Shown here in pieces: positions 1-35,700 of a DNA stretch of 35,700 nucleotides; the stretch's first letter is position 1; each line of letters opens with the position of its first letter. The stretch spans positions 1-35,700 of the IMG/VR virus record IMGVR_UViG_3300048034_000036; one strand, given 5' to 3'. The DNA comes from a virus. The notes below the pieces were generated by a model. That model was not told the origin of the DNA, did not search any database, and saw only the letters and a program-made list of their open reading frames with translations. The translations under genes were made by a program, and so were the position numbers.

Positions 1-1
1 T

Positions 2-877
2 CTAACTGTCTGGCAAAGAGGAACCTCACACGCAGCGGGTTCTGGCATTAACTATACAGCGGATAGATTTTGGAGATATAATCCATCAGCAACTGGTACA
101 ATAGAAAGAAGCACAGATGCACCAGACGGTTTTGAATACAGTCTTTTCTTTAATGTAACAGGTGGCGGCAACAATTTAGGCACGGGTGTTGAGCTTACAC
201 GTCAGGGTTTTTTCCCGCAACAAATGTACACTCTTTCCATGTACTTAAAGGGAGACTTTAGTGGCACCTCTATCTACATAAACTTTAGAAACTCGGCGGG
301 TAGCGGAACTGATAATGTAGATATAACGACATTTAACTCTTTTGGTAACTACTCAGATTGGACAAGGGTAACGATACCCGTTGACACCACGGGTATATCC
401 CCAAATGCAAACAATCTGTTTATGAACATGGAGTTTGGCGGGTTTCCAGATGGCGGGAAAATCACAGGCGTCTGCCTGAACGTGGGCGACAGCGCTATCG
501 CCTTCCCGCATGAAAGCTATGGGGAGACATTGGCTAAGTGCCAGAGGTATTATCAGCAATATGACTACACTCTACAATATCATGTCATTTTAATGCCTAC
601 CTACAATATTAACACAGGTACATGTAGAGGAGTTTTTCATTTTCAAAAAGAAATGAGAACAGCTCCAACGCTTACCACCAATGGTGCTGGAAATTTTAGA
701 ATAAATGACAACACAAATGACCAAACAGCAATAGGAGTTAATCAAGTTTCTACGACAGAATTTGGCACCACACTAAGTTTTGATAAAACAACTGGAAACC
801 TTACTAATGGGGGTATTTCTTATGTTAACACAGAAAACACTAATGATGCTTCTTTGCGGTTTGATGCGGAGTTATAA
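2..877 (+). CDS. Tail fibre / receptor-binding protein, 5' truncated
   Basis: The frame is open from base 2 with no start codon, so the N-terminus lies outside the window. The first residues read LTVWQRGTS, followed by a TADRFW motif. These are typical of phage tail-fibre carbohydrate-binding modules that begin 'LxNGxMxVxQRGTS'. Next comes a beta-rich part (YTLSMYLKG), then the motif LAKCQRYYQQY, common near the C-terminal third of such fibres, and a beta-rich end. The predicted role is host surface binding at the virion tail. A paralogous N-terminal part starts at 35592 at the other window edge. An internal ATG at 224 is not the real start, because the upstream codons encode the conserved motif. 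Family assignment comes from motif recall only. Confidence 0.8.
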   Translation, partial: LTVWQRGTSHAAGSGINYTADRFWRYNPSATGTIERSTDAPDGFEYSLFFNVTGGGNNLGTGVELTRQGFFPQQMYTLSMYLKGDFSGTSIYINFRNSAGSGTDNVDITTFNSFGNYSDWTRVTIPVDTTGISPNANNLFMNMEFGGFPDGGKITGVCLNVGDSAIAFPHESYGETLAKCQRYYQQYDYTLQYHVILMPTYNINTGTCRGVFHFQKEMRTAPTLTTNGAGNFRINDNTNDQTAIGVNQVSTTEFGTTLSFDKTTGNLTNGGISYVNTENTNDASLRFDAEL

Positions 878-880
878 TTA

Positions 881-1066
881 ATGGAAAATGCAAACATCAC
901 ATCGGCTCAGTATGTAGTAGACCCTATATCAAATAACAATGCAGCTATCCGTGCCACAATCGACGGTACTGAAATGTCAGTACCCCTTGACCCAGCCAAT
1001 CGCCACTACGCAGAAATCATGCGGCAGGTTGAGGCTGGAACGCTAACGATTGCAGAGGCAGACTGA
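881..1066 (+). CDS. Small phage protein following tail fibre
   Basis: This is a 61-residue protein. Its C-terminal half reads VPLDPANRHYAEIMRQVEAG and resembles small proteins that sit beside tail-fibre genes in many marine phages. A GGAG inside the end of the fibre gene, nine bases before the ATG, can serve as ribosome binding site. The stop shares a base with the next start (TGATG). No enzymatic motif is visible. Its position suggests a tail-fibre accessory or assembly role, which is inference. Confidence 0.7.
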   Translation: MENANITSAQYVVDPISNNNAAIRATIDGTEMSVPLDPANRHYAEIMRQVEAGTLTIAEAD

Positions 1067-1554
1067 TGACGGCTTACTACGTTCAGCCAGAGCCTAGTGC
1101 ATCAGGCGGCGAAACGTACTGGCTTGAGGGCTATGCAGTCGGCGATGCTAAATTTGGCGGGGCGGTTTCAGCGGCAACAGGGGCTATGGTAAACGCACCA
1201 ACGCGGGTTCAATCTGCCGGCTACTTATCAACCGGATCTGCTACATCTAAATTTGGCGGCAATCGAATAAGGTTTTCTGGGATTGCATCCCAAGCCACAT
1301 CGTCATCTCTGTTCGGTGGTAACAGAGTTGCATTCGGCGCACTATCTTCTGGCCCGTCTGGGCAAGCAATTTTGAGCGGCACGGCAATTCGAACATCTGG
1401 CGCAAAATCTGCCGCGCTTTCTACTACTTTAATTTCTGGTCGATTGAAGTGGGAGCCCGATGGGGAAACGGCAGAAACGTGGGTTGATGACCAAAGCTCT
1501 ATAAATATTTGGGTTGATATTTCTAAAGCAAGCGAAGCGTGGACGCCTCAATGA
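1066..1554 (+). CDS. Repetitive putative tail protein
   Basis: This is a 162-residue protein rich in Gly, Ser and Ala. It carries imperfect internal repeats of the type 'KFGGNRIRFSG / LFGGNRVAFGA' separated by Ser/Ala/Thr stretches at roughly residues 60-125. The N-terminus (YYVQPEPSASGG) and the acidic end (WVDDQSSINIWVDI) frame the repeats. The start overlaps the previous stop. Composition and location in a run of tail genes suggest a fibrous structural protein. I do not recognise a named family. Confidence 0.6.
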   Translation: MTAYYVQPEPSASGGETYWLEGYAVGDAKFGGAVSAATGAMVNAPTRVQSAGYLSTGSATSKFGGNRIRFSGIASQATSSSLFGGNRVAFGALSSGPSGQAILSGTAIRTSGAKSAALSTTLISGRLKWEPDGETAETWVDDQSSINIWVDISKASEAWTPQ

Positions 1555-1590
1555 AATTAAGGTACAATGGCTTAACTAAGGAGTTTCCAT

Positions 1591-2154
1591 ATGACGATTA
1601 GCATAACCAAAAGTACGGTGGGCGGCTCAGAAAATACGTGGGGAACCACGACTAACCAAGCCCTTGATGACATCGTTGATGTTCTTAATGGTAACACCGC
1701 AAGCACCCCAGACTTAACCGCTGGATCATGGAAAGTCGGCGGCACGGCTGTTACTGCTGATGCTGCGGAGATTAATAAGCTGGACGGCTTTACCGGAGAT
1801 GCTGCTGACTTAAATTACGCAAAGGATTTGCGGGCAACCGGCGTAACCACAACTGAGTTCGACAAGCTTGATGGCCTCACTGCATCTACGACAGAGCTTA
1901 ATTACACGGATGGAGTTACGAGCAATATTCAAACGCAGCTTAACGGCAAGTTGGGTGGGTCTAATGCTTCAGCTACAATCACGACATTAAATTCCTCGAC
2001 AGTCAACGCCACAACAGTTGACCTTGGGAATTGGACAATTTCTCAATCTGGATCGAGTTTAAAGTTTTTTTATAACGGCACAGCACGGTTTGCGCTGTCT
2101 AGCTCTGGTGCGTTGACTGTAGAAAACGATGTAACTGCATTCGGTAGTGCGTAA
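1591..2154 (+). CDS. Tail fibre / short-fibre repeat protein
   Basis: This is a 187-residue protein with a good ribosome binding site (AAGGAG, seven bases before ATG). Residues 40-120 carry degenerate repeats of the kind 'AEINKLDGFTGD', 'TEFDKLDGLTAST', 'TELNYTDGVTSNIQTQL'. These are widely found in phage tail fibres and wedge or fibre adapters, where they form extended trimeric beta structure. The C-terminal part is Ser/Thr/Asn-rich and may end as a beta-helix cap. The stop overlaps the next ATG (TAATG), implying coupled translation. Confidence 0.75.
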   Translation: MTISITKSTVGGSENTWGTTTNQALDDIVDVLNGNTASTPDLTAGSWKVGGTAVTADAAEINKLDGFTGDAADLNYAKDLRATGVTTTEFDKLDGLTASTTELNYTDGVTSNIQTQLNGKLGGSNASATITTLNSSTVNATTVDLGNWTISQSGSSLKFFYNGTARFALSSSGALTVENDVTAFGSA

Positions 2155-3185
2155 TGGCTATAACCTCTATAGATAATTTTGGTCACGCAAGCGGCGCAAT
2201 ATCTATGAGCGAGTTGCGATCATATTATGGCCGGTCGGGCGCAGTGTCATTGAGCGGCAGTTTAAGCGGCAGCACTGGCCCAGTGCCAAGCAGCTTACCT
2301 TCTTCTGGTAGCGCGATATCAGTATCTAATTTTCGCAGCAAAAATAGAATATTGAGAAAAAAAGGTTCAACGCAAACGATTACTAGCGGGTCTTCTTGGT
2401 CGCCAGCACAATCAGGTTGCGTTCAATATAATGTTTATGTGCTTGGCGGGGGCGGCTCTGGCGGGGGTCACTCAACTGATAGCGGGCGTGAAAAGGTTGC
2501 CTCTGGTGGCGGTGCAGGTGGTACAGCTTTTCGTAGATATTCAGTTCAAGATCATGGCGTCACTTCTGCCAGTATTAGTATCGGCGCGGGCGGTGCGGGT
2601 GTTTCTTATCCTGCTAGCAGCGGCTACGCGATCTCAGGTAGAAATGGTGGCGGTACAACGTTTAACCCCAATGGGTCTGGTCTCACTATACTTGCGTATG
2701 GCGGCTCAAGAGGATTTGCTGGAAGGCAAACAGCAGCTATCGGAAATGCATCTACTAACACCGACACTGGCTCTTGGGGTACTTGTTCTAGATCATACGG
2801 CGGCACCTCTGTTGGGGGGCAAAGTAATTACACTGGTGGTTATGGCCCCGGTTTGTCTAAAGGCAGTGACCATTCAGGTGCAACAGGCGGTGGCGCTCCC
2901 AACTTAGGATCTGGTGGCAAAAACGGGCCAGAAGTTTCGCAATCTGGATATGCCGCCGGTAGCCGATCAGCCGCCCCGACAAAGCCTTCCGAATGGGGCA
3001 GCAATGTATCAAATACATTCCAAGGTGGTTTTGCTGTGCAGCACTCTAGCGGTTCGGCTGGTGGCGCTGGAAACGGTTATTTGGGCGCAGGGGGCGGTGG
3101 ATCTGCTTCTGAAAGGGGGTCGGGAAACAGTGGTAATGGCGGCTCTGGCGCTATATTTGTAACTTATTATGAGATAAACACATGA
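2154..3185 (+). CDS. Glycine-rich tail protein
   Basis: This is a 343-residue protein with very high Gly and Ser content. Residues 1-65 (SIDNFGHASGAISMSELRSYYG) form a short adapter-like region. A central Gly-rich domain with many GGG, GAGG and GGAGG runs ends in GSGAIFVTYYE. That layout matches the glycine-rich domains at the ends of phage tail fibres, thought to form polyglycine-II helix bundles at receptor-binding tips. Long shadow frames inside it come from the GC-rich repeats. The start overlaps the previous stop, and the stop overlaps the next start. Confidence 0.75.
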   Translation: MAITSIDNFGHASGAISMSELRSYYGRSGAVSLSGSLSGSTGPVPSSLPSSGSAISVSNFRSKNRILRKKGSTQTITSGSSWSPAQSGCVQYNVYVLGGGGSGGGHSTDSGREKVASGGGAGGTAFRRYSVQDHGVTSASISIGAGGAGVSYPASSGYAISGRNGGGTTFNPNGSGLTILAYGGSRGFAGRQTAAIGNASTNTDTGSWGTCSRSYGGTSVGGQSNYTGGYGPGLSKGSDHSGATGGGAPNLGSGGKNGPEVSQSGYAAGSRSAAPTKPSEWGSNVSNTFQGGFAVQHSSGSAGGAGNGYLGAGGGGSASERGSGNSGNGGSGAIFVTYYEINT

Positions 3186-4672
3186 CGCTTGTACCTCTGG
3201 ACATTCCAGCCGGATTTTATCGAAACGGAACAGATTTAGAGCAGTCTAACCGGTGGCGTGATGGAAGCTTGGTTAGGTGGCGGGATAATAGCCTCAGACC
3301 AATTGGCGGCTGGCAAGAACGTAAAACATCATTCTGCACTAATGTTGTTCGGGGTATGCATACATGGGAGGCGAATAACGGCACGGCATATGCGGCTGGG
3401 GGCTCATATAACGAACTTAAAGCCATGACAGGCGGCGGCACTGTGTACGACATTGCCCCAACAGATCTGGCGACAGGCCGCGAGGATGCAGAGGTAGAAA
3501 CAGGCTACGGATACGGATTTTATGGTGACGGGTTTTATGGCACTCCAATCCAGCAAAACGCCAATGCCGTTCCAGAAGAGGCTACCCAGTGGAACATCCA
3601 GAATTGGGGTGAATACCTCGTTGCTATAAATAAAGATGACGGGCGCTTGCTGGAGTGGCAGCTAAACCCAGCAGTTAAGGCAGCGCCGATTGCAAATGCT
3701 CCTACGGGCAACCTTGGCTTAGTTGTAACAGAAGAGCGTTTTATGTTTGCCTTGGGCAGTGGCAACAACCCGCGTAAGATTTCGTGGTGTGATCGGGAAA
3801 ACAACACAGTATGGACGCCAGCAGCTACAAACGAGGCTGGTGATATTGAGCTTGCTGATAGCGGGCAGATCATGCAGGGCATCAGAACGCGAGGCCAGAC
3901 GCTTATCCTGACAGATACATCAGCCCACACAGCGCGATACCTTGGCCCGCCTTATGTGTATGGCTTTGAGCGCGTTGGTACATCGTGTGGTGCAATATCC
4001 CGAAAGGCTGCGTCTGACGTTGACATGGGCGTATTTTGGATGGGCCAGCGTGGTTTCTTTAGGTTTGACGGCAACAGCGTTCAAGAAATACCCTGTGATG
4101 TCTTCGACTATGTGTTTGGTGACTTTAATCCAGCGCAGCAGTCAAAAGTCTGGTCATTTGCAAATGGTCAATATGGTGAGGTTTGGTGGTTTTATTGCTC
4201 TGAAAATTCTACTGAAATAGACCGTTACGTTGCATACGATTACAAAGAGGGCCATTGGCTGATTGGCAACCTGTCTCGCACGGCTGGTGTTCAGCGCGGC
4301 GTTTTCCGTTATCCATTTATGGCGGGCCACAACGCAGACAGTGACATTTATGAGCATGAAGTAGGCCTTAACGTAGACAGCTCATCAATCTTTGCCGAAA
4401 GCGGGCCAATATCTATCGGTGCGGGAGATCAGGTTGCGCGTGTTACTGAACTTATCCCTGATGAAAAAACGCAGGGAGATGTCAACGTCACGTTTAAGAC
4501 ACGGCTTTATCCAAATGGCGCTGAGACAAGTCACGGGCCATTCACAACTGCAAACCCAACTTCAGTAAGATTTACTGGTCGGCAAGTTCGTATGCGGGTT
4601 GATGGAGCGATCTTGTCTGACTTTAGGGTCGGCAATATGCGGATTGATATGAAGGCTGGGGGCCGTAGGTAA
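3182..4672 (+). CDS. Probable tail hub / head-completion protein (P22 gp10-like)
   Basis: This 496-residue protein has many Trp, Tyr and Gly residues and repeated beta-strand blocks (for example GVFWMGQRGFFRFDG and VAYDYKEGHWLIGNL), suggesting a beta-propeller. The C-terminus (VRFTGRQVRMRVDG followed by a basic end) resembles the closing strand of packaged-DNA stabilisation proteins such as P22 gp10 (about 470 residues), which plug the tail below the portal. Similar length and its position next to small tail and ejection genes support this. Sequence similarity to gp10 itself is weak by eye, so the role is inferred. Overlaps neighbours at both ends by a few bases. Confidence 0.5.
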   Translation: MTLVPLDIPAGFYRNGTDLEQSNRWRDGSLVRWRDNSLRPIGGWQERKTSFCTNVVRGMHTWEANNGTAYAAGGSYNELKAMTGGGTVYDIAPTDLATGREDAEVETGYGYGFYGDGFYGTPIQQNANAVPEEATQWNIQNWGEYLVAINKDDGRLLEWQLNPAVKAAPIANAPTGNLGLVVTEERFMFALGSGNNPRKISWCDRENNTVWTPAATNEAGDIELADSGQIMQGIRTRGQTLILTDTSAHTARYLGPPYVYGFERVGTSCGAISRKAASDVDMGVFWMGQRGFFRFDGNSVQEIPCDVFDYVFGDFNPAQQSKVWSFANGQYGEVWWFYCSENSTEIDRYVAYDYKEGHWLIGNLSRTAGVQRGVFRYPFMAGHNADSDIYEHEVGLNVDSSSIFAESGPISIGAGDQVARVTELIPDEKTQGDVNVTFKTRLYPNGAETSHGPFTTANPTSVRFTGRQVRMRVDGAILSDFRVGNMRIDMKAGGRR

Positions 4673-5028
4673 TGCCGGTTCCAGTATTACCCCCTATTGG
4701 CCCAGACTTGCGCCAGTGGGGGCGTCAGCTAACAATATACTTGCAGCAAAACCTAGCAAAGCTTGGGTTTAAAACAGCAACAGACAACCCGTCTGAGAAC
4801 GGCGTTATTTTATGGGATAACGTAAACGCATATCCAGTTGTAAGCAGAAACAACATTTTTGTTGAAATAGTTGTGAAAGTTGGTGTTCCTCCAACTAGCG
4901 CGGGTTCGGCGGGCGATAAGGCTGGTCTGATAAGTTGGGATACCAATTATATTTACGTCTGCAACGGGCCTTATGATGGGTCAACAGACATATGGACTAG
5001 AACCTCTCATTTAGGGGGTTCTTGGTAA
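4672..5028 (+). CDS. Small structural protein of unknown function
   Basis: This is a 118-residue protein with a proline-rich N-terminus (PVPVLPPIGPDLRQWGRQL), a short helix with basic and Gln residues, and a beta-rich C-terminal half (AGLISWDTNYIYVCN) that looks like a small fibre-tip or tail-knob domain. Similar proteins with this start occur downstream of tail hub genes in marine podoviruses. The start overlaps the hub stop by one base. Role in tail or adaptor assembly is inferred from position only. Confidence 0.65.
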   Translation: MPVPVLPPIGPDLRQWGRQLTIYLQQNLAKLGFKTATDNPSENGVILWDNVNAYPVVSRNNIFVEIVVKVGVPPTSAGSAGDKAGLISWDTNYIYVCNGPYDGSTDIWTRTSHLGGSW

Positions 5029-5029
5029 A

Positions 5030-5401
5030 ATGAAAGACATTTATGTAAATCAATTAGAGCGTTGCAAACCTTGGATAGAGGACGCCCTAGAGTATTGTGG
5101 TGGCACACATGAATGGGAAGATATAGCTAGTGGCATTGCAGATGGCCGTATGCAGCTATGGCCCGCGCCCAAGGGGTGTATTGTTACTGAAATTGTGGTA
5201 TATCCTAAGAAGCGAGTTTTAAACATATTCTTAGCTGGTGGCGAATTGGATCAGATTTTAGACATGGACAATGATGTTAAGGCATGGGCAAAAGAACAAG
5301 ATTGCGAAGCTGCGATCATGGCGGGTCGTTTGGGGTGGAAAAAACCGTTGGCTCCGTTAAATTGGAAAATGCTACACGCAAACTTTATTAAGGAGTTTTA
5401 A
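5030..5401 (+). CDS. Small GNAT-fold-like protein, possible internal virion protein A
   Basis: This is a 123-residue protein. The pattern VTEIVVYPKKRVLNIFLAGG, then DMDNDVKAWAKEQDCE, then GRLGWKK follows the strand-helix-strand order seen in acyltransferase-like folds. It resembles small proteins that lie ahead of internal virion genes in T7-like phages (gp13 position). The acetyl-CoA loop (Q/RxxGxG/A) is not obvious, so enzymatic activity is doubtful. It sits directly before the internal protein genes, which suggests a structural or assembly part in ejection-protein packing. Confidence 0.5.
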   Translation: MKDIYVNQLERCKPWIEDALEYCGGTHEWEDIASGIADGRMQLWPAPKGCIVTEIVVYPKKRVLNIFLAGGELDQILDMDNDVKAWAKEQDCEAAIMAGRLGWKKPLAPLNWKMLHANFIKEF

Positions 5402-5404
5402 AAA

Positions 5405-5851
5405 ATGGCTGGTGGCGGTGGATCATCTACAACAGAAACAACAGTTCCTAACTTTTTAGAAACTGGTTATCAGCAAGGTATAGGAATGGGCCGCGACTTG
5501 TCGGCAATGCCTTACACGCCTTTTTATGGGCCTGATGTTGCGGCTTTGTCGCCATTAGAGCAAGCTTCTTTTCAAGGCACTGATGTTATGGCGGGCGCTT
5601 TTGGTATGCCCTCATCTGGCGGGCAGCAGTATCTTCCTGCGCCTACTCAATTTGAGGGTGGTGCTATGGGGTATTCTTCAGCGCCAATCTTTGAACAAGC
5701 GGTCGGTGAACTAGAAGCAAGACGCCCAGCGCAAGCAGATTATTATAATAGTTTTTTTATTGATCCTGTGACGGGTGAAATGGGAAGTCGTACACCAGCA
5801 AGACAGCCTGTTGCATTAGAGATGCAAAGCGGCGGTAGAAGAGGAAAGTAA
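5405..5851 (+). CDS. Internal virion protein, N-terminal part-like
   Basis: This is a 148-residue protein beginning MAGGGGSSTTETTVP, followed by PYTPFYGPDVAALSPLEQAS. The latter resembles the N-terminal region of Ala/Gln-rich internal proteins of marine phages that continue into an 'LSPYxNPY' domain. Here the 'LSPYTNPY' part is in the next gene, in another frame, so this may be one half of a divided gene. The ribosome binding site is AAGGAG. It ends with a basic tail (GGRRGK). Confidence 0.6.
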   Translation: MAGGGGSSTTETTVPNFLETGYQQGIGMGRDLSAMPYTPFYGPDVAALSPLEQASFQGTDVMAGAFGMPSSGGQQYLPAPTQFEGGAMGYSSAPIFEQAVGELEARRPAQADYYNSFFIDPVTGEMGSRTPARQPVALEMQSGGRRGK

Positions 5852-5852
5852 T

Positions 5853-6641
5853 ATGGCGGGCGGTGCAAACCCACAAATGGCTGCAAATCCATACCAGCAA
5901 GCTTCTGGTGCGCAGCAAGCAGCTTTGGCTACTACTCAGCAAGGCTTAGGCTTTACTCCAATGGGGATTACGCCTGAGAGTTATCAGGCCGGTCAAATAG
6001 CTGGAACAAATCTTTCTCCATATACAAATCCGTATGAAACACAGGTTGTTCAGCAATCTATGCGAGATATTGGGACGCAAGCGCAGTTGGGAATGAACCA
6101 GCTAGATGCTCAAGCGCAACAGGCCAGAGCTTTTGGCGGTTCGCGGCATGGTGTTGCTATGGGCGAAGCTATGAAGGGTTATACTCAGCAAATGGCTGAC
6201 ACGGCTACCAGAATGCGTCAGCAGGGGTACAATACTGCTCTTGGCCTCGCAGGGCAGGATGTTGCTGCTCAAACGGCAGCTAATCAGTATGCGGCCGGTC
6301 AAAGGGCTTCTGCGCAATCACAAAATCTTGCTGCTCAACAAGCTGCAATGGGTACACGTTTGGGTGCAGCGCAGCAAATGGCTGGTTTAGGTGGTCAATC
6401 GTTTGGTTACGGTCAGGCAATACAGCAACAGCAAATGCAGCAAGGCCAGCAGCAGCGTCAAATGATGCAAGATCTTATCAACGCTGGAAAGCAACAATAT
6501 GCGGGATATACCGGCGCTCCACAGCAGGGATTGGCTACGTTCTTGGGCGCTATGTCTGGTGTTCCTAACTTGCAGGGTCAGCAGCAAGGTTATAACGCAG
6601 GATTTCTTGACTATCTTATGGCGGCTGGTCAATTCGCTTAG
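5853..6641 (+). CDS. Internal virion (ejection) protein, Gln/Ala-rich
   Basis: This 262-residue protein is dominated by Ala, Gln, Gly and Met. It carries the motifs LSPYTNPYETQVVQQS (about residues 53-69) and QARAFGGSRHGVA, known from a family of marine-phage internal proteins. The rest is predicted alpha-helical and amphipathic. Such proteins usually sit inside the capsid above the portal and leave with the DNA during infection. The ATG lies one base after the previous stop. The function rests on family resemblance and position. Confidence 0.65.
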   Translation: MAGGANPQMAANPYQQASGAQQAALATTQQGLGFTPMGITPESYQAGQIAGTNLSPYTNPYETQVVQQSMRDIGTQAQLGMNQLDAQAQQARAFGGSRHGVAMGEAMKGYTQQMADTATRMRQQGYNTALGLAGQDVAAQTAANQYAAGQRASAQSQNLAAQQAAMGTRLGAAQQMAGLGGQSFGYGQAIQQQQMQQGQQQRQMMQDLINAGKQQYAGYTGAPQQGLATFLGAMSGVPNLQGQQQGYNAGFLDYLMAAGQFA

Positions 6642-6652
6642 AGGATTTTTAG

Positions 6653-7687
6653 ATGAGTATGAACCCAAACCAAGCACCTAGAAGCGGCCTATTAGGTTTA
6701 CTTGATCGTGTAAGGCGTCCAGATGAGGAGACCGGCCTAAACTTTGCCAACCGCTTGGGAATGGCTGCATCTGTTTTAAACCCTATGAACCCGCAATCTG
6801 CTAATTACCGGCAGCAAATGATGCAGTCTGGTCAAGCTAGAATGAAAGGTCAGGCTCGCAACCGCACTATAGCGGAGCTACAGAAACGGGCTGATGCGGG
6901 TGATACGATAGCAGCTAGATATTTAGCCGCAGTTCAAGCTGGGGCGGTAGATGGTTCACAAGCTTTCGGCGGGTATTTGTCTGATTTACAAGCTAGGGAT
7001 TTAAACAATGCAAGGTTGTCGCAAAATAGGTATGTTGTTGTAGGTAAAAATCTAGTTGACCGTACAACTGGACAAGTAATTCATGAAGGCAAAGACACAG
7101 CAACGATCCGCAGATTTAATCCCGAAACGGGTCAATACGAAATTATATCTGGAATAGATCCAAGCTCAATTAATGTTAAAGAAAGCGAAGCATCGTCTAT
7201 GATTTACGGTGGTCGTATGGAGATGGCTGAAGCAACTTTGTCTGCGACTGAAGGCGTGGGAACCGATCTTTTTCAAAGTTTAGCAGCACAAGTGCCAATA
7301 TTTGGAAACGCAATAATAAGTCCAGAATTTCAACAGTATGACCAAGCTAGAAGAAATTTTGTTAATGCTATTTTAAGGCGTGAAAGTGGCGCTGCAATTG
7401 CTGAAAGTGAATTTGAAAATGCTAATAAACAGTATTTCCCACAACCTTTTGATGATCCTGCGACAATTAACCAAAAGCGTTTAAATAGACAATTGGCAAC
7501 AAGGTTGATGATGGCATCTGCCGGTGAAGGTCAAAACTATGCGTCAGCAGAAGCTCAAAGAATTGCTCAACAATTAAACCCGATTTTTGGAACCGATGAT
7601 TATATAGAGCAAAGAAAAAGGCTAGAAAAACAACAGGCTCAAAGCCCTACAACATCTCCTAGTGGAAATACGATTGAGGATCAATAA
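6653..7687 (+). CDS. Internal virion protein, 344 residues
   Basis: Preceded by GAGGA and starting MSMNPNQAPRSGLLGLLDRV. It is a largely helical protein with Gln/Arg-rich segments and a central part (RYVVVGKNLVDRTTGQVI) that looks like a small beta domain. In the C-terminal half, NAILRRESGAAIAESEF is characteristic of phage proteins found with ejection machinery in marine podoviruses. The low-complexity end (QQAQSPTTSPSGN) may be flexible. The stop overlaps the next start. A structural, DNA-ejection-associated role is inferred from position between other internal proteins. Confidence 0.6.
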   Translation: MSMNPNQAPRSGLLGLLDRVRRPDEETGLNFANRLGMAASVLNPMNPQSANYRQQMMQSGQARMKGQARNRTIAELQKRADAGDTIAARYLAAVQAGAVDGSQAFGGYLSDLQARDLNNARLSQNRYVVVGKNLVDRTTGQVIHEGKDTATIRRFNPETGQYEIISGIDPSSINVKESEASSMIYGGRMEMAEATLSATEGVGTDLFQSLAAQVPIFGNAIISPEFQQYDQARRNFVNAILRRESGAAIAESEFENANKQYFPQPFDDPATINQKRLNRQLATRLMMASAGEGQNYASAEAQRIAQQLNPIFGTDDYIEQRKRLEKQQAQSPTTSPSGNTIEDQ

Positions 7688-9960
7688 TGGCTAAAAAACC
7701 TTACTTCATTCGTATGAAGGAAACCAACAGTTTAGTGCGAATTGTTGCTAACTCTCCAGAGCAAGCTTTGTCTATGTCTGATAGAATTGACATGAGGACA
7801 CAACCTATTGTTTCTGCTAGGAACAAAGATGGCAGTGCTATTTTGCAATATCCAAGTGGCAAAGAAGTTTTTGTTGGCTCTGGTTTTTCATCATCAGATC
7901 CAGATAAAATAGCTGAATTTAAAGCTAAAAATATGGGTGAAAAGGAAGCCACAACACAATTTGCAAACCAAATGGTTTTAAGTGCGGCTGAAGAACAATC
8001 GCCATTAGGCAGAATGACAGGGCCGGTAATGGCAGCAAGTCAGTCTATGGGATTTGGCGCGGGTTCTTATTTAGATGAAGTAGCGGGAAAATTTTTTGGC
8101 AATGACGCGCAAGCTGCTATGCGGGCAATATCTTCTGCACAACGTGCAGAGCGCCCAATAGAAACATTTGCAGCGCAAGCGGGAGTAGGTGTTGCTGAAG
8201 CTGCTGCCTTAGCTATGAGGTTTCCACAACTTGCTAAATTTTTAGCAGGAGATCCATCAAAGGGTATGCTTACAAATGTTGCGCGAGGTTCACTTGCTGC
8301 TGCTGGTTCTGGTGCGGTGACAGGAGCCATCCAAGCTTCTGGTGAAGCTCAACAGGGTCGAAGGCTTACAGAAGGCTTAAAGGGTGGAGCAATCGGTGGG
8401 GCAACTGGCGCTGCGGTAGGAGCAGGGTTGCCGGTTGTTGGTGCTGCTGGAAGAAATATTTTAGACGTCTTGCGTAAATCCGATGTGCCAATGATTGCAT
8501 CTGCTTTGGGGATTTCCCGTGGCGCTGCAATGGTTATAAAAAATGCTTTTAACCAAGGTGGCAATTTACAATCTGCTTCTGACGCCATTAAAAAAGCTGG
8601 TGAGCAAGGTATGCTTGTTGATGCGGGCGTTGCGGCTAGGGCGCTGGCTGATGCGGCTGGGCAATCTGGCCCACAACCATCACAGACGATTGGTGATGCC
8701 CTAGAGGCACGGGCTGGTGCAGTTAAGGGTGATCTTGAAAAAACTTTAACAGATACTTTAGGTGATGCACCCCTTGGGCCAAGAGAAGCGGTAAACAAAA
8801 TTTATGATGCGACAAGGGATCAAAGACAAACTGCGTATGATGCAGCTTATAAGTTTCCGATAAATTACGCAGACAGAACAGGTTTGGCAATTGAGGACGT
8901 TATATCAAGAATTGATAGTAAAACTTTAAAAGAAGCGTTTGAAGAAGCAAATGCTGATATGTTGTCTGCGGGCATAAAAAACCAACAGCTTAAAATAAAT
9001 GTTGACGCTGCTGGTAATATTAGAAGCATAACTGAACAGCCAAATGTGCAGCAATTGGATTATCTTAAAAGAGCATTGCAATCCTTAGCGGAACAAAACA
9101 GAGATCCTAGCACTTACAGATTAACAAGTAGAGGTGATCGGTATGCTAGACTTGCAAGGCAGCTTAGATCAGCATTAGGTGAAGCGGTTATTGATCCTCA
9201 AACAAATAGACGTTTGTATGATGAGGCAGTAAAATTAGGTGGCGATACAATTTCGGAACAAACTGCTTTTAAATTGGGCCGTGATGCATTGAAACCCCAA
9301 ACAGAAATTGAAGATGTTTTTGATGTTGTTGGTTCAAATCCTTCTGATGCTCAAACACAAGCTTTAAGAATGGGGTTAAGCCAGTACATCAAGAAAGTAT
9401 TGAAAGATGTTAAAAGCGTTCCTAGTGACCCAGATTTAGAGGCCAGACAGCTTGATGCATTTTACCGCTTAACATCTTCTGATGCAGCGCGTGAAAAAAT
9501 TACTATGATTTTAGGCAACCAAGCACCCGATATGCTTAAACAAATTGATGAGGTGGCGCAGTCTGCTTTAGTGAGAAGTCAGTTTAGACAGGGATCTCAA
9601 ACAGCTATTCGGCAATCAACACAAAAAAGCATTGAAGATCAAACACAATTTGGGCCAGCAAGTTCTTTGCTGCAAGGCAAACCCTTTGAGGCAGCGCAAA
9701 AGATTGTTTCTGATTTGACGGGCTTCACTGATGAGATGGTGGATAGCAGACGAACAGCTATTTACAACGACATTGCTAGAGCCTTAACTGATCGGGGAAC
9801 AGATAAAGCTCTAAAGGCTGTTGAAATTATGCAAGATGCACTGCGAGGAAAAGTTAGAACGCAAGAAGAAAATCAAATGCTTGCTAATGAAATTGCTGTA
9901 ATCTTAGGCAGTGCCGGTCAAAAAGAAACAGAACGCCGTGCTGGTGGATTGTTAGATTAA
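7687..9960 (+). CDS. Large internal virion / ejection protein
   Basis: This 757-residue protein is the largest here. The N-terminal part (KKPYFIRMKETNSLVRIVA) is followed by helical regions and Gly/Ala-rich hydrophobic stretches around residues 110-260 (for example GGAIGGATGAAVGAGLP). Such stretches are able to insert into membranes, as expected of ejection proteins that help form a channel. The rest is helical and rich in Gln, Asp and Arg. No lytic transglycosylase motif is evident, unlike T7 gp16. Reading it as the P22 gp16/gp20-type ejection protein is inference from size, composition and position before the portal. Confidence 0.6.
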   Translation: MAKKPYFIRMKETNSLVRIVANSPEQALSMSDRIDMRTQPIVSARNKDGSAILQYPSGKEVFVGSGFSSSDPDKIAEFKAKNMGEKEATTQFANQMVLSAAEEQSPLGRMTGPVMAASQSMGFGAGSYLDEVAGKFFGNDAQAAMRAISSAQRAERPIETFAAQAGVGVAEAAALAMRFPQLAKFLAGDPSKGMLTNVARGSLAAAGSGAVTGAIQASGEAQQGRRLTEGLKGGAIGGATGAAVGAGLPVVGAAGRNILDVLRKSDVPMIASALGISRGAAMVIKNAFNQGGNLQSASDAIKKAGEQGMLVDAGVAARALADAAGQSGPQPSQTIGDALEARAGAVKGDLEKTLTDTLGDAPLGPREAVNKIYDATRDQRQTAYDAAYKFPINYADRTGLAIEDVISRIDSKTLKEAFEEANADMLSAGIKNQQLKINVDAAGNIRSITEQPNVQQLDYLKRALQSLAEQNRDPSTYRLTSRGDRYARLARQLRSALGEAVIDPQTNRRLYDEAVKLGGDTISEQTAFKLGRDALKPQTEIEDVFDVVGSNPSDAQTQALRMGLSQYIKKVLKDVKSVPSDPDLEARQLDAFYRLTSSDAAREKITMILGNQAPDMLKQIDEVAQSALVRSQFRQGSQTAIRQSTQKSIEDQTQFGPASSLLQGKPFEAAQKIVSDLTGFTDEMVDSRRTAIYNDIARALTDRGTDKALKAVEIMQDALRGKVRTQEENQMLANEIAVILGSAGQKETERRAGGLLD

Positions 9961-9970
9961 AGGAAGCAAC

Positions 9971-12070
9971 ATGCGTTTAGAACCATTAGACGAAGTACAG
10001 ATTGAAAGCATTGTTTCCAAAGCAATTCAAGATGCGGTGGATTTCATAGACGGTGAAATAGCGCCTCAAAGAATTAAAGCTCAACGGTACTTTGATGGGG
10101 AAGTTGATATTGGCTATGAAGAAGGTCGGTCAAGGGTTGTAGCAACTAAGTGCCGTGAAGTCGTGCGTGGCATGAAGCCATCTATTCAACGCATTTTTTT
10201 GACAAGCGAAAAGCCTGTTGAGTTTGTGCCGCGTGGGCCAGAAGATGTGCAATCAGCAGAACAGGCTACGCAATATATAAGTTACAAGTTTCAGCAGCAT
10301 GATGGGTATCGTGTGCTGAACGATGTTTTTCAAGATGCTATGGTGAAGAAGGCGGGGATTGCTTACGTTTACCACAAAGACAACATGGAAACAGAGATCC
10401 ACACGTTCACCAATCTTACTGATGAGGCATTTACTGTTATTGTCAAAGAAGATGATGTAGAGGTTTTAGAGCATGAAGCCCGCATGACCATCACCGTAGA
10501 TGAGATGGGAATGGAAATAGAAACCCCAGAGCATGACGTTAAAATTGCACGGTCAATGCCTCATGGTGATCTATGCATAGAAAGTGTACCGCCAGAAGAT
10601 TTCTTTGTAGATAGAAATGCCCGCTCTGTTGATAATTGTTACTGTATTGGACACAGCACAGAAATGCGGGTTTCTGATCTTTTGGCTATGGGTTTTAGCT
10701 TAGATGACTTGGCTGGTCTTGATGGATCTGACTACAGTACAATGGATGATGAGGCCGAATTTGAGCGCCGTGGGTATGCCACAGATGACGATGATGAGAA
10801 CACCTCTACAGCGTCTAAAAAAATAACTGTAACAACAGCATATATGGAGCTCGATATAGAAGGATCGGGTGTGCCGGTCTTGTATCAATTTCTGTGCGCT
10901 GGATCTTCCTACAAGCTGCTAAATTTTTATGAAGCAGATCACATTCCATACGCTATTTTTGAGTGCGATCCAGAGCCACATGCTTTCTTTGGCACTTCTC
11001 TTGTAGATCTGGTCATGGACGATCAGGACGCTGCTACAGCGATGCTGCGAGGTGTTTTGGACAACGTGGCGCTGACTAACAATCCAGCATTGCAAATTGT
11101 AGACGGGCAAGTTGCAGTCGAAGACCTTTTAAACAATGAAATAGGCAGGATTGTAAGGGTTAAATCACCGGCAGCGGTGACAGAAATGACTGTTCCTTTC
11201 ACGGCTGGTCAAACTTTACCGGCCATGCAGTATTTTGACCAATTGGTAGATAACAAAACCGGCGTTAGCAAAATGGCGCAAGGTCTTGATCCAGACGTTT
11301 TGAAATCTTCGACAGCGACAGCGATTGCTGCATCTCAAGAGGGCCAAACAGGTCAAGCTGAAGTTATAGCCCGCAACTTCGCTGAAGGTGGTATGCGTCA
11401 ATTGTTTCGGCGCATGTTGGAGTTGATGGTCAAACACACTGATGATGAGCAGTTGATGCGCCTTAATGGTTCTTTTGTTCCCGTAGACCCTAGAGCATGG
11501 GATGCGGAAATGGATTTGATTGTTAATGTCGGAATAGGGACAGGGCGCGAGAATGAGCGGGCAGCAGCGCTGCAACAAGCATTTGCTATACAGCAGCAAG
11601 TATATCAGACTTACGGCCCGCAGAACGGCATTGTGACGCTCACACAGCTACGCAACACAATGGCTGACATGTTGGCTTTGGGTGGCATTAGAAACGCTGA
11701 CAGATATTTTATGCCGATGACGATGGAAATTGAGCAGCAAATGATGGCAATGGCGCAGCAGCAGCAAGCTATGATGGCGCAGCAGCAACAAGATCCAAAT
11801 GCTGCATTCTTGCAAACGGAGCAAATGAAAGCTCAGACAAAAGCGCAAGTTGACATGGCAAAAGCGCAGATGGATCAGCAGTATAAAATGCACAAGCTTG
11901 GCATGGATGACGATCTTCAGCGTGATGAGATGGTGCAAGATCTTGCAATTAAGGTTGCTGAGATCCTTGGCAAGTACGGCGCAGCAGTTGACGTAGAGGG
12001 CGTAAAGCAAGAGCAAAACGCTATTCGTGAGCATAATGCGCAAATGATGGGAATGGCCGGTGGATATTGA
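9971..12070 (+). CDS. Portal protein (P22-like)
   Basis: This 699-residue protein is close in length to P22 portal (725). It forms the dodecameric DNA channel at the capsid vertex. Recognisable parts are the N-terminal IAPQRIKAQRYFDGEVD, the central HAFFGTSLVDLVMDDQ followed by LRGVLDNVALTNNPALQI (wing/stem region), and STATAIAASQEGQTGQAEVIARNFAE (crown side). The C-terminus is very Gln/Met-rich (MMAMAQQQQAMMAQQQQ) and helical, as in portals with a barrel. RBS AAGGA lies before the ATG. The scaffold follows after one small gene. Confidence 0.88.
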   Translation: MRLEPLDEVQIESIVSKAIQDAVDFIDGEIAPQRIKAQRYFDGEVDIGYEEGRSRVVATKCREVVRGMKPSIQRIFLTSEKPVEFVPRGPEDVQSAEQATQYISYKFQQHDGYRVLNDVFQDAMVKKAGIAYVYHKDNMETEIHTFTNLTDEAFTVIVKEDDVEVLEHEARMTITVDEMGMEIETPEHDVKIARSMPHGDLCIESVPPEDFFVDRNARSVDNCYCIGHSTEMRVSDLLAMGFSLDDLAGLDGSDYSTMDDEAEFERRGYATDDDDENTSTASKKITVTTAYMELDIEGSGVPVLYQFLCAGSSYKLLNFYEADHIPYAIFECDPEPHAFFGTSLVDLVMDDQDAATAMLRGVLDNVALTNNPALQIVDGQVAVEDLLNNEIGRIVRVKSPAAVTEMTVPFTAGQTLPAMQYFDQLVDNKTGVSKMAQGLDPDVLKSSTATAIAASQEGQTGQAEVIARNFAEGGMRQLFRRMLELMVKHTDDEQLMRLNGSFVPVDPRAWDAEMDLIVNVGIGTGRENERAAALQQAFAIQQQVYQTYGPQNGIVTLTQLRNTMADMLALGGIRNADRYFMPMTMEIEQQMMAMAQQQQAMMAQQQQDPNAAFLQTEQMKAQTKAQVDMAKAQMDQQYKMHKLGMDDDLQRDEMVQDLAIKVAEILGKYGAAVDVEGVKQEQNAIREHNAQMMGMAGGY

Positions 12071-12308
12071 AACAAGGGGCAAGCGCTCACAATCTCTGCT
12101 GCAAAATGATTGGTTTAGAGAAACCATAGAGGATTTGCGAGAACATCAAAAAAGTGTTTTCGCAAGTAGCGGTAAGGATGACGTATCCAACCGCGAGGAG
12201 GCACACGCAATTCTGCGGGCCTTAAATGCAATTGAGAGCTTACTGCAAGCCGATGTGGATGCAGTTAAGCTCCTTCAAAAGAAGGGAAAGCACCGTGGAC
12301 ACGACTAA
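12060..12308 (+). CDS. Small protein between portal and scaffold (GTG start)
   Basis: This is an 82-residue helical protein. It starts at GTG 12060, overlapping the portal stop by 11 bases. The pattern TRGKRSQSLLQNDWFRETIEDL, then EAHAILRALNAIESLLQ, then LLQKKGK is that of short proteins following portal genes in many podoviruses of proteobacteria (Bbp19-like). They are presumed to be head-assembly factors. No catalytic motif is visible. Its end overlaps the scaffold start by 14 bases. Confidence 0.7.
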   Translation: MDIETRGKRSQSLLQNDWFRETIEDLREHQKSVFASSGKDDVSNREEAHAILRALNAIESLLQADVDAVKLLQKKGKHRGHD

Positions 12309-13275
12309 CCCAATCAACGGCAATGACTTAGGGGCTATTGCCGAAAATTTGATTATAGAAGCCCCAAATCCGCAAGAAGCTATAGAAGATGCTGTAGAGG
12401 TAACTGATGACGATCAGCCCGAAGCGGTGGAAGCTCAAGCTGAAGTTGTGGATGACACTGAGATCCAAGCCAGTGAAGAAAGCGTGGATGAGGAATACGA
12501 AGAAGCTGAAGAAAGCGAAGTTCAAGAGGAACCTATTTATCGCGTCAGAGTAGATGGCGAAGAAAAAGAGGTAAGCCTAGATGAACTCAAACGCGGGTAC
12601 TCAGGGCAAAAGTATATCCAAAAGGGCATGGCTGAAGCTGCTGAAGCTAAAAAGCAAGTTGAGGAAGTAACTCAGAAAGTGACCCAAGAGCGTCAAATGC
12701 TTGCACAGATGATGCAGCAAATCCAAAGCGGTGAAATACCGCCTGTGCCACAATATCCATCAGAGGAACTACGCGCTAGTGACCCTCTAGGTTATTTAGA
12801 AGCAGAGGCAGAATATCGCCGTGCCGTTGATAAGCGTAATGATTTTGACCGAAAGGCTCAATATGTTGCGCAACAGCAGCGCGCCCAAGAAGAACAGCAA
12901 CACAATCAGTTTCTTGAACAGCAAGCCATGCGTTTGCAGGAATGGATGCCTGATTTTGCTGATCCCGAAAAGCGCACTGTATTTATCAAGGAAATGACTA
13001 CTAAAGCAAAGAAGCACTATGATCTGACAAATGAGCAGATTTCTACTGTGAAAACGGCTGAAGAAGTTATGATCTTGAGCGATGCTTTGAAATGGCGTGA
13101 GCTACAGCAAACCAAAACCGCTGCTACTAAAAAAGCAGAAGGTGCGCGGCCTGTGGTAAAACCGGCAGCAAAGCGGGCAGCAACGGCAGGAAAAGTTACA
13201 AAATCTAAACAAGCTAGAGCGCAGATGCAGAAAAGAGGCGGCATTGATGATGTTGCTAATTTTCTACTCTCTTAA
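12295..13275 (+). CDS. Capsid scaffolding protein (GTG start)
   Basis: The best start is GTG at 12295, preceded by GAAGGG at proper distance. It gives 326 residues (MDTTNPINGNDLGAI...). An upstream in-frame ATG at 12226 would lie far inside the previous gene. The N-terminal ~90 residues are strongly acidic, followed by YRVRVDGEEKEVSLDELKRG, a domain typical of podovirus scaffolds. A long charged coiled-coil comes next, and a basic C-terminus (KKAEGARPVVKPAAKRAAT) suited to bind the coat protein. It directs procapsid assembly and leaves before or during packaging. Lies directly before the coat gene, as is usual. Confidence 0.85.
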   Translation: MDTTNPINGNDLGAIAENLIIEAPNPQEAIEDAVEVTDDDQPEAVEAQAEVVDDTEIQASEESVDEEYEEAEESEVQEEPIYRVRVDGEEKEVSLDELKRGYSGQKYIQKGMAEAAEAKKQVEEVTQKVTQERQMLAQMMQQIQSGEIPPVPQYPSEELRASDPLGYLEAEAEYRRAVDKRNDFDRKAQYVAQQQRAQEEQQHNQFLEQQAMRLQEWMPDFADPEKRTVFIKEMTTKAKKHYDLTNEQISTVKTAEEVMILSDALKWRELQQTKTAATKKAEGARPVVKPAAKRAATAGKVTKSKQARAQMQKRGGIDDVANFLLS

Positions 13276-13299
13276 CTTTTGCAATGAAAGGATACGGCA

Positions 13300-14259
13300 A
13301 TGGCTGTTACTGCAAATACAAATGAAACATATGATGTTTCAACAATCCGCGAGGATTTATCTGAAGCCTTAGCATCAGTGTCACCTCTTGAAACTGTTTT
13401 TATGTCTGCTATTGGAACGCGCAGCGTTGATAATACTTACTTCGAATGGTCTGAAGTAGATTTGGCCGCAGCAGCGACAAACACTCAAATAGAGGGTGAT
13501 GTTGGGCTGTCTAATTCTGCGCCGACAAACGCAGTGCGAAAAGGCAACTACACAAACATTAGCGCTAAGGTTGTAGAGGTTTCCGATACAAACCAAGCGG
13601 TTAATGGTGTTGCCAATGCTCAGACAGTAGCTAAGCAAGTCGCCTATAAGTTGTCTGAAATGAAGCGAGACATGGAAAAGATGTGTCTGTCAAATGTGGC
13701 GGGAAATGCTGGGGCGTCTGGTACGGCTCGCGTTACTGCTGGTTTGCCAGCATTCTTGACCACTAACGCTGCACGGGGCACAGGCGGTGCAGACGGTACT
13801 ACATCAGGATCAGGAACATCTGGTTATCCAAATGCTGCTGCTACTGATGGCACTCAAAGAGCAATCACAGAAGCGCTCCTTAAAGGGGTTATCGCTGATT
13901 GTTGGGATGAGGGTGCAACGCCTTCAATCGTCCTTTGCGGATCTTCTCAGAAGCAAACTATCTCTACATTCACAGGTAACGCTACGCGCTACAAAGAAGC
14001 AGAAGATAGCAAGCTGAACGCTGCAATTGATGTTTACATCTCAGATTTTGGTGAGTTGCAAATTGTTCCAGCCCGTCACATTCGCTCGCGTGATGTGTTC
14101 GTGCTTGATCCAAGCTACGCTGAGATTGCGTATCTGCAAACTGCTAACCAGAAGCCATTGGCCCGCACTGGTTTGTCAGAGCGCCGCTTGATTTCTGCTG
14201 AGTGGGGTTTGCAGGTTACTTCAGAGAAAGCGCACGGCGTCATTGCTGATGTAAGCTAA
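13300..14259 (+). CDS. Major capsid protein (SU10/DUF5309 family)
   Basis: This 319-residue protein has the landmarks of the SU10-type coat family (DUF5309): an early LSEALASVSPLETVFMSAIG, a middle TQIEGDVG, and a C-terminal part IVPARHIRSRDVFVLDPSY leading into LARTGLSERRLISAEWGLQV. It is expected to adopt the HK97 fold and build the icosahedral head. AAAGGA precedes the ATG. A Gly/Ser-rich insertion (about residues 158-185) may be a surface loop. A terminator hairpin follows 12 bases after the stop, separating coat expression from the lysis-side genes. Confidence 0.92.
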   Translation: MAVTANTNETYDVSTIREDLSEALASVSPLETVFMSAIGTRSVDNTYFEWSEVDLAAAATNTQIEGDVGLSNSAPTNAVRKGNYTNISAKVVEVSDTNQAVNGVANAQTVAKQVAYKLSEMKRDMEKMCLSNVAGNAGASGTARVTAGLPAFLTTNAARGTGGADGTTSGSGTSGYPNAAATDGTQRAITEALLKGVIADCWDEGATPSIVLCGSSQKQTISTFTGNATRYKEAEDSKLNAAIDVYISDFGELQIVPARHIRSRDVFVLDPSYAEIAYLQTANQKPLARTGLSERRLISAEWGLQVTSEKAHGVIADVS

Positions 14260-14271
14260 ATAAGGCATAGT

Positions 14272-14293
14272 AGGGGGGCAGAGATGCCCCTCT
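14272..14293 (+). terminator. Hairpin terminator behind the capsid gene
   Basis: Bases 14272-14280 (AGGGGGGCA) pair with 14285-14293 (TGCCCCTCT) around a GAGA tetraloop: nine pairs, one of them G-U. A weak T-rich stretch (ATTCTTAT) follows. It probably reduces read-through from the strongly expressed coat gene into the small genes behind it. Confidence 0.75.
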
Positions 14294-14312
14294 ATTCTTA
14301 TGGAAGGTTGAT

Positions 14313-14483
14313 ATGAAAATTAAAATTATCACTGATAGAGGCCCGTTTGTTGATGGTGTACGCGCAAAAATGGGCGACATTGTTGACGTTTCAGCAGAAG
14401 AAGCAAAGTTAATGATGTCATTAGAGTTTGCTATGCGGGCAGAAGAAAAGCCTAAAAAGCCAAAGAAGAAAAAAGATGACTGA
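14313..14483 (+). CDS. Small lysine-tailed protein
   Basis: This 56-residue protein starts at ATG 14313 after GGAAGG. The body (MKIKIITDRGPFVDG, then GDIVDVSAEEAKLMMSLEFA) is a short beta-hairpin-helix module resembling small phage head-completion-region proteins. The end is very basic (KPKKPKKKKDD). Its last codons overlap the next ATG (14476), so translation is coupled. Function unknown. The position after the coat protein suggests a head-associated role. Confidence 0.65.
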   Translation: MKIKIITDRGPFVDGVRAKMGDIVDVSAEEAKLMMSLEFAMRAEEKPKKPKKKKDD

Positions 14484-14763
14484 TAGTCTAAGCCTAAATA
14501 CTTCCTATAAAACAGAAGATGACAAGCTGATTATAAACCGCTCTCAGGATGTCAGCGCCATTTTGGATTTTAACAAGGAAAAGCAAATAGACGGTCATAA
14601 CCGTAAATCAGATATGCGCCACGTTACTTCAATTCCTTTTGTCGTTGCGGAGATGTGGCTTAAAGAAAGCGGATTAAAATTAGGTTCTCCAGAGTTTTCT
14701 GAATATGTCAAAGGAAAATTACTCTCTGGTGATTACAGCAAGCTGATGGTTCATGGTTATTAG
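14476..14763 (+). CDS. Hypothetical protein, 95 residues
   Basis: Starting at ATG 14476, which overlaps the upstream stop, it encodes MTDSLSLNTSYKTEDDKLI and onward for 95 residues. A longer version from 14428 would run inside the previous gene and is rejected. The middle (SDMRHVTSIPFVVAEMWLKE) followed by GSPEFSEYVKGKLLSGDYSKLMV is predicted helical and soluble. Similar proteins occur after capsid genes in marine phages, but I know of no function. Confidence 0.65.
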   Translation: MTDSLSLNTSYKTEDDKLIINRSQDVSAILDFNKEKQIDGHNRKSDMRHVTSIPFVVAEMWLKESGLKLGSPEFSEYVKGKLLSGDYSKLMVHGY

Positions 14764-14773
14764 GGCGCGAATA

Positions 14774-14986
14774 ATGAAGTTTATTGAAGATTATATGGGC
14801 TTTCTAATAGCCATAGCGGGCGCTGTCGGTGCATCAGCATGGTGGATAATTAACAATCTTCTAACCAGTAAATCTCAGATCAAGCTTCTTGAGCAAAAAA
14901 CAGACATGATGCATGAACTGTTAAAAGAAATGCGTGACGATCAAAAAGAGATGCGGCGCGATATTCAGAATTTAGCTGTCAAGTAA
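14774..14986 (+). CDS. Single-pass membrane protein with coiled coil
   Basis: The ATG at 14774, behind AGGG, is preferred over ATG 14753, which lies inside the previous gene without a binding site. The 70-residue product has one membrane segment (about residues 8-29, FLIAIAGAVGASAWWIINNL) and then a charged helical tail of coiled-coil type (residues 35-65, KEMRDDQKEMRRDIQNL). The topology is like i-spanins or small holin-associated proteins. Lies at the border of the head genes and the lysis cassette, so a lysis role is plausible but unproven. Confidence 0.6.
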   Translation: MKFIEDYMGFLIAIAGAVGASAWWIINNLLTSKSQIKLLEQKTDMMHELLKEMRDDQKEMRRDIQNLAVK

Positions 14987-14990
14987 AATG

Positions 14991-14999
14991 TGATATAAT
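14991..14999 (+). promoter_or_regulatory. Extended -10 promoter, likely leaderless start
   Basis: TGATATAAT fits the extended -10 consensus TGnTATAAT exactly. No good -35 box is seen 17 bases upstream. Transcription would begin about seven bases downstream, at or next to the ATG at 15006, and no ribosome binding site is visible before that ATG. Confidence 0.5.
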
Positions 15000-15005
15000 T
15001 GGGCC

Positions 15006-15179
15006 ATGATTTGCGCCCTCACATACATCGCCTTTGGAATGCTTCCACACGGGATCATGTATAAGGCTTGCCGGTATCGCTGCCCGCGCCCGTCATTTTA
15101 TTACCATTACCCGAAAACATATCGCATCCATCCTGATGCTAAGTGCTTGGGATATATCATTGTGGGGCGAGATACATGA
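15006..15179 (+). CDS. Small Cys/His/Tyr-rich protein
   Basis: This 57-residue frame begins at ATG 15006. Its stop TGA (15177-15179) overlaps the next gene's ATG (15176) in an ATGA junction. The N-terminus (ICALTYIAFGMLPHGIMY) is hydrophobic and could span or touch the membrane. The rest is rich in Cys, Tyr, His and Arg (KACRYRCPRPSFYYHYPKTY). No Shine-Dalgarno is present, but a perfect extended -10 lies just upstream, so it may be read from a leaderless transcript. Not recognised as a family. Confidence 0.5.
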   Translation: MICALTYIAFGMLPHGIMYKACRYRCPRPSFYYHYPKTYRIHPDAKCLGYIIVGRDT

Positions 15180-15658
15180 TTGATCCGATCACTGCTATTG
15201 CGGGGGCTACGCAAGCGTACAATCTTGTTAAGAAAATGGTTTATGCGGGCCGTGAGCTAGAAGATGTAGCGGGCCAGCTTGGCAAGTGGTATGGCGCAGC
15301 AGCGGATCTTGGCCGCGCAGAGCAACAGCGTAAGAACCCGCCTATTTTCACTAAGCTGTTTTCGTCTGGATCTGTAGAGCAAGAAGCCTTGCAGATAATC
15401 ATTCATCAAAAGAAGCTGGCAGAGCAAGAGAAAGACTTACAGCAAATGCTGAACAATCGCTTTGGCTATGGCACATGGCGCGAGATGGTAGAGCTACGCC
15501 GCAAGATAAAAGCAGAGCGGGAAGCTACGCTTTACAAGCAGCAAGAGCGCAAAGCCGCATTCTTTGAAACCTTATTGGTTATTTTATTGCTGGTCATGCT
15601 AGCGGCAATCATTGGACTTGGCACATGGTTGACAGGCTTGGGCGCTGGGTGGTGGTAA
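15176..15658 (+). CDS. Phage protein with C-terminal membrane anchor
   Basis: Start at ATG 15176 (MIDPITAIAGATQAYNLVKK), coupled to the previous stop; the alternative ATG 15143 lies inside that gene. The 160-residue product has an Ala-rich start, a conserved-looking core (LGKWYGAAADLGRAEQQRKN, then SGSVEQEALQI), a charged helical region, and one strong membrane segment at about residues 121-145 (LLVILLLVMLAAIIGLG). Proteins of this pattern are frequent beside lysis or structural genes of marine phages. Their function is unknown. Confidence 0.7.
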   Translation: MIDPITAIAGATQAYNLVKKMVYAGRELEDVAGQLGKWYGAAADLGRAEQQRKNPPIFTKLFSSGSVEQEALQIIIHQKKLAEQEKDLQQMLNNRFGYGTWREMVELRRKIKAEREATLYKQQERKAAFFETLLVILLLVMLAAIIGLGTWLTGLGAGWW

Positions 15659-15913
15659 ATGGCTGACGGTGTAAGCGGCGTAGGAACTGCGCCATTTAAC
15701 GTAGGATCTGACATACACCAGCAAACGCAGACGCGTGAGCGCATAGAAACGCATCTGGTAGAGCAACGGGTGGCAAAGGAGCATAGGGCTAACCACACGC
15801 ACCTAGAAGCGCTCAGAGAACAAAAGTTGGACTTAGGCAAAGCTTATGATAGGTTTGGGGCCAAGACTACAGCGGATAGACCGCAAGGAACTAAGATAAA
15901 CATAGAGGTGTAA
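15659..15913 (+). CDS. Hypothetical charged protein, 84 residues
   Basis: The ATG begins right after the previous stop (TAAATG). The product is hydrophilic. It has a flexible N-terminus (MADGVSGVGTAPFNVGSD), then an Arg/Glu/His-rich helix (RERIETHLVEQRVAKEHRAN) likely to form a coiled coil, and a basic tail. It lies between a membrane-anchored protein and two holin-like genes. No family recognised; a partner role for one of the membrane proteins is only a guess. Confidence 0.6.
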   Translation: MADGVSGVGTAPFNVGSDIHQQTQTRERIETHLVEQRVAKEHRANHTHLEALREQKLDLGKAYDRFGAKTTADRPQGTKINIEV

Positions 15914-15914
15914 T

Positions 15915-16118
15915 ATGGCGAATACCTTTGAAAAGATTTTGCAATACAAGCTCATGCCACGTTTCATGATGGTTGTTATGACCATTATGTATATCCGCGT
16001 GATTGAGTGGGGAATGAGCTTGGATGACTTGTCAACGCAGCAATCTGCAATGATTTCAGTGGTCAGCGGAGCGATGACAGGAACGATAGCCGTGTGGCTT
16101 GGGAGTGAGAAGAAATGA
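15915..16118 (+). CDS. Small two-helix membrane protein, holin-like
   Basis: This 67-residue protein begins with an amphipathic start (ANTFEKILQYKLMP), then has two membrane segments: residues about 15-33 (RFMMVVMTIMYIRVIEW) and 45-62 (MISVVSGAMTGTIAVWLG), followed by a charged end (SEKK). This is the topology of class II holins, and near-identical patterns precede the GTA-type holin in other alphaproteobacterial phages. It overlaps the next gene through ATGA. Probably a holin, antiholin or pinholin partner. Confidence 0.65.
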   Translation: MANTFEKILQYKLMPRFMMVVMTIMYIRVIEWGMSLDDLSTQQSAMISVVSGAMTGTIAVWLGSEKK

Positions 16119-16510
16119 TTGACAAGCTGATAGCGCCGGTCACTGGCCTCTTAGACAAGTTCATTCCTGATGCTGACGAAAAGGCAAAGCTCGCGCACGA
16201 GATTGCCACCATGTCATCTAAACACGCGCAAAGCTTGGCCCTCGCTCAGATACAAGTCAACGCAGCAGAAGCAGCAAGTGGATCAGCTTTTAAAGGCGGC
16301 TGGCGTCCTTTCATTGGTTGGATCTGTGGGCTTGCTTTTGGTTGGCATTTTATTGGTCAGCCTGTTGCCCTTTTTGTCGTTGCGCTGACCGGCACACAAA
16401 TCCCGCCATTGCCAGAGTTTGATATGGGAACGCTTTTGACTGTTCTTGGCGGCATGTTAGGAATTGGTGGTCTTAGGACATATGAGAAGCAGAAAGGCTT
16501 AACCAAATGA
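16115..16510 (+). CDS. Holin of GTA 3-TM type
   Basis: This 131-residue protein matches the holin family of gene-transfer-agent release. It has a helical N-terminus (MIDKLIAPVTGLLDKFIPDA), a helix rich in Ala/Gln/Glu, and the hallmark segment GGWRPFIGWICGLAFGWHF. A second membrane stretch (QPVALFVVALTG) and a third (LLTVLGGMLGIGGLRTYEK) follow. It should permeabilise the inner membrane and release the amidase encoded next. It overlaps both neighbours through ATGA junctions, so the cassette is translated together. Confidence 0.85.
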   Translation: MIDKLIAPVTGLLDKFIPDADEKAKLAHEIATMSSKHAQSLALAQIQVNAAEAASGSAFKGGWRPFIGWICGLAFGWHFIGQPVALFVVALTGTQIPPLPEFDMGTLLTVLGGMLGIGGLRTYEKQKGLTK

Positions 16511-16935
16511 GAAAGATTAACGAGATTATAATTCACTGCACGGCAACAAATCCAAACTGGTATGCTGATAGATCCGTTGAAGATGTGGTGAAAGAAATTA
16601 GACGGTGGCACGTTGAAGAGCGTAACTGGTCTGACATTGGCTACCATGCAATCATTCACCGTGATGGTTCTGTGGGGTATGGTAGGCCCGTAGAGCGCTC
16701 TGGGGCGCACTGTAGGGGCCGAAACAAGTCATCCATAGGGGTAAGCCTAGTGGGTGGCCGTGGTGGCTGCGCTGACGATGATTTTCTGGATAACTTTACG
16801 CCAGAGCAAGAAACAGCTTTGCGTGAATTAATTGTAGAATATAGCAGCAAGTTTCCCAGCATCAAAGAAATATCTGGGCATAATTCCTATGCAAGAAAAG
16901 CTTGCCCTTGCTTCGCTGTTAAGGATTGGTCATAA
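16507..16935 (+). CDS. N-acetylmuramoyl-L-alanine amidase (T7 lysozyme-like endolysin)
   Basis: This 142-residue protein is close to T7 lysozyme (151 residues) in length and architecture. The zinc ligands are visible as H10 (IIHCTA), H125 (SGHNSY) and C133 (KACPCF). The catalytic helpers Y46 (GYHAIIHRDG) and K131 are also present. The enzyme cleaves the amide between muramic acid and the peptide stem of peptidoglycan. No signal peptide is seen, so release depends on the holins directly upstream. The last plus-strand gene before the convergent minus-strand block. Confidence 0.93.
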   Translation: MRKINEIIIHCTATNPNWYADRSVEDVVKEIRRWHVEERNWSDIGYHAIIHRDGSVGYGRPVERSGAHCRGRNKSSIGVSLVGGRGGCADDDFLDNFTPEQETALRELIVEYSSKFPSIKEISGHNSYARKACPCFAVKDWS

Positions 16936-17060
16936 ACAAAAGTCGGGGCTGGCTCATAGGAAACTGTGACAGGGTTGTGATGAACTTGCTGGCCCCACGA
17001 AAAAACCCCGCCACTACACAAGGAGAAGATAGTGACGGGGGAGAAGGTTTGACCCTTCAT
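16936..17060. other. Intergenic gap between convergent blocks
   Basis: This gap separates the endolysin from the leftmost minus-strand gene. It holds the minus-strand terminator described separately. It also has a weaker long hairpin: GGGGCTGGC near 16945 can pair with GCTGGCCCC near 16988 in RNA with two G-U pairs, and no T-run follows. No credible reading frame is seen. Confidence 0.6.
17000..17040 (-). terminator. Rho-independent terminator of the minus-strand block
   Basis: Bases 17006-17016 pair with 17030-17040 (11 pairs). Read on the minus strand the helix is complete with one G-U pair and is followed by six U. On the plus strand the same position is a C-A mismatch. The orientation is therefore clear: it ends the minus-strand transcript. 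Confidence 0.85.
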
Positions 17061-17369
17061 CTATGCCGCGTGGGAGGACGCAGCATTCTGAGCTAATCGC
17101 CGTTTTCGCCGGTACTGATTGACAATGTTACGGCTGCAATTCAATTCTGCCACAATTTGGTCTGTGGTCATACCTTTTTCTAAGCGCTCATTAATCTTGG
17201 TCTTAAAGCCATTTGGCCTTCCCATACGCCCGCCTTGTTTTTGTTTTTTTTCGTATTCCTCAACCTTGCCCCAGCTTGGGTTGTTTCCCCAGCTTTCCTT
17301 GCTTTTAACGTAATTCATATCTGCTTTTGCCATCTCTCTCATTCTGGCGGCTAACACGGTTTCATCCAT
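17061..17369 (-). CDS. Small HTH-type putative DNA-binding protein
   Basis: This 102-residue basic protein has a likely helix-turn-helix at residues about 64-90 (EKGMTTDQIVAELNCSRNIV followed by a basic run). The pattern resembles the 'recogniser of codon-like site' type of resolvase or terminase-small HTHs. The N-terminal half is charged and helical (AARMREMAKADMNYVKS) and contains GRMGRPNG, an AT-hook-like or linker motif. It is last in the minus-strand operon, just before the terminator, overlapping the gene upstream by 8 bases. Probably a regulator or DNA-binding accessory protein. Confidence 0.6.
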   Translation of the reverse strand: MDETVLAARMREMAKADMNYVKSKESWGNNPSWGKVEEYEKKQKQGGRMGRPNGFKTKINERLEKGMTTDQIVAELNCSRNIVNQYRRKRRLAQNAASSHAA

Positions 17370-17550
17370 GAATGTTCTTTCCTTCTTTTTGTAGTGATAA
17401 GATAAATGATTTTAATTCTGATCTGGCGCGTTCCAAGTCTTGTTTGACGTTGGGGTGCGGATCTAGCCTAAAGCTTTCATCTTGCAAACGATCTACTTGA
17501 CCCCGCAGAAACCGCAAATGTGCGTGATCGGCTGATGTAAGGCTCTGCAT
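17362..17550 (-). CDS. Small coiled-coil-like protein
   Basis: This 62-residue hydrophilic protein (HLRFLRGQVDRLQDESFRLD, then QDLERARSELKSFILSLQK) is predicted to be almost wholly helical. The ATG is preceded by a long purine run (AAAAGGGGGG). Its start lies within the end of the upstream gene (about 74 bases overlap), which is large but supported by the binding site. No family recognised. Confidence 0.55.
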   Translation of the reverse strand: MQSLTSADHAHLRFLRGQVDRLQDESFRLDPHPNVKQDLERARSELKSFILSLQKEGKNIHG

Positions 17551-17737
17551 TAATGTACCCCCCCTTTTGGCTGCGTTTAAAATTGATCTGCCAATAGTGG
17601 CAAAATCTCACAAGGCTCTTAGCATCCCATTCGAGAATATCTGAAGCCTCTGAATAAGTGTAATCATCAGCAAGTGATTTGACCAAAGCAATCTTTTCTT
17701 GCTGGTGACGGTTGCGGATTTCTGCCCAAGTTTCCAA
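17477..17737 (-). CDS. Small protein with TTG start, HTH-like core
   Basis: The best start is TTG at 17737, seven bases after AGGAG; longer versions would run far into the upstream gene. The 86-residue product begins METWAEIRNRHQQEKIALVK and continues ADDYTYSEASDILEWDAKSL, which resembles a small helix-turn-helix where 'TYSEASDILEWDAKSL' would be the turn and recognition helix. The C-terminal third is basic and Ser/Arg-rich and overlaps the next gene. Function unknown, possibly a DNA-binding regulator. Confidence 0.55.
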   Translation of the reverse strand: METWAEIRNRHQQEKIALVKSLADDYTYSEASDILEWDAKSLVRFCHYWQINFKRSQKGGYINAEPYISRSRTFAVSAGSSRSFAR

Positions 17738-17741
17738 TTTA

Positions 17742-17930
17742 CTACTCCTGTTCTGGCCGTGGCCTTGGTTTGATGTTTGGGATAGTGCGGCGGTAATCTG
17801 CTTCACCGCCCATTTCTACGCACTGAGGCAGAAAGATCCGCTCAAGATCATAATACTCAGAAAACGCCTTGCATTCGTCTGGTGATGAGAAAATGACAAA
17901 CGCCATAAAAACTGGTTCAGATAAATTCAT
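17742..17930 (-). CDS. Hypothetical protein, 62 residues
   Basis: Preceded by GAAGAG, it encodes a small protein beginning MNLSEPVFMAFVIFSSPDEC. It continues with KAFSEYYDLERIFLPQCVEM, an alternating strand-helix pattern like a ferredoxin-like half-domain, and a Pro/Arg-rich end (IKPRPRPEQE). Its stop lies within the binding site region of the next gene, indicating coupling. Not recognised. Confidence 0.55.
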   Translation of the reverse strand: MNLSEPVFMAFVIFSSPDECKAFSEYYDLERIFLPQCVEMGGEADYRRTIPNIKPRPRPEQE

Positions 17931-17945
17931 AATCTCTTCACTTTT

Positions 17946-18320
17946 CTAATTATAATTCCAATAAACATCAGCATTTTCTTCGCCTTCTAAAACCCTAACT
18001 ATAGAATGCTTTGCTTCAATAAACTCGCATTTATAAATTGGCGGCGTTTCTAGTTTTGGCTGTTTATGAATGGTTTTGTTGTATTTTGGCTTAAAAAAAT
18101 CAATCAAAGTGCGCTCATGTTCATTTACGTCGTAATACTGGTCAGTAAAAATCTCTTGACAGTAAACTTTTTTAACCTCTGAAAACCAATGCTTTGATCC
18201 TTTGTGTTGAGCAACGCGTTGATGAATATCTTTGGTTCTGCCGATATATAAATATTCATCTTCATCGTTCATGAAGCAGTAAACATAATATGGCCCGCTA
18301 TAGCCTATGATATATGACAT
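17946..18320 (-). CDS. GIY-YIG family endonuclease
   Basis: From ATG 18320 the product has 124 residues. The GIY-YIG signature is seen as Y12-V-Y14 and Y25-I-G27. R35 (IHQRVAQH), the metal-binding E69 (NEHERTLI) and N81 (PKYNKT) fit the family's active site. Such nucleases nick or cut DNA; free-standing phage versions may act in homing, repair or host DNA degradation. An in-frame GTG three codons upstream is possible, but the ATG overlaps the stop of the small membrane peptide upstream (TGATG), which favours it. No separate DNA-binding domain is obvious. Confidence 0.82.
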   Translation of the reverse strand: MSYIIGYSGPYYVYCFMNDEDEYLYIGRTKDIHQRVAQHKGSKHWFSEVKKVYCQEIFTDQYYDVNEHERTLIDFFKPKYNKTIHKQPKLETPPIYKCEFIEAKHSIVRVLEGEENADVYWNYN

Positions 18321-18412
18321 CACATCCACCCCATGCTAACGCCAAAGATCCAGCCTAACACCACCGCAGCAATCGCCGCAGTGATGATGATGTCTTGTAC
18401 CCAATTAGTCAT
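18320..18412 (-). CDS. 30-residue membrane peptide
   Basis: This short frame starts at ATG 18412 behind GGAG with six bases between. It encodes MTNWVQDIIITAAIAAVVLG followed by WIFGVSMGWM. Nearly the whole length is one membrane helix. Its start overlaps the end of the zinc-finger gene upstream, and its stop TGA shares a base with the GIY-YIG start. Tight coupling on both sides makes it a real gene. The function is unknown; small phage membrane peptides often modulate host envelope processes. Confidence 0.6.
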   Translation of the reverse strand: MTNWVQDIIITAAIAAVVLGWIFGVSMGWM

Positions 18413-18671
18413 TTATAACTCCATAGCTGCGCCATAGCTGGTTGCGCGTTGGAGTGTGCTTGATGCTTTGCACGATCTTGATGATCTCATCTAACGTGCC
18501 ATAGAGCGAAGCAGATTTAAGCTGCGCGTTGAGCATATCAACTTCAGCATCGGTTGGGCCTGTGTTGCAGTCACAAGCCTCTGTTATGGTCACACTGTCA
18601 TCAAACGAGTTGTGCTGGTGTGAGTAGCTGATAAGGCCCGTGCCTTTACATTGTTTGCAATTGTAGCTCAT
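18405..18671 (-). CDS. Small zinc-ribbon protein (DnaJ-like CxxCxGxG)
   Basis: Start at ATG 18671 behind AAGGAG; the upstream in-frame ATG at 18704 is placed in the promoter-leader region. The 88-residue product has a DnaJ-type half zinc finger: C5-x2-C8 with KGTG, then C33-x-C35 (EACDCNTG). The remainder is helical (DAEVDMLNAQLKSASLYGTL). Zinc-binding protein or protein-nucleic acid contact is likely; the precise role is unknown. First gene of a new minus-strand transcription unit, with a promoter and the terminator of the previous unit directly upstream. Confidence 0.7.
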   Translation of the reverse strand: MSYNCKQCKGTGLISYSHQHNSFDDSVTITEACDCNTGPTDAEVDMLNAQLKSASLYGTLDEIIKIVQSIKHTPTRNQLWRSYGVIND

Positions 18672-18699
18672 GGTGTTCTCCTTGTTGACCATGTTTGGC

Positions 18700-18727
18700 A
18701 TCATACACGTTACAGCCTACGCATCAA
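18700..18727 (-). promoter_or_regulatory. Minus-strand promoter upstream of the zinc-ribbon gene
   Basis: Read on the minus strand: TTGATG (18722-18727), 16 bases, TATGAT (18700-18705). The spacer begins with CGTAGGC, shared with two other minus-strand promoters. The leader ends in CAACAAGGAGAAC, also shared. It lies immediately after a terminator. Confidence 0.6.
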
Positions 18728-18728
18728 G

Positions 18729-18770
18729 AAAAAAAGTTTGCTAAAAACCATTTTAGGTAAATAGCAAACT
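18729..18770 (-). terminator. Rho-independent terminator after gene 18793-19068
   Basis: On the minus strand AGTTTGCTA pairs with TAGCAAACT (18762-18770 with 18735-18743), nine perfect pairs, followed by seven U. It ends the unit that contains genes 19114-19446 and 18793-19068 before the next promoter starts. Confidence 0.85.
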
Positions 18771-18792
18771 CTTGGGTATAGACTGCTGTCAG

Positions 18793-19068
18793 TTATTGCC
18801 TTGCCAGTCGCACATCACCATCAGGGCCGTAGCTCATTTTGAATTTTAAAGGTGCATCTGGAAAGCTGTCTAAAGGATTGCCACCCATCATATCAGAAAG
18901 CCAATCAATGCAGCGATCCCACTGCGCTGGGCGATCAGTTAAGCTGATGTCGAACCCGCCAGCATCAATTACACTTTCCAGATAAATGGCTTTGTCTGCC
19001 TCAATAGCATACTGGTCTTTGACTGACTGCGTTGCTAGTTCTTGAATGGCTGCTTTAGTGATTTTCAT
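18793..19068 (-). CDS. Hypothetical protein, 91 residues
   Basis: ATG behind AGGAGAACGCT. The product is acidic and soluble: MKITKAAIQELATQSVKDQY, then AIYLESVIDAGGFDI, then WDRCIDWLSDMMGG and a beta-like end (FKMSYGPDGDVRLA). No known motif. It is co-transcribed with the gene on its upstream side, from which it is separated by a 16-base UACG hairpin, and is followed by a strong terminator. Confidence 0.6.
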   Translation of the reverse strand: MKITKAAIQELATQSVKDQYAIEADKAIYLESVIDAGGFDISLTDRPAQWDRCIDWLSDMMGGNPLDSFPDAPLKFKMSYGPDGDVRLARQ

Positions 19069-19091
19069 AGCGTTCTCCTGTCGCTGTAGTG

Positions 19092-19107
19092 GGGGGCCGT
19101 AGCCCCC
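19092..19107 (-). other. Intercistronic UACG hairpin 1
   Basis: GGGGGC-TACG-GCCCCC on the minus strand: six G-C pairs closed by a C(UACG)G loop, the UNCG class known for unusual stability. It sits between the stop of 19114-19446 and the binding site of 18793-19068. No U-run follows, so it is more likely a stability or processing element than a terminator. Confidence 0.7.
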
Positions 19108-19113
19108 TGATTA

Positions 19114-19446
19114 TCAAACCAAGTAGTTTGGGCCTGTCCATTGAATTTTATAGTCATTGAAAATATTGCCACGCGCTTTATTGCGGGCTGGTGCTGACCA
19201 ACCAGCAGCCTTGAGAATGTCACCGGCTTGAAACTTGGCGTCATCTGCCTTCATCACAAAACCCCAGACCATTTCTTGATTGCGGGTTTTAGTAGTGATT
19301 TTGATATACTTTGGGCCAACCTTATAAGACAGGTTATCTTCAAACTCAGCGATCATGCGGCTCTTGATGTCATCTAGTTTGTCACCATGCCATTTTCTGT
19401 AATCAGATTTGATTGCGGCCATTAAGTTGTTCATTGCGTTTTCCAT
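19114..19446 (-). CDS. Conserved-looking phage protein, 110 residues
   Basis: ATG behind AAGGAG. The sequence pattern (DYRKWHGDKLDDIKSRMIAE, then VGPKYIKITT, then VWGFVMKADDAKFQAGDILK) and the end ARGNIFND...WTGPNYL match a small protein that recurs in marine phage early regions. It looks like a mixed alpha/beta domain. The Trp-rich strands and basic end would suit nucleic-acid binding, but no role is known to me. It is first in its transcription unit. Confidence 0.65.
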   Translation of the reverse strand: MENAMNNLMAAIKSDYRKWHGDKLDDIKSRMIAEFEDNLSYKVGPKYIKITTKTRNQEMVWGFVMKADDAKFQAGDILKAAGWSAPARNKARGNIFNDYKIQWTGPNYLV

Positions 19447-19475
19447 TAGGTCATCTCCTTGTTGCCTATAAATCG

Positions 19476-19504
19476 AATATGGGGGATTGCGGGCTACATT
19501 GCAA
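19476..19504 (-). promoter_or_regulatory. Weak minus-strand promoter upstream of 19114-19446
   Basis: TTGCAA (19499-19504), 17 bases, CATATT (19476-19481). The -10 is poor, but the spacer starts TGTAGCCC and the leader ends GCAACAAGGAG. Both features are shared with the promoters near 18710 and 20335. Confidence 0.4.
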
Positions 19505-19515
19505 CCCCTAAAGAT

Positions 19516-19536
19516 AAAAAAAGGGGCCGTAGCCCC
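19516..19536 (-). terminator. UACG hairpin 2 with U-run: terminator
   Basis: GGGGC-TACG-GCCCC on the minus strand (19523-19536), followed by seven U (19516-19522). This is a textbook rho-independent terminator, with a C(UACG)G loop, behind gene 19546-19953. Confidence 0.88.
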
Positions 19537-19545
19537 AATTTATTT

Positions 19546-19953
19546 TTAATGATTGATTGCGTGAACCCAGATGCCGTAGACCATCTTGTTGGAGCTATCA
19601 AAAGTATCGTGAGGAATTCCCTCAATGACAGCGCAGTAGTGGCCCGCCATGCGAGCGATGCAGACGCCCTCTGTGTCAGAGGCTTTGGCTTTACGCCCAT
19701 CAAACTTGGGAGCCGCCTTCCAAAACCAGCCATGCTTATTCAGCACTTTTTCATAGACGGTTTTTTTCAGCCCGTTGCGAGCAGACTTTTTGCCACCCGC
19801 GTCTTTGTTAGCTTGCGCGAGTTCGCGGTAGCAATCCTCATAAGAGAGGTCTAAAGCGATTGCCATAGCGCGAACACCACAGTCGCCAGCGGAGCCTTTT
19901 CGGCCAGAAGCGGAGCGCCCGCCATCGGTGTAAGTGAAGTTTGAGTTTGTCAT
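19546..19953 (-). CDS. Putative cysteine-peptidase-fold protein
   Basis: This 135-residue protein has GDCGVRAMAIALDLSYEDCY at residues 23-42 and a later GHYCAVIEGIPHDTFDS (104-120). A Cys at the start of an Ala-rich helix, then a His on a strand, then Asp/Asn (C25, H105, D116 or D119) is the order in C39/papain-like folds. The same pattern occurs in small phage proteins of unknown role. The N-terminus is Gly/Ser-rich. If active it could process a protein; if inactive it may bind peptides. The ATG is preceded by GGAGGG, with a hairpin further upstream. Confidence 0.6.
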   Translation of the reverse strand: MTNSNFTYTDGGRSASGRKGSAGDCGVRAMAIALDLSYEDCYRELAQANKDAGGKKSARNGLKKTVYEKVLNKHGWFWKAAPKFDGRKAKASDTEGVCIARMAGHYCAVIEGIPHDTFDSSNKMVYGIWVHAINH

Positions 19954-19973
19954 GTTGCCCTCCAGAGCGTTGC

Positions 19974-19987
19974 GGGGCCGTAGCCCC
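19974..19987 (-). other. Intercistronic UACG hairpin 3
   Basis: GGGGC-TACG-GCCCC on the minus strand between the stop of gene 19994-20290 and the GGAGGG of gene 19546-19953. It has the same loop and closing pair as hairpins at 19092 and 19523, and no U-run. Confidence 0.7.
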
Positions 19988-19993
19988 TGTTGA

Positions 19994-20290
19994 TTAAAGT
20001 GTCATAGACGCGACTTGAGCCGCTACGATAAATGGGTTTTCGCCTTGGCGCTCAATGCCGTTGTTCTCGCACCAAAACCCGCCTTCGCAGTCATTTTTGA
20101 CAGTAAACAATGGGCAATCCCAATCGTCTGCATGTACAACGTAATCTGTGATTTTTTCGCCATTAAAATTATACTCGCGGGCTTCAAGCTCAAAGTTGTA
20201 ACCGTGAAATTCAAAGCAATTGTTTTTAACAAAAATAGTTGCTTCTTCGCCTGACCAGTTTTCTTTGTTGAAAGTGTACATGCCGTTCAT
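19994..20290 (-). CDS. Hypothetical protein, 98 residues
   Basis: ATG behind AAGGAG. The protein is rich in Asn, Glu, Phe, Trp and Tyr (MYTFNKENWSGEEATIFVKN, then FEFHGYNFELEAREYNF), suggesting a small beta-sandwich. Two Cys-containing strands follow (DDWDCPLFTVKNDCEGGFWC) and a helical end. No family recognised. First gene of its minus-strand transcription unit and divergent from the RusA gene. Confidence 0.6.
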   Translation of the reverse strand: MNGMYTFNKENWSGEEATIFVKNNCFEFHGYNFELEAREYNFNGEKITDYVVHADDWDCPLFTVKNDCEGGFWCENNGIERQGENPFIVAAQVASMTL

Positions 20291-20318
20291 TTGGGTTCTC
20301 CTTGTTGTCTATACATGA

Positions 20319-20347
20319 TAGATAGTAGCTTATGGCCTACAGTTCAA
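20319..20347 (-). promoter_or_regulatory. Minus-strand promoter upstream of 19994-20290
   Basis: TTGAAC (20342-20347), 17 bases, TATCTA (20319-20324). The spacer starts TGTAGGCC and the leader reads GACAACAAGGAGAAC, both shared with two other units further left. It overlaps the region of the divergent RusA promoter. Confidence 0.5.
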
Positions 20348-20353
20348 GGGGGG

Positions 20354-20381
20354 TAGACAAATAAATTAAAAAAAATATTAT
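20354..20381 (+). promoter_or_regulatory. Promoter of the RusA gene, likely leaderless
   Basis: TAGACA (20354-20359), 16 bases of AT-rich spacer, TATTAT (20376-20381): each box differs from consensus at one position. The ATG at 20388 begins six bases after the -10 box, so transcripts would start at or next to the start codon. No Shine-Dalgarno is present. Confidence 0.55.
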
Positions 20382-20387
20382 CCAGCT

Positions 20388-20813
20388 ATGAATAAAGTTG
20401 AGATCCAAGTGTCAGGACAGCCCCAAGGAAAGGGTAGGCCACGCTTTACGCGCACTGGTCACACCTACACCCCGCCCAAGACAAAAGAGTATGAGGCTCG
20501 TATTCAAGCAGCAGCATGGTCAGCTATGAAACAGCATGGCCTAGAGCCGACAGACAGGCCCGTACACGTTGATCTGGTGGCCTTCATGGACATACCTAAG
20601 TCATGGCCCAAGATGAAGCGCCTAGAAGCCGAATATGGAGCCATACGCCATATGAGCAAGCCTGATTTGGATAACATTGTTAAGGCTGCGCTTGACGGGA
20701 TTGTTGGGAAGGTAGTGCTGGATGACAAACAGGTTCACAGCATCAGAGCCAGAAAAGTGTATTGTCATCCTGAGCGCGGGCCAGTTCTCTATATTTCGGT
20801 TGAGTGGGAGTAA
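20388..20813 (+). CDS. rusA: RusA-type Holliday junction resolvase
   Basis: This 141-residue protein carries the RusA signature: N-terminal QPQGKGRPRFTRTG and the metal-binding motif SKPDLDNIVKAALDGI with D93 and D95, followed by D112/D113 (VLDDKQV). The C-terminal strand VLYISVEW is also typical. RusA homodimers cut four-way junctions in symmetric pairs and would resolve recombination intermediates or branched DNA before packaging. It is encoded on the plus strand inside an otherwise minus-strand block. Its 3' end overlaps the convergent HNH gene by 25 bases. Confidence 0.93.
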   Translation: MNKVEIQVSGQPQGKGRPRFTRTGHTYTPPKTKEYEARIQAAAWSAMKQHGLEPTDRPVHVDLVAFMDIPKSWPKMKRLEAEYGAIRHMSKPDLDNIVKAALDGIVGKVVLDDKQVHSIRARKVYCHPERGPVLYISVEWE

Positions 20814-21115
20814 CTGTAATCTGGCCCATAAGTTTCGCGCCAAAGTTTCGGTTCACGATGCAGCGCGATTTTGGATGTGTCAAAAAGACCCTGATGATGT
20901 CCTTCACATAAAGGGATACAACTTGTATCTGGGCGCTTCTCAGTGCCGTGACGATCATGGATCGGGTGATGGGCTTGGGTAGCGCTTTTCTGCACTTCCC
21001 CAAACCTCTCACAGACACAGCACGGCTGTTCTCTTACCCATCGCAAAAACTTTACGCTTTTTTTGTCTTTAGGCTTTTTTAGGCCCAACGGTGGTTTGTT
21101 CGCAAGATTTGCCAT
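20789..21115 (-). CDS. HNH-type nuclease-like protein (DUF968/Ref-like)
   Basis: This 108-residue protein has a zinc-knuckle start (REQPCCVCERFGE, C32/C33/C35), then TQAHHPIHD (H49, H50) and IPLCEGHHQGLFD (C70, H73, H74). This order is typical of short HNH proteins related to DUF968 and the RecA-dependent nuclease Ref of P1. The basic N-terminus (LGLKKPKDKKSVKF) may bind DNA. It probably nicks or cuts recombination intermediates. It overlaps the RusA 3' end and follows the gene upstream by five bases. Confidence 0.75.
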   Translation of the reverse strand: MANLANKPPLGLKKPKDKKSVKFLRWVREQPCCVCERFGEVQKSATQAHHPIHDRHGTEKRPDTSCIPLCEGHHQGLFDTSKIALHREPKLWRETYGPDYSYSHSTEI

Positions 21116-21120
21116 TCTTC

Positions 21121-21603
21121 TTATCTCAATATTGGTAGTTTAGTTATATCAAACACATAGCTGATTTTTGCGTTTCCTTGCATGTCATTCTTCCTATGCT
21201 GATATTCGTGTTTGTGCATATCCCCATCTTTGAGCATTTTTCGGAAGTGGCTTATCGTGCCGAAATGTATTGCTTGATATGCAGTGAAGCTTACATCAAA
21301 AACGATTACGATGTTCGGGTAAAGTTGAGCATATCTGCGCAAGTCTTTTTGATTGATTGAGACTGCGTGGTTTGGGTCAATGCTAAACTTATCTTGTGCA
21401 TATATCCAAGGAGTGCGGATTGTCTTTAAGTCGCAAGGCATGTTGATACGCATATCAAAGGTGTATTTGTCTAATGCCTTTTCTGGGTTCATGCTTAACA
21501 CAGTATCCTTGAAGATGTGCGCATTTATAAATTCCACTTCCTGCTCCTCGCCAAGTGCGCACCAACTAAGCTTGTCCTCGTTATCTAGCGGCGAGTGGGT
21601 CAT
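21121..21603 (-). CDS. Putative PD-(D/E)XK nuclease
   Basis: This 160-residue protein has a helix with acidic residues (CALGEEQEVEFINAHIF, E20/E22/E24), a strand with D50 (YTFDMRI), a strand with D58-L-K60 (MPCDLKTIRTP), and a following helix with INQKDLRRYAQ. The order matches the PD-(D/E)XK core. VIVFDVSF gives a further core strand. Phage enzymes of this class include exonucleases that pair with annealing proteins, fitting the ERF-like gene upstream. Assignment is by motif only. It overlaps the next gene's end by about 23 bases. Confidence 0.5.
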   Translation of the reverse strand: MTHSPLDNEDKLSWCALGEEQEVEFINAHIFKDTVLSMNPEKALDKYTFDMRINMPCDLKTIRTPWIYAQDKFSIDPNHAVSINQKDLRRYAQLYPNIVIVFDVSFTAYQAIHFGTISHFRKMLKDGDMHKHEYQHRKNDMQGNAKISYVFDITKLPILR

Positions 21604-22003
21604 ATCCTATTGCCTCCGATAGCTTTTCCATAGCTGCCTCAAAATATTTCATAAAATCTTGCTGGCTCATCTGATCAAACGAAATGCTGTTTGGAATACG
21701 CATAAACTCTTCAGCCATTTCATTGTATTTCATTGAGTAATAGCCACACGCAAATTTTAGCTCATCGTGCAGATGTTTTTCTGTGGGCCATTTGCCAGTG
21801 TCTTTGCATACGTTGCGCAGCGCCGCCCAATAGAGATTGTGATGCGGGTTGGATCTCTTGCCGGTAGATGTCAGGTTAAAAACTTGACCATCAGCAAAAT
21901 CTTCCATGCGCTGTGCATCGTATTGGGAAACGGGCAATAGCTGCCCGCTTCTTAGTTGAACTTGAATTTTAGGCACTTGCCCGCCAAACTCTGATTTTGT
22001 CAC
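21581..22003 (-). CDS. DUF1367-like phage protein
   Basis: This 140-residue protein has the pattern LLPVSQYDAQRMEDFADGQV, then KRSNPHHNLYWAALRNVCKD, then LHDELKFACGYYS. It resembles DUF1367 proteins found beside NinB-type recombination genes of lambdoid phages. The function is unknown, though location suggests a DNA recombination role. The start is uncertain: GTG 22003 has only a close AGAAG, and a later GTG (12 codons on) has GGCGGG in front. Overlaps the gene upstream by 35 bases at the longer start. Confidence 0.65.
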   Translation of the reverse strand: MTKSEFGGQVPKIQVQLRSGQLLPVSQYDAQRMEDFADGQVFNLTSTGKRSNPHHNLYWAALRNVCKDTGKWPTEKHLHDELKFACGYYSMKYNEMAEEFMRIPNSISFDQMSQQDFMKYFEAAMEKLSEAIGYDPLAAR

Positions 22004-22184
22004 CTTCTGTTCTGGTGATTATTTTTATATCCAAATTTTTTGCAGCGGCCCACATTGCATTTCTTTCATTGCCTTTATTTAATAAAATGCTGTGGCCTTT
22101 CTTCATTTCATTCAAAATATCACGCCATTTACCAGCGCGGCCAGCAGTCGGCATTGGCACTTTTTTATCAATTTTAAATTCCAT
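21969..22184 (-). CDS. Small phage protein, 71 residues
   Basis: The sequence MEFKIDKKVPMPTAGRAGKW, then ILNEMKKGHSILLNK, then RNAMWAAAKNLDIKIITRTE and RVWR follows a pattern common in short phage proteins of unknown role. These start with a strand and 'vPxP', a helix with 'MxxGxS', an Ala-rich helix and a basic C-terminal strand. The family may bind nucleic acid. The ATG is preceded by AGGAG. It lies after SSB in the same operon, separated by a long GC-rich hairpin. Confidence 0.65.
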   Translation of the reverse strand: MEFKIDKKVPMPTAGRAGKWRDILNEMKKGHSILLNKGNERNAMWAAAKNLDIKIITRTEGDKIRVWRASA

Positions 22185-22209
22185 TGTTTTCTCCTAAACA
22201 CATGATTGT

Positions 22210-22263
22210 GGGGGTGGGCTTCCTGCCAAGCTTATGCACCATTGCCAAACTTGACCCACCCCC
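22210..22263 (-). other. GC-rich long-loop hairpin between SSB and next gene
   Basis: GGGGGTGGG (22210-22218) and CCCACCCCC (22255-22263) are perfectly complementary (nine pairs) around a 36-base loop. The loop contains two near-identical copies of TGCCAARCTT (22224-22233 and 22243-22252). No U-run follows on the minus strand, so it is not a standard terminator. Possible RNA processing or protein-binding element. Confidence 0.55.
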
Positions 22264-22273
22264 TGATTAGCCC

Positions 22274-22630
22274 CTAAAAGGGGATTTCGTCATCCACATC
22301 ACTATTGGGCGCTGGAGCTTGATGATCGGTGTACTTTACCGGCTCCGCAGAACGCCCACCAAGCAGCTTAACTTCTGATGGCCTGACACCTAAGAAGGTC
22401 TTGCCGTTGTACTCACGGGTCTTTAAATCGCCTGTCACGGCTACTTGCGTACCTTTGGTTAAATACTGCGCTACCTGTGTGCGGTTGTAAGATACATCAA
22501 AGAACATCACGCCTTTGTTTTCTCCCCATCCATCATCAACTGCGACAGAAAAGGTGACAAATCCCCCTTTGTCGTTCTGACGAACTTCACTGTCCTTGGT
22601 GAGACGCCCAACAATAGTAATTGCTTTCAT
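22274..22630 (-). CDS. ssb: Single-stranded DNA-binding protein
   Basis: This 118-residue OB-fold protein starts MKAITIVGRLTKDSEVRQND and continues with strands FVTFSVAVDDGW, MFFDVSYN, QVAVTGDLKTREYNGK and TFLGVRPSEVKLL, typical of bacterial-type SSB. The C-terminus DDEIPF is the acidic tip that recruits partner proteins. It protects single strands during phage replication and recombination. Its ATG overlaps the stop of the annealing protein gene upstream. Confidence 0.93.
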   Translation of the reverse strand: MKAITIVGRLTKDSEVRQNDKGGFVTFSVAVDDGWGENKGVMFFDVSYNRTQVAQYLTKGTQVAVTGDLKTREYNGKTFLGVRPSEVKLLGGRSAEPVKYTDHQAPAPNSDVDDEIPF

Positions 22631-23235
22631 ATTCCTAGCTCCAATTTGCGGTTATTGTTTGCAACAAAAAGCGCGTCATATTGATTTGACGTTAGCCCCG
22701 TGCTGTTGATGAGCTTTTTAAATTTAGGCTCAAACTTCTCAAAAGCTGACGCAGTGCAGTTTTTGTAAAATTCAATTGATGCATCTACTCTAGCATCTAT
22801 GTCTAATTCCATTGCTGGCTTAGACTGTTCAGCGTGTGCTGCTTCCTTGCGAGATATGCCATCCATCTCATTAGATGACGCATATTGCCCGCCATGCATA
22901 CCCATGCTGGCAAGCGCCCGCCCGATAGCAGAAGTCTCGCAAACCTCTACCGCAGACGTTTTGGTAATATGTGATGATCCGCGTATTTCTTCAGCAAGAC
23001 CAGATCCAACCACAAAGCCATCCTTGTCAGCAATCAAAGCCCGCACAATAACCGTCTTGCCATCGTTATGCACAATCTCAGTCGTGATACCGTAGTCACC
23101 GCCGAATGACATGCGGAATGCCTCTACGCGCTTGGCAACCTCTGTGTATTGCTTGCCGCCGCGCTGCTTTACGCCGTGCGATTTATTGAGTTCAGCAACA
23201 AGATCCATTGCTTGGTGAAATTTATTAGCTTGCAT
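22627..23235 (-). CDS. ERF-like single-strand annealing protein
   Basis: From ATG 23235, behind AGGAG, the product has 202 residues. The family-type core is YTEVAKRVEAFRMSFGGDYG, then TVIVRALIADKDGFVVGSGL, then TKTSAVEVCETSAIGRALAS followed by GMHGGQYASSNE. These are hallmarks of ERF/Rad52-like annealing proteins in phages. It should anneal complementary single strands, working with SSB (next gene) and the nucleases further left. The helical C-terminus may contact SSB. A TTG three codons upstream is in frame but sits too close to the binding site. Confidence 0.7.
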   Translation of the reverse strand: MQANKFHQAMDLVAELNKSHGVKQRGGKQYTEVAKRVEAFRMSFGGDYGITTEIVHNDGKTVIVRALIADKDGFVVGSGLAEEIRGSSHITKTSAVEVCETSAIGRALASMGMHGGQYASSNEMDGISRKEAAHAEQSKPAMELDIDARVDASIEFYKNCTASAFEKFEPKFKKLINSTGLTSNQYDALFVANNNRKLELGI

Positions 23236-23410
23236 AGCCGGCAATCTCCTTGGTTAAATCATGGTGAAAGTTTGCAGCTTTAACGCCTGTCTCTACAGCC
23301 TTAATCATGCGGCTCACAGTATGCGTTGAAATGTTTTCTTTTACAGCCATCTCAATCATAGCTTTTACGATAGCAGCTTGGATCTCTGCTGGTGTTGGAT
23401 GTTTATGCAT
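23225..23410 (-). CDS. Small helical protein, first of the minus-strand block
   Basis: This 61-residue protein (MHKHPTPAEIQAAIVKAMIE, then NISTHTVSRMIKAVETGVKA, and NFHHDLTKEIAGYAS) is predicted all-helical. The segment ISTHTVSRMIKAVE looks like a turn-helix of an HTH. The purine stretch GGGGG lies before the ATG. The stop overlaps the ERF-like start by 11 bases, indicating coupling. Function unknown; it may be a small regulator. Confidence 0.6.
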   Translation of the reverse strand: MHKHPTPAEIQAAIVKAMIEMAVKENISTHTVSRMIKAVETGVKAANFHHDLTKEIAGYAS

Positions 23411-23434
23411 TTCGTACCCCCATTTGCATTTTGT

Positions 23435-23472
23435 GGGTTGTACCTAGCAGCATTGTAGTTTATGCACAACCC
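23435..23472. promoter_or_regulatory. Inverted-repeat operator in the divergent region
   Basis: GGGTTGT (23435-23441) and ACAACCC (23466-23472) form a perfect inverted repeat. Half-site centres are 31 bases apart, close to three helical turns. It lies between the start of the minus-strand recombination block (23410) and the HTH regulator on the plus strand (23498). It is a natural site for a regulator that controls both directions. No experimentally known site of this sequence is recalled. Confidence 0.5.
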
Positions 23473-23497
23473 CATAATTGTTTTTGGAGTGAAAAAA

Positions 23498-23683
23498 ATG
23501 GAAGCTAGTACAATGTACCGACTTGATAAGATCCAGCAGATGCTTGGTGATCGTCAAGTACAAGCCATAGCAGATGCTACTGGATTATCGCGCTGGACTA
23601 TATACAATGTGCGGAAGGGCGTTGGCAAAATCCGCTACGAAACAGTAGAGCGTTTGTCAGATTATTTTGAGCGCCAGAAATAA
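23498..23683 (+). CDS. Small HTH regulator (Cro/Xre-like)
   Basis: ATG 23498, behind GGAG, gives 61 residues (MEASTMYRLDKIQQMLGDRQ). A longer start at 23462 would place the gene inside the operator. The helix-turn-helix is VQAIADATGLSRWTIYNVRK (about residues 21-40), then ETVERLSDYFERQ, similar to the short Cro-like repressors of phages. It likely binds the inverted repeat directly upstream and controls itself and the divergent minus-strand block. No integrase or CI-type partner is seen, so it may be an early-late switch in a lytic phage. Confidence 0.75.
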   Translation: MEASTMYRLDKIQQMLGDRQVQAIADATGLSRWTIYNVRKGVGKIRYETVERLSDYFERQK

Positions 23684-23685
23684 TA

Positions 23686-23753
23686 GAACCGCCAGCGTGG
23701 TCATGCTGACGGTTCGTAGGGGTAAACAGTGTTGGAGAACACATATAACCCCT
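23686..23753 (+). other. Two successive hairpins upstream of the initiator gene
   Basis: The first (23686-23696 with 23705-23715) has 11 paired positions, one a C-A mismatch on the plus strand (G-U on the minus strand), with an 8-base loop. The second is nested: AGGGGT/ACCCCT (23718-23723, 23748-23753) encloses GTGTT-GGAG-AACAC (23729-23742). No U-run follows either. They may form part of the 5' leader or the end of the regulator transcript. Confidence 0.5.
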
Positions 23754-23789
23754 TATAGCTTGTGAGGACTTAAATTTAAAGGGGTCAAG

Positions 23790-24470
23790 ATGTCAAATCA
23801 CACTTTCAATCCAGCAATTGCTTGCGCTGTAGGCGTCAACGCTGCTGTCATTTATCAAAACATTCTGTTCTGGACAGAGAAAAATGCAGCGAATAATCGT
23901 CATAAGCATGAGGGCGCTTACTGGACGTATAACAGCATCTCAGCGTTTGAGCAGTTGTTTCCATACCTATCGGCAAAGCAGATCAGAACAGCACTGGCTG
24001 CGCTTGAGAATGCCGGTCTTATTATCTCTGGTTCGTTTAATAAATCAGGTTACGATAGGACTAAGTGGTACTGCCCCACAGGGCAAGTCGATCTGCCCCA
24101 CAGGGCAAATGGATTGGCCCCAGAGGGCGAACCTATACCAGATAATAAACCAGTTAATAAACAAAGTAATAATATTAGAGATATTTTATCTACTTGGTTG
24201 ATGAATGAAGAAGCTGCTGACAGTTTCATTTCATATCGCAAATCTATCAAGAAACCGCTTACAGCAACGGCTGCTAAAAGATTGTCTGAGAAATTAAGGT
24301 GGATCTTCGTCGGTGGTGGTGAGCCATCTGATGCCTTGGCTATGTGCGAAGAAAAGGGATGGCAGAGCATAGAGGTTGAATGGTTTTTCAAATCACTGCA
24401 TGGTGAGAAATCTGATAGCTACAAAAAAGCTATGACAAATATTGAGCAAGCAAAACGGGAGACAGTATAA
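23790..24470 (+). CDS. Putative replication initiator (winged-helix type)
   Basis: This 226-residue protein has an N-terminal part like phage replisome-organiser winged-helix domains (NPAIACAVGVNAAVIYQNIL, then AYWTYNSISAFEQLFPYLSA, then IRTALAALENAGLIISGSFN). A Pro/Asn-rich linker (residues about 95-125) carries three DNA repeats. A C-terminal alpha-helical domain (ILSTWLMNEEAADSFISYRK, then ALAMCEEKGWQSIEVEW) follows. The layout matches lambda O-like initiators, whose origin lies within the gene. SD AAAGGGG precedes the ATG. The following gene overlaps it by one base. Confidence 0.7.
   Translation: MSNHTFNPAIACAVGVNAAVIYQNILFWTEKNAANNRHKHEGAYWTYNSISAFEQLFPYLSAKQIRTALAALENAGLIISGSFNKSGYDRTKWYCPTGQVDLPHRANGLAPEGEPIPDNKPVNKQSNNIRDILSTWLMNEEAADSFISYRKSIKKPLTATAAKRLSEKLRWIFVGGGEPSDALAMCEEKGWQSIEVEWFFKSLHGEKSDSYKKAMTNIEQAKRETV
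24072..24130 (+). repeat. Three 22-bp-spaced iterons inside the initiator gene
   Basis: Copies at 24072-24086 and 24094-24108 are identical (TGCCCCACAGGGCAA). A third at 24116-24130 matches at 12 of 15 bases. The spacing is exactly 22 bases, about two helical turns, and each copy is itself an inverted repeat (TGCCC-CACA-GGGCA). Since 22 is not a multiple of three, the repeat is not a protein repeat: selection acts on the DNA. Most likely the initiator binding sites of the replication origin. Confidence 0.75.
24131..24200 (+). other. AT-rich stretch next to the iterons, probable origin unwinding element
   Basis: Directly after the third iteron the sequence turns strongly AT-rich (for example AATAAACCAGTTAATAAAC and AATAATATTAGAGATATTTT) while still coding for the linker of the initiator. 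Iterons followed by an AT-rich segment inside an initiator gene is the lambda-type origin layout. Inferred, not proven. Confidence 0.55.
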
Positions 24471-24958
24471 TGGATTATGGTCAAAGAGTAGAAATGATTA
24501 AGCGGCATCTCGCAGCAATGTTAAGCAGCTATGCCATCCCTAGCCATTTGCGTAGCAGCGAGACAGCGCAGCAAGATGAGATTGATGTAACGGCAAAGGC
24601 TCTTAACCAGCTTTTCCCAAACGAGACTACGCCAGATCATCTTGCAGGTACGTTTGAACGCGCAGCGCTAAAGATTAAGGCGGCTCACACTTCACGCTCA
24701 TGGCCTAAAGCTTCTGACATAGCAGCGGCTATTAAGAGTTGCTTTGATAAAGCCAGTGGCCGTGAGGTTGCCTCTGGGCCTTGGAAGCCCGACACTTACA
24801 AGATCAATGCTGATAGAATTAAACGCGGCGAGCCTGTCGGTGATAATTGGGTCAACGGTAAGATGGGCGAAGCACTGGTAGAGAGAGGGCTTGTAACCGA
24901 TCAGGATCTCCTGCCATACCGCGAGGCAATAGGTTTTGCAAAACGCTTTGAGGCGTGA
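24470..24958 (+). CDS. Putative replication partner (helicase-loader-like)
   Basis: This 162-residue protein directly follows the initiator with a one-base overlap. N-terminal helices (MIKRHLAAMLSSYAIPSHLR, then VTAKALNQLFPNETT) and AALKIKAAHTSRSWPKASDI are followed by a flexible part and a C-terminal helical segment (VNGKMGEALVERGLVT). The layout fits small phage proteins that follow initiators and recruit the host helicase. There is no ATPase motif, so it is not a DnaC-like loader. The helicase-loader role is inference from position. Ends just before a strong terminator. Confidence 0.55.
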   Translation: MDYGQRVEMIKRHLAAMLSSYAIPSHLRSSETAQQDEIDVTAKALNQLFPNETTPDHLAGTFERAALKIKAAHTSRSWPKASDIAAAIKSCFDKASGREVASGPWKPDTYKINADRIKRGEPVGDNWVNGKMGEALVERGLVTDQDLLPYREAIGFAKRFEA

Positions 24959-24999
24959 TAGACTTTTAATTGAGCGTCCTACCCTCAATCTGCTCAACT

Positions 25000-25049
25000 C
25001 CCCCCTCTGGCTAGGTTTCGCACTGCAACGAGGGGGGTCTTTTCTTTTA
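25000..25049 (+). terminator. Terminator behind the replication genes
   Basis: CCCCCCTC (25000-25007) pairs with GAGGGGGG (25030-25037), loop of 22 bases, followed by TCTTTTCTTTT. It separates the replication genes from the terminase operon. A promoter for the terminase genes is expected between 25050 and 25090, but no convincing box pair is seen. Confidence 0.8.
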
Positions 25050-25104
25050 GTGGTTCTTAGCATACTATACACAACATATAGACGCACCCTCTAAGGACGG
25101 ACTT

Positions 25105-25395
25105 ATGCAACCAGAAGTTGAAGCCGACACTAACATAGTGAAAAGTAAACCGCCCGCTGCTGGTAAGGGCAGACCCAAAGGCGCTAAGAATAAAAACAGT
25201 AAGCTTTTAAAGGATGCTATATTAGAAGCTGCTGAATTAGCCGGTGGTAAACGTGGCATGGTTGCCTATCTTCAACTGCAAGCAGAAGCAAACCCAACTG
25301 CCTTCATGGCTCTTATGGGAAAGGTTCTGCCATTACAGGTTACGGGATCTGGCGCACAAGGCGAGCATGAGTTTGTCATCAAATGGAAGTCATAG
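25105..25395 (+). CDS. Terminase small subunit
   Basis: This 96-residue protein directly precedes and overlaps the large terminase gene by 13 bases. The N-terminal part is flexible and basic (KPPAAGKGRPKGAKNKNSK), followed by helices (LLKDAILEAAELAGGKRGMV, then YLQLQAEANPTAFMALMGKV). The GRPKGAKNK motif with a helical core is recurrent in short terminase small subunits. It recognises phage DNA and regulates the large subunit. AAGGA precedes the ATG. The assignment leans on position. Confidence 0.8.
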   Translation: MQPEVEADTNIVKSKPPAAGKGRPKGAKNKNSKLLKDAILEAAELAGGKRGMVAYLQLQAEANPTAFMALMGKVLPLQVTGSGAQGEHEFVIKWKS

Positions 25396-26642
25396 AAATT
25401 GACTACACGCCAAGACTACAAGCGCGAGAGTTTCACGACAGAACAGAGCGTTTTGCAGTATTGGTTGCTCACAGGCGATTTGGTAAGACTGTAGCTGCGG
25501 TCAATGATCTTATCAGAGATGCGCTAACCATTGATCTACCTAACGTCAGGGTGGCTTATATAGCCCCGTATCTTAGCCAATCAAAAGCAGTCGCTTGGGA
25601 TTACGCGCTAGAATATACCCGCGACATTCCTCACATCAAAGTAAATCATAGCGAGCTAAGGATAGACTTTCCCAATGGTGCAAGATTTCGGTTATTTGGC
25701 GCTGATAATTACAACGCTATGCGTGGTTTGTATTTTGATGCGGTAGTGCTTGATGAAATGGCAGATTTTCCTGCATCAGCATGGCCCACAGTCATCAGGC
25801 CAGCTATCGTAGATAGAAAGGGCCGCGCCACAATAATTGGGACGCCTAAAGGAAAGAACGAATTTTGGGAGATGTACGATTATGCGAAGAGCCATCCTGA
25901 GTGGTGGTGCAGGATGTTCAAAGCGTCTGAGACAGATATTCTTGACGCGGATGAGCTTGAAGAAGCTAAACGCACAATGGGCGAAGATCGTTATGAGCAA
26001 GAGTTTGAGTGCAGCTTTGAAGCAGCAATCCAAGGCGCATACTACGCACAAGAAATGAAGACAGCTACATCTGACGGCAGGGTGACAAATGTGCCTTACG
26101 ATCCAGCCGTAGGTGTTACAACCGCATGGGATCTTGGCATAGGTGACAGCACGGCTATATTCTTTGCTCAATATGTCGGGCAAGAGATCCGCATCATAGA
26201 TTATTATGAAAGCAGCGGGGTCGGCTTAGACCACTACGCAAAGGTTCTTAGCGAAAAAGGTTATCATTACTCTGAGCATATTTTGCCGCACGATGTGCAA
26301 GTGAAGGAGCTAGGCACAGGAAAGAGCCGTGTAGAGACTTTAGACGCGCTGGGCATATCTGACATAACAATAGCGCCAAAGCTCGCTGTAGATGACGGAA
26401 TACAAGCGGCGCGGTCTATGATTGCACGGTGCTGGTTTGATGAAGAAGATTGCGCCAGAGGTATAGAAGCATTGCGTCAATATCGCAGAGAATTTGATGA
26501 AAGACTAAAAACTTGGCGGGGTAGGCCGCTACACGATTGGACATCTCACGGCGCTGATGCATTCCGATATTTGGCCGTTGGAAAGCAGACCCGACAAGAT
26601 TGGGGTGAACCAATCAGAAGGAATTTGCGCGGCATAGCCTAA
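25383..26642 (+). CDS. Terminase large subunit
   Basis: This 419-residue protein is the packaging motor and nuclease. The ATPase part shows a deviant Walker A (AHRRFGKT, K35-T36), Walker B (VVLDE, D124-E125) and coupling motif (IIGTP, residues 151-155). The RNase H-like nuclease part shows D250 (TAWDLGIGDST), the DxY region (IIDYYESSG) and D392 (GADAFRYLA). Length is at the small end of the family but the protein is complete. It converts ATP energy into DNA translocation through the portal and cuts the concatemer. Starts inside the small-subunit gene. Confidence 0.95.
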   Translation: MEVIEIDYTPRLQAREFHDRTERFAVLVAHRRFGKTVAAVNDLIRDALTIDLPNVRVAYIAPYLSQSKAVAWDYALEYTRDIPHIKVNHSELRIDFPNGARFRLFGADNYNAMRGLYFDAVVLDEMADFPASAWPTVIRPAIVDRKGRATIIGTPKGKNEFWEMYDYAKSHPEWWCRMFKASETDILDADELEEAKRTMGEDRYEQEFECSFEAAIQGAYYAQEMKTATSDGRVTNVPYDPAVGVTTAWDLGIGDSTAIFFAQYVGQEIRIIDYYESSGVGLDHYAKVLSEKGYHYSEHILPHDVQVKELGTGKSRVETLDALGISDITIAPKLAVDDGIQAARSMIARCWFDEEDCARGIEALRQYRREFDERLKTWRGRPLHDWTSHGADAFRYLAVGKQTRQDWGEPIRRNLRGIA

Positions 26643-26682
26643 TGTGGTAGTGTGCGGCATATATGCTCTGCGCGGGGTTCCT

Positions 26683-26898
26683 ATGTCATTATACAAAAAT
26701 ATCCATAATAAAAGAAAACGCATTAAAGCTGGATCTGGTGAGCGAATGCGTAAGAAGGGTTCTTCTGGCGCTCCCTCAGATAAAGATTTTAAAGATGCAG
26801 CTAAGACTGCAAAAGACTTTACGCCTTGCAAAGAATGCCCGACTAGGGGCGCTTGCAAGAAATCAGGCAAATGTCTCTTAAAAACTATGTCAGGATAA
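26683..26898 (+). CDS. Small basic four-cysteine protein
   Basis: From ATG 26683 the product is 71 residues: MSLYKNIHNKRKRIKAGSGE and onward, a start ('LYKNINxKRKxIKAG') frequent in small basic proteins after the terminase genes of marine phages. Near its end, PCKECPTRGACKKSGKC shows four cysteines spaced like a small zinc site (C-x2-C-x5-C-x5-C). The GTG 13 codons upstream (26644) would also be in frame but lacks a binding site. It may be a minor virion or DNA-binding protein; this is not established. Confidence 0.65.
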   Translation: MSLYKNIHNKRKRIKAGSGERMRKKGSSGAPSDKDFKDAAKTAKDFTPCKECPTRGACKKSGKCLLKTMSG

Positions 26899-26901
26899 AA
26901 A

Positions 26902-26952
26902 ATGCGTTGTGGATACAAGAAAAAGGGCCGCAAGGGCGGTAAGAAGAAATGA
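26902..26952 (+). CDS. 16-residue lysine-rich peptide
   Basis: ATG 26902 to TGA 26952 encodes MRCGYKKKGRKGGKKK. The stop overlaps the ATG of the following gene (ATGA at 26949). Comparable tiny Lys-rich frames lie in the same place after terminase in other marine podoviruses. Ten of its 16 residues are Lys or Arg. It may neutralise DNA charge, or the frame may only serve to couple translation of the next gene. Confidence 0.45.
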   Translation: MRCGYKKKGRKGGKKK

Positions 26953-27824
26953 AAAGACCTAAGAAACGCCCAGAGGGTTTAAAGCCTGTTGGTGGTGATA
27001 GCCCTAAAGCTAGTGATAGAACAAAGTCTGGCTCTGGCGGCAAGGGCGGTCGGAAAGATGTAAACCCTTCGACAAAAACTGGTAAATCTGCAATCACGCG
27101 CAGTCGCGGTGGTGGTTTTGGTTATTATGACGATAGAGGCAAGTATGTCTCTGCGTTTACTGATGCGTTTGATGGTGGCGGCAAAAACCAATCTGGAACG
27201 TATTTTGCTGGTGGGCCAATATCCAATATTCTAAACGTGATGAAGGTTGCGCCAAAAGGTTCTGGTGATGTGCCGCGTGAAAGAATTGGCTATCGTGATA
27301 TGGCTGATATGTTCGATCAGGGTGGCCCACAGGCAAGCGGTGGTGGCTTTAGAGGCGCGGGTGGATTTAGTGGTCTAGGCAATATAGCCAATATGCTTAC
27401 CGGCAATCAAAGCGAGCGCGTTGGTTATTATGATGAGGGTGGCCGGTTTTATGAGCCGCCGGTGCCAGCATCCACAGGGGCATCTACAGTTAATGCGCAA
27501 CCATCAATGGTAGATCCAATGGGCGCAGATTATCATGGTATGTCTAAGCAAGCTGGTTCTACTTATGATATGGTGATGCCGCAAAACAGGACAATGCCAT
27601 CTTTGCCATCTTATTTGACAGGGCAAAAAATGGGTCAAGCTCCTGATGTGCCATCAACTTACAATACTGCTCAAACTACTTATGGTCAGGACATGATGCT
27701 GCAAATGGCGCGTGATGCGGTGGCTCAATCAATGGGTGTTGAGGCATACGCAATGCTTCCTTTAGAAGAAAAGCAATTTAGAGAGCAGCAAGCACTTAAT
27801 CAGATTATGAGTTCAATGCAGTAA
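26949..27824 (+). CDS. Hypothetical structural-type protein, 291 residues
   Basis: Starting at ATG 26949, this protein has a highly basic N-terminus (KRPKKRPEGLKPVGG, then GSGGKGGRKD). Gly-rich modules follow, with repeated 'GYYDDRGKYV', 'GYRDMADMFDQGG' and 'GYYDEGGRFYEPP' motifs. A Met/Gln-rich C-terminal half (MVMPQNRTMPSLPSYL, then EEKQFREQQALNQIMSSM) ends it. The repeat units look like a self-associating, disordered segment. The GYYD/GYRD units recur at least three times. Function unknown; a virion protein is a fair guess. Confidence 0.55.
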   Translation: MKRPKKRPEGLKPVGGDSPKASDRTKSGSGGKGGRKDVNPSTKTGKSAITRSRGGGFGYYDDRGKYVSAFTDAFDGGGKNQSGTYFAGGPISNILNVMKVAPKGSGDVPRERIGYRDMADMFDQGGPQASGGGFRGAGGFSGLGNIANMLTGNQSERVGYYDEGGRFYEPPVPASTGASTVNAQPSMVDPMGADYHGMSKQAGSTYDMVMPQNRTMPSLPSYLTGQKMGQAPDVPSTYNTAQTTYGQDMMLQMARDAVAQSMGVEAYAMLPLEEKQFREQQALNQIMSSMQ

Positions 27825-28087
27825 TGGCTAAAGCAAAACCTAAAAGCCGAAAGTCTGGCCCAAGCTTATCCGTAGGGCGCGGAGAAAAGCTGTCTGTAAA
27901 GCGTGGCGGTGGTTTAACGGCTAAGGGCAGGGCAAAGTATAACAAGGCCACAGGAAGCAATCTCAAGGCTCCTGCGCCTAGCCCAAAGACGAAGAAAGAG
28001 AAGGCCCGTAAAAAGTCATTCTGCGCCAGATCACAGGGCTGGACGGGTGAGCGGGGCAAGGCTGCGCGTAAAAGGTGGAAGTGTTAG
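27824..28087 (+). CDS. Basic protein of DUF6321-like family
   Basis: This 87-residue, strongly basic protein has the block LTAKGRAKYNKATGSNLKAP followed by KEKARKKSFCARSQGW and GERGKAARKRWKC. I recognise this from a small conserved family in phages and marine bacteria (DUF6321), for which no function is known. Two Cys and many Lys/Arg suggest nucleic-acid binding, possibly in the capsid. The ATG overlaps the preceding stop by one base. Confidence 0.7.
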   Translation: MAKAKPKSRKSGPSLSVGRGEKLSVKRGGGLTAKGRAKYNKATGSNLKAPAPSPKTKKEKARKKSFCARSQGWTGERGKAARKRWKC

Positions 28088-28495
28088 ATGGCTGAAAGCT
28101 TTAGGGATCTTTACGCACAAATAACAGGTGATACTTTCAACGCTTATCGTCCTAGAGAGGATGGCGTTGAAGGTCATATGTATGGTGAGGAAACATTAAA
28201 ACGCGCTGTAGAAAGGTTGCAATCAATTCCTGCTGGCCCGCAAGAAACTTATATGATGTCAAAAATGACAAATATGGGGCCAAAAAAAGGTTTATTTGCT
28301 GGTAGTATGTATGACCTTACACCAGAGGCGGGTGAGGATTATTTCAGAAATCAATTAGACGATTTTAGAGATCCAGATAAAAACAACCTTAATGTCGGAA
28401 TGGATACGCTAAAGACACTTTTACATTCTGGCGTAAGCCCCGCAACTAAGATGGGGTTTGCTCGCGGTTTGTTTAGATATTTGTCGGAAAGATAA
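28088..28495 (+). CDS. Hypothetical protein, 135 residues
   Basis: ATG directly after the preceding stop. The product (MAESFRDLYAQITGDTFNAY, then EETLKRAVERLQSIPAGPQE, then LTPEAGEDYFRNQLDDFRDP) is mainly helical and polar with no membrane segment. It lies immediately ahead of two proteins with enzyme-like domains. The gene is not recognised. Its position with them suggests co-packaging or a common function. Confidence 0.5.
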   Translation: MAESFRDLYAQITGDTFNAYRPREDGVEGHMYGEETLKRAVERLQSIPAGPQETYMMSKMTNMGPKKGLFAGSMYDLTPEAGEDYFRNQLDDFRDPDKNNLNVGMDTLKTLLHSGVSPATKMGFARGLFRYLSER

Positions 28496-28496
28496 G

Positions 28497-29771
28497 ATGG
28501 CAAGTTTTATAGATTTTCTTATGCAAAACAGAGGCGCTTTACAGCCAGAATACCGTGACCCGCGTGAAAGTATCGGTAGGCAGACAACGCAGAAAGCTTT
28601 ATCTGAATTGGATGAAATCGGAGAGATCGGGCAGGGGTCATTTAATCCTTTGTACGGGTTGCTGCGTGTGGCTAGTGCATTAGAACCAGCATATAGGGCG
28701 GTAAGCGGTTTAACTACGGGAACAGTGCAATCAACTGCGGAAGGCTTCCCATTTTATCTTGGCGAAAATTCAAGCGAGAGATTGGGTCGTGATTTACTGG
28801 CAATGCAGAATGAAGCGCCATTGGAAATGGTTGCTGCACCCTTTGCGGGATTGATAGACAAAGCCGGTGAGTTTGGGTCTATGGTCAAAAGATCACGGCC
28901 ATATCTTCTTGGCGATACATTAGAGGGAAACCCTGATGTTATGAATTTGCCAGAAAAGGGCAGACCAGCAGCGGTAGGCATTCCAGATGAAGGCAGATTT
29001 TCGTCTAGGCCGATTGCTGAAGTGCAAAGCGCATCTCGCAAATATATGGACGAAACCGGCATAGATATTCCAGAATATATTGAATATCCAGAATTAGATC
29101 AGCAGCGGGCTAAATATATCGCAGCAGCGTATGAGCGCATGAAGCACGATCCAGACAACCCAGAAGTCAAAGCAGCGTATGAGGCGCTAAAAAACGAAAC
29201 TATGGCGCAGTACGAGGCGCTAAAAGATACCGGTATAGATTTCAAGTTTTTGCGCGAAGGCCAGACAGATCCATACGCGAAAAGCCCCGCGCTGGGTTAT
29301 CAAGATGTTGTGGAGAACAGGGAATTAACTGTATTCCCTACTGACTTTGGCTACGGATCGGGTGAGTTTGACGCTTCAGACAACCCATTATTAGGTTTTG
29401 TTGGCCGAGTTGGCGATAAGGAAGATGCTGTTGCAAATGACGCTTTCCGCGTTGTGCATGATATGTTTGGGCATTTAGGCGCAGGAAACCCGCAGTTTAG
29501 AGCAAAAGGCGAAGAACGCGCATGGTTAGAGCATAGCAGGATGTTTAGCCCAGAAGCTCGCAAGGCCATGACAACTGAGACACGCGGCCAAAATAGCTGG
29601 TTAAACAGCGGGCCATTCGCAGATCAGAATGCTACCGCTTTGGGCGCTGATACAGTGTTTGCCGATCAGAAGGCCGGTTTGCTACCAGATTGGGCTGTAG
29701 ATCCACAGGGTATGCCAAAAGGTATTGAGCGTGATGAGCTAGACGAAATCATCAAGAAGTGGGGCAAATAA
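28497..29771 (+). CDS. Large protein with HDxFGH / TTETRGQNSW domain
   Basis: From ATG 28497 the product has 424 residues. The N-terminal ~170 residues contain helical, partly hydrophobic stretches (FNPLYGLLRVASALEPAYRA, then APLEMVAAPFAGLID). The C-terminal domain carries the motif FRVVHDMFGH (H321, D322, F324, G325, H326), then GEERAWLEHSRMFSPEARKA and TTETRGQNSWLN (residues 359-370). This arrangement of His, Asp, Glu and Asn is found in phage 'polyvalent' proteins and is predicted to be enzymatic, but the reaction is unknown. The protein could be ejected into the host. Confidence 0.65.
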   Translation: MASFIDFLMQNRGALQPEYRDPRESIGRQTTQKALSELDEIGEIGQGSFNPLYGLLRVASALEPAYRAVSGLTTGTVQSTAEGFPFYLGENSSERLGRDLLAMQNEAPLEMVAAPFAGLIDKAGEFGSMVKRSRPYLLGDTLEGNPDVMNLPEKGRPAAVGIPDEGRFSSRPIAEVQSASRKYMDETGIDIPEYIEYPELDQQRAKYIAAAYERMKHDPDNPEVKAAYEALKNETMAQYEALKDTGIDFKFLREGQTDPYAKSPALGYQDVVENRELTVFPTDFGYGSGEFDASDNPLLGFVGRVGDKEDAVANDAFRVVHDMFGHLGAGNPQFRAKGEERAWLEHSRMFSPEARKAMTTETRGQNSWLNSGPFADQNATALGADTVFADQKAGLLPDWAVDPQGMPKGIERDELDEIIKKWGK

Positions 29772-30349
29772 TGGCTAAAGGTTTAAAAGCTGTTTCAGAG
29801 TTAGCAAGAGGCTTGCTTGATTTGTTTCATTACTCTGATGAAGTGCGTCCAGTTATTGATCCATTGCAACATTTAAGCAATCCTAACATTCGTGGCATGG
29901 AACGTGATTTGGCTTACGGAACGCGCTTATCTAAGTATGGTGAAGTGCCAGAGGTCATATATGATCCTTACCCGCCACAATCCTATTTTGGAACATCAGA
30001 ATATACACCAGAAAGAGGGTTAGGTGGCGTAATTCATAGAGCGCCAGCGGAAGCAGAAGGGTTTTATGATGTATCGGAAGATTTTAAAAAGTTTATGCCC
30101 TTAGCGCGTGAAGAGGTAATGGACAGACTGGCAACATTTGATAAGAAATTTTCACCGCCAGAAGTAAACGCAATGGTGCAAGGTAGGGCTATGAGCCTTG
30201 CAAAAGAGGCCAAATATTTAGGTTTAAGCAATAGAAAATATAGGCCAAATGTATATACTCAATTTAACGAAGTGATCCCGCAAGAGGTTCAACCGTTGGG
30301 GCAAGAAATGATGTCACTGGTGGAATACTTAGAGAGCATAAAAAAATGA
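29771..30349 (+). CDS. Putative ADP-ribosyltransferase-like protein
   Basis: From ATG 29771 (overlapping the previous stop, TAATG) the protein has 192 residues. Near the N-terminus it reads DLFHYSDEVRPVIDPLQH (H20-Y21-S22, D30-P31) and RGMERD (E44). This pattern, with a short helix between the 'HYS' and 'IDP' motifs, is known from ART-like phage polyvalent domains and toxin-like ADP-ribosyltransferases. The later YFGTSEYTPERG may contribute to NAD binding. The C-terminal third is helical. Activity is not shown; a catalytic Glu cannot be assigned securely. Confidence 0.5.
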   Translation: MAKGLKAVSELARGLLDLFHYSDEVRPVIDPLQHLSNPNIRGMERDLAYGTRLSKYGEVPEVIYDPYPPQSYFGTSEYTPERGLGGVIHRAPAEAEGFYDVSEDFKKFMPLAREEVMDRLATFDKKFSPPEVNAMVQGRAMSLAKEAKYLGLSNRKYRPNVYTQFNEVIPQEVQPLGQEMMSLVEYLESIKK

Positions 30350-30516
30350 CAGAATATGAAATGGAAGTTGATGATATGGGTCTGGGCTTAATGCGCAGTG
30401 ATCCATTTTACAAAAGCATTGATGTTATCAAGGAAGAGGCTACTGGCACAATGCAGAAGCGTTATTTGGTAAAAGTAATAGAAAGTGAAGAAAATGCCTA
30501 TTACAAATTACAGTGA
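30346..30516 (+). CDS. Small hypothetical protein, 56 residues
   Basis: ATG 30346 overlaps the previous stop (ATGA). The product (MTEYEMEVDDMGLGLMRSDP, then FYKSIDVIKEEATGTMQKRY, then LVKVIESEENAYYKLQ) looks like a small acidic beta-helix domain. Its end overlaps the adaptor start by 23 bases. No ribosome binding site of its own is seen, consistent with coupling. Not recognised. Confidence 0.5.
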   Translation: MTEYEMEVDDMGLGLMRSDPFYKSIDVIKEEATGTMQKRYLVKVIESEENAYYKLQ

Positions 30517-31111
30517 GTTAAAATCCAGCATAGCTGATTTTCTCAACAGGGATGATCTAACATCAACTATCCCTACCTTTGTTGCTTTGGCTGAAGCTGA
30601 TTTTAACAGAACGGTAAGGCACTGGCGGCAAGAAAAGAGATCAACCGCTGAAATTGATACCCAATACAGTGGGTTTCCCAACGATTTTTTAGAGCCAATT
30701 AGATTTCATTCAGAGGCCAACGGCAAATTGTTAGAGCTTGTGTCTGTATCTGAAATGCAAAATCTGCGCTTCGCAAACAATAACACTTTAGGCAAGCCAG
30801 AATTTTATGCGATTACTGCTGGTGAGTTTGAGGTGTACCCAACGCCAGATAGTGCGTATAGCGCGGAGCTTTATTACTATTCTAAGCTAGATGCATTGTC
30901 AGACAGCACCGCAACAAATTGGATGCTAACAAATTTCCCTGATGCATATCTGTATGGAGCATTGTTGCATAGCGCACCATATCTAGCCGATGATGCAAGG
31001 GTCAGCGTGTGGGCGGCTTTGCATCAAAAGGTTATAAATGATATAAATACAGAAAGTGAGCGCACAAAAGTCGGTAGTTCTGGGCGGCGCATTAAAATTA
31101 GGAGTTACTGA
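30494..31111 (+). CDS. Head-tail adaptor (SU10-type)
   Basis: From ATG 30494 the product has 205 residues. The pattern ITNYSELKSSIADFLNRDDL, then PTFVALAEADFNRTVRHWRQ, then PNDFLEPIRFH and ELYYYSKLDALSDS matches the adaptor family of SU10-like podoviruses, also widespread in marine phages. It joins the portal to the tail. The last domain (FPDAYLYGALLHSAPYLADD) is typical as well. A GTG three codons earlier is possible. It lies with fibre genes, far from portal and coat on the map, although portal and coat lie further along on the same strand. Confidence 0.85.
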   Translation: MPITNYSELKSSIADFLNRDDLTSTIPTFVALAEADFNRTVRHWRQEKRSTAEIDTQYSGFPNDFLEPIRFHSEANGKLLELVSVSEMQNLRFANNNTLGKPEFYAITAGEFEVYPTPDSAYSAELYYYSKLDALSDSTATNWMLTNFPDAYLYGALLHSAPYLADDARVSVWAALHQKVINDINTESERTKVGSSGRRIKIRSY

Positions 31112-31524
31112 TGAGTTTTACAGATTACCTTGAGGACAAGATTTTAGATCATGTGTTTGGCGGTAACGCTTACACCGCCCCAACAACCCTTTACGTTGGG
31201 CTTCATACCAGCGCCGACAGTGACAGCGCGGCCGGCACAGAGGTTTCTGGCGGTGGATATGCACGACAAACCGCGGCATTCACAGTTAGCGGCACAACCC
31301 CGACTGAGGCGGCAACAACCACTGCGATAGAATTCCCAACCGCAACAGCGGATTACGGCACGGTTTCCTATGCAGCAATTTACGATGCGGTAACCGGCGG
31401 CAATCGGCTGGCATGGGCGCAGCTTACAGATCCTAGCGATTTCACGACTGCTTTGCCAAAGCTAATTGAAAGCGGCGATGTGTTTAGAATTTCATCTGGC
31501 AACTTGAAGGTAAGGCTCGACTAA
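31111..31524 (+). CDS. Tail fibre-like protein (Gp80-type)
   Basis: This 137-residue protein starts MSFTDYLEDKILDHVFGGNA and continues with PTTLYVGLHTSADSDS and GGGYARQTAAFTV, ending in IESGDVFRISSGNLKVRLD. The sequence is characteristic of the Gp80-like tail-fibre family seen in many phages, often after adaptor genes. It is beta-rich and likely forms part of the tail surface. AGGAG precedes the ATG, which shares a base with the previous stop. Confidence 0.8.
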   Translation: MSFTDYLEDKILDHVFGGNAYTAPTTLYVGLHTSADSDSAAGTEVSGGGYARQTAAFTVSGTTPTEAATTTAIEFPTATADYGTVSYAAIYDAVTGGNRLAWAQLTDPSDFTTALPKLIESGDVFRISSGNLKVRLD

Positions 31525-31775
31525 TGGCAACCATCGTAACCCGCGCTGGCAAAGGCTCACCGCTAACCCACGCGGAAGTCGATGCGAACTTTGGAAATTT
31601 AAACACAGACAAAGTTGAGGCAAGCACCATCAGTACATATGGGGCTTCTTTAATTGATGATGCTGACGCCTCTGCGGCTCGCACAACGCTGGGCCTTGGC
31701 TCCGCTGCAACATCCAACACAACCGACTTTGATGAGGCTGGAATAGCCTTGGCGTTGTCTATCGCTCTGGGGTAA
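31524..31775 (+). CDS. Short tail-fibre N-terminal-type protein
   Basis: This 83-residue protein has the motif GKGSPLTHAEVDANFGNLNT, which is the start of many phage tail fibres. Here it is separate rather than joined to a distal domain. The end contains a repeat-like IDDADASAARTTLGLGSAAT, the type of stalk sequence that follows in long fibres. The TAATG overlap with the previous gene implies coupling. It may form a small adaptor part for the fibres encoded behind. Confidence 0.75.
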   Translation: MATIVTRAGKGSPLTHAEVDANFGNLNTDKVEASTISTYGASLIDDADASAARTTLGLGSAATSNTTDFDEAGIALALSIALG

Positions 31776-31778
31776 ATC

Positions 31779-32087
31779 ATGGCTAATACATTTAAAAATT
31801 ATACTTCAGCAAGCGTCGGAACCGGCGCCACTACGACATACACCGTTCCATCCTCGACTACGGCAGTCGTGATCGGCTGCAACCTAGCAAACCGCACAAC
31901 CAGCCAGATTGCCGTGGATGTCCAATGCGCTGGGGTTTACTTGGTCAAGGGCGCTCCGATCCCAGCCAACTCAGCGCTGTCAGTGCTAGACGGCAAGGTC
32001 ATCTTGGAAACTACAGACACCGTGGTTGTCACCAGCGATACAGCCAGTTCAACGGATGTGATCGTCAGCGTACTGGAGCAAACATAA
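31779..32087 (+). CDS. Small tail-associated protein
   Basis: This 102-residue, beta-rich protein starts MANTFKNYTSASVGTGATTT and continues with VVIGCNLANRTTSQIAVDVQ, then GAPIPANSALSVLDGKVILE. Proteins of this pattern occur commonly in tail-fibre regions of marine phages. It is probably a small jelly-roll-like trimer. GGGG lies upstream of the ATG. Function beyond virion structure is unknown. Confidence 0.7.
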   Translation: MANTFKNYTSASVGTGATTTYTVPSSTTAVVIGCNLANRTTSQIAVDVQCAGVYLVKGAPIPANSALSVLDGKVILETTDTVVVTSDTASSTDVIVSVLEQT

Positions 32088-32088
32088 G

Positions 32089-32856
32089 ATGGCGGGTTAC
32101 ATTGGAACCAAGGCGGTAAACCTTAGCACCACGGCTGCGAATGTTGGCGGCGATGCTGACATTGGCGGTGATCTAACGGTAGACACAAGCACCCTGCACG
32201 TTGACAGCGCGAATAATCGGGTGGGCGTGGGGACGATTTTGCCTAGTGACGTTTTACATGTCGTGACGCCGACTTTTGGAGGCATGACGCTTGAATGTAC
32301 AGGCGCAACGGCTGATCCAACGTTTAAGTTTTTAGGTGACAGTGGCAATTACTGGTCACTACAGCAAGACGCAAGTCAGGGTGACAGCTTTCAGTTTCGT
32401 TATAATAACTCGGAGAAGGTTCGCATCGACTCCGCTGGCCGTGTCACAATGCCGTATCAGCCAGCGGCGTTTGTTGCAAAGGACAACGGGGGCGGTTGGA
32501 CGACATTTAGCGGGACTATGGTATTTAATGATGTGAAATTAAATCGAGGCAACTGTTATAACAGTTCTACGGGAATATTTACCTGTCCAGCAGCGGGTGT
32601 ATATCGTGTTCATGCAGAGGCTTTGACTGGCAATGTAACTACATCCTGTCATGTTAAAGTTTACAAAAACGGATCATCCGTCGTCGCAAGCGGCGCACAC
32701 TCAAACTACCAAGGCTCCACTTACTATACTATTGGAACAGAAGCCCTAGTTCAGTGTGCCGTTAACGATCAGTTAAGTGTGTTTATGTCGAGTAGTAACA
32801 ACGCACTTTATCAAAACACGGACTACGCAAAAGCGACCTTTATGATGGTAGGATAA
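32089..32856 (+). CDS. Tail fibre with C1q-like C-terminal domain
   Basis: This 255-residue protein has an N-terminal 'MAGYIGTKAVNLSTTAANVG' block followed by stalk repeats (DADIGGDLTVDTSTLHVDSA), then an intermediate beta domain. The C-terminal ~135 residues look like a C1q/TNF-like trimer domain: MVFNDVKLNRGNCYNSSTGI, FTCPAAGVYRVHAEALTG, and the closing DYAKATFMMVG. Such tips can bind polysaccharides. The AGGAGG of the next gene follows directly. Confidence 0.75.
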   Translation: MAGYIGTKAVNLSTTAANVGGDADIGGDLTVDTSTLHVDSANNRVGVGTILPSDVLHVVTPTFGGMTLECTGATADPTFKFLGDSGNYWSLQQDASQGDSFQFRYNNSEKVRIDSAGRVTMPYQPAAFVAKDNGGGWTTFSGTMVFNDVKLNRGNCYNSSTGIFTCPAAGVYRVHAEALTGNVTTSCHVKVYKNGSSVVASGAHSNYQGSTYYTIGTEALVQCAVNDQLSVFMSSSNNALYQNTDYAKATFMMVG

Positions 32857-32868
32857 TAGGAGGCAACA

Positions 32869-33141
32869 ATGCCAAACATCACAATCACACTGACAGACAC
32901 TCAGCTTAAAGGCTTAGAGTACGTTGCATTATCTCCACAAGACTGGGCTGAAAACGCAGTTACTAACCGTGCGAGAATAGCCAGTGACGAAATCATCTCA
33001 ATGTACACCAATCGTGCGTTAGATGAAGGCGTACAAATCCCAGCCACCCGTGAGCTTATTGTAGCTGATGCCTTTACACGAGGCTGGGCGCAGACAGCGG
33101 CACAAGTGCAGTCTGAAGCTGAGGCACAGGAGACACCCTAA
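32869..33141 (+). CDS. Small helical protein within the fibre cluster
   Basis: This 90-residue protein starts MPNITITLTDTQLKGLEYVA and has a helical body (DWAENAVTNRARIASDEIIS, then AFTRGWAQTAAQVQSEAEAQ). The start pattern is known from small phage proteins that accompany tail fibres as likely chaperones or connectors. The binding site is AGGAGG. The stop overlaps the next ATG. Confidence 0.65.
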   Translation: MPNITITLTDTQLKGLEYVALSPQDWAENAVTNRARIASDEIISMYTNRALDEGVQIPATRELIVADAFTRGWAQTAAQVQSEAEAQETP

Positions 33142-33599
33142 TGTCAGTATACATAGGCTCACAGCCAGTCCCGCATTCGACGCAAACGCGGCAGACCTTT
33201 ACGGCGGTATCTGGGCAAACCAGCTTTGCCACGGCGGGCTATACGGCTGGCTTTGTGGATGTCTACATGAACGGCGTGAGGCTGGTCGATGGCACTGACT
33301 TTGCGGCTACCAACGGATCTGACGTTGTGCTGACATCTGGTGCTGCCACGGGCGACATCATCGATGTGCTGATGTTCACAGCGGTTGACCTTGCCACTGC
33401 GGTTGGCGGGGGCCGCTACAAGGGTGAGCGCGGTACGCTTGGCCCTGCGGCTGCGGCTGGTGACATCTTTCGTGTGAACGAGCAAACCTTGAATGCAAAC
33501 GTAACAATAGACGCGACAGAGAACGCCTCATGCGCTGGGCCGCTAACCCTAGCCACTGGTGTGACACTCACCGTCAACGGCAATTTAACGGTGGTATAA
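33141..33599 (+). CDS. Tail-fibre-type protein, 152 residues
   Basis: It starts MSVYIGSQPVPHSTQTRQTF, followed by SGQTSFATAGYTAGFVDVYM and NGVRLVDGTDFAATNGSDVV. The 'FVDVYMNGVRLVDGTDF' motif is recurrent in phage tail-fibre proteins of marine phages, which continue with collagen- or repeat-like stalks. The C-terminal part (LNANVTIDATENASCAGPLT) is a short beta-helix-like segment. The stop overlaps the next ATG region (TAAATG). Confidence 0.75.
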   Translation: MSVYIGSQPVPHSTQTRQTFTAVSGQTSFATAGYTAGFVDVYMNGVRLVDGTDFAATNGSDVVLTSGAATGDIIDVLMFTAVDLATAVGGGRYKGERGTLGPAAAAGDIFRVNEQTLNANVTIDATENASCAGPLTLATGVTLTVNGNLTVV

Positions 33600-34154
33600 A
33601 TGGCAGGTGAATTAATCGTACAAACACTCAAAGGCCCGACATCTGGGGCTAATGCTGGTAAAGTCATAGTGGCTGATGGACATATACTTGATGCTAGTGC
33701 TGGGTTTGTTCCCGCTGCGGGGCAAGTCGTACAAGAACTTCATAACAGAATTACCACCAATTCATCTTTTAGCTCCTCTGGGTATACCGATATGGCGGGG
33801 TTCAATATGAATATTACCCCTGAGTATTCGGATAGTTTAATTATCATTAGTGTTTGGGCTAAGACGAAGATGGTGCAAACCTCGGATCAGTGCGGCCATG
33901 ACCATAGGCTCTTGAGAGATAATACTGTGCAAGTTCATAAGTCTAGTTGGCAGAGCTACTTCAACAGATCACAGCTAGCTACCGACATATACCCGCCATT
34001 AGATTTCACCATCGTCGATCAGCCTAACACAACGTCGCAAGTTAATTATAAAGTACAAGGGCGTATTTATGGCGGCAGTCACGGGGGGTGGAGTATAAAC
34101 AGTAATGGGGGAACCGCACTCTATACTATGACGATCAAGGAGATCAAACAATGA
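33600..34154 (+). CDS. Fibre-like protein, tandem member 1
   Basis: This 184-residue protein has an N-terminal beta segment (MAGELIVQTLKGPTSGANAG) and then a jelly-roll-like domain: GQVVQELHNRITTNSSFSSS, NITPEYSDSLIIISVWAKTK, and a final strand GGTALYTMTIKEIKQ. The two genes behind have the same order of features. Similar tips serve in receptor binding. No short signature assigns a known family. Confidence 0.65.
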   Translation: MAGELIVQTLKGPTSGANAGKVIVADGHILDASAGFVPAAGQVVQELHNRITTNSSFSSSGYTDMAGFNMNITPEYSDSLIIISVWAKTKMVQTSDQCGHDHRLLRDNTVQVHKSSWQSYFNRSQLATDIYPPLDFTIVDQPNTTSQVNYKVQGRIYGGSHGGWSINSNGGTALYTMTIKEIKQ

Positions 34155-34675
34155 GTACACTCTACGTTGATAATCTCCAGCCTAACTTGGGTAGTCGTGT
34201 CATGGCGGCAGGGCATGTGGTTCAGGTAGTTCAGGAAGTCGAAACAGCTTCTGGTACTGTTTCTGGAGGATCATGGCAAACCATTATGACTGCCTCTATC
34301 ACACCGACATCCGCTTCAAGTAAAATTATAATCACCTGCAATAGTAATTTCGGCAATACTCATACGGGTGGTCTAGAGTTTGGGACAAGGACACTTTCTA
34401 GTGTAACTGGGGCCGTTCAAATTGGGGCTGCTTCTGGTAATAAGACATCTGCAAACACTGTTTTGTATATAGAAGGCGGTACGTATTATGGGGCCGTTTA
34501 CCCCTCTTGGACAGTTATGGATGCGCCAGCAGTTACATCACCCGTAACGTACTCTCTTCAGGTTTATGGTAGTGAAAATCAGTCTGTAGAATACAACAAG
34601 CAAGGTCAGAACGCAGACGCAGAGTACAGCATTAGAGGTAATTCTAGTATTCTATTAATGGAGATCGCACAATGA
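34151..34675 (+). CDS. Fibre-like protein, tandem member 2
   Basis: This 174-residue protein has GHVVQVVQEVETASGTVSGG, then SWQTIMTASITPTSASSKII, then ITCNSNFGNTHTGG, ending with NSSILLMEIAQ. The pattern 'VxQVxQ ... SITPTSASSKIIIT ... SILLMEI' occurs in many phage fibre tips. It shares length, fold pattern and end with the flanking genes, which indicates tandem duplication followed by divergence. AAGGAG precedes the ATG. Confidence 0.65.
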   Translation: MSTLYVDNLQPNLGSRVMAAGHVVQVVQEVETASGTVSGGSWQTIMTASITPTSASSKIIITCNSNFGNTHTGGLEFGTRTLSSVTGAVQIGAASGNKTSANTVLYIEGGTYYGAVYPSWTVMDAPAVTSPVTYSLQVYGSENQSVEYNKQGQNADAEYSIRGNSSILLMEIAQ

Positions 34676-35181
34676 CCAGCATCATAAAAGTCGATCAAAT
34701 CCAGAATGCTGCGGGTGGTGTACCTACTGCGGGTGACTTGGGGCTGAATGTGAGTGGGTCTGTGTTGCAGGTTCAAAGGCATTCTTTTACAAACCAGACA
34801 GCAATTGGCTCCGTATCATACGTCAGTGTTTCTGGTTCTTCTTTTACGTTTACACCAAAGTCTTCATCATCAACGCTTATAGTTGTATCGGATGTCTCTT
34901 GTCGCACTAACGGTACAGCTCAGGGCATGATATTTAAGCATTATATTGATGGTACATCTATAAGCAATGACAGTGGTTATGGACATGAATTTTACTTTTC
35001 TACTGGTGCACATGCAGACATATACGCACGTCAAACAAAGAGCGATAGTTATAACAATACATCTACATCCTCAAAAGCAATAGAACTTTATGCTAGAGAC
35101 TATGCCAATGGGGGAGACCAAAGAGTAAACTTCGCAAATAGGTTCATGTCTTCAATAATAGTAACAGAAGTAGCTGGCTAA
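34672..35181 (+). CDS. Fibre-like protein, tandem member 3
   Basis: This 169-residue protein starts MTSIIKVDQIQNAAGGVPTA, the usual start of fibre-tip proteins in this arrangement. It continues GSVLQVQRHSFTNQTAIGSV, then SGSSFTFTPKSSSSTLIVVS, and the closing strand SSIIVTEVAG. Same layout as the two genes before it. It overlaps the previous stop by four bases (ATGA-type). A receptor-binding or fibre-tip role is likely. Confidence 0.65.
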   Translation: MTSIIKVDQIQNAAGGVPTAGDLGLNVSGSVLQVQRHSFTNQTAIGSVSYVSVSGSSFTFTPKSSSSTLIVVSDVSCRTNGTAQGMIFKHYIDGTSISNDSGYGHEFYFSTGAHADIYARQTKSDSYNNTSTSSKAIELYARDYANGGDQRVNFANRFMSSIIVTEVAG

Positions 35182-35196
35182 AGGAGGCCTTATAAA

Positions 35197-35580
35197 ATGA
35201 CAACAATCGCAACAGCACTATCAGAGTTGGGTGTTACGGAGTGGGTACTGCGTGGTGAGCCAACAACAGAAGCTGAGTTTGGCACTATGTTTGCTAAGGT
35301 CACTGGCGCAGACGCGAATGGCTCAGCTATCGAAAGCACAAACCCCGCAGATTGGGGTACAACTTGGGCAGCAGTAGCAGCCAAGCGTGACGAACTCATT
35401 GCAGCACAACCTATGAAAGAGCTTCGTGCAGAGCGTGACCGCCTGATTGCAACTACAGACTGGTGGGCTGGCTCAGATCGTACAATGACAGTAGAGCAGA
35501 CAGCGTATCGCCAAGCACTACGAGATATAACTGCAAGTGCGACATCACTAGATGATGTGACTTGGCCTGAAAAGCCGTGA
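35197..35580 (+). CDS. Tail assembly chaperone-type protein (Phage_tail_APC-like)
   Basis: This 127-residue protein has a C-terminal part KELRAERDRLIATTDWWAGS followed by DRTMTVEQTAYRQALRDITA. It matches the Phage_tail_APC domain, which is found with tail fibres and is thought to aid their assembly. The N-terminal half (VTEWVLRGEPTTEAEFGTMF, then ADWGTTWAAVAAKRDEL) is helical. AGGAGG lies before the ATG. The truncated fibre gene follows after 11 bases. Confidence 0.85.
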   Translation: MTTIATALSELGVTEWVLRGEPTTEAEFGTMFAKVTGADANGSAIESTNPADWGTTWAAVAAKRDELIAAQPMKELRAERDRLIATTDWWAGSDRTMTVEQTAYRQALRDITASATSLDDVTWPEKP

Positions 35581-35591
35581 GGTATTAGTTT

Positions 35592-35700
35592 ATGAGCAGT
35601 AAGGCAAGGCAACTAGCCGATCTTGGCAATCAGGTTGACGATGGGGCTATCACTGGCACCAACATGTTAGTGAACGGGGCGATGACCGTGGCGCAGCGTG
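35592..35700 (+). CDS. Tail fibre / receptor-binding protein, 3' truncated
   Basis: ATG 35592 opens a frame that runs off the window end: MSSKARQLADLGNQVDDGAI, then TGTNMLVNGAMTVAQR. The 'LVNGAMTVAQRG' motif is the conserved N-terminal module of the fibre family whose distal part lies at 2-877. The two ends are similar in protein but diverged in DNA. The complete gene probably joins N- and C-terminal parts of such a fibre. Confidence 0.8.
   Translation, partial: MSSKARQLADLGNQVDDGAITGTNMLVNGAMTVAQR

Follow-up and report, generated by a model that had tools for sequence, protein, structure and literature searches.

Genes of the locus

The window, as we call the DNA analysed here, spans 35,700 bases of a virus record and showed no terminal repeat of 12 to 200 bases. 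The gene of interest lies at 23790–24470 on the plus strand and encodes a 226-residue protein, annotated here as an O-like winged-helix replication initiator. It matched phrog_11233 ('replication initiation protein') with an E-value of 3.8e-34 and phrog_678 ('replication initiation O-like') with an E-value of 1.5e-21. No Pfam family matched at E 0.1, including PF04492 (Phage_rep_O) and PF06970; lambda O and P22 gp18, used as positive controls for PF04492, both matched that family. A sequence search of the PDB with the initiator profile gave no chain at E up to 1.

The initiator was modelled with AlphaFold from 26 aligned sequences (mean pLDDT 74.3). Codons 1–94 (23790–24071) encode a predicted N-terminal winged-helix DNA-binding domain, with pLDDT values below 50 at residues 1–3 and 84–90. 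To judge from the winged-helix fold, the helix formed by residues 62–74 (23973–24011) is probably the recognition helix; the codon for Lys63 is at 23976–23978. Codons 95–126 (24072–24167) encode a linker that is predicted to be disordered, residues 96–126 all falling below a pLDDT of 50, and it is this part of the gene that carries the repeats described below. The remaining codons, 127–226 (24168–24467), encode a C-terminal helical domain, which the model folds into six helices from residue 129 to residue 225 and which we propose may contact the helicase loader or the replisome.

When the N-terminal domain was compared with solved structures using VIA-align, the top four rows were all N-terminal domains of pSK41-type RepA proteins (RepA_N), with 88–92 residues aligned: 4pql (Z 10.3), 4pt7 (10.0), 5kbj (9.5) and 4pta (9.1). 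The next row, another protein, had a Z of 8.9, so that only 4pql and 4pt7 were a full unit higher. The same four structures ranked first in Foldseek, with E-values of 0.013 to 0.11. The RepA_N domains thus appear to be the closest solved folds, by a small margin, and a general winged helix would also be a possible description.

A second gene (24470–24958, plus strand) shares one base with the initiator stop codon, beginning on its final base, and encodes a 162-residue protein whose model had a pLDDT of 85.6. Lambda P (9oa1_Z) was the first VIA-align row for this model, with a Z of 9.7 over 87 residues and an rmsd of 2.7, the next row being at 8.1; in Foldseek lambda P was a weak match at rank 6 (E 1.5, probability 0.16). 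The protein matched no PHROG and no Pfam family, including PF06992, which lambda P does match, and a PDB sequence search gave only two pilin-like chains (E 0.058 and 0.68). On this moderate structural match it is a candidate lambda-P-like helicase loader. In several relatives (L019, L022, L027–L029, L031–L034 and L038) the same place after the initiator is taken by a different family of proteins of ∼155 residues, and the L027 member of this family matched neither Pfam nor PHROG.

About 25 of the window's proteins, a part of its ORFs, were scanned for matches to known families. Telling matches were obtained for an SSB (22274–22630, minus strand), a NinB/Orf-like protein (21581–22003, minus), RusA (20388–20813, plus), an HNH-type nuclease (20789–21115, minus) and a GIY-YIG protein (17946–18329, minus), as well as for a terminase, portal, scaffold, another virion protein, an amidase and small regulators. 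The nearest relatives of the terminase, at 46–49% identity, are from Methylophilales phage Venkman, an uncultured phage and Pelagibacter phages. The GIY-YIG protein also matches T5orf172 at about the cut-off; the origin-directed nuclease of ICP1 is described in PMC8263062 as a T5orf172 nuclease domain fused to a RepA_N-like domain. None of the scanned proteins matched a polymerase or a replicative helicase, in line with the expectation that the phage lacks both and as would suit a phage relying on the replisome of its host.

Three dyad iterons and an AT-rich tail in the initiator gene

The iteron array starts at codon 95, 282 bp into the coding region of the initiator. Iteron 1 (24072–24085) and iteron 2 (24094–24107) have the same sequence, TGCCCCACAGGGCA, and form perfect dyads in which a 4-bp centre separates two 5-bp arms. 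Iteron 3, GGCCCCAGAGGGCG (24116–24129), differs from iteron 1 at three positions; the outermost dyad pair is broken and GCCC/GGGC is retained. All three lie on the plus strand with start-to-start spacings of 22 and 22 bp, and no other 14-mer with fewer than three mismatches was found elsewhere in the window. The three iterons are translated in three different frames, as CPTGQ, LPHRA (LPHRAN with the following residue) and APEGE, and the encoded peptide is therefore non-repetitive. The original prediction, made from the letters of the window, had described a three-copy element at exact 22-bp spacing, with two identical copies, a third differing at three positions and a protein that is not repetitive there, all of which we found at starts 24072, 24094 and 24116. 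It had also described every copy as an inverted repeat, which is fully true of iterons 1 and 2 and fails at the outermost pair of iteron 3.

The three-dyad array exceeds what is expected by chance. Scored as a three-copy 15-bp repeat with any period from 15 to 60 bp, it reached 39, compared with 31 for the best score elsewhere in the window and with a mean maximum of 28.9 (highest 32) in 200 Markov-1 simulations of the window.

Adjoining the array is the AT-rich stretch that had been described after the iterons. This tail (24130–24192, plus strand) has an AT content of 79%, compared with 54% for the window, and contains three 12-bp direct repeats with a period of 12 (24137–24172; ACCAGATAATAA, ACCAGTTAATAA and ACAAAGTAATAA) that are 83% identical over 24 compared bases. 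By nearest-neighbour energy, the 50 bp at 24143–24192 are the least stable of all 35,650 fifty-bp windows. The equivalent stretch was ranked for instability within its own locus in 23 loci of the family and, with the best of four offsets taken for each, fell between the 94.6th and 100th percentile (median 99.7th). We propose that the tail may serve as a duplex unwinding element. A switch in GC skew had been suggested as a further mark of an origin. The sign does change near 23–24 kb, close to the array, but the genes to the left of the flip run leftward and those to the right run rightward; the skew tracks gene direction, and we therefore rejected it as evidence.

Conservation of the array at the DNA level

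One scan confirmed 566 stretches with relatives of the initiator, of which the best 80 were examined. A separate scan for relatives of the initiator of Pseudoalteromonas phage H6/1 found none. To follow codon usage we took 45 relatives gathered with protein patterns placed outside the array, apart from one that ends at the array's first codon, and reduced them to 23 non-redundant sequences, the window included. Synonymous codon identity, defined as the codon identity at places where two proteins share the amino acid, was 83% for codons 95–114 and 93% for codons 115–126, compared with 44% for codons 2–94 and 47% for codons 127–226. The AT-rich tail is therefore at least as constrained as the iterons themselves.

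Pairing within the dyads was then scored in non-redundant homologs, 29 of 31 of which could be anchored on the tail (the exceptions being L240 and L243). In 26 distinct sequences, the inner four pairs of iteron 3 form in 92, 77, 85 and 81% of cases, compared with 70, 42, 69 and 45% after shuffling, and between two and four types of pair occur at each. In iterons 1 and 2, pairing is in excess at positions 3, 4, 5 and 7. Pairing was no better than in shuffled sequences at positions 1–3 of iteron 3, at positions 1–2 of iterons 1 and 2, at position 6 of iteron 1 and, marginally, at position 6 of iteron 2. Shuffling leaves relatedness in, and we give more weight to the variety of pair types than to p-values. 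In the sequences compared, the inner arms covary, changing jointly on both sides of the dyad. The codon identities and this covariation both speak for the selection at the DNA level that had been proposed.

Two variations on the dyads were also seen. In a sister clade (L008–L017), codons 95–113 carry one mutated arm each in iterons 1 and 2 (..GGTCA and TGACC..); these two arms are complementary to each other, and the initiators are still 91–93% identical overall. In several relatives, L026 and L027 among them, a further dyad (GGCAAAT..ATTTGCC) made up of the spacers is interleaved with the iterons, which arises because each iteron is a dyad.

Alternatively, the dyads could act as hairpins in the initiator mRNA, regulating its translation or stability, and not as DNA-binding sites. 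Each dyad could make a 5-bp stem with a 4-nt loop, and pair 3/16 of iteron 3 is of the G-T type, tolerable in an RNA stem, in 13 of the 26 distinct sequences. At the inner four positions of iteron 3, G-T occurs in only 0 to 3 of 26 sequences, yet one position in iteron 2 has it in 5 of 23. Hairpins would have no need of the observed spacing, which is 22 or 23 bp in most cases. Synonymous sites are more constrained still in the AT-rich tail, where no such dyads were found, and the arms follow a residue of the predicted DNA-recognition helix (see below). We consider this hairpin reading very unlikely.

When viral contigs were scanned with a pattern, 85 stretches were found to carry two such dyads at a distance of 22 bp. 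The array-bearing set comprised 63 distinct initiator-like ORFs. It includes L195, a false hit of 574 residues with low-complexity-like repeats that was dropped from the codon counts, from a first classification of the arms and from the tree described below. Spacings were confined to 21 to 24 bp by the seed pattern, and within that range the 131 intervals of the 63 ORFs measured 22 bp in 111 cases, 23 in 13, 21 in 5 and 24 in 2. Without L195, the arrays have 2 to 5 copies. In a scan of viral contigs with a variable gap, distinct pairs among the matches listed peaked at 22 bp (16) and 23 bp (14), with 8 or fewer at any other spacing; coding repeats whose spacing is a multiple of three account for many of the remaining hits, and we use this spectrum as support only. 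A scan of genomes gave 12 stretches, six of which lie in winged-helix initiator-like ORFs (L225, L227, L229, L231, L232 and L236). Five others (L226, L228, L230, L234 and L235) look like unrelated repeats and were set aside, and L233 has an array with no long ORF across it.

The common 22-bp arrays encode peptides in the order CP..GQ, LP..RAN, AP..GE. In five ORFs with two 23-bp steps (L134, L171, L190, L199 and L211) the order is LP, CP, AP, and thus the same dyads encode different peptide orders. The frame of the last iteron is nearly fixed, being the same in 60 of the 63 ORFs (60 of 62 without L195), with L047 and L099 using another frame. This may reflect some constraint on the peptide or simple inheritance, and is in part explained by a stop codon that one other frame of the tail meets (ACC TAT ACC AGA TAA); L047 and L099 use the tail's remaining frame.

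The near-fixed frame speaks in favour of the peptide linker as the conserved entity, with the DNA repeats as its by-product, since the last iteron and the tail together mostly read A-P/Q-x-G-E/K/R-P-I/L-P in those 60 ORFs. Against this, codon choice is set by the register: alanine appears as GCC in one frame but as GCA in a second, and glycine as GGC in one and mostly as GGG in another. These counts are from 62 ORFs selected by DNA pattern and are biased; the argument rests on the 23 protein-selected sequences, where synonymous identity is high. The five ORFs with swapped peptide order, the changed last frame of L047 and L099 and the predicted disorder of the linker also count against a by-product of the peptide, which we regard as extremely unlikely.

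The claim that related phages keep the iterons in their DNA while the peptide varies was largely supported, by the codon identities, the covariation, the 23-bp arrays and the six of ten named phages that retain a 22-bp repeat with dyads of other sequence. It did not hold in L043 and L044, which have homologous initiators and a PIP tail with no recognisable array at the aligned place, or in two of the named phages described below. L043 has threonine at position 63, and its near-copy L044 aligns likewise.

Comparison with known origins and a proposed mechanism

We compared the locus with four known systems. As in lambda, where the origin lies in gene O, tandem dyad iterons about two helical turns apart are found inside the initiator gene, an AT-rich stretch lies beside them and the next gene, which here encodes the candidate P-like loader, overlaps the initiator stop. 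Lambda has four iterons, at 39034, 39054, 39078 and 39101 (spacings of 20, 24 and 23 bp), as opposed to three at 22 and 22 bp, and the dyad sequence is unlike that of the window. Both initiators match phrog_678, whereas PF04492 is matched by lambda O (E 5.7e-36) and not by the window initiator at E 0.1. According to PMC7466680, lambda O exists as dimers, its minimal binding sequence is a 19-bp inverted repeat, and two iterons with the AT-rich region are enough for unwinding. The P22 origin (annotated at 32840–32984) is likewise inside an O-like gene, gene 18 of this Salmonella phage, and we found a 24-bp repeat within it. It differs in repeat sequence, in that gp18 matches PF04492 and in a next gene annotated as similar to DnaB helicase.

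The RepA initiators of pSK41 and pTZ2162 (RepA_N) share with the window initiator the N-terminal winged helix, their fold being the nearest solved one. In pSK41, as described in PMC5703833, the rep boxes are central in the rep gene, in the part that codes for the linker, and a helical C-terminal domain follows; the linker can be deleted when the origin is supplied, and the C-terminal domain binds the host DnaG primase. The candidate boxes here similarly lie inside the initiator gene, in the stretch that codes for the predicted linker (residues 96–126, pLDDT below 50). The window initiator differs in being a phage gene with a P-like candidate downstream and in having no PF06970 match at E 0.1. 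Annotated RepA_N members come mostly from Firmicutes or their phages, according to PMC7145576. In the PLE satellites of Vibrio cholerae, the DNA-binding domain of RepA and the origin are reported in PMC8263062 to covary and to be exchanged as a module, comparable to the link between helix and iterons found here (see below). The PLE origin, from the same source, is non-coding and has three repeats of about 30 bp, in contrast to the array inside a gene in the window.

In its architecture the locus groups with oriλ and the RepA_N origins; by Pfam sequence family the initiator belongs with neither. The term 'lambda-type' used in the original prediction is therefore apt for the architecture and not for Pfam membership, given the lack of a PF04492 match at E 0.1 and a DNA-binding domain that is closest in fold to those of the RepA_N plasmid initiators.

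The array, its DNA-level conservation, the covariation of the inner arms, the duplex instability, the position in the linker and the association with a recognition-helix residue were computed here. With the conservation, the covariation and the 23-bp arrays in its support, the arrangement is very probably what it was predicted to be, a phage replication origin embedded in its own initiator gene, at which initiator binding, unwinding and helicase loading would take place. The winged-helix domain would bind each dyad as a dimer, and the 22-bp pitch, about two helical turns, would line up the three dimers along almost the same side of the double helix. The resulting complex may then melt the adjoining AT-rich stretch at 24130–24192, and the C-terminal domain, together with the protein of the next gene, may recruit the replicative helicase of the host, a step we propose because the scanned phage proteins match no polymerase or replicative helicase. 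As the array lies in a stretch coding for a flexible linker, the protein can tolerate the constraint on its DNA.

Autorepression is common among initiators, and dyads are what a dimeric regulator would be expected to bind; the repeats could in principle be operators for such autoregulation, with the true origin elsewhere. An operator array would here lie 282 bp inside the coding region, next to the window's least stable 50 bp and in a stretch with conserved synonymous sites, and the same layout serves as an origin in lambda and pSK41, as described in PMC7466680 and PMC5703833; we judge operators to be highly improbable.

Association of residue 63 with the iteron arms

To relate the array to its putative reader, we compared residue 63 of the initiator, at the start of the predicted recognition helix, with the arms of the dyads. 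A motif allowed 142 of 152 loci to be read (the ten missed being L298, L351, L353–L356, L360, L361, L363 and L364), and removal of near-copies left 39 non-redundant initiators that came from protein searches or named-phage matches. Lys63 occurs with GCCC dyads in 17 of these and with degenerate GCCC sites in two (L042 and L302); 20 have neither, and none has GCCC without the lysine (Fisher p 3e-9, with relatedness uncorrected). Some of the 20 are without any clear array (e.g. L043, L244 and L246), and 'no GCCC' is not equivalent to 'another dyad'. A first automatic classifier of the arms, which often caught another dyad such as GGCAAAT..ATTTGCC and put nine Lys initiators outside the GCCC class, was replaced.

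In the set selected by DNA pattern, 59 of the 63 ORFs were readable by motif and all have lysine at position 63. For L107 and L115 the printed motif was shifted and the lysine was read from the sequence, for L054, L095 and L110 it was identified by eye, and L195 is the false hit. The Lys cases include arrays from Oscillospiraceae, Erythrobacter, Mycolicibacterium and Actinomycetota contigs. Two actinobacterial genome contigs (L231 and L232) carry GCCC arrays inside distant winged-helix ORFs that have lysine at the matching position.

On a tree of 65 rows, built with the recognition-helix columns included, Lys63 and GCCC need 11 changes each and agree in all 63 scored rows, L042 and L302 being excluded from the count as Lys initiators with degenerate sites. 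Of these rows, 26 had been picked by the GCCC pattern, hence only their lysine is informative. Strongly supported independent pairs numbered only two, both in the expected direction and too few for a test. Across the sequences compared, Lys63 thus appears to accompany GCCC arms; this is a correlation, and new here. A search of open-licence papers, covering titles and the openings of abstracts, found no account of this array family or of a Lys63 rule.

Close pairs of initiators show where such changes are concentrated. Between L019 and L021, residues 4–59 differ at 1 of 56 positions and residues 60–76 at 9 of 17. Their DNA identity drops from 90% to 51% at the helix and is 57% over the iterons, 81% over the tail and 77% over the remainder. 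For L038 and L027, the same five segments are 88, 57, 66, 93 and 88% identical. The concentration of differences in the helix is clear in these two pairs and in L019/L022, and weaker in L038/L031 and L038/L034 (6 of 17 residues, compared with 6 of 56 and 5 of 56). The 500–600 bases 5′ of the gene are only 40–66% alike in close pairs, and this much lower identity indicates that the stretch shared by close pairs is the gene itself. The pattern is as expected of a cassette of helix plus site, and suggests that it is either swapped or co-evolving; either route would produce it.

Tentatively, and at somewhat less than even odds in our estimation, the recognition helix and the iterons may form a single specificity cassette of ∼160 bp (23973–24129 in the window) that switches or is exchanged as a unit. 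Lysine at the start of the helix would specify GCCC/GGGC arms and other residues would specify other arms, making the sequence of the origin predictable from the initiator. With the origin lying within the gene, reader and site would stay together through recombination, which would explain such a placement in replicons as different as lambda, pSK41 and this family.

To our knowledge, the origins of phages known only from metagenomes have rarely been mapped. A candidate is readable here from the sequence, in an initiator family that is large, with relatives in the 566 stretches noted above. If the link between Lys63 and GCCC reflects a real contact, it would provide a rule predicting which initiator fires which origin, would predict compatibility between phages, prophages and satellites, and would offer a testable reason for the location of origins inside initiator genes.

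Repeat arrays in named phages

Ten named phages were examined for repeat arrays. No clear array was found in Psychrobacter phage D'Alembert or Phage C75C1, and the best repeats of BcepMigl and phiLdb were at 45 and 47 bp. The other six have a 22-bp repeat with other dyad sequences. Pseudoalteromonas phage H6/1 has three copies of the TTTGTCAATAACGACAAA type at 22 bp, and Flavobacterium phage elemoE has a 22-bp repeat of the TGTGCAGAAATGCACA type. Among the Vibrio phages, 1.213.O and 1.198.B share a AGCCAAACGGCT-type repeat and 1.247.A has one of the GTTCAAAATCAAAC type, in each case at 22 bp, and the same spacing separates the TGCAAAATGCAA repeats of Bacteroides phage BF698P1.
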